Of a stretch of 37,529 nucleotides of DNA, positions 1-37,529 are shown piece by piece; positions within the stretch are counted from its first letter, which is position 1; every line of letters begins with the position of its first letter. A program made the translations under genes and the position numbers. Origin of the DNA: Candidatus Lambdaproteobacteria bacterium (GTDB taxonomy: Bacteria; SAR324; JACQKK01); NCBI GenBank assembly GCA_016199125.1, contig JACQHH010000013.1, positions 1-37,529 on the forward strand, read 5' to 3'. Below the pieces are notes generated by a model. That model did no database searches and was not told the origin of the DNA. It worked only from the letters and a program-made list of their open reading frames with translations.

Positions 1-1002
1 CTGCTGTGGGACGGCGTGGTGCAAGGCGTGCTGCTGCTGGCGGCGGAAACCCGCCTCACGCCTACAGAGGCACAGCCCTGGGCCCCACTGGAAGCGCTGG
101 CGCGTCTGCTCATGCCCTCGCTCGTGCGCCAGCGCGAGCGCCAGATGCTGGACCAGTCATTGGCCGCCACCCGCAGCGATCTGGAGCAGGCCCGCGCGGC
201 GAGTCAGGCGCTGCAGCGCTACCTGCCGGCCTACCTGCGGGCCCACGGTGCGCAGCTCGCCGGCGACCCCGGACGCGCGGCCGCCTGCCCCGTGCTCTTT
301 GGCCAGCTCTTCGGCCTGAGCCTGGAGCGCCTGAGCCGCGTGGAGACGCTGGCGGCGTTGCAGGCCTACTATGCGCGGGTGCGCAATGCGCTGGCCCTGC
401 ACCATGGGGAGCTGGCCCGCATCCTGGGCACCCAATGGGTGGGGCAGTTTCCCGGCGCCCCGGACAGCGCCCTGTTCGGCGTGCTGACCTTGAACCAGAT
501 GCTGCTCGCCTTCCGCGACGACCAGGCCGCCGGCTTGGCCGCGGGGCTGGGCACGGGCCTGGGCCTGCACCAGGGCGCCCTGCTGGGCGGCACGCTGGAC
601 GCAGGCGACCATGTGGAACCGGTGCTGCTGGGCGAGGGCATGCAGGTGGCGCAGCGCTTGGCGGCCATGAGCATCACATTCCGCACCGGCGCCCTGGTGA
701 GCGAAGAACTGGTGCAGACCCTGGCCACGCCCGAGGAATTCGACCTGCGGGCCCTGGGCACCTACCGCGTGGGGGCGGGAGAGAAACGCATCGGCGTGTT
801 CGAGCTGTTCAGCCTGCGCGCCGGCGCGACGCTGGAGGCCATGCGCTCCTTGCAGGACCACTGGCGCGAGGCGATCCAGCGCTTCCGCGCGGGGCATTGG
901 CGCGAGGCCGCGGAAGGCTTTGAAAGCTACCTGGCCCACCTGCCGCACGACCGCCCGGCGCGGCATTTCCTGCGCCAATGCCGCCAGCGGGCCGGGCGTT
1001 AA
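1..1002 (+). CDS. GAF-like/degenerate class III cyclase-domain protein with TPR-like tail (5' partial)
   Basis: The frame is already open at base 1, so the N-terminus lies outside the window. About 40 residues resembling the end of a GAF domain lead into a short coiled coil (RQRERQ...LEQARAASQ) and then a region with the layout of a class III adenylate/guanylate cyclase. The layout includes a VLFGQLFG strand, a GLGLHQGALLGG segment matching the usual GIxxGxxxxG, LGEGMQVAQRL matching GdaVNlAaRL, LVSEEL, and a final GVFEL. Both metal-binding Asp positions look lost: 'aDi' reads GQL and 'GDa' reads GTQ. The transition-state Asn position reads Gln. The last 45 residues form the TPR-like tail often seen after bacterial cyclase domains. 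I infer a catalytically dead cyclase fold used for sensing or protein contact. The family assignment is fairly sure; the function is unknown. Confidence 0.7.
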   Translation: MLWDGVVQGVLLLAAETRLTPTEAQPWAPLEALARLLMPSLVRQRERQMLDQSLAATRSDLEQARAASQALQRYLPAYLRAHGAQLAGDPGRAAACPVLFGQLFGLSLERLSRVETLAALQAYYARVRNALALHHGELARILGTQWVGQFPGAPDSALFGVLTLNQMLLAFRDDQAAGLAAGLGTGLGLHQGALLGGTLDAGDHVEPVLLGEGMQVAQRLAAMSITFRTGALVSEELVQTLATPEEFDLRALGTYRVGAGEKRIGVFELFSLRAGATLEAMRSLQDHWREAIQRFRAGHWREAAEGFESYLAHLPHDRPARHFLRQCRQRAGR

Positions 1003-1018
1003 GCCTGCGACGGCGCCC

Positions 1019-1060
1019 GTGCTGCCCACGCCGGCGCTCATGGCTGGTCGTGGGCAGCGC
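1019..1060. terminator. GC-rich hairpin between convergent gene ends
   Basis: GCTGCCCACG at 1021-1030 pairs perfectly with CGTGGGCAGC at 1049-1058. A G-C and a T-G pair extend the stem outward. The loop is 18 nt. It sits between the stop at 1002 (+) and the stop at 1092 (-), so it could end transcription from both sides. There is no U-tract on either strand. Confidence 0.45.
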
Positions 1061-1091
1061 AACCGTGTGCTGCCGCTCGTCGCGCCAAACG

Positions 1092-2618
1092 TTACTTCTT
1101 GGGAATGAGAAAACGCTGACCCGGGTAGATCAGGTCGGGGTCGTCGATTTCCGCGCGGTTGGCGTCAAAAATATCCGGCCACAGCAGCGGATTGTTGTAT
1201 TGAATGCGGCTGATGCGCCACAGGGAATTGCCGCGTTGCACGGTATAGCGCGCCTCGCGCATGGGCGGACCGGTGACGGTGGACGCTGTGCTGGAGCCTG
1301 CCGCCCCGGCCATCTGGCCCGGCGCCTCACCCGCGGCGGCGGGGGTGGCCTGCTGGCCGCCGGTGGTCGCCGAGGAAGCCTGTCCGTCGGTCCTGGCGGG
1401 GGTCTCCGTCGCGACCTGCGCCGGTTGCGCCGGGGGCTGCCGGCCCGAGCGCATGAACCACACCACGGCCCCGATCACCACCACCAGCACGACCGCTGCG
1501 GCAATCATCCAGGGCTGGATGACCGGCGGAGGCGGCGCACGGCGCTCGGCCTTGCGTTCCGCCTGCGCCGCCGCCTTGGTGGCCGCGGTGGCCTCCTCCT
1601 CGCGCTTGGCCTGCTCCTTCAGCTCACGCAGGCTGGGCCGGGCTCCGGCCCCCGTGGAGGGGGTACGCGTGGCGCCACCGGTCGCGGCGCTGCGCGTGGT
1701 GCTGGTCACGCTGCGGCGCACCGTTTCGCGGCTGGCCGCGGTGGCGGAAATCTCCCCGGCCCGTGACGATCCGCGCGTTTCGCGCGCAGCCAGCACCGCC
1801 GCCGCCGCCCCTGACCGAGCAGCGGCCACGGCATCGCCACGCCCAGGGGGGCGAAAGCCGATGGAACCGCCGCGTGTGGCCCGTTCCGCCGCGGCGCGTT
1901 CCCGTGTGGCGCGGATGGCCGAAAGCCGGTCGTCCTCGGTTTCGGCCCCGTCGCCGGAGGACATGTCCTTGGCGCGCCGTTTGGCGCGGTCGCGCAGGGC
2001 GTCCAGGCGCCCACGCACGTGTTCGGCCAATTCGCCTTCGGATTCGTCCGGCGTAGCCGGCTGATCGGCGCCCACGCGGGACTTGCCGTTGCCCGGCGGC
2101 AGGTCGCCCGCCAGCATGGCCACCACTTCATCGGCGGACGCAGACACATTGGCCGCTTCCGCGCCATGACGCGCCAGGTATTGAATGATGCGCGCCTCGA
2201 TCATGATGCGGTTGTGGGCCAATTGGCGCAGACTGGTCACGCGAAACGCATCGTAGAGCGCCAAGTCTTCCGCCGGCGCCAAGCCCTCCAGGGAATGCAT
2301 GGGCGCGTTGAGCAACTGCTTGACCGTCAGATGGCGGTCGTCTTCGCGCACGTTGAATTCCAGCGCCCGGGTTGCCATCAGGCTCGAGACGGGGGTATTC
2401 GCGACCTTTTCACTCTCCAGGGCCATCTTCTGCACGGCCAGCGCCTGCACGAAGTGGGGCATGTTGGCCAGTTGCCCGATCGTGACGATGCCGAAATAGG
2501 TGTTCAGCAGGCTTTGAGCGGTATCCCCCACCCCTTGAAAGCTGGCCACGGAATGCTCCAGCAGAGTCTCCAGGGGAATGTCCTTGAATTCGGAACGTAA
2601 CTCGTAGTCCAGTGCCAT
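1092..2618 (-). CDS. Single-pass membrane protein with C-terminal LysM domain
   Basis: This is a 508-residue protein. The N-terminal ~150 residues are helical and include helix-hairpin-helix-like stretches (FQGVGDTAQSLLNTYFG at 27-43, then another at 118-150). Residues 175-365 are a low-complexity, Arg/Ala/Ser/Thr-rich charged linker with a coiled-coil-like part at 330-360. One transmembrane helix lies at about 370-389, followed by a Pro/Ala/Thr-rich spacer and a LysM domain at 454-508 (YTVQRGNSLWRIS...LIYPGQRFLIP). Positive charges before the helix suggest the N-terminal part is cytoplasmic and LysM reaches periplasmic peptidoglycan. The ATG at 2618 is preceded by GGGAGA at suitable spacing. 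The LysM call is firm. What the cytoplasmic part does is not recognised. Confidence 0.8.
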   Translation of the reverse strand: MALDYELRSEFKDIPLETLLEHSVASFQGVGDTAQSLLNTYFGIVTIGQLANMPHFVQALAVQKMALESEKVANTPVSSLMATRALEFNVREDDRHLTVKQLLNAPMHSLEGLAPAEDLALYDAFRVTSLRQLAHNRIMIEARIIQYLARHGAEAANVSASADEVVAMLAGDLPPGNGKSRVGADQPATPDESEGELAEHVRGRLDALRDRAKRRAKDMSSGDGAETEDDRLSAIRATRERAAAERATRGGSIGFRPPGRGDAVAAARSGAAAAVLAARETRGSSRAGEISATAASRETVRRSVTSTTRSAATGGATRTPSTGAGARPSLRELKEQAKREEEATAATKAAAQAERKAERRAPPPPVIQPWMIAAAVVLVVVIGAVVWFMRSGRQPPAQPAQVATETPARTDGQASSATTGGQQATPAAAGEAPGQMAGAAGSSTASTVTGPPMREARYTVQRGNSLWRISRIQYNNPLLWPDIFDANRAEIDDPDLIYPGQRFLIPKK

Positions 2619-2804
2619 GATGGTCTCCCTGGTTCACCGCGGCATCGCGGCCCGCCCTATCCGGCGAACGATCCTGACCGAGCAGACTGGTTTTGTCCGC
2701 TGTGCGCGTCGTCCGCGATCAAGTGGGCCACGCGGAGCCAACCCTGGGCATCACGCCAGCGTCGCGGAAGGGTCCGATGCTGCGCCACATGTATCGGCCT
2801 GCGC

Positions 2805-2834
2805 ATTCTACCAAGAAAAAACAAGTCTTATCAA
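2805..2834 (-). promoter_or_regulatory. Candidate sigma70 promoter for the LysM gene
   Basis: On the minus strand TTGATA (2834-2829), an 18-nt spacer and TAGAAT (2810-2805) each match consensus at five of six bases. They lie in the AT-rich part of the 398-base gap 2619-3016. The site would give a leader of about 180 nt before the start at 2618. I see no other feature in this gap. Confidence 0.4.
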
Positions 2835-3016
2835 TGCCTACCACGAAATTTTTGATGGGTCACACCCTGGTTGCCGCCTCCGGGCAGGAGTGCGTGAGCG
2901 TATCCTGCGGCGGCAGGCCGGTGCGAAAAGGATAGTTTTACGCGCTGATCGTGCGGTGCACGGATGGACACTTGCGCACCTTGCGTCGAGCGGGAATGCG
3001 TGATCCGCCCTCGCGC

Positions 3017-4390
3017 TCAGCTCGACGTGTCCACCGCCAGCAGGCTGTCCAGGTGGCCGAAGCCGGCAGAGACCCCGCTTTCCAGACTGCTTTCGGCCTT
3101 GGTGCGCACCAGATACCCGACGTCGCGGTTGAGCAGCTCCCGCCTGCCCTCGGCCAGCAATACGCCGAAACGTCCGATTTCGCTCACGTGCGGCCCACCG
3201 CGCGGCACGCCCTCCACGACGGTCAGCGCGTCGTGGGGGCGACTGACAATGCGCTCCATGAGAATGTAGGCATCGCGCTGCTCGGCGGACATCCCCCGCA
3301 ATGCCTCCGCCATGGCCTGGTCGTAGAGATTATTGCCGCCGCCTTCGCGCTGGGGCTTGAGCACATAGCGGACGGGTTCGGCGCAGGCGGCTTCCCAGGC
3401 GGGCAGCTTGCGCGAGCCCAGCGTCAAAGACGCCTGGGGCTCGTACTGCCCCACGAACACCGCGGCCATGGCCTTGCCCTGCTCCGGGGGACAAAAGCGG
3501 GCCAGGGTTGCCGGATCGGTGAGCAGTTGTTGCACCTTCTTGGCTCCGGCCAACTGGGTGGCCACGTCCGGCACAGCGATGGTGGACGAGGCTTCGATCA
3601 GCGCCCGCGCCCGGAGCGCGTCCGGCGTCGCATAGTCTTCCGGCCCGTAGCCGGCGCGGAAATAGGTCAGCGCCGCCACCTCGCCCCGCACCACCAGATG
3701 CCCCTCCCGCAGGGCGCCCTCGCCGGCAAGCTGCGGCAGGGAGAGACGCCGGGTGGCGATGCCCCGCCGCAGCAGCGCGAATTCGAACAGACGCTGGTCG
3801 AAGATGTTGCGCTCCTCCGGCTGAATCACCATCAGGCACACTGCCCCGGGCTGCCCGTAGCGGCCATGGGCCTGGCTCACGGCCTCCACGATGCCCACCA
3901 GCGGATCGTTGGGCAGCAGGCGCGCCGCCTCGGGCTGGCCGGCCAGCAGATGCGCGTGCAGCGCGTGTACGCGGCCCGCCAACCCGGCATAGGCCGCAGA
4001 AATGGTGTTCAGCTCCACCTGCCGCGGCACGTCGTCCGCCGGCGTGTCGCCGATCTGCATCAGGTAATCGTTGCGTGTGACCAGCAGACGCAGGGGCTGG
4101 TCACGATCGGCCGTGCCGGTCAGGGACAGCAGGTTGCGCAGGAACGTATCGTGCCGGGCGGCCGGCTCCAGCGCCGCCCGCAGGAAGGGCACGTCACCCG
4201 CCACGCGCCAGGCAAGGGCGTTGAAGGGGACCGTGAGCGCCTCCAGCCGCGCCATCGCGCGCGCGGGCTGGGGCGAAGGGGTCAGGGCAAAGGGGGCGTG
4301 GGCCAGCCGGCCCTGGGGGGTGTACTTGAGCAGACCGTTGAGCAGGGCGAAATCGATCGCTTCGGCCAGGCGCCGTTCCGGGTCCTTCAT
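3017..4390 (-). CDS. Glutathione synthetase, eukaryotic type
   Basis: Joins gamma-glutamylcysteine and glycine with ATP to make glutathione (EC 6.3.2.3) in the cytoplasm. The 457-residue protein has the eukaryotic GSS layout (human enzyme 474 residues), not the bacterial GshB one. Visible motifs are TRNDYL (105-110), the Mg-binding VELNTISAAY near 125 (E126, N128), the ATP-loop KPQREGGGNNLYD from K345, YILMERI, and the C-terminal substrate-binding VRTKA (R429, K431) followed by SGVSAG. All the key residues I can place are kept, so it should be active. The start lies 13 nt after the stop of the upstream HD-GYP gene, suggesting cotranscription. No gamma-glutamylcysteine ligase is in the window. 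Eukaryote-type GSS is uncommon in bacteria, so transfer is possible, but base composition matches the neighbours. Confidence 0.9.
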   Translation of the reverse strand: MKDPERRLAEAIDFALLNGLLKYTPQGRLAHAPFALTPSPQPARAMARLEALTVPFNALAWRVAGDVPFLRAALEPAARHDTFLRNLLSLTGTADRDQPLRLLVTRNDYLMQIGDTPADDVPRQVELNTISAAYAGLAGRVHALHAHLLAGQPEAARLLPNDPLVGIVEAVSQAHGRYGQPGAVCLMVIQPEERNIFDQRLFEFALLRRGIATRRLSLPQLAGEGALREGHLVVRGEVAALTYFRAGYGPEDYATPDALRARALIEASSTIAVPDVATQLAGAKKVQQLLTDPATLARFCPPEQGKAMAAVFVGQYEPQASLTLGSRKLPAWEAACAEPVRYVLKPQREGGGNNLYDQAMAEALRGMSAEQRDAYILMERIVSRPHDALTVVEGVPRGGPHVSEIGRFGVLLAEGRRELLNRDVGYLVRTKAESSLESGVSAGFGHLDSLLAVDTSS

Positions 4391-4403
4391 CGTCGTGGGC
4401 CGA

Positions 4404-5810
4404 TCAGTTCAGCCGGATCGACATGAACATCTTGTAGGCTTGATCCTCGCTCCGATTATAGTGCTCGTAGTGGTCCACCACCTCCTTCACGGTGACGTCC
4501 TGCACCAGCATCAGGTCCATCAGGGTGTGGTGCGTGAGGATTTCGCCCGCGCCGCTCTCCACCACGGCCACGATGGGGCGATCGGGATGCTCGGGCGGGG
4601 CGATCATGAGCACGAAGCCCAGATCGCCGGTGGAGAGGCGCACCAGGGAACCCACCGGGTATTTGCCCATGCTCTCCAGGAAATGCGCGACCATGCGCTC
4701 GTCGAACTCCGAGCCGCTGAGCCCCAGGATATAGTCCACGGCCGCGCCGGGCACCCAGTTCTTCTTGTATTTCCGCTTGCCGATCAGGGCCTGGTACACG
4801 TCCACGATGGAAGCCAGCCGCGTCACCGAGTTGACCTGATCATAGGGCACGTCGGGGTAGCTGGTGAACATGGTGGCGTCCTTCTTGACGTGGTGGTAGT
4901 GCGCCACGTTCACCGTCGCCTTGGGCATGCCCATGTCCGTGAGGATTTTTGCGCCGTACACCGTGTGGTTGCGCATCATCGTCATTTCCTTGCTGTCCGG
5001 GGCAAAGCGCACGGTGGATTCGAGCACGTCCTTGGGGATTTCACTCTTGCCGATGTCGTGCATGAACCCGGAGAGCAGGGTCAGGCGGCGCGTCTTTTCG
5101 TCTATGGTGCGCTCGTTGCGCTCCATGATGTCGCCGTAGCATTCCTGCAGAATGACCGACATGTCCACGCAATGGGCGTAGGTCTGGTCGCTGCCCTTGA
5201 GCCCGGCGATGGCGCGCATGCCGGCCGAGGTGCCCTGGGAGACGATTTCCTCCACCATGGCCTCGGCGCCCTTTGCCGTCACCTTGCCGGCGCGGCCCAT
5301 GTCCATCATTTCCTCGATCACCCGCGTGGATTCGCTCCGCCCCTCTTCGGCGGGAGTGAGCAGATCGACGAACTTGAGCACCTTGGCCTTCTTGATCTCG
5401 TGCATCTTCCTGGCCTCGGCCGAGCCCACCGCCAGACCCTGGCCTTTGGCGTCGACATGCACGGCCGGACCGCCATCCTTGATGTCGGGGGGGATCTCCA
5501 CCTTGAATTGCAGAAAGCCGCGCTTTTCCAGGGATTGGGGCAGACCGCTCACCACCTTGGCCAGCTTGAGGGAGTTGGGCAAGTCCACCAGCGCTTCGAG
5601 CTGATCGAACTCCTTCAACTCGTCCACGGAAACTTTTTTGCTTTCGGTGCCGTCGGCTACCAGCGCCATGGCGCCCTTGAAGTTGGACTTGAGGAAGGTG
5701 ACGGTCTTGGCGTCGAGGTTGGCGTAGTCGAACGAGAGTTCGGTGATTTCGCGGATGATCATGCCCGGCTGCAGTTCTGCCGCCGTTACGGTGCGGGTCG
5801 GTGCGTCCAT
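4404..5810 (-). CDS. HD-GYP domain protein with non-canonical GYP loop
   Basis: This is a 468-residue protein with an N-terminal ~130-residue region like the DUF3391-type domain that often precedes HD-GYP modules. A metal-dependent HD phosphohydrolase domain follows at about 200-400. The HD pair is in FMHDIGKSEIPKDVL (H251, D252). Further ligand histidines lie in NHTVYGAKIL (H292) and HYHH (304-307), and SIVDVYQALIGKRKYK closes the core. The hallmark HHExxDGxGYP is altered: it reads HYHHVKKDATMFTSYP, with GYP as SYP. HD-GYP proteins cleave cyclic di-GMP or similar dinucleotides; activity here is likely but the substrate is uncertain. It heads a probable two-gene operon with glutathione synthetase. 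No strong ribosome site is visible before the ATG at 5810. Confidence 0.85.
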   Translation of the reverse strand: MDAPTRTVTAAELQPGMIIREITELSFDYANLDAKTVTFLKSNFKGAMALVADGTESKKVSVDELKEFDQLEALVDLPNSLKLAKVVSGLPQSLEKRGFLQFKVEIPPDIKDGGPAVHVDAKGQGLAVGSAEARKMHEIKKAKVLKFVDLLTPAEEGRSESTRVIEEMMDMGRAGKVTAKGAEAMVEEIVSQGTSAGMRAIAGLKGSDQTYAHCVDMSVILQECYGDIMERNERTIDEKTRRLTLLSGFMHDIGKSEIPKDVLESTVRFAPDSKEMTMMRNHTVYGAKILTDMGMPKATVNVAHYHHVKKDATMFTSYPDVPYDQVNSVTRLASIVDVYQALIGKRKYKKNWVPGAAVDYILGLSGSEFDERMVAHFLESMGKYPVGSLVRLSTGDLGFVLMIAPPEHPDRPIVAVVESGAGEILTHHTLMDLMLVQDVTVKEVVDHYEHYNRSEDQAYKMFMSIRLN

Positions 5811-6139
5811 GATTCTACTTAGGGAGATTCAGTCGCAGTCTTGGTCGAAGGAAACAGAAACAATGTAATGCATGCCGCCCGCGAAATCCACGCCGGAATG
5901 CAGGCGCGGATTCGCAAAAAAGCGACATCATTTCGCGTCCCGCCGGCCCGCGCAGGCCGTTGCCGCTTCGTTCCCGTTGGGCATGCCGGCCCGGGCGTTG
6001 CGCGGACCGCTTCCGCGGCGCAGCGCTTGTGGGTTGGCGCGCGGTGCCCCGGCCAGATTGGTGGGCCATGGAGCTTGCCCGGACGGTCGATCAAAACGCA
6101 ATGTGTGGAACCGGGCCTTCCGCCCTGGCTGGCGCAAGG
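5811..6139. other. Intergenic gap with no gene seen
   Basis: These 329 bases lie upstream of the HD-GYP gene and downstream of the haloacid dehalogenase gene, both on the minus strand. The open frames here have random-looking composition and no ribosome site. I could not find a convincing promoter, though the HD-GYP promoter should lie in the less GC-rich 5811-5900 part. Confidence 0.4.
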
Positions 6140-6820
6140 CTACTTCATCAGCCCGACGATCTCGTCGAGGGTCTGGATGGTGTGATCCGGCGGAAACCCC
6201 AGCTCTTCCTCAGGTCGTTGAAAGCGGTTGATCCAGAAGACGTGCAAACCGAAAGACTTGGCCCCCGCGGCGTCCCAGGCATTGGAGGACACGAAGCCGA
6301 TCTCCTTGGCCGGCAGGTCCAGCGCATCCACCGCCATATGGTACACGCGCGGCGCCGGTTTGAAGATCGCCAGATCTTCGACGCTGTAGATATCCTTGAA
6401 ATATTTGTCGATGTGACTGTTGCGGGTGGCCTGCTGGAGCATGTCCAGGGTGCCGTTGGACAGAATGGCCAAGGGAAAACGCTCGGACAAGGCGGCCAGG
6501 GCCTTGGTCACTTCGGGGTACAGATTCAGGTGGTGATAGTTCTGCATCAGATCGCTGCGGATCTCGTCGGTCAGTGCCAGCTTGAGCGCCCGGCAGGCGA
6601 AGCGCAGCGCCGCCTCGGTAATTTCCCAGAAGTTGCGGTAGCGCGCCATCAGCGAGCCCAGCCAGGAATATTCCAGTTGCTTGACGCGCCACATTTCCGC
6701 GATCTGGGCACCCATGCCGGGGAAGAAGTGGTCACAACGTTCCCGGATCGAGGACACGTCGAACAGCGTGCCGTAGGCGTCGAACACGAACGCTTTGAGG
6801 TTTCTTGTCGTCGGACTCAT
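6140..6820 (-). CDS. (S)-2-haloacid dehalogenase, HAD type II
   Basis: This 226-residue HAD-superfamily hydrolase has the L-2-haloacid dehalogenase residue set. The nucleophile is D14 in FDAYGTLFD, with T18. R45 in WRVKQLEYSWL matches the halide/substrate Arg of L-DEX. S121-N122-G123 form motif II, K154 lies in FKPAPRVY, and SSNAWD is at 178-183. These features separate type II haloacid dehalogenases from general phosphatases. The expected reaction is hydrolysis of (S)-2-haloacids to (R)-2-hydroxyacids in the cytoplasm (EC 3.8.1.2); the natural substrate here is unknown. The next gene on the same strand begins upstream with a 52-nt gap, so the two may be cotranscribed. Confidence 0.9.
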   Translation of the reverse strand: MSPTTRNLKAFVFDAYGTLFDVSSIRERCDHFFPGMGAQIAEMWRVKQLEYSWLGSLMARYRNFWEITEAALRFACRALKLALTDEIRSDLMQNYHHLNLYPEVTKALAALSERFPLAILSNGTLDMLQQATRNSHIDKYFKDIYSVEDLAIFKPAPRVYHMAVDALDLPAKEIGFVSSNAWDAAGAKSFGLHVFWINRFQRPEEELGFPPDHTIQTLDEIVGLMK

Positions 6821-6872
6821 TCAGCGATTCTCTGCTTGATTGACACGCCGATTTCGGTCGCCGGTTGCGGAT

Positions 6873-7676
6873 TCAGAGCGGAACGTGCAGCGCCGACGCG
6901 CCGGTCCTGACCCGACGCAGGCGCGGGACAAACTGGTGGAACTCCAGCGGAATCTCCCGCGCCAGTTCGCGCGCCCGCGTCATCAGCTCTAGAGGCATGG
7001 GCAGCGCCGTGTCCACTTTTCCGAAAAAGATCACGTTGCTGTTGACCCGCACGGAAATACTGAACAACGTCGGCACCACCTGCATCAAGTCCTGCGTCAG
7101 CCGGGAGAGTCCCTGGGGGTCCGAGCCCCACGCATTGCAGACGAGCCAGCCGCCCGGGGCCAGCCGGGCGCGGAACAAGCGCAGGGTCTCCGGCTGCTGA
7201 ATCTCGCTGGCCGCGCCTTCGGCCGTGAAGGCATCCACGAAGATCACGTCGTAGCTGCTGCGGTCCTTGCGCACATGCTCCGCGCCGTTGCCGGCCCACA
7301 CAATCAGGCGCGGCGAGCGCGGCAGGTCAAAACAGGCATAGGCCGCCTCCACCACCTCCGGACTGAGCTCGACGATCCGTTGCTGCACATCGGGAAAGTG
7401 CCGATGAATGAAACGCGGCAGCGTCCCGCCGCCCAGGCCGATGTGCAGCACACGCAGCACCCCCGGGCTGAGCACGAAGGCCATCAGCATCGCCCGCGTG
7501 TAGTCCAGTTGCAGAACATCCGGCGCGTCCGGAATGTACGAACTCTGCACGATGTGATTCCCGAAGCGCAGCTCCCGCCGGGCACCCCGCTCGAACACCT
7601 GCACCAGATGGTGCTGCCCCTGCTTCTCGAACAATTTGCGTTCGAAGGGGATGAATCTCATAGGCGCCGCGGTCAT
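6873..7676 (-). CDS. Spermidine-synthase-fold (class I SAM-type) protein
   Basis: This is a 267-residue Rossmann-fold protein of the spermidine/spermine synthase superfamily. It has the nucleotide loop HIGLGGGTLPRF (about 77-88), the acidic strand end VELSPEVVEAA, and YDVIFVDAF (about 141-149), where true aminopropyltransferases carry D(S/A)xDP. Here the motif reads DAFTAEG, so the residue that deprotonates the amine acceptor is not in its usual context. It may therefore be a methyltransferase-like or other aminopropyl-like enzyme rather than SpeE. No speD or other polyamine gene is nearby. It probably shares a transcript with the haloacid dehalogenase downstream. Confidence 0.75.
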   Translation of the reverse strand: MTAAPMRFIPFERKLFEKQGQHHLVQVFERGARRELRFGNHIVQSSYIPDAPDVLQLDYTRAMLMAFVLSPGVLRVLHIGLGGGTLPRFIHRHFPDVQQRIVELSPEVVEAAYACFDLPRSPRLIVWAGNGAEHVRKDRSSYDVIFVDAFTAEGAASEIQQPETLRLFRARLAPGGWLVCNAWGSDPQGLSRLTQDLMQVVPTLFSISVRVNSNVIFFGKVDTALPMPLELMTRARELAREIPLEFHQFVPRLRRVRTGASALHVPL

Positions 7677-8089
7677 CGTGCGGGTACAAGCCTTCGCGCG
7701 CGGACGCCCCTCGCGGGGATCTGCCGGAGCAACGTCGCAATCCTACAACACATCGGGAGAACAAACCATTCCGCCTCCCCGGGCCGCGGCGCCCACGTCG
7801 GGCCTGCGCGTGGCTGCCCGGAGCCGTCGGCGCGCTCCGGGCGCGACCCCTGTGCGGATGGAGGTGCTTGTGGGCGGGTCGTGCAACGGCGTGGTCCGCG
7901 GGCCTCTGCAGAGATCAACCATTGGCCCCGTGCACTGTCAAGACGCGGCGCGCCGGGTGCGGCGGAAACGGCGACATTTGCCGCGCGATTCGTCATCATG
8001 GTCGAACGCTGCGGCACGAGCGCGCGGGCCGGCGTCCGGGGCACCGCCCTGCACGTGCCGTTCCTGTCACCTTTGCGCCGCGCCGCCCC
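7677..8089. other. Divergent intergenic gap, no gene seen
   Basis: These 413 bases separate the minus-strand spermidine-synthase-like gene from the plus-strand pseudo-ABC gene, so promoters for both should be here. I found no pair of hexamers good enough to name. Open frames crossing the gap (for example an extension of the downstream gene back to 7868) look like Arg/Gly/Ala-rich GC noise. Confidence 0.35.
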
Positions 8090-8752
8090 ATGACGACCAA
8101 GTTTCAGGTGCTGCTGTCCCTGCGCGACGTGGTGTTGCAGGATGCCGGCGGCGCGCGTACCGAGCCCTTCTCGCTGGACATCCACGAGGCCGAGCGGCTG
8201 CACATGCAGTGCGCCCGCGACGGCTGGCGCGACCGCCTGGTGCAGGTCGTGAGCGGACAGACCAAGCCCGCCCAGGGCTCGCTGCTGGAGGTGGTGCCGG
8301 TGCTGGTGCAGTCCGACGCCAACCTGCGCGCGACGCTGGATCTGAACCGTTCGCTGGCCGACTATCTCCACAGCGAGGATGCGCCGGAGTTCGTCTGGCT
8401 GGAGCAGCGGCGGCGCTCGTTGCAGGTGCTGGTGGATCTGTTGGGCATCGCCCCCGCCGACACGCGGCGACCGCTGAAGCTGCAATCCGCCCAGACCGTC
8501 ACGCGCTATTGGGTGCTGCGCTTTCTGCTCTCGCGCGCGCAGTTGCTGATCGGCTCGGAGATATTCCGGCTGGACGATGCCCAGATCCGCGCGGCCATGG
8601 CGCGGCGCTGGCCCGACCTGCCGGGGGCGGTGCTGGTCTGTGCCCCGCGCGAGGCGCTGCCTGGGCCGGTGGACACCACGCTGCACCTCGACGCGGACGG
8701 CACGGCGCGCATCGAGCGCCAGGATGCCGCGCCAAGCACGGCAGAGGCGTGA
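8090..8752 (+). CDS. Degenerate ABC-ATPase-like protein (pseudo-NBD) upstream of lolD
   Basis: This 220-residue protein follows an ABC nucleotide-binding domain along its whole length but lacks the catalytic motifs. FQVLLSLRDVVLQDAGG...FSLDIHEAERLHMQ matches the first beta strands. CARDGWRDRLVQVVSG (41-56) sits where GxxGxGKSTLLxxxxG belongs and lacks the Walker A lysine. VDLLGI then LQSAQTVTRY (131-140) sits in place of the LSGGQ-QR signature. LLIGSEIFRLDD (152-163) sits at Walker B with the Asp replaced, though a Glu remains. VLVCAP sits where the H-switch VLVTH would be. It ends LHLDADGTARIE, like the usual 'l..G.i'. I chose the ATG at 8090 because the upstream extension looks non-coding. 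I infer it cannot hydrolyse ATP and may be a regulatory or structural partner of an ABC system. A partner permease is not adjacent. Confidence 0.7.
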   Translation: MTTKFQVLLSLRDVVLQDAGGARTEPFSLDIHEAERLHMQCARDGWRDRLVQVVSGQTKPAQGSLLEVVPVLVQSDANLRATLDLNRSLADYLHSEDAPEFVWLEQRRRSLQVLVDLLGIAPADTRRPLKLQSAQTVTRYWVLRFLLSRAQLLIGSEIFRLDDAQIRAAMARRWPDLPGAVLVCAPREALPGPVDTTLHLDADGTARIERQDAAPSTAEA

Positions 8753-8845
8753 CGGCGACCCCCGCAGCCTGGCCCCACGCCCGCGCAGGGGGCGCGCCCG
8801 CCCCGGCAATGCCCTTGCGCACGGCGGCGGCGGGCCGTACTTGGC

Positions 8846-8874
8846 TTGACCAAGAGCAACGAATTCAGTATCTT
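8846..8874 (+). promoter_or_regulatory. Candidate sigma70 promoter for the lolD-bamA block
   Basis: TTGACC (8846-8851), a 17-nt spacer and TATCTT (8869-8874) form a good sigma70-like promoter. It lies in the 246-base gap between the pseudo-ABC gene and lolD, about 125 nt before the lolD start. It would let the envelope block be transcribed independently of the gene upstream. Confidence 0.5.
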
Positions 8875-8998
8875 TCGGCCCTGAAGCTCGCCTCTTTTTG
8901 GCCGCCACGGAAGGGAACGGCCCCCCGGGTACACGGACGACCGCAGCACGCTCTTGCCCCGCCCCTTCGCGCACTCACACCGTCACCCGCCTTGGTGT

Positions 8999-9706
8999 AT
9001 GGCCCAGCCCGGATTCATCCACATCGCCGACTTGCACAAGCAATACTTGAGTGGCCAGGGCCAGGTGCTGCACATTCTGCGGGGACTCGACCTGGACATT
9101 GCCCAGGCGGACACCGTGTCCATCATGGGAGCCTCGGGCGTGGGCAAGAGCACGCTGCTGCACCTCATCGGTGGCCTGGACACCCCCGATCAGGGACGCA
9201 TCCTCATCGATGGACGACCCCTCGAGGAACTGAGCGAGGATGAGCGTGCCCATTTTCGCAATGAGACCGTCGGGTTCGTGTTCCAGTTTCATCATCTGTT
9301 GATGGACTTCACGGCCCTGGAAAACGTGATGATGCCCATGTGGATCAAGGCCGGGCGCACGCGCGACGTGCGGGCGCAGGGGCTGGGGCTGCTGGAGGAG
9401 GTGGGGCTGGGCCATCGCGCGCAGCATCGCCCGGCCAACCTGTCCGGCGGGGAGCAGCAGCGCCTGGCCATCGCGCGGGCCATCGCCAATCAGCCCGCGA
9501 TCCTGCTGGCCGACGAGCCCACCGGGAACCTGGACGAGGACACGGGGGCGCACGTGACCGAGCTGCTTCTGCGGCTCAACGGGGAACGCCGCATGACCAT
9601 GGTGCTGGTGACGCACAATCCTCACATCGCAGCCAGGATGCGGCACCAATACGTGCTGGAACACGGGCGCCTGCACGCGGCATCACGGGCGCAGCGCGAT
9701 GCCTAG
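8999..9706 (+). CDS. lolD: LolD, ATPase of the lipoprotein-releasing ABC transporter
   Basis: ATP-binding subunit of LolCDE, which extracts outer-membrane lipoproteins from the inner membrane and passes them to LolA. From the ATG at 8999 it is 235 residues, close to the LolD norm; an upstream in-frame ATG at 8954 adds an unlikely His/Pro-rich stretch. All motifs are intact: Walker A GASGVGKS (44-51), signature LSGGEQQR (148-155), Walker [13 protein letters not shown] (168-179) and H206 of the switch. The MacB/LolD-type Q-loop region FVFQFHHLLMDFTALENV is typical. The lolC/E permease is not next to it, which is unusual. Its end overlaps the start of bamA by 8 nt. MacB-type or other small exporters are the alternative, but the bamA linkage favours LolD. 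Confidence 0.85.
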   Translation: MAQPGFIHIADLHKQYLSGQGQVLHILRGLDLDIAQADTVSIMGASGVGKSTLLHLIGGLDTPDQGRILIDGRPLEELSEDERAHFRNETVGFVFQFHHLLMDFTALENVMMPMWIKAGRTRDVRAQGLGLLEEVGLGHRAQHRPANLSGGEQQRLAIARAIANQPAILLADEPTGNLDEDTGAHVTELLLRLNGERRMTMVLVTHNPHIAARMRHQYVLEHGRLHAASRAQRDA

Positions 9707-12206
9707 CAGCGGCCCGGCGCCGGCGTGCTCACCCCGGGCGATCGCCCATCCCCCGCGGCGCCTTGGCTACCCTGCCGCGCGGCCCATCGCATGGGCGCTG
9801 CTCAGCCTGCTGGCGCTGGGCCTGACGGGCTGGGCCTCTCGCGCCCTGGCCCAGACGCCGGCAGTCATCGCCGATATTCGCATCGAGGGCACCACGGCGG
9901 TGGAGCACAGCCAGCTCGTCTCCCGCCTGGCCAGCACCATCGGCGCACCGCTGGACTCCGCAAAGATCACCCAGGATGTTTCGACCATTTTCGAGCTGGG
10001 CCTGTTCCAGGACGTGCGCGCCCAGGTGGAGGAGTTGCCGGGCAAGGGCTACGTGCTCATTTTCAGCGTGGAGGAAAAGCCGCGCATCACGTCCTTGCAG
10101 GTGCTCGGCGCCACGCTGCTCCCGGCCAAGAAGGTTTCGGAGACGGTGACGCTGCGCGCGGGGGCCACCTTTTCGCGCAAGGCCCTGCGCGCCGCCATCG
10201 AGGCGCTGCGCAGGGAATACCGGTCTCGCGGCTACCTGAAAGTCAAGATCACTTCGAAAGCAGAGCGTCTCGGTGCCCAGGCGTATGCCGTCACGATCCT
10301 CGTCGAGGAGACGCCGCGGGTCTATATCACCGACATCCGGGCACACCACAACACCGTGCGCACCGAGCTGTATCTCCAGCGCCTGATGAGCAGCGGCGAG
10401 GTGGACTGCTTCAACTGGATGAACGACTCAGGGGTGTTCGATGAGGACAAGATCAACCAGGACCTGGGCGCCATCACGTCAGACTATCTGTCCAACGGCT
10501 ACATCCGCCTCTACATCCACAAGCCCGAGGTGCGTATCGTGCACAACGCCGAATTTTCGCGCGTGCGCGTGGACCTCACGCTGGACGAAGGCGCTCAATA
10601 CTTCACCGGAAAGGTAGACATCGACGGGGATATTCTGGGCAACAAGGACGAGCTGCTGGAGGTGCTGAACCTGAAAAGCGGCGAGGTCTACAACCCCTAT
10701 CGACAGAACCGCGACGTCTTTGCGCTGAGCGAGATCTACCAGGAGCAGGGCTACGCGTTCGCCCAGGTGCAGCCCGTGTCCCAGATCAACGACAACACCC
10801 ACATCGTGGATGTGACCTACCACATCTCGCGCGGGGACAAGGCCTACATCGGGCGTATCGAGTTCCAGGGCAACCGGGAAACCCGCGATTTCGTCGTGCG
10901 CCGCGAATTCGAGGTGCGCGAGAACGAGCTTTACAACGGACGCAAGCTGCGCGAGTCGCAGGAAAATCTCAGCGCGCTGGGCTATTTTCAGCCGGGCATT
11001 GCGCTGGAACGCGTGCCGGGGGTCGTGGACAACGTGCTGGACATCAACACGGTGTTGGAGGAGTCGCAGACCGGCACGCTGCAGGCACAACTGGGCTATA
11101 GCGAGCAGTCGGGGATCACCGTCGCCGCCTCGGTCTCCAAGGGCAACCTGGGCGGACGCGGCCAGACGCTGCGCTTCTCGGCGCAGGCCAGCCAGACCGG
11201 CACCACCCGCAACTTCACGCTGGACTTCATCGAGCCGCACCTGCTGGATACGAACGTCAGCAGCGACTCCACACTGAACTTCAACCTCACCGACGATCTT
11301 TCCGAGCTGAACCGCGGCGTGATCGAGGAAACCTATGTGTCGCAGGGCTTCGGGTTTCCCGTCTACCGGCGTTGGACGGCCGCGCTGTCCTACGCCATCA
11401 CGGACCGCAACTTCTCCGACGCGATCAATTCGCCCGTGCGCCTGCGGGCCGTGACCCCTTCGCTGCGCTACAATTCGGTGAACCATCCCATCTTCCCCAC
11501 CGACGGCACCAGCCTCACGTTTTCCGTCGCGCAGGTGGGAGGCAGCCTGCTGGGCGGCACCTCCGAATACCGCAGCTATCGCCTGCTCTACCGGAACTTC
11601 GTGAGCCTCAACGAGGACAGCACGCTGATCCTCAGCGGGCGGGTGCGCCTGGGCTGGCTGGAAACCGTGGGCGACAGCAGGGTACCGCCGGAAGACCGCT
11701 TTCGCCTGGGCGGCCTGGCCACGGTGCACGGCTACGACTTTCAGGAGATTGGCGGCGTGTTCGGGCGGCGCCAGCAGAACCTGAACGCGCAAACGCGCGT
11801 GCTGCTCGATGCCATGGGCAATCCTGTGCTGGACAGCGATGGGAACCCCTCCGTGATCACCGTGGACAAGCGTACCCTGGGACTCAGCCAGGCCCAGTTG
11901 GACCAGCTCGCCGGCGGCGGCGTCATGGAGCGCCTGTTCAACCTGGAGCTGCTCTTCCCCCTCACCGGGCCCAGTCTGCGCGGCGTGGTGTTTTACGACG
12001 CCGGCAACGTCAACTCCGAAAAGATCCAATACAAGCTGCTGGGCGAAAAGGAGCCCGATTTCTTCGATCTGCTGCAAAGCGTGGGCTTCGGCGTGCGCTT
12101 CATCACGCCGGTCGGTGTGCTGCGTTTCGAATACGGCGCCAAGCTGGCCAAGGAGAAGGGCGAGTCGCCGGACAAGTTTGATTTTACCATCAGCACCCTG
12201 TTTTAA
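9699..12206 (+). CDS. bamA: BamA, outer-membrane protein assembly factor
   Basis: Core of the BAM complex that folds beta-barrel proteins into the outer membrane. The 835-residue product (E. coli BamA 810) starts with a long, Pro/Arg-rich N-terminus, then a hydrophobic signal segment (about 30-50) ending ALAQT. About five POTRA repeats follow to about residue 420, and then the 16-strand barrel, ending in an aromatic residue (TISTLF). The L6 motif that normally reads VRGF/Y is VHGY here (TVHGYDFQEIGG). An extra polar insertion follows, including DAMGNPVLDSDGNPSV. The ATG at 9699 lies inside the lolD end (ATGCCTAG), implying translational coupling; a later non-ATG start giving a shorter signal peptide is possible. 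ompH follows after 44 nt. Confidence 0.95.
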   Translation: MPSSGPAPACSPRAIAHPPRRLGYPAARPIAWALLSLLALGLTGWASRALAQTPAVIADIRIEGTTAVEHSQLVSRLASTIGAPLDSAKITQDVSTIFELGLFQDVRAQVEELPGKGYVLIFSVEEKPRITSLQVLGATLLPAKKVSETVTLRAGATFSRKALRAAIEALRREYRSRGYLKVKITSKAERLGAQAYAVTILVEETPRVYITDIRAHHNTVRTELYLQRLMSSGEVDCFNWMNDSGVFDEDKINQDLGAITSDYLSNGYIRLYIHKPEVRIVHNAEFSRVRVDLTLDEGAQYFTGKVDIDGDILGNKDELLEVLNLKSGEVYNPYRQNRDVFALSEIYQEQGYAFAQVQPVSQINDNTHIVDVTYHISRGDKAYIGRIEFQGNRETRDFVVRREFEVRENELYNGRKLRESQENLSALGYFQPGIALERVPGVVDNVLDINTVLEESQTGTLQAQLGYSEQSGITVAASVSKGNLGGRGQTLRFSAQASQTGTTRNFTLDFIEPHLLDTNVSSDSTLNFNLTDDLSELNRGVIEETYVSQGFGFPVYRRWTAALSYAITDRNFSDAINSPVRLRAVTPSLRYNSVNHPIFPTDGTSLTFSVAQVGGSLLGGTSEYRSYRLLYRNFVSLNEDSTLILSGRVRLGWLETVGDSRVPPEDRFRLGGLATVHGYDFQEIGGVFGRRQQNLNAQTRVLLDAMGNPVLDSDGNPSVITVDKRTLGLSQAQLDQLAGGGVMERLFNLELLFPLTGPSLRGVVFYDAGNVNSEKIQYKLLGEKEPDFFDLLQSVGFGVRFITPVGVLRFEYGAKLAKEKGESPDKFDFTISTLF

Positions 12207-12250
12207 TGGGGTGCCCTGTCAACCACCCGATCGGCTACACGAGGTGCATT

Positions 12251-12820
12251 ATGGCGTTGAACACCAGCCAGGCTGCCGCCATGGCGGGGCGCATGCTCAT
12301 GGTCGCGGCGCTGGCGGTCCTGCTTTGTGCCGGAGCGGCCCAGGCTCAGCCCGTGCCCCCGCCACTGAAGATCGGCACGGTGGAACTCAACCGGGCCCTC
12401 AACGAATCCAAGGCCGGCCAACGCTCCAAGAACATCCTGCTCGCCGCCAAGTCCCAGAAGGAAGCCGAGCTCAAGGTCCAGGAGCAGGAACTGAGCAAGC
12501 TCCAGGACGACCTGAACACGAACATCATGCTCTCCAAGGAAGCCAAGGAGCAGCGTGAGGCCCAGTTGCGCGAGCGGCAGCGCGACCTGCGTCAGTCCGT
12601 GCAGGAGGCGCAGCGCCAGTTGCAGGATCAGGAACGCAAGTTGACCGAATCGGTCATCAGCGAGCTGAACACCGTTGTGGACATCGTTTCGCGGGAGGAC
12701 AAGTTCGATATCGTGCTGGAGCGCACCGCAGCGCAGGCCATTCTCTATTCGCGGTTCAAGTTCATCGACATCACCGACAAGGTGATCGAGCGCTACGACA
12801 ATCTGCAAGGCGGCAAGTGA
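12251..12820 (+). CDS. OmpH/Skp family periplasmic chaperone
   Basis: Holds unfolded outer-membrane proteins in the periplasm and delivers them to BAM. It is 189 residues from the ATG at 12251, which has GAGGTG just upstream; an in-frame ATG at 12206 touching the bamA stop adds an unlikely extension. A signal peptide is followed by the cut region AAQAQPVPP. Next come the OmpH core strand KIGTVELNRALNESKAG, a long charged coiled coil at about 65-145 that forms the tentacles, and the C-terminal body strands (FDIVLERTAAQAILYS). Length and layout match Skp/OmpH. It follows bamA as in most Proteobacteria. The usual next gene lpxD is absent; fabZ follows instead. Confidence 0.9.
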   Translation: MALNTSQAAAMAGRMLMVAALAVLLCAGAAQAQPVPPPLKIGTVELNRALNESKAGQRSKNILLAAKSQKEAELKVQEQELSKLQDDLNTNIMLSKEAKEQREAQLRERQRDLRQSVQEAQRQLQDQERKLTESVISELNTVVDIVSREDKFDIVLERTAAQAILYSRFKFIDITDKVIERYDNLQGGK

Positions 12821-12878
12821 CCGCACAGGCCCGACGCACGCTGCGTCCAGCGCCCTCTCGTCCAGGAGATGCCCCGAC

Positions 12879-13334
12879 GTGCTAATGCTCGAAGACATCA
12901 AGAAGATGCTGCCGCATCGGTATCCGTTTCTGCTGATCGACCGGGTGCTCGAGCTGGAGCAGGGCAAGCGCTGCAAGGCCTTGAAAAACATCACCGGCAA
13001 CGAGGACTTCTTCCAGGGCCACTTTCCCGGCAATCCCATCATGCCCGGAGTGCTGATCGTGGAGGCCATGGCCCAGGTCTGCGGAATCACGGCCTTCTCC
13101 CTGGAAACCAATCCGGAGGGCAAGTGGCTGCTCTTCGCCGGCATCGACAAGGCGCGCTTCAAGCGCCCGGTGGTGCCCGGCGACCAGCTCATCATCGAAA
13201 CGGAATACGTCGCCAACAAGCTCAGCATCTGGCTTTTCACCGGCAAGGCCTTTGTCGACGGCAAGCTGGCGGCCAGCGCGGATATCCGCGTGGCCACCAT
13301 TGACAAGAACCGCTCCGCGCCGCTCTCCGAGTAG
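12879..13334 (+). CDS. fabZ: FabZ, (3R)-hydroxyacyl-ACP dehydratase
   Basis: Dehydrates (3R)-hydroxyacyl-ACP to trans-2-enoyl-ACP in fatty acid elongation. It sets the balance between membrane lipid and the hydroxyacyl pool used for lipid A. The 151-residue hot-dog-fold protein opens with the typical LPHRYPFLLIDRV and has the catalytic GHFPGNPIMPGVLIVEAMAQ stretch with H48 and E62. The proposed start is GTG at 12879, with GGAGA about 10 nt upstream; an in-frame ATG lies two codons on. It sits between ompH and the GnnA-like gene, with only 6 nt to the latter. Confidence 0.95.
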   Translation: MLMLEDIKKMLPHRYPFLLIDRVLELEQGKRCKALKNITGNEDFFQGHFPGNPIMPGVLIVEAMAQVCGITAFSLETNPEGKWLLFAGIDKARFKRPVVPGDQLIIETEYVANKLSIWLFTGKAFVDGKLAASADIRVATIDKNRSAPLSE

Positions 13335-13340
13335 CGCCCC

Positions 13341-14285
13341 ATGGCCGATCCGGTAAAAGCGGCGGTGGTGGGAGTGGGCTATCTGGGGCGCTTCCACGCC
13401 CAGAAATACGCCTCCCTGCAGAACTGCAAGCTGGTGGCGGTCGTGGACATCGATCCCGCCCGCGCCGAGGCGGTGGGCCGCGAGCTGGGCGTTCCGGGCA
13501 CGACCGACCTGGAGGCCGTGCTGCCGCAGGTTGAGGCCGTGAGCATCGCCGCGGCCACGGCCGCACACTTCGAGCTGGGACGGCGCTGCCTGGCGGCGGG
13601 CAAGCACGCGCTCATCGAGAAGCCCCTCACCGCCACCACCGAGCAGGCCGAGGCGCTGGTGGACTTGGCCGAGGCCCGCGGCGTGCTGCTGCAGGTGGGC
13701 CACCTGGAGCGCTACAATCCGGCCCTGCTGGGCGTGCGCGGGCAGATCGCGCGGCCCCAGTTCATCGAGGCCATCCGCATCTCCTCGTTCCTGGGCCGCG
13801 GTGCCGATGTGGACGTGGTGCTGGATCTGATGAGTCACGACCTGGACCTGGTGCTGCACCTGGTGGGGTCGCCGCTGGTCCACTTGCATGCGGTGGGGAT
13901 TTCGCTGGTCACGTCCAGCACCGACCTGGCCAATGCGCGCCTGGTGTTCCAGAACGGCGCCGTGGCCAATCTCACCGCCAGCCGCATTTCCACCAAGGCC
14001 GAGCGCACCATGCGCATCTTCCAGGCCGATGCCTACTTCAGCCTCGACTTCGCCGCCCCGGCGGCCCGGGTGTATCGCCGCACGCTTCAGGCCGAGGCCG
14101 CCGGAGGGTTTGCCGAGACGGTGCTCACGCCGCCCAAGGGCGATGCGCTGCTCTCGGAGATCGATGCCTTTGCCGCGTGCATCCGGGGCGCGGCGCCCAG
14201 CGGCGCCGGCGGTCGCGATGGGCTGCGAACCGTGGCCGTGGCCCAGCAGGTGATCCAGGACATCTCGCGCAACCGGCTGCCATGA
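13341..14285 (+). CDS. Gfo/Idh/MocA oxidoreductase, GnnA-like
   Basis: This is a 314-residue NAD(P)-dependent oxidoreductase. The Rossmann loop is VVGVGYLGRFHA (about 9-20), with AVVDIDPARA after the second strand. IEKPLT is the catalytic EKP motif. GHLERYNP and the substrate-domain VLDLMSHDLDLVL carry the usual Asp/His. Oxidoreductases of this type inside lpx-gene clusters include GnnA, which oxidises UDP-GlcNAc at C3 for the aminotransferase GnnB and leads to a diamino-sugar lipid A. The position in the bamA-fabZ-lptF block fits that role, but no gnnB is in the window. So the substrate is inferred. The stop overlaps the next start as ATGA. Confidence 0.8.
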   Translation: MADPVKAAVVGVGYLGRFHAQKYASLQNCKLVAVVDIDPARAEAVGRELGVPGTTDLEAVLPQVEAVSIAAATAAHFELGRRCLAAGKHALIEKPLTATTEQAEALVDLAEARGVLLQVGHLERYNPALLGVRGQIARPQFIEAIRISSFLGRGADVDVVLDLMSHDLDLVLHLVGSPLVHLHAVGISLVTSSTDLANARLVFQNGAVANLTASRISTKAERTMRIFQADAYFSLDFAAPAARVYRRTLQAEAAGGFAETVLTPPKGDALLSEIDAFAACIRGAAPSGAGGRDGLRTVAVAQQVIQDISRNRLP

Positions 14286-15406
14286 TCCTGCATCGGGCCA
14301 CCCTGCTGGAACTGCTTCCGGTCTTCTTCATCACCACCGCCGTGCTCACGGCCGTGCTGATGATGGAAAAGGTCTACCGCCTGATCTCGCTGATGGTGGA
14401 CAAGGGCTTCGCCATGAGCGAGACGGGGCGCATGCTGGTGTTTCTGCTGCCCCAGGTGATCACGGTCACCCTGCCGCTGGGCGTGGTGGGGGCGATTTTC
14501 ATCACCGTGATCCGGCAGTCGTTGGACTCGGAGATCATCTGCATCCGCTCTTCCGGACGCAGCCTGTGGAACTATGCGCTGCCTTTCGTAGCCTTCGGCG
14601 TGCTGGCCACGGGCGTCCAGTTGCTGTTCTCGTTGCTGCTGCAACCGGCTGGCATCCGTGCCTTCAACGACCTGCAGGTGCGCCTGGTGAAGACGCGGGC
14701 CGAGCAAAACCTCGTGCCCGGCGCGCTGAACTACGAGTTTGGCGACAAGGTGATCCGCGTGGGCGCCCGCGAGGGCAACCGCGAGTTCTCGTCCATCTTC
14801 ATCGCCGACCGGGAAATGACGGAATCGTCGGGCATGATCCTGGCCAGCCACGGGCGCATCGAGGTGGATGAGGAGGCCAAGCAGGTGGTGTTCCGCCTGC
14901 GCGACGGCACCATCTACAGCATGGGCGAGACGCGCGACGTGATGCGCACCACGCGCTTTGGCACGCTGAACTACATCCTGGACTTCGAGCCCACCGAATC
15001 CCTGCAACAGAACCAGTACTGGGGCCTCTCCAGCGGGGAGCTGCTGCGCCGCCTGCGCACCCTGGACGAGGCCACCATCCGCCACCAGCGCTTGTGGCTG
15101 GAGCTGTACATCCGCATCAGCACGCCCTGGTCCTGCCTGGCCTTCGCCCTGGCCAGCCTGCCCATGGCCATGGTGGAGCCGCGCTCCGGGCGCAAGAGCA
15201 GCATGGCCCGCGCGATTCTGCTCGTGGTGGCGTACTACGTGATCTGGATCAGCTTCAAGGATCTGGCGGCCGGGCACAAGGTGTCGCCGGCGGCGCTGTG
15301 GCTGCCGCCGATGCTGATGGCGTTGTACGGACTGCTGCGTCTGTGGCAGACCAACCGCGACCTGGACCTGCGCTTTGCCTTCTGGCGCACACTGCGTTTG
15401 GGGTAA
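14282..15406 (+). CDS. LptF/LptG family LPS transport permease
   Basis: Inner-membrane permease of the LptB2FG extractor, which moves LPS onto the LptC-LptA bridge. It is 374 residues from the ATG at 14282, which overlaps the upstream stop (ATGA). Three transmembrane helices lie at about 8-28, 50-74 and 98-120. A periplasmic beta-jellyroll region spans about 130-275 (for example FGDKVIRVGAREGNREFSSIFIADRE and RFGTLNYILDFEP). Three more helices lie at about 280-299, 310-330 and 338-355. The conserved first cytoplasmic loop RQSLDSEIICIRSSGRS is present. It reads more like LptF than LptG, but I cannot separate them safely. The partner permease is not adjacent. Confidence 0.88.
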   Translation: MILHRATLLELLPVFFITTAVLTAVLMMEKVYRLISLMVDKGFAMSETGRMLVFLLPQVITVTLPLGVVGAIFITVIRQSLDSEIICIRSSGRSLWNYALPFVAFGVLATGVQLLFSLLLQPAGIRAFNDLQVRLVKTRAEQNLVPGALNYEFGDKVIRVGAREGNREFSSIFIADREMTESSGMILASHGRIEVDEEAKQVVFRLRDGTIYSMGETRDVMRTTRFGTLNYILDFEPTESLQQNQYWGLSSGELLRRLRTLDEATIRHQRLWLELYIRISTPWSCLAFALASLPMAMVEPRSGRKSSMARAILLVVAYYVIWISFKDLAAGHKVSPAALWLPPMLMALYGLLRLWQTNRDLDLRFAFWRTLRLG

Positions 15407-15416
15407 GTCGCCGCCC

Positions 15417-15433
15417 GGCGCCCTGTTGGCGCC
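15417..15433. terminator. Small GC hairpin after lptF/G
   Basis: GGCGCC (15417-15422), the 5-nt loop CTGTT and GGCGCC (15428-15433) form a short stem just after the lptF/G stop. It faces the convergent hydrolase gene. There is no U-tract, so this is a weak terminator call. Confidence 0.25.
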
Positions 15434-15502
15434 CATGATCCCTCGGTCTGACGGTCACATGGCCTCGCGGAGCTCCGGCCGCTCCGCCGCGCACATCTCC
15501 CC

Positions 15503-16267
15503 TTACGCCTCGCCCAGCCGTTGCAGCCAGTTGAGCATGGCCCCGAAGAGGTATGCCTTGTAGTCGGTCAGGCGATGATCGCCCTCCTTGAGCAGCAGCA
15601 GATCCAACGTGCGACAGGCGCTGGCCTCGACGAAGGCCAGCGGATGCTGCCAATTGACCGCCTCGTCGCGCATGCCCTGGATGATCAAGGCCCGATGGTC
15701 GAAGGCCCGCTCCAGCCGGGAGGGTGGATAGGCCCGCCCGTCCTCCACCAGCGCATAGCCCAGGTGAATCTCGGCCCAGTCGCTCTGCAGGCGTCGCGTG
15801 CCCCGCTGCTGCCAGGCCGCCAGCTCCTCGGCCGGCAGCGAGGTGACGAAATGTCCCGGAAAGCGCACCGAGGGGGCCAGCAGCACCAGCGGCCCCACGG
15901 GCCGCAGGTGCGTGACCGTGTACCACGCCGCGATGGCCCCGCCCATAGATGAGCCGATGAGCACCGGCGGCCTCCCGCCCGCTGGCATCCAGGCCAGCGC
16001 GGCGTCCAGGTCCTCCAGGCAGCGCGTGAGCGTCAACTCGGCCAGCGTGCCGCCCGCTGCGCCATGGCCGCGCAGATCGAAGCTGAGATAGCCCCACCCC
16101 CGCGCGGTGAACTGCTCGGCGAAATAAAGCGCCTTCTCCCCCCGACGCTCCGAAGCCAGCCCGTGTACGAACACGGCACAGCGCGCCGGGGCCGCGCGAG
16201 GCTCGCTCCAGTCCAGGACGATGTCCTGTCCGTCGGGCATGGTCAGCCGATGAGTCTGCGGATTCAA
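15503..16267 (-). CDS. Alpha/beta hydrolase
   Basis: This is a 254-residue serine hydrolase with a complete triad. The nucleophile S107 is in IGSSMGGAIA, the acid is D201 in GMRDEAV, and H231 is in EGDHRLTD. The oxyanion region is VFVHGLASERRGEKA and the strand SFDLRGHGA is typical. It resembles small cytoplasmic esterase/thioesterase-like hydrolases; the substrate cannot be told. No signal peptide is seen. It lies 70 nt downstream of the MFS gene on the same strand, so they may share a transcript. Confidence 0.85.
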   Translation of the reverse strand: MNPQTHRLTMPDGQDIVLDWSEPRAAPARCAVFVHGLASERRGEKALYFAEQFTARGWGYLSFDLRGHGAAGGTLAELTLTRCLEDLDAALAWMPAGGRPPVLIGSSMGGAIAAWYTVTHLRPVGPLVLLAPSVRFPGHFVTSLPAEELAAWQQRGTRRLQSDWAEIHLGYALVEDGRAYPPSRLERAFDHRALIIQGMRDEAVNWQHPLAFVEASACRTLDLLLLKEGDHRLTDYKAYLFGAMLNWLQRLGEA

Positions 16268-16337
16268 CGACGCGCCTCCTGTGTGGAATGGTTGCTCCGG
16301 TTCCGCGCCACGCCCAGCGCGCCGGCCTCGGCGAGGC

Positions 16338-17714
16338 TCATGGCGCCCCAGCGCCGTGGAGTGCTCCCGCTGCGCCAGCCAGGGCCTGGGCCCGGCCCGC
16401 GGGCACGTTGACGAGAAACAGCAGCAGCCCTCCGGCTACAAAGAACAGCGTCAGGCTCAGCAGCGACAGGCGCGTGCTGCCCGTCAGCAGCAGCAGCCCC
16501 CCATAGACCAGCGGGCCGAACATGGCCGAGAACTTGGAGCTCAGGGCAAAGAAGGCGAAGAACTCTGCATTCTTGCCCGGCGGTACGAACGTGGCGAACA
16601 GCGCGCGGCTGATGGCCTGGGAGCCCCCCAGCACCAGCCCGATCAGCGCGGCCATCGCGTAAAAATCCGACACCACCAGCGCCAGTTGGCCGTAGCTCAC
16701 CGTGAAGGTGAATACTGCCAGAGCCAGATAGAGCGCCGTCTTCTCCCCCCAGCGAGTGGCCAGCCAGCCGAACAGCAGCGACCCCGGCACCGCGATGAGC
16801 TGGATCATGATGATGGCCGGGATGAGGTCGTTGAGCCCGATGCGCGTGGTCAGGCTGCGGTCCAGGTAGATGTTCTGCAGCGCATAGGGCGTGGCGTTGG
16901 AGATCAGCGTGGCGATGCCGTCGTTGTAAAGCAGGAAGGCGCCCAGAAACAACAGCGCCTGAGGATAGCGCCGCAACGCCCGCACAGTGGTCGCCAGCTC
17001 CCGCCAGGCCCCACGCGCCACGGCCGCGAGTCCGGGCGAAGGCGTGGAGCGGGGAGATTCGGGCACCCAGCGGAACGTGAACTGCGCAAAGCCGGCCCAC
17101 CACAGGCCCACCAGTACGAAGGCATTCTGCACCGACCCGCGGGGCGGGGTGAACAAGATCAGCGACGCGATCAGCACCAGCACGCCCCCCAGATAGCCCA
17201 GGGCATAGCCCACGCTGGAGAGCAGATCCTGCTCCTCGTCACGGGCGATCTCCGGCAGGAACGCGTTGTAGAACACGTTGCCGCCCTCGAAGCCGATGGT
17301 GCCCAGCAGGATCAGCAGGCCCACCAGGGGCCAGGGCAGATCGAACCACAGGCCCATGGTGGCCAGCGCCCCCAGCGCACAGTAGACCTGCAGGAAGCGC
17401 TGCTTGGCCCGCAGGGCGTCGGCGATCGCCCCCAGCAACGGCGAGCTGAGCGCCACGAACAAGGCCGCCAGCGCGACGACGAACGACCAGGCCGCCTCGG
17501 CGGTGACGGCCACGCCTGCCAGCGACAGCGCGGGCGCGTCGCCTACGTGCAGCGTGCCGTGCTCGGCCGCGGCGTTGAACCGGTACACAAAATACGCCGA
17601 GCCCAGCACCGTGACCACGCACAGCACGTAGGCGCTGTTGGCCCAGTCGTAGAGTGCCCAGCCCAGCATGACGCGGTTGCGCAGCACGGCACGCACGGAC
17701 GGTTTCTGGCTCAT
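16338..17714 (-). CDS. MFS transporter, UMF1/Atg22-like
   Basis: This is a 458-residue inner-membrane carrier with about 12 hydrophobic segments. It opens with the family mark LGWALYDWANSAY, with SPLLGAIADA in the first loop and FEGGNVFYNAFLPEI further on. These features match the UMF1 group (vacuole effluxer Atg22-like) within the major facilitator superfamily; the substrate is unknown. I chose the ATG at 17714 because GAGGCGG lies just upstream and the frame before it is Arg/Gly-rich noise. The C-terminus ends in an Ala/Gly-rich tail. Confidence 0.85.
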   Translation of the reverse strand: MSQKPSVRAVLRNRVMLGWALYDWANSAYVLCVVTVLGSAYFVYRFNAAAEHGTLHVGDAPALSLAGVAVTAEAAWSFVVALAALFVALSSPLLGAIADALRAKQRFLQVYCALGALATMGLWFDLPWPLVGLLILLGTIGFEGGNVFYNAFLPEIARDEEQDLLSSVGYALGYLGGVLVLIASLILFTPPRGSVQNAFVLVGLWWAGFAQFTFRWVPESPRSTPSPGLAAVARGAWRELATTVRALRRYPQALLFLGAFLLYNDGIATLISNATPYALQNIYLDRSLTTRIGLNDLIPAIIMIQLIAVPGSLLFGWLATRWGEKTALYLALAVFTFTVSYGQLALVVSDFYAMAALIGLVLGGSQAISRALFATFVPPGKNAEFFAFFALSSKFSAMFGPLVYGGLLLLTGSTRLSLLSLTLFFVAGGLLLFLVNVPAGRAQALAGAAGALHGAGAP

Positions 17715-17860
17715 TCCGCCTCTGGATGGATGGCACGTACACTCCCCGCAGCCGCCGTGTCGCGGCGCCCACGCACCCTCGGCACCGGCGCCCACCCTGG
17801 GGCCACTGCTGCGCGGCGGGTGCGCTCCGTCTATACCATGGACGCGGGGCGCCCTGGGGC

Positions 17861-19114
17861 TCACTCGAAAAACGGATTCAGCGTCCCCGCATACCCGGTG
17901 AGCTCCATGTAGCCCGTGCCCTTGACCGCAGCGCCGCGCAGCGTGCCCTCCACGGTCACCGCGCCTTCCCAGTAGGGAAAGGGCACGCCCGGCCCCGCGG
18001 TCAGCTCCTGGGTCTCGAAAGCCGGGCGCACGCTCAGGCGAATCGCCCAGCGCGGCAGATCGATCTGCCAGGTCAGCGGATAGCGTCCGCCGCTGGCGGG
18101 ACTGCGCCACCAGTCGCCGGGCAGCAGCGACTGCCCGGCGTCGCCTAACGCAAACCGCGTCGCCGTGCCGTCCGGCGCCAGCAGCGTGCCGCCGGAAAAC
18201 GGCCCGGCGCTGCCGTCCCGCCGGCGCAGACGATAGAGCATCAGGTCGCTGCCGTCAGAGAGTTGGAGGGCGAACCAATCCCAGCCGGCCAGCTCGGCGC
18301 CGAGCTGCCCGCTGCCGAACTCGTGGTCCATCCAAGCCAGTCCCTCCACCGCGCTCCCGGCGCCTTCCAGGGACAGACGGCCGGTGACCTCCAGGCGCGG
18401 CAGGGAATAGTACCAGGAGGCCTGGCCCGGCGCGGGTCCTTTCTGGTCAAGGCCGCCCTGCCCGTGCAGCAAGGGCGGACGCAGGGCGCGCAGGCGCAGG
18501 TGCAGCCCGAACGCCTCACCGTCCACGTCCAGGGCCACGCCGTGAGGATCGTCCGCCAGTGGCGTGGCGCGCCACGGCTCCAGCCAGACCCGGTGCGCGT
18601 CCCGCGCGGCACCGGCCAGCTCCAGGCTGTCCCGCGCCATCCGGCTCTCATGGAAAAAGCGCCGTCGCCCGATGTCGCTCAGGGCGATGTGGGCCAGGTA
18701 CAGCGATTCCACAGCCCAGGCTGAGCTGCGCGGCGCCGCTCCGCGATGCAGGCTCCGGCGGAAGAAGGTGACCTGGAACCCGAAGCGCCGTCCATCCGCC
18801 CCGCGCAGATTGCCCGTGTAATACCACCATTCCAGGCGGTAGGCCGGGTGTTGGCCGTGGTCGCGGGGAAAGGCCCATTCGCGGGTGCCCACGGCCTGCT
18901 GGACGCCGCCCGCGGCGGCCCCGGACTTTGCCGCGCCGCCCTCGGCCGCCAAGGACGCGGTCCTGTTGCCGGCGCCCGTCAAGAGCAGGCCGGCCAGCAG
19001 CGCGCCCGGCAGCGCCAGATGGATCAGCGTCCGCCATGCGTGCGCGGCGGTGCGGCACGCGCATGGCCCCGGCACCCCACCCCCGCAGTCCTTGGACCGA
19101 TCGCGCGCCCGCAC
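17861..19114 (-). CDS. CrtC/AttH-like lipocalin-domain protein
   Basis: From the proposed GTG at 19114 it is 417 residues, with GGAGG about 7 nt upstream and only 1 nt after the permease stop. A hydrophobic signal or anchor segment lies at about 30-48, so the bulk should be periplasmic; no lipobox Cys is seen. The rest is the double-lipocalin fold of the CrtC/AttH families: HPAYRLEWWYYTGNLRG, FGFQVTFFRRSL, a central SWYYSLPRLEVTGRL, MDHEFGSGQL, WDWFALQLSDGSDLMLYRLR, and a C-terminal EGAVTVEGT...GTGYMELTGYAG. AttH-type proteins are encoded with an ABC ATPase and FtsX-type permeases, as here. A hydrophobic ligand is likely; carotenoid hydratase activity is not implied. Confidence 0.85.
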   Translation of the reverse strand: MRARDRSKDCGGGVPGPCACRTAAHAWRTLIHLALPGALLAGLLLTGAGNRTASLAAEGGAAKSGAAAGGVQQAVGTREWAFPRDHGQHPAYRLEWWYYTGNLRGADGRRFGFQVTFFRRSLHRGAAPRSSAWAVESLYLAHIALSDIGRRRFFHESRMARDSLELAGAARDAHRVWLEPWRATPLADDPHGVALDVDGEAFGLHLRLRALRPPLLHGQGGLDQKGPAPGQASWYYSLPRLEVTGRLSLEGAGSAVEGLAWMDHEFGSGQLGAELAGWDWFALQLSDGSDLMLYRLRRRDGSAGPFSGGTLLAPDGTATRFALGDAGQSLLPGDWWRSPASGGRYPLTWQIDLPRWAIRLSVRPAFETQELTAGPGVPFPYWEGAVTVEGTLRGAAVKGTGYMELTGYAGTLNPFFE

Positions 19115-19115
19115 G

Positions 19116-21674
19116 TCATTCCTCCCGGATGGTGGCCGTGACCGACAGGCGCGTGGCGCGGCGGATGGGATACCAGCTCCCCAGCAACGCGGCCCCCAGG
19201 GCCAGCAGCAGCAGGCGGCCATACGAGCCTTCGGCGGGATGGAATTGCAGGCTCCAGCCAAAGGCGCGCGGGTTGACGACGTACACCAGCAGCGCCGACA
19301 TGACCAGCCCGGTGATCCAGCCCATCAGCGCCGCGCCGAAGGCCATCAGCACCCCCTCCAGGGCCATGGAGCAGCCCACGCGCCGCGCCGACATGCCGAT
19401 GGCGCGCAGGTAGCCCAGCAGCCGCATGCGCTCCTCCAGCAGGGAGGTGAGCGCGCTGACCACGGCGATGAAGGCCACCGCCGCCGCCAGGGCCGCCAGC
19501 ATGTCGGTGATGGCGAAGGTGCGGTCGAATACACTGAGAGCCTCTTCGCGCAGCAGGGCGTTGGGTTGCACCACGACAGCCGCGCCGTCGGGTCCGCTTT
19601 CGATGGCCGCCTGGGCCGTGGCCAGATCGATGCCCGGCTGAACCCAGAGGCCGATGCGCCAGGGCGGGTCATTGCCGTAGAGCGCCAGGTAGCGCTCCCG
19701 CGGCAGATACACGATGCCCGACGGCTCGGAATAGTTCCGCACCACCGCGGCGATGGGCATCCGCTGCATGCCGCCGGGCGTGGGCAGCGCCAGGATGTCG
19801 CCCGGGCGCAGGTACAGCGCCCGCGCCAGCACTTCGGAGACCATCACGGCCCCGGCCTCCACCTGGCGCCGGGCCACGGCCGGATCGGTGCCGGTGAGGG
19901 GCAGATCCTGGATTTCGAAGAAAATCTCGGTGTGCAGCGCAATCACCAGCACCTCGCGCTCGCCCAACAGCACGCGCCGCGAGCTGAGCTCTGCCAGCGA
20001 CTTTACAAAGGGCAGCGCCCGCAGGCGCGCCACCTGCTGCGGGGTGAAATGCGCCTGGGGATCGTCCGCCGCGTCGGCCGGCGACAGGTAGAGCTGTGCC
20101 TGCACGACCTGCCCCAGCCAGAGCACGAACGTGCTGCGGAAGGAACGCACGGTCACCTCGATGGCCAGCGCCAGCGCCAGGGCCACCATCAGCGCGGCCG
20201 TGGACATCCCTGCCCGGGGCAGATTGCGCGCGGCCATGCGCCCCGCGGGACCCAGCGCCCAACCTAGCGGCAGGGCCATCGTGCGACCCAGGAGCAGCAG
20301 CATGAGCGGACAGAACAGCGCCCCGCTCAGCGCCACCAGGGACGTGCCGGCCAGCGCCGCCACCACCGAATCGCCCGGCCAGCCCACCAGGGCCAGCGCC
20401 ACGCCGAGGCTGGCCAACCCCGCGGCCAGCGCCCAGCGCCAGCGCCGCGCCCCGCCATTGCGCCCGATGGCCACGCGCAGGGCGGCCACCGGCGGAATGC
20501 GCGCCCCCGCAATGGCCGGCCACAGGGCGCCGGCCAGCGCCGTGCCGAAGCTCAGCGTCAACCCGGCGGCCCAGGTGCCCGCGTCCAGCGCGACATCGGC
20601 CTGCACCGGGTCGGTGTTGAGGATCACCTCGAACAGCGTGGCGCCCGTGTTGCGCACCATCATGCCGCCCAGCCAGCGCCCCAGCAGCACCCCCAGCACG
20701 CCGCCCACCAGTCCCAGCAACAGCGCCTCGCCCAGCAGCGCCCGCAGGATGCGCCCCCGCGTGGCCCCGATGCAGCGCAGCACCGCGGTCTGATTCGCGC
20801 GCTGCACGGTGGAAAACATGGCCGCGTTGAAGATGAGAAACACCGCCACCAGCAGCGCGAAAAGCCCCAGGGCCTGCAGGTTCAGGCGGAAGGCGCGGGA
20901 CATGGTGGCCACGCGCTCCGTGTTGCGACCCGCCGCCTCCAACCGCAGCGGCGGCGGCAGGACCGCCTGCACGCTCCGCTCCGCGGCGCCGTCGTCCGGG
21001 GCCAGGATCAGATCGATGGCCTCGATGCGGCCCAGCGTGTCGAAGGTTTCCTGAAACGTGCTCACGTCCGTGAGCAACGTCGCGGCAAAGGCCACGGCGC
21101 GCTGGGGAGGCAGCTCGAAGAAGGCCACGGCGTGCAGCAGGGCCGGGCCGTCCGCGCTGTGCGCGGTGAAGGACTGCCCCAATGCCACGCCCAGCTCGGC
21201 GGCCAGCGCCGCGGGCATGGCCACGGCGCCCGGCTCGCCCACGAAGCGCTCCAGCAGGGCCCCGACGCGCGTACCATCGGCGGGCGAGCCCGCCTGGGCC
21301 GCCAGGTAGCGCACGTCGCGAAAGGCCAGATCGCTGAACGGGTCGATGCCCAGCACCGTCAGGTTGCGCCCCTGCAGGCGCACGCGGCGCCGCATGAAGG
21401 GGGCCGTCGCGCACACGCCCGGCAGGCCGCGCAACGTCGCGAACAGCGTCTCCGGCACGCCCTGGCGAGCAGGATCCACCACGCGGTGCGTCGCGCGCCC
21501 GGCCAGGGCCTCGGCGCCCTCGGCAAAGGCCTCCACGGCCCCCTCGGTGGCGAGCTGGATGGCCACGTACACGGCCACGCCCAGCGCGATGCCCAGCAGA
21601 CACAGCAGAGCCTGCAGGCGATGGCGCCGCCAATAGCGGATCTGCGTGCGCAGCACGGCCAGCCCGCCCCTCAT
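19116..21674 (-). CDS. ABC transporter permease with two FtsX/MacB domains
   Basis: This is an 852-residue inner-membrane protein. One N-terminal helix ([22 protein letters not shown]) precedes a large periplasmic region at about 45-260. A first FtsX block of about three to four helices follows from about 270, and more helices lie near 400-490. A second periplasmic region and a C-terminal FtsX block ([37 protein letters not shown]) complete it. The 10-helix duplicated plan resembles YbbP and equals a fusion of AttF and AttG. The ATG at 21674 overlaps the stop of its ATPase gene (ATGA); frames reaching further upstream are shadows. Likely substrates are lipids or lipid-like molecules exchanged with the downstream lipocalin protein. 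Confidence 0.88.
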
Positions 21675-22387
21675 GCCCGGCCCTCCGCGTGCGCGGAACC
21701 CGCCGCGGCCCCGTCCGAGTCGGCCACGATGCGCCCGTCGCGCAGCTCCACGCGGCGTTGCAGGCGCGCGGCCAAGTCGCCGCTGTGCGTGGCGATGATG
21801 AGCGTGGTGCCCTTTACCCGCGTGAGCTCCAGCAGCAGCTCCAGCACCTGCCGCCCCGTGTCCGAATCCAGGTTGCCCGTGGGCTCGTCGGCCAGCACCA
21901 GCTCGGGCTCCAGCATCAGCCCGCGGGCAATGGCCACGCGCTGCTGCTCGCCTCCGGAGAGCCTGTCGGGCATGGCGTGGCCGCGCTGCGCCAGCCCCAC
22001 GCCCGCCAGCAGGGCGGACGCACGCGCCTGGCCCTCCCGGTGGGGCAGCCCCGCCAGCTCCGCCGGCAGCAGCAGGTTCTCGTAGACCGAGAGGGTGGGC
22101 AGCAGGTGGAAGAACTGGAACACGAAGCCCACGTGGCGCAGGCGGAAGGTGGTGAGCTGCGCATCGTTCATCTCGTGCAGGGCCTGGCCGCGCACGCGGA
22201 TGCGCCCGCCACTGGGATGCTCCAGCCCCCCGATGAGGTGCAGCAGCGTGCTCTTGCCCGAGCCGCTCTTGCCCAGCAGGGCCACCGTCTGTCCGGCGGG
22301 CACGCGCAGATCGATCCCGGCCAGGGCCAGGATTTCGCGCTGACCGTCCGCGTAGCCCCGCGACACCCGTTCCAGTTCCACGATCAT
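21671..22387 (-). CDS. ABC transporter ATPase (LolD/YbbA/AttE-like)
   Basis: This 238-residue ATPase energises the adjacent FtsX-type permease. Motifs are intact: Walker A GKSGSGKS (39-46), Q-loop [21 protein letters not shown], signature LSGGEQQR (143-150), Walker [13 protein letters not shown] (163-174) and H201. The family is the MacB/LolD/YbbA group. The ATG at 22387 is preceded by GGAGGCG at about 8 nt; the 43-residue upstream extension is rejected. It is the first gene of the tightly coupled ATPase-permease-lipocalin operon. Confidence 0.9.
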
Positions 22388-22540
22388 CGGCGGGGCGCCT
22401 CCATGGGCAGCTTGACGCGCCCCGGATCGGGGGCGGTGCCCCGGCGTATGGAGGAGGGACCGCGGGGTCCGTGCGGGCGGTGGACTGGGGCGATATTTGG
22501 CCACATCGACATGCAATCTGTGCTAAACAGAAGGAGACCC

Positions 22541-22699
22541 ATGGAGCGGCTGGCCGCAGCCGCACCCACCCCCTCATCGGGTTGGCCGTGGCGCGCCATG
22601 CGGTGCCTGGGGGGCCCAGCGCCCCGCTCACGGCCCTCGCGTGATCCACCCGGCAGCACCCGCGAACCGCCGGCGCAACGTGCGGGAGCCTGGAATTGA
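22541..22699 (+). CDS. Possible 52-residue leader ORF overlapping the next start
   Basis: An ATG at 22541 is preceded by AAGGAG at near-ideal spacing, one of the best ribosome sites in the window. It opens a 52-residue frame ending at a TGA that overlaps the TTG start of the next gene by three bases (TTGA). The peptide (MERLAAAAPTPSSGWPWRAM...) is Pro/Arg-rich with no domain. It could be a coupled leader peptide, a decoy site, or mark another start for the neighbouring gene through a frame change. Coding value is uncertain. Confidence 0.3.
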   Translation: MERLAAAAPTPSSGWPWRAMRCLGGPAPRSRPSRDPPGSTREPPAQRAGAWN

Positions 22700-23307
22700 G
22701 CCATTACGTCCTGATCCTGGCTGTCGTTGCGGTGTTTCTGCTGATCCTGCGCCTCAAGGCCCGCAGCAAGCTGTCGCGCCGGCGCGAGCCGGCGGTTTAT
22801 TCCCGCCGCATCGACGGCGCCCAGGTTAACGCATTCCTGCACCCGCAGATATCCGAAAACTGCCTGCTGGATCACGGGCTGCAATTCGGCAAGGGGTTCC
22901 GGCGCAAGGAGGGACCCCCGCTGCCGCACGACGGGTCGTGCCGCTGCCGCATTCAACCCTTCTCCTTCACCAGCACCGAGGTTTTCAACGGAGCCCTGCG
23001 CAGCCATGCACCCCTGGAGTCTTCCATCGGGGGGCTGGATCAGCGCGATGGCCAGCGGCTGCTGGATGCGCTAAAACAGATCATTGGACAGCCGCCGCCC
23101 GCTCAGGCCGATGACTACGTGGCCCGGGTCATGGCATTCCTGAACAATCTGGATGCGCCCGTGAAGGCCGCCGTGGAGGCGTTCCTGCGCGAGCGTCATG
23201 CTTACCTGCGCGGTGCAGGCGGGGCACAGGCTTCCCGGATCGCCGGGAGTGCCGCAAAGCCCCCCGCCGGGCCCGCGAGCGACGAGTCGGAGGTCGTGAA
23301 ATCGTGA
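22696..23307 (+). CDS. Membrane-anchored hypothetical protein upstream of PBP1a
   Basis: This is a 203-residue protein from a TTG at 22696 with GGGAG upstream. An N-terminal anchor helix at about 5-18 is followed by a basic stretch, so the rest could be on either face. The middle has Cys/His residues: ENCLLDHGLQFGKGFRRKEGP and PPLPHDGSCRCRIQPFSF (about 73-90), which looks like a small metal-binding or knuckle motif. The C-terminal half is helical (QRLLDALKQIIGQ, DYVARVMAFLNNLDAPVKAAVEAFLRE). I do not recognise the family. Its TGA overlaps the start of the PBP gene (TGATG), so the two are coupled and may act together. Confidence 0.65.
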   Translation: MSHYVLILAVVAVFLLILRLKARSKLSRRREPAVYSRRIDGAQVNAFLHPQISENCLLDHGLQFGKGFRRKEGPPLPHDGSCRCRIQPFSFTSTEVFNGALRSHAPLESSIGGLDQRDGQRLLDALKQIIGQPPPAQADDYVARVMAFLNNLDAPVKAAVEAFLRERHAYLRGAGGAQASRIAGSAAKPPAGPASDESEVVKS

Positions 23308-25715
23308 TGTCTCGCGAGTCCCTGAAACTGGTGGGCCTGGCCCTGGTGGGCGGAGCCGGCGCGCTGGTGGTGCTGCTGGTGGCCGTCCTGGTTTACCTCA
23401 ACGCCACCCTGCCGCCGGTGGAGCGCCTGGAGAATCCCGAATACTCCCTGCCCACGGCCATCTACGACCGCAATGGCATCAAGCTGCAGGAAGTGTTCAT
23501 CAAGCGCCGCAAGCTGGTGAGCTACGAGCAGTTGCCGGCCACCCTGATCAATGGACTGATCGCCAAGGAGGATTCGCGTTTCTTCGAGCACCACGGCATC
23601 GACCCCTTGCGCATGCTCAAGGCCGCGTGGGTGAACCTGCTGCAGCTCAAGACGGCCCAGGGCGCCAGCACACTCACCCAGCAGACCGCGCGCCAGTTCT
23701 TCCTGACCTTGGAGAAGACCTGGAGCCGCAAGGTGCGCGAGATTCTGCTGGCCCTGAAGATCGAGCGCGAGTTCACCAAGCGCGAAATCCTGACCCTGTA
23801 CCTGAACAAGGTCAACTTCGGCGATGCCTGGGGCGTGGCCGCCGCGGCGGAGTTCTATTTCGACAAGCCGGTGGAGAACCTGAGCCTGGCCGAGGCCGCC
23901 ACGCTGGTGGGCCTGCTGCCGGCGCCCAACCGCTACAAGCCCACGCGCAATCCGCATCTGGCGCGCCAGCAGCGGACCATCGTGCTGCAGCGCATGGCCG
24001 AGGAGGGCTTCATCACCCGCGACGAGCAGGCCGCGGCGGCCTCGGAGCCCATCCTGCTGGCCCGCCACGCCAACGACAGCATGGAGGCGGTCGCCTACTA
24101 CATCGAGCTGGTGCGACGCGAATTGCTGGAGAAATACGGCAGCAAGAACGTCTACGAGGGCGGGCTGCACGTGTACACCGCCATGGACCTCACCTACCAG
24201 ATCGCAGCCTACAAGGCCCTGATCGCGGGCGTGGAGGAGCTGGACCGGCGCCGCGGCTACCGGGGGCCCCTCGACCACATCGATCCGGATGAGACCGGAC
24301 GCATTCCCGACGACGTGCTGGTGGACCTCAATCCGCCCAATGCCATCGAGGAGGCCAGCGAGCTGAAAGCGGTGGTCACCGGGATCGAGGACGACCAGGT
24401 GCACGTGGCCCTGGGGCAGACCCTCTCGGGCGTCGTGGTGTGGGAGAGCTTCAAGGACACCTGGCAGAATCTGAACGAACAGAACGACCTGGAGCAGGCC
24501 CGCCCCATCGGCTCGTCGCAGTCCGTGTTCAAGGTGGGCGATGTGGTGCAGGCCAGGGTGAGAACCCAGGATCCGCTGACCGGCCAGTACGTGCTGGATA
24601 TCTACCAGGAGCCCATGGCCAATGGCGCGGTCTACGCCATGGACCCGCGCAGCGGCGAGGTGCTGGCGCTGGTGGGCGGCACGCGCTTCGGCAAGGCCCT
24701 GGGCGCCAGCGAGTTCATCCGCGCCACCCAGGCCGAGCGGCAGCCGGGCTCCAGCTTCAAGCCCATCATCTATGCCGCCGCCATCGACGAGGGCTTCACC
24801 CCGGCCACCGTGCTGGAAGACAGCCCCGTGGCCTTCACGCTCACTTCGGGCAAGAAGCACATTCCGCAGAACTACGACAACAACAACCTGGGGGCCATCA
24901 GCCTGCGCGAATCGCTGGTGCGCAGCCGCAACGTCTCCACGGTGCAACTGGTGAACGAGATGGGCCCGCGACGCGTGATCGAATTCGCGCGGCGCTTCGG
25001 CTTCACCACGGGAATTCCCGAGGAGACGCTGATCGCGCTGGGCACGCACTCGGTCAAGCTCTCGGAGCTGACGCGGGCCTATGCGGTGTTCGCGGCGCAG
25101 GGCAAGCTGGTCACGCCCATCTACATCACGCGCATCGAGGACAGCAGCGGCAACGTGCTGCTGCGCAACGAGCCGTCGGCGGAGCCGGTGATTTCGGAAG
25201 CCACGGCCTATCTGGTCACGGACATGCTGCAGGACGTGGTGCGCAGCCCCCTGGGCACCGGCTACCGCGCCATGGAGGGCTTCAAGCGCCCGGCGGCGGG
25301 CAAGACGGGCACCACGCAGAATTACTCCGACGCCTGGTACATCGGCATGATCCCGCAACTGGTGAGCGGCGTGTACGTGGGCTTCGACGACCCCAAGATT
25401 TCCCTGGGCCCCTCGGAGACCGGCTCGCGCACCGCGGCGCCGATCTGGAAGAACTTCATGGTGGCCATCGAAAGCTCGCTGCCGGTGGAATCGTTCCGCC
25501 AGCCGCCCACGGTAGTGGCCCACCGCGTAGGCCCGGGCGGAAACCTGCTGGGCCCCTGCGATGACCAGACGGGCTCGCGCTTCGAGCTGTTCAAGGCCAA
25601 TTCCATTCCCGAGCGGCTGCTCTCGCGGCAGAACTGCGTCACCGCGGTCAATTCACACGCCGCGGAGCCGGTGGTGAAGACCAAGAAGGGCCCCAGCGAG
25701 GACGTCGACCTGTAG
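23307..25715 (+). CDS. Class A penicillin-binding protein (PBP1a type)
   Basis: Bifunctional peptidoglycan synthase: polymerises lipid II and cross-links stem peptides in the periplasm. It is 802 residues. An N-terminal anchor helix lies at about 9-32. The GT51 domain carries KEDSRFFEHHGID with the catalytic Glu near 88, GASTLTQQTARQF and REILTLYLNKVNFG. A middle OB-like insert (about 300-410) is followed by the transpeptidase with GSSFKP (Ser near 482), SRN (S540) and KTGTT (K666). All catalytic residues are kept. I used the ATG at 23307 overlapping the upstream TGA; a GTG at 23304 is equally possible and closer to the GGAGG at 23289-23293. Confidence 0.93.
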   Translation: MSRESLKLVGLALVGGAGALVVLLVAVLVYLNATLPPVERLENPEYSLPTAIYDRNGIKLQEVFIKRRKLVSYEQLPATLINGLIAKEDSRFFEHHGIDPLRMLKAAWVNLLQLKTAQGASTLTQQTARQFFLTLEKTWSRKVREILLALKIEREFTKREILTLYLNKVNFGDAWGVAAAAEFYFDKPVENLSLAEAATLVGLLPAPNRYKPTRNPHLARQQRTIVLQRMAEEGFITRDEQAAAASEPILLARHANDSMEAVAYYIELVRRELLEKYGSKNVYEGGLHVYTAMDLTYQIAAYKALIAGVEELDRRRGYRGPLDHIDPDETGRIPDDVLVDLNPPNAIEEASELKAVVTGIEDDQVHVALGQTLSGVVVWESFKDTWQNLNEQNDLEQARPIGSSQSVFKVGDVVQARVRTQDPLTGQYVLDIYQEPMANGAVYAMDPRSGEVLALVGGTRFGKALGASEFIRATQAERQPGSSFKPIIYAAAIDEGFTPATVLEDSPVAFTLTSGKKHIPQNYDNNNLGAISLRESLVRSRNVSTVQLVNEMGPRRVIEFARRFGFTTGIPEETLIALGTHSVKLSELTRAYAVFAAQGKLVTPIYITRIEDSSGNVLLRNEPSAEPVISEATAYLVTDMLQDVVRSPLGTGYRAMEGFKRPAAGKTGTTQNYSDAWYIGMIPQLVSGVYVGFDDPKISLGPSETGSRTAAPIWKNFMVAIESSLPVESFRQPPTVVAHRVGPGGNLLGPCDDQTGSRFELFKANSIPERLLSRQNCVTAVNSHAAEPVVKTKKGPSEDVDL

Positions 25716-25742
25716 GCGGGTCTCCATAGGAATCGATGGCCC

Positions 25743-25769
25743 GGCGGCCGCCCAACGCGCGCGGCCGCC
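25743..25769. terminator. 9-bp GC hairpin between convergent genes
   Basis: GGCGGCCGC (25743-25751) pairs perfectly with GCGGCCGCC (25761-25769) around a 9-nt loop. It lies between the PBP stop (25715) and the cobalamin adenosyltransferase stop (25773, minus). No U-tract follows on either strand. A bidirectional terminator is likely from position. Confidence 0.45.
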
Positions 25770-25772
25770 GCA

Positions 25773-26378
25773 TTACCACTGCCAGGAATCGTCGTAGGCG
25801 AGGCCGGGCTGCCAGAGCGTTTCCTCCTCGCCCAGGGTGGCCGCCACCCAGCGTCCAAACACAAACAGCGCGTCGGAGAGCCGGTTGACGTAGGGCAGCA
25901 CCTGGTCGCCCATGGCTTCTTCGCGGGCCAGGGCCACGATCACGCGCTCGGCGCGTCGGCACACGGTGCGGGCCACGTGCAGGTGTGCGTGCACCTGCCC
26001 GCCGCCGGGCAGGATGAAGCTGTCCAGGGCGGGAAGCTCCGCGTTCATGCGGTCGATCACAGTCTCCAGCCAGGACACGTCGGCCGCCTGTACCTTGATC
26101 TGCCCCGCGTAGCTGTCGTCCGGATGAGTCGCCAGTTCGGCCCCGAGGTCGAACAGGCGTTGCTGGATCATGCCCAGGATGCGATCGAAGGCATCGCGCC
26201 GGCCATCGCGCGCTTTGAGCGCATTGGCCCAGCGCACCAGACCCAGTTGCGCATTCAGCTCGTCCAGGGTGCCGTAGGCCTCGACCCGCAAATGATCCTT
26301 GGGCACCTTGCGCCCGCCCACCAGCGCCGTATTGCCGCGGTCGCCGCTGCGCGTATACACTTTATTGATTTTGACCAT
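25773..26378 (-). CDS. Cob(I)alamin adenosyltransferase, PduO type
   Basis: Transfers the adenosyl group of ATP to cob(I)alamin, making the cofactor for radical mutases or ribonucleotide reductase (EC 2.5.1.17). From the ATG at 26378 it is 201 residues, matching PduO/MMAB domains. The ATP-binding N-terminus reads VYTRSGDRGNTALVGG; EAYGTLDELNAQLGL follows. RTVCRRAERVI and PYVNRLSDALFVFGRW are the typical C-terminal motifs. The start is set by family homology; no strong ribosome site is visible. It stands alone, convergent with the PBP gene and divergent from waaF, with no other cobalamin gene nearby. Confidence 0.92.
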   Translation of the reverse strand: MVKINKVYTRSGDRGNTALVGGRKVPKDHLRVEAYGTLDELNAQLGLVRWANALKARDGRRDAFDRILGMIQQRLFDLGAELATHPDDSYAGQIKVQAADVSWLETVIDRMNAELPALDSFILPGGGQVHAHLHVARTVCRRAERVIVALAREEAMGDQVLPYVNRLSDALFVFGRWVAATLGEEETLWQPGLAYDDSWQW

Positions 26379-26511
26379 CCTGATCCGGGAGCGAGAAGCG
26401 CCGGCCGGAGCGGCAAGACCGCCGGGCCCGCCACGCCTGATGCGCGGGGGAGGTCCCTGGGCCGCGGCCTGCGCGATCCGTTCAGGGTAGGATGCTTGCC
26501 CGGGATTGGCA

Positions 26512-27564
26512 ATGGCAGACGCCCCCATTCGTTCCTCCCCACCGCTGCTCGTCGAGCCCAGCGCCATCGTCGTGCGCACGCCCAACTGGCTGGGCGACCT
26601 GATGATGTGCACCGGCTTCCTGCGGGCGCTGCTGGCGCGCTTTCCCGACGTGCCGGTGGACCTCATCGTGCGCCAGGGTTTCGAGGTGCTGCCCCTGCCG
26701 CAGCGGGGCCGCGTGCTGCCCTACGACCGGCGCGAAGGCCCCGGCGCCTTTGGAGGTCGCCTGCGCGCGCGCGGCTACAGCCACTTCTTCGTGCTGCCGC
26801 CCAGCTTCTCCGCCGCGTGGATGGCCTGGCGCAGCGCGGTGCCGTGGCGTGTGGGCTTCCGGGGACAGGGCCGCGGCAAGCTGTTGCGGCCGGCGCTGCG
26901 CGACGACGCCGCGCCGCGTTCGCGGCACCTGGCGCTGGAGTACCTGCATCTGCTGTCGCTGTGGGGGGTGCCGGCCGAGACTCCGCCGGCGCCGCACCTG
27001 CCCGTGGACGAGGCTTGGTGCGCGGCCCATCGTCCAGGCGAGCTGGCAGGCCCGGCGCCCTATGCCGTGCTGGCACCCGGGGCTGAATACGGGCCGGCCA
27101 AGCAATGGCCCCTGGCGGGCTACGGCGCGCTGGCGCGAGGATTGAGCGCGGCGGGTGTGCGGGTGGTGGTCGTGGGACTGGACAAGGACGCCGCGGCGGC
27201 CGCCGAGATCCTGGCGGGCGTGCCGGGCGGGATGAACCTCTGTGGGCGCACGAACCTGGCGGCGCTGGTGGCCACGCTGGCCGGCACCGCCCTGCTCGTG
27301 AGCAACGATTCGGGCGCCATGCACGTGGCCGCGGCACTGGGCCGGCCGCAGGTCGCCCTGTTTGGCTCCACCAGCCCGGCCTGGACCGGGCCGCTCAATG
27401 CCCGCGCGCGCGTGTTTTACCGCGGCCTGAGCTGCTCCCCTTGCTATGCGCGCACCTGCCCCCTGGGCCACACCAACTGCCTGCACCAGATTGACGCCGG
27501 GGAGGTGCAGGAGGCGGCGCTGGAGCTGCTGCAACCCTCATCCGCGGCAAAAACCGGCGACTGA
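26512..27564 (+). CDS. waaF: LPS heptosyltransferase II (GT9)
   Basis: Adds the second L-glycero-D-manno-heptose to the LPS inner core on the cytoplasmic face. It is 350 residues from the ATG at 26512; a TTG two codons earlier is an alternative. GT9 marks are clear: VRTPNWLGDLMMCTGFLRAL near the N-terminus, APGAEYGPAKQWP, VSNDSGAMHVAAALG, FGSTSPAWTGP, and the Cys-rich SCSPCYARTCPLGHTNCL tail typical of WaaF. It is divergent from the cobalamin adenosyltransferase gene by 133 nt and convergent with lgt by 35 nt. It fits a core-containing LPS. Confidence 0.88.
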   Translation: MADAPIRSSPPLLVEPSAIVVRTPNWLGDLMMCTGFLRALLARFPDVPVDLIVRQGFEVLPLPQRGRVLPYDRREGPGAFGGRLRARGYSHFFVLPPSFSAAWMAWRSAVPWRVGFRGQGRGKLLRPALRDDAAPRSRHLALEYLHLLSLWGVPAETPPAPHLPVDEAWCAAHRPGELAGPAPYAVLAPGAEYGPAKQWPLAGYGALARGLSAAGVRVVVVGLDKDAAAAAEILAGVPGGMNLCGRTNLAALVATLAGTALLVSNDSGAMHVAAALGRPQVALFGSTSPAWTGPLNARARVFYRGLSCSPCYARTCPLGHTNCLHQIDAGEVQEAALELLQPSSAAKTGD

Positions 27565-27599
27565 CCGGGAGCGATCCGCAACGCCGGCGATGGCCCGCC

Positions 27600-28409
27600 T
27601 CAACTGCGTGCGGGCTGAGGCGGCCTGCTGAATTTCAGCCAGGCCAGCCAGGCCAGTCCGGCCAGCACCAGGGGCAGCGAGAGCAACTGCCCCATGGTGA
27701 GGAAGCTGTACAGGTAGCCGATGTCGGCATCGGGCAGGCGGATGAATTCCACCACGATGCGCGCGATTCCATAGAGCAGCATGAACATCGCCGGCTGGTA
27801 GCCGGGCCGCGCCGTGCGGTTGCGGATGGCCAGCAGCACCAGGAACGGCAGCAGGCCCTCCAGGGCGGCCTCGTAGAGCTGCGAGGGATGGCGCGGCACG
27901 CGCAGGGGATCGCCCGGAAAGATCACGCCCCAGGTGCCGTCGGTGGGCTTGCCGAACAGCTCGCCGTTGATGAAGTTGCCGATGCGCCCGAAGAACAGAC
28001 CCAGCGGAATCCAGGTGATGCAGAAGTCGCCCACGGCGATCCAGTCGACCTTGTGCCGGCGGCCATAGAGCCAACAGGCGAAGGTCACCCCCAACAGCCC
28101 GCCGTGAAAGGACATGCCGCCCTTCCAGGTCTCCAGGATGCGCCAGGGGCTGATCAGGTAGGGCCAGCCCCCGTAGAACAGCACCCAGCCCAACCGCCCG
28201 CCCAGAATCACGCCCAGGATCAGGTAGGTGAGCAGGTTGGATATTTCGATCTCGGGAATGGGCGCATGGCCGCGCCGCGCCGAGAGCACCATCATAAAGT
28301 AGCCAATCACGAAGCTCAGCGCGTACATGGTGCCATACCAGCCCACGTGCAACGGCCCGACGCTGAAAATGATCGGATCCAAATCGTGTACGAAGATATA
28401 TCCGCTCAT
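27600..28409 (-). CDS. lgt: Lgt, prolipoprotein diacylglyceryl transferase
   Basis: Transfers diacylglycerol from phosphatidylglycerol to the lipobox cysteine of prolipoproteins in the inner membrane. This is the first step of the pathway that LolD later serves. The 269-residue protein has about seven membrane helices and the signature GRIGNFINGE (141-150), with the essential Arg at 142 and Glu at 150. SFHGGLLG carries H102. RHPSQLYEA and FIRLPDADIGYL are also family marks. The ATG at 28409 has GGAG about 5 nt upstream. Confidence 0.95.
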   Translation of the reverse strand: MSGYIFVHDLDPIIFSVGPLHVGWYGTMYALSFVIGYFMMVLSARRGHAPIPEIEISNLLTYLILGVILGGRLGWVLFYGGWPYLISPWRILETWKGGMSFHGGLLGVTFACWLYGRRHKVDWIAVGDFCITWIPLGLFFGRIGNFINGELFGKPTDGTWGVIFPGDPLRVPRHPSQLYEAALEGLLPFLVLLAIRNRTARPGYQPAMFMLLYGIARIVVEFIRLPDADIGYLYSFLTMGQLLSLPLVLAGLAWLAWLKFSRPPQPARS

Positions 28410-28573
28410 GGGGCTCCGCGGGGTTAAGCGGCGCTGAGGCGGCCGCGGGGACGGCATCGGGCGGCGGGACGGGCGGCGCGCCGCGGGGGGAGGGCGGACC
28501 GTGCCGCAGCCGGGTCGAGTCCGCAGGCCGCGCCCGAGCCGCGAAACCCGCCGCCCGGCATGGCGCACGGCCG

Positions 28574-29632
28574 CTAGTTCAGCGCCCGCCCGATGGTGTG
28601 CAGTTGACGCCAGACCTTGATCATCCGGGCCAGGTCCTCTTCCACGTCGATGGCCTGGAATCCGTCCACCAGCGCATGCGCCGGGGAGATGTGCACGTCC
28701 AGCAGCACGCCGTCGGCCCCGCCTGCGGCGGCCATGGCGCCGGCCCGGGCCACCCCTGACTTGCGCCCGGTGGAGTGGGACACGTCATAGACGATGGGCC
28801 GGTCGATGGTCTGGCTCAGGGAGATGATCTCGTCCAGGTCGCCCTGGTTGCGGAAACTGTGGCCAATGCCCTTCACGCCGCGCAGGCAGAAGATCAGCTT
28901 GTCGTTGCCCTGCTCCATGATGTAGTTGGCCGCCTTGAGCGACTCGTCGATGCTGTTGGAAAAGCCGCGCTTGTACAGCACCGGCTTGCCCGTGCGCCCC
29001 ACCTCGATCAGCAGCTCGAAGTTCTGCGCGTTGCGCGTGCCGGTTTGCAGCACGTCGATGTCGTATTTCATGAACAGGTCGATGTCGCGCACATCCAGAA
29101 TTTCGCTGACCACGGGCAGGCCCACCTCCGCCCGCGCATCGGTGAGCACTTTCAGCCCGTCCTCCTTGAGGCCCTGGAAGTCGTAAGGGCTGGTGCGCGG
29201 CTTGAAGGCGCCGCCGCGATTGATGTTGGCGCCGGCGCGCTTGGCCATCTGGTGCGAGGGCAGAGTGTATGCGGCATCCACGGCGCACACGCCGGCCATG
29301 ACGACCAAGGGCTTGCCCCCGCCGATAGTCACTTCGCCCTTGCCGCCGGGCAGGGGAATGGACACCGAATGATGCATCCCGCGGCGGATGAGGGAGAGAT
29401 TTTGCGGCACCCCCTCGATGGGAATCACCGACTTGACGCAGTCGAACGCGGCCACCTCGCGGCGGTGCGCGTCGTTCACGTTGCCGAACACGTTGTCCAC
29501 CTGGATGCTGGCCTCGGGCGAACCGCCGGCCTCGCCAGGGTTGGGCTGCACGCGGAAGCCCCAGCCGCGAATCAGCGCGCGCACCGCTTGCAGTTGGTCT
29601 TCGCCGGTACCGAGATGGTATTGGATGATCAT
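28574..29632 (-). CDS. DAHP synthase (AroF/AroG-I beta type), divergent
   Basis: Expected reaction: condensation of phosphoenolpyruvate and erythrose 4-phosphate to DAHP, the entry to the shikimate pathway (EC 2.5.1.54). The 352-residue protein has an N-terminal ferredoxin-like regulatory region (about 1-75) and a barrel like the Thermotoga/Bacillus enzyme. Kept motifs are INRGGAFKPRTSPYDFQGL, TGTRNAQN, LYKRGFSNSI and DVSHSTGR. Metal ligands are C116, H286 and D323. The fourth, normally Glu in EVHPxP, is D312 in LDVHISP, and the usual CERGIRT reads CLRGVKG (L250). It may be a bona fide DAHP synthase of its lineage or a paralogue with another aldose phosphate. It is not in an aro operon. Confidence 0.85.
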   Translation of the reverse strand: MIIQYHLGTGEDQLQAVRALIRGWGFRVQPNPGEAGGSPEASIQVDNVFGNVNDAHRREVAAFDCVKSVIPIEGVPQNLSLIRRGMHHSVSIPLPGGKGEVTIGGGKPLVVMAGVCAVDAAYTLPSHQMAKRAGANINRGGAFKPRTSPYDFQGLKEDGLKVLTDARAEVGLPVVSEILDVRDIDLFMKYDIDVLQTGTRNAQNFELLIEVGRTGKPVLYKRGFSNSIDESLKAANYIMEQGNDKLIFCLRGVKGIGHSFRNQGDLDEIISLSQTIDRPIVYDVSHSTGRKSGVARAGAMAAAGGADGVLLDVHISPAHALVDGFQAIDVEEDLARMIKVWRQLHTIGRALN

Positions 29633-30075
29633 GCCTTGCCACGTCGTGATCCGCGCCGCCGCGTGCCCGGGAAATCGCGGGCTGGCGCGAAACGGAATTG
29701 ATCTTGAGCCAAACGCTAAATGGTATGCGCTCGCGCAGGGGATGACAACCGCCCCTGGCGGATCGGCGCCACGCTGCCGAGCGGGGCGTGCGCCGGCAAG
29801 CGGTCATTGGCTGCCCTCCCGGCGCCGCAGGCCGGCACGCCGTGCGGAGCCGCCGTCGGATCGTTCGCGCTGTCGCGATTGCGGCGCGCCCCGCATCACG
29901 TCCGTGGCGACTGCAGGGAGGGATCCGGCGCACCGCGCACGCCCCGCCGCACGTGGCAGCGGTCAGCGTCCCGGCCGCTTGCAATGCCGATGTTCCGTTG
30001 CATTTCAAAGGGGTAGGTGTTAAGCTCGGCGCAATTCGGACCCGGATTGTTAACCCTGAAAGCGGAGGGGACAAG
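29633..30075. other. Divergent intergenic gap
   Basis: These 443 bases separate the DAHP synthase start (minus) from zapA (plus). Apart from the candidate zapA promoter I see no gene or RNA motif. Open frames here are Arg/Pro/Ala-rich and lack ribosome sites. Confidence 0.35.
29998..30026 (+). promoter_or_regulatory. Candidate promoter for zapA
   Basis: TTGCAT (29998-30003), 17 nt and TAAGCT (30021-30026) make a modest sigma70-like pair. It lies about 50 nt before the zapA start in the AT-richest part of the gap. Confidence 0.3.
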
Positions 30076-30405
30076 GTGACCGACGGCATGGAGCCAACCG
30101 AATCCAACTGGTATGACATCACCATCGCAGGGAAGCAGTTCACCATCTCCACCCACCATGGCGAAGCGCACGTGCGGCGCGTGGAAAAGCTGCTCGGCGA
30201 GACCATGGACGAGATCAGCAGCCGCATCGACGCGAAGAACCCGCTCAACGTGGCTCTGCTCACGGCGCTGAACCTGGCCGATCAGCTCATCCTGCGCGAT
30301 GCCGAGACCCACGATTCCACGCGCGAATGGTCCGGGCGGCTGAATCTGCTGGTGGATCGCCTGGGGGAAACCCTGCGCCGCAGCCGTGCGCTGGGCGCGG
30401 AGTGA
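30076..30405 (+). CDS. zapA: ZapA, cell division protein
   Basis: Small FtsZ-binding protein that bundles filaments at the division ring. From the GTG at 30076, preceded by GGAGGGG at 5 nt, it has 109 residues, the usual ZapA length; an ATG at 30088 is an alternative. The N-terminal NWYDITIAGKQFTIST strands lead into the family motif VRRVEKLLGETMDEI. NPLNVALLTALNLADQLI and a C-terminal coiled-coil helix follow. The 6S-like RNA follows, which matches the zapA-ssrS order known in several Proteobacteria. Confidence 0.88.
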   Translation: MTDGMEPTESNWYDITIAGKQFTISTHHGEAHVRRVEKLLGETMDEISSRIDAKNPLNVALLTALNLADQLILRDAETHDSTREWSGRLNLLVDRLGETLRRSRALGAE

Positions 30406-30437
30406 TCTCCTGCCCGCAAATGGAGTAAGATGGAAGT

Positions 30438-30621
30438 GGGACATTGTCCTGCGGTGTTCGAGAAGCTGAATTTTCTTTGACCTATTTTCTTGACGGGATT
30501 CAATCCCTGGGAACCGCAAGCCAGCCCGGCCTGTCCGGGACGCGACGCGCTCCCATACCGGATCCCACCTGCACCAGCAGGTTCGAGAAAACCGGCGGAC
30601 CGGCACTCGCGGGCATGTCCC
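30438..30621 (+). ncRNA. ssrS: 6S RNA (probable)
   Basis: Regulator that mimics an open promoter and holds sigma70 RNA polymerase in stationary phase. The region just after zapA folds into a long closed rod. GGGACAT (30438-30444) pairs with ATGTCCC (30615-30621), and CTGCG then GTG pair with CAC-T-CGCGG, leaving an internal loop and one bulge. The 5' CCTGCGGTGTTCG wording is typical of 6S RNAs. An AU-rich single-stranded stretch follows in the middle. Local stems include GGGAT-ATCCC and CCCGG-CCGGG in the apical half. The predicted length is about 184 nt, the usual size. A TAAGAT box lies about 8 nt upstream, fitting a -10 element. Exact ends are estimates. Confidence 0.65.
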
Positions 30622-30906
30622 TTCCTTCCTCCGCCTGACCCGTCCCGTGGCCATCGGCTCGCGGAAGCGGTTTTCCCCCCTTGATGCAGATAGGCTTGGC
30701 GTTGCGCGGATCCTGTGCGGCGGCTTTGGCGTTGTGCAGAGCCCGCGGCGGGGCGGTCTGCACCGCGGCGATGTGCATGATCGCGCTGGCACGCGCCGAC
30801 GGGGCAGCAGGCGACGGCACCGGCGCCGCATGGAGCAGCCTTACTGGAATGCTGATGGAGCTACGGTGGGTTGGCCCGCCAAGCGAAAGCCGGGCCCCAG
30901 GCGGAC
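30622..30906. other. Gap after the 6S-like RNA
   Basis: These 285 bases lie before the STAS gene end. The folate ligase gene that often follows ssrS is not here. A plus-strand frame from 30681 has a signal-peptide-like start but no ribosome site and runs into the STAS gene antisense, so I do not call it. Confidence 0.3.
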
Positions 30907-31248
30907 TCAGCCCGCCATCTTCTTCAGGGCTTCCTGCTCGGAAGGATAGATATCGAGAATCTTGTTCAGCCGCGTGATGCTGAAGATTTCCTCGTTCTTC
31001 TTGCTCAGGTTGGACAGACCGAACTTTCCGTCGCGTTGCTGCATGGCTTTGAAAACGGAGACGATCAGGCCGATGCCGGAGGAGTCAATGAAATTGACCT
31101 TGTCGAAATTGATCAGGATGCCCTTCACGTCTTTGTTTTCCATGTGCGGCTTGAGGTAGGTCTTGGCCTCGTTGACCCCGTCCAGGGCGATGTTTCCCTC
31201 AACCGAGATCACACAGATATTGTTTTCCACACGGTTCGAAAAAATCAT
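30907..31248 (-). CDS. STAS-domain anti-sigma factor antagonist
   Basis: This 113-residue single STAS domain is of the SpoIIAA/RsbV type. After the first strands (NICVISVEGNIALDG) it carries VNFIDSSGIGLIVSVFKAM, where S56/S57 is the expected phosphorylation site. GKFGLSNLSKKNEEIFSITRLNKILDIYPS follows, as in this family. Such proteins bind an anti-sigma kinase and free a sigma factor, or serve as partner-switch nodes in other pathways. No partner kinase or phosphatase is adjacent, so the target is unknown. Codons are noticeably more AT-rich than in neighbouring genes, and the upstream region is AT-rich with palindromes. Confidence 0.9.
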   Translation of the reverse strand: MIFSNRVENNICVISVEGNIALDGVNEAKTYLKPHMENKDVKGILINFDKVNFIDSSGIGLIVSVFKAMQQRDGKFGLSNLSKKNEEIFSITRLNKILDIYPSEQEALKKMAG

Positions 31249-31310
31249 TGTGAGCCCATTCTTCGGTTGAACGTTGCTAGGATAGTCGACTCTGCCGCTG
31301 TCCCGTGGCC

Positions 31311-31325
31311 TTCATTTCAAATGAA
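31311..31325. repeat. 15-bp perfect palindrome, possible operator
   Basis: TTCATTT and AAATGAA flank one base, making a perfect dyad about 65 bases upstream of the STAS start. It overlaps a possible minus-strand promoter (TTGCAA, 17 nt, TGAAAT). A repressor or activator site is plausible. Confidence 0.4.
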
Positions 31326-31346
31326 ATCGCCAACTTTTGCAAATTT

Positions 31347-31363
31347 TTCAAACAGTTTTTGAA
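31347..31363. repeat. TTCAAA-N5-TTTGAA inverted repeat
   Basis: A perfect 6-bp dyad with 5-base spacer lies 36 bases (centre to centre about 37) from the palindrome at 31311-31325. It shares the TTCA/TGAA wording with that palindrome. The two could be sites for one regulator. Confidence 0.35.
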
Positions 31364-31561
31364 TAAAATATACAGGTACCGCCGACGGACCTGCCATGGT
31401 GTGGCGGCGAAAGTCCAATTTTGTCGGTTTGCCGCAACCTTGTCGAAAGGTCCATGTCGGCATTGCCTGAATAGTGATACGTGCCGCGGGCGGTTTTGAC
31501 CCCTGACCTTGCAGTGCCGCGCTTGTGCAGCGCCGAGTGCCAGAGGGATTCCGACGCGGCT

Positions 31562-31624
31562 GACTGGTCCTTTTCCCGCCGGGGTGCGGGTGCGCTCCTG
31601 CGCTCGCACCCTCCCCGCCGGTCA
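31562..31624. other. Extended hairpin-forming segment
   Basis: GGGTGCG pairs with CGCACCC, with an inner GCGC-TCCT-GCGC tip, and the outer GACTGG can pair with CCGGTC across both flanks. This is far more structured than the rest of the gap. It could be a terminator for trmFO on the minus strand (no U-tract) or part of an unrecognised RNA. Confidence 0.3.
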
Positions 31625-31817
31625 ATTGATGCATGCGGCCCCGCTGAAGGCCCCGCTTCACGTGCCTCGCTGCTCATTAGCGACTTTGCGCAAGAAGGGC
31701 AACACTCCCGCGTGGTAGAGAATGCGACACCCCCCGGGGCGTCAGGCCCACCGCCGCGGAGAACAGGCGCCCCAGAGCGACAGTGGCTCAGCGCGCGCGC
31801 CGCGCGGCGGGCGGAAT

Positions 31818-33218
31818 TTATCCGGCGGCGCCAGGTACAGGGTCAGGCGCGGGCTCCTGCGGGGTCTCGTGGGCATGCCCCGAGCGATCCGGGTGGAACT
31901 CCAGTCGCTCCAGGGCATCGATCTCCTCCAGCGCCCGCTGGGCTTGGAACGCCTTGCGCTCGGCCTTGCCCACGTGGGTGGGCGCCGGTTCCAGCAGGCC
32001 GAAATTGGCGTTCATGGGCTGGAAGATGTCTGCCGGCGTGGAGGTGAGGTAGCGCACCAGGGCCCCGGTCATGGTGGCCGGCGAAAGCGCCGGCAACACA
32101 CGCCCCGATTCGTGGCCCGCGATGCGCTTGGCCGCGTACAGACCCATGGCTCCCGATTCCATGTAGCCCTCCACTCCCGCCAGTTGCCCGGCGAAGCTCA
32201 GCCGCGGCTCGGCGCGGCAGGCCAGGTCGGTATTCAGCACGCGGGGCGACTGGATGAAGGTGTTGCGGTGCATGGAGCCCAACCGGGCGAACTCGGCCTG
32301 GGCCAATCCCGGAATCATGCGCAGCACCCGGCGTTGCTCGGGCCAAGTCATCTTGGTCTGGAAGCCCACCAGGCCGTAGAGCGTGCCCTGGGCGTTCTCC
32401 TGGCGCAACTGCACCACAGCGTAGGGCCACCGGCCGGTGCGGGGATCGTCCAGCCCCACCGGCTTCATGGGGCCAAAGGCCAGCGTGCGGGGCCCGCGCG
32501 CGGCCATGACCTCGATGGGCAGGCAGCCCTCGAAGGGCCGCAGCTCCTCGAACGCGTGCAGGGGAACGGTCTGCGCCGTGCGCACCGCCTCCACAAAGGC
32601 CCGGTACTGCGCCTTGTCCAGCGGGCAGTTAAGGTAGTCGTCGTCGCCCTTGCCGTAGCGCGAGGCACGGAACACGATGTCCCGGTCCACCGAATCGGCC
32701 AGCACCACCGGCGCGATCGCATCGTAGAACGCCAGGTGCGACGTGCCCAGGAAAGCCTCGATGCTGGCTGCCAGCGGCGCGGCGGTGAGCGGGCCGGTGC
32801 AGATCAGCACCCGCCGATACGCCGCCAGCAGGGTCTCCACGTCGTGCACGGGCTCGCGCCGCAGCACGATCAGCGGCTCGGCCTCCAGCCGCGCCGTGAT
32901 CCACCGGGCAAAGCGGTCGCGGTCCACGGCCAGGGCCTGACCAGCCGGAACCGCGCTGGCGTAGGCGCCGGCCGTCAGCAGACTGCCCTGGCGCGCCATC
33001 TCTCCCTTCAACAGCCCATGGGCATTGTGCAGGTTGCGCGATTTGAAGGAGTTGGAGCAGACCAGCTCCGCGCAATATGCGCTGCGGTGGGCCTCGGTGC
33101 TGGCGCCCGGGCGCATCTCGTAGAGATGCACCGCATGCCCGCGCCGGGCGAGTTGCCAAGCCGCTTCGCTGCCCGCAAAGCCCGCTCCGACAATGGCTAT
33201 TGCGGCATTCTGCGCCAT
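31818..33218 (-). CDS. trmFO: TrmFO, folate-dependent tRNA m5U54 methyltransferase
   Basis: Methylates U54 in the T-loop of tRNA using methylenetetrahydrofolate and FADH2. The 466-residue protein has the N-terminal FAD loop IAIVGAGFAGSEAAWQLARRG, the catalytic-Cys motif AELVCSNSFKS (C54), and FEGCLPIEVMAARG with the second Cys. RTLAFGPMKPVGLDDPRTG, FQTKMTWPEQRRVLRMIPGL and SFAGQLAGVEGYMESGAMGL follow. The length fits the family. The last ~20 residues form a Pro/Ala-rich tail. It is divergent from the NtrB-like gene by 139 nt. TrmFO replaces TrmA in many Gram-positives and some deep proteobacterial lineages, which supports a non-gamma origin. Confidence 0.95.
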   Translation of the reverse strand: MAQNAAIAIVGAGFAGSEAAWQLARRGHAVHLYEMRPGASTEAHRSAYCAELVCSNSFKSRNLHNAHGLLKGEMARQGSLLTAGAYASAVPAGQALAVDRDRFARWITARLEAEPLIVLRREPVHDVETLLAAYRRVLICTGPLTAAPLAASIEAFLGTSHLAFYDAIAPVVLADSVDRDIVFRASRYGKGDDDYLNCPLDKAQYRAFVEAVRTAQTVPLHAFEELRPFEGCLPIEVMAARGPRTLAFGPMKPVGLDDPRTGRWPYAVVQLRQENAQGTLYGLVGFQTKMTWPEQRRVLRMIPGLAQAEFARLGSMHRNTFIQSPRVLNTDLACRAEPRLSFAGQLAGVEGYMESGAMGLYAAKRIAGHESGRVLPALSPATMTGALVRYLTSTPADIFQPMNANFGLLEPAPTHVGKAERKAFQAQRALEEIDALERLEFHPDRSGHAHETPQEPAPDPVPGAAG

Positions 33219-33357
33219 GCTCTACCGTGAAAATCGGGGCGATGGTTCGTGTAAGACATTTATTTTTCAGGCTTTTTGCCTCATCTGCGTCGTGACATCG
33301 ATTGTAGCGGCGCGGGCCGGGCAAGTCCAACGCCGCCAGGGCAGAAGGTTGGGCGTC

Positions 33358-34440
33358 ATGTCGCCGATTGCGACCGCATTCCTGGACAGCATGTCCACGC
33401 CGCTGATGGCGGTGGATCGTGCCGGCGACATTGTCTTCGCCAACACGGCGTGCGCCCAGTTCTGGAAAGCAACGCCCGAGCGCATGCGCGAGTACAACAT
33501 CGGCCAGCTGTTCGGCGCGGACAATCTCGTTGCCCAGCGGGCCCAGCGCGCCATTGCCGACGAGGCGGCCTCCACCATCAACGCCTTCCAGTTCAATGCG
33601 GGCGAAGGAGCGGCGCCCATCGTGCTGCGCATCCAGATCGATCCGCTGAACGTGCCGGGCGAGCCGCTGGAGCATGCGCTGCTGATGTTCTGGGACCAGA
33701 CGCACCAGCTCCAGCTCGAAGCGGCCCAGACGGAACAGCAGCTCATGGAGTCCATCGGCTTCATGGTGCGGCGGCTGGCCCACGAGCTGCAAAACCCGCT
33801 CAGCGGCATCAAGGGCGCCACCCAGCTCCTGGCCCGGCAGGCCCGCAAGAACGCCGAGCTGCGCGAATTCCCCGATGTGATTCTGCGCGAGCTGGAGCGC
33901 CTGGAGCGGCTGGTCAAGGCGCTGCTGCAGCACGGCGGCGATCCGCCGCTGGCCATGAGCCGCTTCAACCTGCACGAGTTGCTCGACACGGTGATCTGGT
34001 TTCAAAGCAACTCTAGCGAGCATGTGCGCTTCGAACGCCTGTTCGACCCGTCCCTCCCGGACATCGAGGGCGACCGCGACCGGCTGCACCAGGTGTTCCT
34101 GAACCTGATCCGCAACGCCGCCGATGCCAGCCCGCCCAACGGCACGGTGCGTGTATGCACCAGGACGCTCGGGCCTTGGCGCGACACCGACTCGTTCGTC
34201 GACGGCCCGCGGATCTATTTTCAGATCGAGATCATCGACGAAGGCGCGGGGATTTCGCCGGAACACATGGCCAATCTGTTCACACCCTTCTTCACCACCA
34301 AGAAGCAGGGCCACGGGTTGGGACTCTCGCTGTGCTACCAGATCGTGCGCGCTCACGGAGGACAATTGCGCTACCAAAAAGCGACACCCACTGGCGCCGC
34401 CTTTGTGGTCAACTTGCCCCTGGTGTCGCATTCTCGGTAA
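33358..34440 (+). CDS. NtrB-type sensor histidine kinase
   Basis: This is a cytoplasmic two-component kinase of 360 residues. The N-terminal PAS domain (about 5-115: LMAVDRAGDIVFANTACAQFW) is followed by HisKA with the H-box RLAHELQNPLSGIKGATQLL (H142) and a HATPase domain. The N-box is FLNLIRNAADA (N253), G1 is DEGAGIS, F-box FTPFFTTK and G2 GHGLGLSL. The wording, especially FDPSLPDIEGDRDRLHQVFLNLIRNAADA, is that of NtrB/GlnL. In NtrB this kinase reads nitrogen status through PII and drives NtrC. No ntrC, glnA or glnB lies next to it here. The ATG at 33358 is used because earlier codons are antisense to trmFO. Confidence 0.88.
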   Translation: MSPIATAFLDSMSTPLMAVDRAGDIVFANTACAQFWKATPERMREYNIGQLFGADNLVAQRAQRAIADEAASTINAFQFNAGEGAAPIVLRIQIDPLNVPGEPLEHALLMFWDQTHQLQLEAAQTEQQLMESIGFMVRRLAHELQNPLSGIKGATQLLARQARKNAELREFPDVILRELERLERLVKALLQHGGDPPLAMSRFNLHELLDTVIWFQSNSSEHVRFERLFDPSLPDIEGDRDRLHQVFLNLIRNAADASPPNGTVRVCTRTLGPWRDTDSFVDGPRIYFQIEIIDEGAGISPEHMANLFTPFFTTKKQGHGLGLSLCYQIVRAHGGQLRYQKATPTGAAFVVNLPLVSHSR

Positions 34441-34488
34441 GTCTTTGGAGAAATTGGCTTTGTGGTCATCCGCGCGCAAATAAAATGA

Positions 34489-34518
34489 TTGACAGCTCCC
34501 TGATTTCTATCGCATAAT
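34489..34518 (+). promoter_or_regulatory. Strong sigma70-like promoter for the lipoprotein gene
   Basis: A perfect TTGACA (34489-34494), an 18-nt spacer and CATAAT (34513-34518) are followed by a T-rich stretch. The site is about 60 nt before the ATG at 34575, in the AT-rich gap after the kinase gene. This is the best promoter match in the window. Confidence 0.65.
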
Positions 34519-34574
34519 TTTTTTCCATTTTCTCACGTTAAGCACCTTTTTATTAAGATTAGTTCATCAGGAAC

Positions 34575-35261
34575 ATGCCGAATTTCATGCGGGAAGGGAT
34601 GAAGTTTGCGGGGCTCTTGCCGCTGGCCGCGCTCCTGGCGCTGCTGGGGGCGTGCGGTCAGCGCGACGAGGTCGCCGAAGTCGCGCCGTTGAAGTATGCC
34701 GGCTTTCTGGAAAATCGCGGTGCCGACACCGGGGATCTGTTCGGCAAGGTGCGTTTCCCCTCGGCCTACACCCAGCGCTCCGCCACGGTGACCATCGACG
34801 ACAATGGCTTCATCACCAATCCCGATGGGCGCTTCCTCATCCGCGGCATTCCGGCAGGCGAGCACGCGCTGGTGATTCACATCAAGGGCTTCGAGCGCAT
34901 CGCGCGGGTCATCTGGATCGATCCGCACACGATCAATCAGGTGGGGTCCATTCCACTGCAATTTGCCCGGGGCGCGGTGCTGGGACGCATGGTGGACGAG
35001 AACGGCCGCTCCGCCACCACCGTGACGGTGCACCTGACGCCCTACGGCGGATTCGCCGTCACCGACAACGAGGGCATCTTCCAGTTCATCGGGGTGAACT
35101 CCGGCAGCCACCTGCTGACCGTGGAGGATTCCAACTTCTCCCTCAGCGCGCGCGAGGTGACACTGAAATCGGGCGAGCAGCGCAACCTGGGCATCATCAC
35201 TCTGCGCCGCCTGTCCGCGCTGAGCTATTCCAACGTTTCCCCCATCCGGCCGATGGAGTAG
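34575..35261 (+). CDS. Lipoprotein with carboxypeptidase-regulatory-like domains
   Basis: This is a 228-residue predicted lipoprotein. The signal peptide has a clear lipobox LLGAC, with C27 as the lipidated residue, followed by an acidic spacer. Two beta-sandwich repeats follow. The first (about 53-125) reads GDLFGKVRFP...DDNGFITNPDGRFLIRGIPAGEHALVIHIKGF. The second (about 130-215) reads GAVLGRMVDENGRSATTVTVHLTPYGGFAVTDNEGIFQFIGVNSGSHLLTVE. Both match CarboxypepD_reg-like modules, usually surface or binding domains. AGGA lies just before the ATG. It would be processed by Lgt and, if destined for the outer membrane, by the LolD system, both encoded here. Binding partner unknown. Confidence 0.85.
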   Translation: MPNFMREGMKFAGLLPLAALLALLGACGQRDEVAEVAPLKYAGFLENRGADTGDLFGKVRFPSAYTQRSATVTIDDNGFITNPDGRFLIRGIPAGEHALVIHIKGFERIARVIWIDPHTINQVGSIPLQFARGAVLGRMVDENGRSATTVTVHLTPYGGFAVTDNEGIFQFIGVNSGSHLLTVEDSNFSLSAREVTLKSGEQRNLGIITLRRLSALSYSNVSPIRPME

Positions 35262-35387
35262 GGTAGCCCGTCGGCGCCGCCGGTGCGGAGTGCCCGCGAC
35301 GCCGCCCGCGTGGCGCGCCTGAGCCGCCTGCGCCCGGCCATGTGCCGCGCGGGGCCGGCGCCGCATTTCCGAGCATGCGATCCGCCC

Positions 35388-37013
35388 ATGGCCGCCCGTT
35401 CCACCCCGCCCCTGCCGCTGGCCCTTGCACAGCGCCTTTGCACGTCGGCTGAAATGCAGGCCATGGATGCCTACGCCATCCGCCGGCTGGGCATTCCCAG
35501 CCTGGTGCTGATGGAGAACGCGGCGCACCACGTCGCGCGCACGGTGCAGAGCCTCGTGGCGCCACACTCCGCCGCGCAGGGCGCGGCCCCGGCGACATCC
35601 AGAGGCCCGGCCGGGCCCATCGTGGTGTGCTGCGGGCGAGGCAACAACGGCGGCGACGGCTACGCCGCCGCGCGGCTGCTGGTCAACATGGGCCTGCCGG
35701 CCGTGGTGGTGGCCCTGGGCCCCGCCGCCAGCGACGATGCGCGGCACAACGCCCGGTTGTGGGCGCGGTTCGGCGAGACGGTGGATTTTTCAACCCAGGC
35801 GCGCAAGGCCGGAGGGTTGCTGCGCGGGGCCGGCGTGCTGGTGGACGCCCTGTTCGGCACGGGACTGCAACGGCCCCTGGAAGGCGGCGCGGCGCGGCTG
35901 GTGCGGGCCTTCAATGCGGCTCCGGCGCTGCACAAGGTGGCCGTGGACGTGCCTTCGGGCGTGGATGGCGACACGGGGCAGGTGCTGGGCATCGCCGCGC
36001 GCTGCACGCACACGGTGTGCATCCAGGTGGGCAAGATCGGGCTGTATCAGCACCCGGGCGCAGAGCACGCGGGACAGGTCAACGTGGTGCCCATCTCCAT
36101 CCCGCCGCGCTGGCCGCCCCGGGCCCCCGGCACCTATCTGCTCACGCCGGAGTTTGCCCGCGCCCTGCGTCCCGCCCGGCCTCGCGCGGGGCACAAGGGC
36201 ACTTTTGGCCACCTGCTGGCCGTGTGCGGCTCGGCGGGGATGGCCGGCGCCGCCGTGCTGTGCGGATTGGGAGCGCTCAAGGCGGGCACCGGGCTGATCA
36301 CCATGGGCGTGCCCCGCGCCCTGCGCGACCGCTTCGTGGGCCTGGCTCCGGAGCTGATGACGCTCACCGCGGCGGGAGGTGACGAGGAGGCCCTCGATCC
36401 CCCGCAACTGGCGACGCTGCTGGCCGCCGCGCGCGAGCGCAGCGCGGTGGCGCTGGGCTGCGGATTCGGTCGCCGCGCAGGCACGCTGTCGTTTGCGCGG
36501 GCATTCGTGCAGCGCTGCGCACTGCCCCTGCTGATCGACGCCGACGGCCTGTACGGCCTGGATGCCGCCCTGCTACGCAAGCGCCGCGGCGTGACCGTGC
36601 TCACCCCGCACCCAGGCGAGCTGGCCCGGCTGGCGGGGTGCTCCATCGGCGAGCTGAACGCGGACCGCGTGGGCCACGCGCGGCGCCTGGCGCGGGCGTG
36701 GGGCGTGGTGCTGGTGCTGAAGGGAGCCGGCACGGTGATCGCCGCGCCGGATGGCACGGCCTTCATCAATCCCACCGGCGACGAAGGGCTGGCCAGCGGC
36801 GGCACGGGCGACGTGCTGAGCGGCATCGTCGGCGGGCTGCTGGCCCAGCGCCTGCCGGCGCTGTACGCGGCATTGCTGGGCGTCTATGTGCACGGCCTGG
36901 CGCGCGACCTGGCCCGCCCGCACATCGCCGGGGCGGCCTTCAGCGCGGGGAACCTGGTGGCCGGCATCAACCGCGCCCTGAGCGCCTTGGACGAGCACCC
37001 AGCGGCAGGCTGA
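35388..37013 (+). CDS. nnr: Bifunctional NAD(P)H-hydrate epimerase/dehydratase
   Basis: Repairs hydrated NAD(P)H: the N-terminal half epimerises NAD(P)HX (EC 5.1.99.6) and the C-terminal half dehydrates the S form with ADP (EC 4.2.1.136). From the ATG at 35388 it is 541 residues, the usual length of the fused YjeF protein. The epimerase part shows CGRGNNGGDGYAAARLL, DALFGTGLQRPLEG and VDVPSGVDGDTG. The kinase-like dehydratase part (from about 260) shows HKGTFGHLLAVCGSAGMAGAA, LIDADGLYGLD, TPHPGELARL, LKGAGTVIAAPDG and NPTGDEGLASGGTGDVLSG. Frames before the ATG are Arg-rich noise. It stands alone, facing rpsI. Confidence 0.93.
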   Translation: MAARSTPPLPLALAQRLCTSAEMQAMDAYAIRRLGIPSLVLMENAAHHVARTVQSLVAPHSAAQGAAPATSRGPAGPIVVCCGRGNNGGDGYAAARLLVNMGLPAVVVALGPAASDDARHNARLWARFGETVDFSTQARKAGGLLRGAGVLVDALFGTGLQRPLEGGAARLVRAFNAAPALHKVAVDVPSGVDGDTGQVLGIAARCTHTVCIQVGKIGLYQHPGAEHAGQVNVVPISIPPRWPPRAPGTYLLTPEFARALRPARPRAGHKGTFGHLLAVCGSAGMAGAAVLCGLGALKAGTGLITMGVPRALRDRFVGLAPELMTLTAAGGDEEALDPPQLATLLAAARERSAVALGCGFGRRAGTLSFARAFVQRCALPLLIDADGLYGLDAALLRKRRGVTVLTPHPGELARLAGCSIGELNADRVGHARRLARAWGVVLVLKGAGTVIAAPDGTAFINPTGDEGLASGGTGDVLSGIVGGLLAQRLPALYAALLGVYVHGLARDLARPHIAGAAFSAGNLVAGINRALSALDEHPAAG

Positions 37014-37165
37014 GCCACGCTGGTCCGTGATGCCGCGGCACGGGCGGCGGGGCGGCAGTCCTGTGCACCGCGCGGGGCGCAATGCGCCCGCGCTGTGCTC
37101 CGACGCAGGCGCCGGAAGCGTTCCAGGGCGATGTGATCTGGGTATTGCCGCCAGACAATGGCAGG

Positions 37166-37213
37166 GCCGCCCGCTGCGGGGCGGCATGAGGCGCGGCCCG
37201 CAAGGGGCCGCGC
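37166..37213. terminator. Two tandem GC hairpins between convergent genes
   Basis: GCCGCCC (37166-37172) pairs with GGGCGGC (37179-37185). Directly after, GCGCGGCCC (37191-37199) pairs perfectly with GGGCCGCGC (37205-37213). The second lies 8 nt after the rpsI stop on the minus strand. Neither has a U-tract. They probably end rpsI and the epimerase/dehydratase gene. Confidence 0.45.
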
Positions 37214-37221
37214 GGAGAGGT

Positions 37222-37529
37222 CTAGCGCTTGGAGAACTGGTAGCGCTTGCGGGCACCGGGCTGGCCGTACTTCTTGCGTTCCACCTCGCGCGCATCGCGC
37301 GTCAGCAGACCGGCCTTCTTGAGCGCGGCCCGATATTCTTCCTGCGGCACCGTGGTCAGTGCGCGCGCCAAGCCGTGGCGAATGGCGCCGGCTTGGCCGC
37401 TGATGCCGCCGCCGCGCACATTGACCACCACGTCGTAGCGTCCTGCGGTCTCGGTCAGGTGCAGCGGCTGGCGCACCAGCGCGCACTGGGCATCGTCGCC
37501 GAAGTATTCGTCCAGGGGCTTGCGGTTGA
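37222..37529 (-). CDS. rpsI: 30S ribosomal protein S9 (uS9), 5' partial
   Basis: The C-terminal ~102 residues of uS9 are present, open to the window edge; the N-terminus lies beyond. It reads [22 protein letters not shown], then [23 protein letters not shown], and ends in the conserved basic tail [19 protein letters not shown], which reaches the P-site tRNA anticodon. The family is unmistakable. rplM would be expected just upstream, outside the window. Confidence 0.97.

Follow-up and report, generated by a model that had tools for sequence, protein, structure and literature searches.

The gene at positions 8090–8752 of the window encodes a stand-alone relative of the C-terminal nucleotide-binding domain (NBD) of ABC-F proteins. 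It is best explained as a member of a SAR324-restricted family of ABC-F-derived pseudo-ATPases that probably act as ATP-independent adaptors in translation, and to this explanation as a whole we assign a probability of about one-half. The window is the whole stretch of DNA that was analyzed, 37,529 nucleotides of contig JACQHH010000013.1 from a Candidatus Lambdaproteobacteria bacterium of the SAR324 lineage. The gene, the motif positions within it, and its neighbors are as follows.

6873–7676, minus strand: polyamine aminopropyltransferase-like (PRK04457-type) protein, divergent neighbor
8090–8752, plus strand: pseudo-ABC gene, ATG at 8090 to TGA at 8752, 220 amino acids; stand-alone, predicted to be catalytically dead, relative of the Uup-type ABC-F second NBD
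8210–8233, plus strand: Walker A (P-loop) position, CARDGWRD (residues 41–48) as against GxxGxGKS/T, from the Uup alignment
8309–8323, plus strand: Q-loop position, QSDAN (residues 74–78), from the alignment
8480–8494, plus strand: ABC signature position, QSAQT (residues 131–135) as against LSGGE, from the Uup alignment
8546–8560, plus strand: Walker B position, LIGSE (residues 153–157) as against LLLDE; Asp lost, Glu column kept
8567–8578, plus strand: D-loop position, RLDD (residues 160–163), from the alignment
8846–8874, plus strand: TTGACC-17-TATCTT, a promoter-like site in the interval that separates lolD from the pseudo-ABC gene
9002–9706, plus strand: lolD, a canonical ABC ATPase with intact motifs; neighbor, outside the pseudo-ABC family
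9699–12206, plus strand: bamA, neighbor

Elsewhere in the window, at 3017–4390 on the minus strand, this bacterial genome encodes a glutathione synthase of the eukaryotic type (PF03917, E = 1.6e-78), with genes for an HD-domain protein and a LysM protein as neighbors.

The AlphaFold model of the window protein has a pLDDT of 94.2 and a pTM of 0.88, and a Foldseek search with this model gave 1135 PDB matches at E ≤ 1e-3, headed by EttA (1.1e-13) and with Uup in fourth place (1.1e-11). The structure prediction that the preliminary description had suggested thus confirms the core fold of an ABC NBD, with ABC-F proteins as the best structural matches. An alignment of 20 members, which constitute one domain-length family, was the basis of a profile search against the PDB sequences. 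The best match was the second NBD of Uup (9nlj, E = 1.8e-23) over profile positions 4–203, an extent that, with the model and the Foldseek matches, agrees with the earlier proposal that the sequence follows an ABC NBD from end to end. ExpZ, PoxtA, YheS, and EttA were matched after Uup, and the 17 best matches are all ABC-F proteins. When the profile was compared with the ABC-F proteins of SAR324, the second domains of Uup scored 49–71 bits and those of EttA 36–47 bits, a third ABC-F group reached at most about 34 bits, and first domains did not exceed about 22 bits. In a tree of 56 rows, including 28 pseudo-ABC sequences, ABC-F first and second domains, and LolD-type controls, the pseudo-ABC sequences form one clade (SH-aLRT 99) that groups with the ABC-F second domains (90) and lies apart from the first domains and the controls, although the exact attachment point is insecure and the tree program warns of long branches. 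Kinship with the LolD-type ATPases was rejected, the closest kin being ABC-F second domains and not LolD or MlaF types. From profile, fold, and tree together we are confident that the protein is what it appears to be and that it descends from the C-terminal NBD of a Uup/EttA-type ABC-F protein.

The tandem NBDs that define an ABC-F protein are nevertheless not present, since the 220 residues make up one domain, and a scan of 20 members gave no match to the ABC-F linker (PF12848). Searched as a single sequence, the window protein has no ABC_tran match in Pfam and no match in NCBIfam, and the 20 members together gave one weak ABC_tran match (E = 0.02) in Pfam; the family is covered by no model of either collection. 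The window protein has a pI of 5.8, and net charge across the family is mixed, with no general RNA-binding signature.

Four families of SAR324 are represented, namely the window's own (f1), a sister family (f2), a sister order of the same class (f3), and f4. A search with the single protein found homologs in 31 of 58 genomes, its weakest matches including an ordinary ABC-F protein (G004, 692 amino acids), and relatives at 30–51% identity are present in 7 of the 9 other f1 genomes. The search with a 26-row alignment found short-frame matches in 42 of 52 SAR324 genomes, comprising 8 of 10 in f1, 24 of 31 in f2, 9 of 10 in f3, and the single genome of f4. Nearly all of these matches lie in frames of 155–261 amino acids, and the longer stop-to-stop frames in G008 (271), G005 (320), and G000 (362) are due to open upstream sequence. 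No stand-alone relative was found in 188 genomes of other phyla, where every match fell in a frame of 541–776 amino acids, the size of an ABC-F protein, and a profile of the f3 members had no match at 1e-8 in 331 genomes of other phyla. Among 383 genomes, the f3 profile found SAR324 members only and cross-matched those of f2 (best 3e-12) and f4 (4e-19); hhalign of the 20-member alignment with the f3 homologs gave a probability of 98.6% and an E value of 8e-16. These cross-matches and the hhalign result unite the members of f1–f4, and it is very likely that they form one SAR324-wide family. The structure model of an f3 member is weak (pLDDT 69.5, Foldseek TM about 0.35), so the link of f3 to the family rests on sequence profiles. 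The gene is absent from G004, which is 97% complete, and broken copies, frame-split or truncated, are found at L058:4844–5531 (G025) and L110:8710–9240 (G042), where sequencing error is possible; the gene is therefore conserved but not essential everywhere.

The catalytic motifs were assigned by aligning 26 members with ten intact SAR324 Uup second domains, in which the reference motifs are GxNGxGKS/T, FDQ, LSGGE, LLLDE, N(D/N)LD, and I/VTHD. The window frame has CARDGWRDRL at the P-loop position, LQSAQ at the signature position, and CAPR at the H-switch position as against ITHD in Uup; with the missing Walker B Asp, the losses listed in the preliminary description are all upheld by this alignment. 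Neither Walker A (GxxGxGKS/T) nor the LSGGQ/E signature is present in any of the 26 members, and the Walker B Asp is kept only in some f2 members, including some from g11, with the Asp-Glu pair intact in none. Glu occupies the catalytic-Glu column in 7 of the 8 members of the window's family. Asp76 of the Q-loop is almost invariant across the pseudo-ABC family, and retention of the D-loop Asp is widespread, with Asp163 almost invariant in the alignment of f1 and f2. Together with R36 and W103, these two residues are taken to mark a conserved surface. The named motifs are therefore lost, but not every column of the catalytic core. It is highly probable that the protein is non-catalytic and, judging from the missing motifs, an ordinary ATP-sandwich mechanism should be impossible: with the P-loop and signature both gone, a head-to-tail pair that included this protein would lack both of its composite ATP sites. 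A similar EEQ-type stretch commonly occupies the P-loop columns in f2 and f3, consistent with a loss of the P-loop before the families split.

Pairs with at least 63% amino acid identity and dS below 2 have dN/dS values of 0.13–0.33, which shows purifying selection in close pairs. The very GC-rich pairs from the window's family gave 0.42–0.74, values that are unreliable because the synonymous sites are compositionally constrained and that were left out of this range. The loss of all catalytic motifs and the broken copies in G025 and G042 are what a decaying pseudogene or a spurious frame could produce, but that explanation is hardly credible given an intact frame in most of the 42 genomes, the low dN/dS of the close pairs, and a confident fold; a chance or decaying frame was ruled out by these values, the fold, and the existence of relatives. 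The view that this is a maintained non-catalytic domain is accordingly retained, with support also from the conservation of the gene in 42 of 52 SAR324 genomes.

In the window's family, the gene is directly upstream of lolD-bamA in the same orientation at 7 of 8 loci, an arrangement in favor of the earlier suggestion that the product might work with LolD, as its asymmetric partner or as a regulator, in a complex for the transport of lipoproteins or other envelope components. The linkage search across genomes that had been proposed with that suggestion found the association with lolD-bamA in the window's family only, with two exceptions even there. In G001 the pseudo-ABC gene is next to the polyamine gene (L022) and lolD-bamA is on another contig (L122), whereas in G004 (L124:3933–5850) lolD lies directly beside the polyamine gene with nothing in between, the pseudo-ABC gene being missing. 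Members of the sister family and the sister order lack the linkage, and lolD-bamA in f2 and f3 has other neighbors. Most f1 members carry a CTTGACC/TA promoter-like motif ahead of lolD, so that lolD has a promoter-like site of its own; G001 keeps this motif although its lolD has no pseudo-ABC gene in front of it. Between the pseudo-ABC gene and lolD, the search for an RNA leader revealed no consensus structure but only the shared promoter-like motif. Since the closest kin are ABC-F domains and a protein that lacks the signature and Walker A can form no composite ATP site, a partnership with LolD is very unlikely. The lolD neighborhood is an arrangement specific to the window's lineage, in which the most constant neighbor is the divergent polyamine aminopropyltransferase-like gene, present in all 7 f1 loci where the contig extends far enough. 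The lolD of the window matches TIGR02211 at 1.8e-81, yet under the curated cut-off of that model. The earlier statement that no lolC/E is nearby is correct for the lolD-bamA stretch, but at 19116–22649 the window has another LolD/MacB-type ATPase, together with permease domains of the FtsX type. This locus (17861–22649, minus strand) includes, besides the ATPase at 21671–22516 and its FtsX-type and MacB_PCD domains, a CrtC/lipocalin protein at 17861–19261 (minus strand), and it resembles an Att-type lipocalin-plus-ABC locus. In f3, a lolC/E-like reading frame, judged by eye, is directly upstream of lolD.

The gene context differs in the other groups. In f2, 17 of 18 loci, from 7 of 8 genera, have the gene next to tsaE-tsaB in divergent orientation, and dnaG-rpoD usually follows. 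This adjacency suggested a dedicated regulator of TsaE/TsaB in t6A synthesis, that is, an NBD-shaped protein binding the TsaE ATPase or the TsaBDE complex, but divergent adjacency need not imply a common function and the gene persists in f1 and f3 apart from tsaE-tsaB, so that such a role is quite unlikely. An M23 peptidase (EnvC-like) is encoded between the pseudo-ABC gene and dnaG, in the opposite orientation, in several f2 genera (L030:9400–10593, L028:7031–8275, L029:1982–3256, and L031:9066–10301). In f3, epmA is a neighbor in 7 of 9 loci, a WbuC cupin in 6 of 9, and efp in 5. In several f3 loci the cupin gene is immediately adjacent to and co-directional with the pseudo-ABC gene, as at L055:5185–6321, L052:8440–9630, and L053:8678–9928, where the two abut beside epmA-efp, and they are possibly a small operon. 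A different mode of action would be to modulate full-length ABC-F proteins or act as their decoy, by mimicking the second NBD and competing for either the first NBD or the ABC-F site of the ribosome. Derivation from the second NBD, the domain that does this pairing, and the presence of full-length ABC-F proteins in 46 of 52 SAR324 genomes are in accord with it; a normal NBD1-NBD2 sandwich, however, is impossible without a signature and P-loop, and the gene persists in f1 and g11, lineages in which the profile search detected no Uup-type protein. We regard a decoy as rather unlikely. A structural protein acting outside translation, for example in the envelope, polyamine metabolism, or the cell cycle, with neighbors that vary by lineage, would account for the variety of neighborhoods among the families (lolD, polyamine synthase, dnaG-rpoD, M23 peptidase, and efp). 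It is a more serious alternative but still doubtful in view of the ABC-F ancestry and the recurrence of translation genes beside the gene in two groups.

The preferred explanation, an ABC-F-derived pseudo-ATPase with an adaptor role in translation, can be outlined as follows. An ancient family of stand-alone pseudo-ATPases, restricted to SAR324, would have arisen from the ABC-F C-terminal NBD, with the first domain, the linker, and the C-terminal coil of ABC-F absent. The P-loop and signature, absent in all members, were presumably lost before the sampled SAR324 families split, while the NBD core fold appears to have been kept and the gene, to judge from close pairs, maintained by purifying selection. 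Ancestry and neighbors suggest that the product most likely serves translation as a binding protein or adaptor, independently of ATP; it might dock on the ribosome, at a site that it inherited from ABC-F, or on EF-P or factors of the t6A machinery. A role of this kind is suggested by the ribosome-acting parent family, by the cooperation of Uup/YfmR with EF-P in Bacillus subtilis (PMC11381351), and by EF-P-modification and t6A genes as neighbors in two groups; EQ2 mutants of all four Escherichia coli ABC-F proteins inhibit protein synthesis (PMC6723617). This is the weakest step of the explanation. The f1 neighbors, lolD-bamA and the polyamine-synthase-like gene, include no clear translation factors, the protein is without the ABC-F linker that touches tRNA, and the neighborhoods may be inherited synteny, because they differ between groups and dnaG-rpoD is also close in f2. 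A translation-related role, judged from ancestry and gene context, therefore has slightly less than an even chance, and we propose more tentatively that this phylum-wide non-catalytic ABC-F derivative is an ATP-independent translation factor, serving permanently as an adaptor at the ribosome or at the EF-P/t6A machinery. Gene order and ancestry identify no partner, and any specific one is improbable.

No described family of this kind was found in the open-access literature searched, although absence there is weak evidence. The family brings to notice a gene that is conserved yet unannotated, in a lineage with no cultured members. If the explanation is correct, the retention of a stand-alone dead ABC-F domain throughout a phylum would mean that this scaffold is useful even without ATP, and the protein would offer a defined test of how much of ABC-F action on the ribosome is simple binding.

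Among known systems, the C-terminal NBD of Uup is most similar, as the best full-domain profile match and in its fold, D-loop Asp, and other core features, but the pseudo-ABC protein stands alone, without the first NBD, linker, C-terminal coil, Walker A, signature, Walker B Asp, and H-switch. EttA, the best Foldseek match, and other ABC-F proteins share the fold but have two active NBDs and a tRNA-touching linker, and their profile scores are below those of Uup. LolD belongs to the same superfamily and is encoded by the adjacent gene in the window's family; its motifs, however, are intact, it is on a separate control branch of the tree, and the linkage is not conserved outside f1. The degenerate-site NBDs of asymmetric ABC exporters are likewise ABC domains with degenerate catalytic motifs that are kept by selection. 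In such exporters the degenerate site operates next to an intact one within the transporter, and known degenerate ABC domains generally act beside an active partner site, whereas the pseudo-ABC protein stands alone with both site contributions gone. The family is a stand-alone pseudoenzyme that had its origin in an ABC-F domain.
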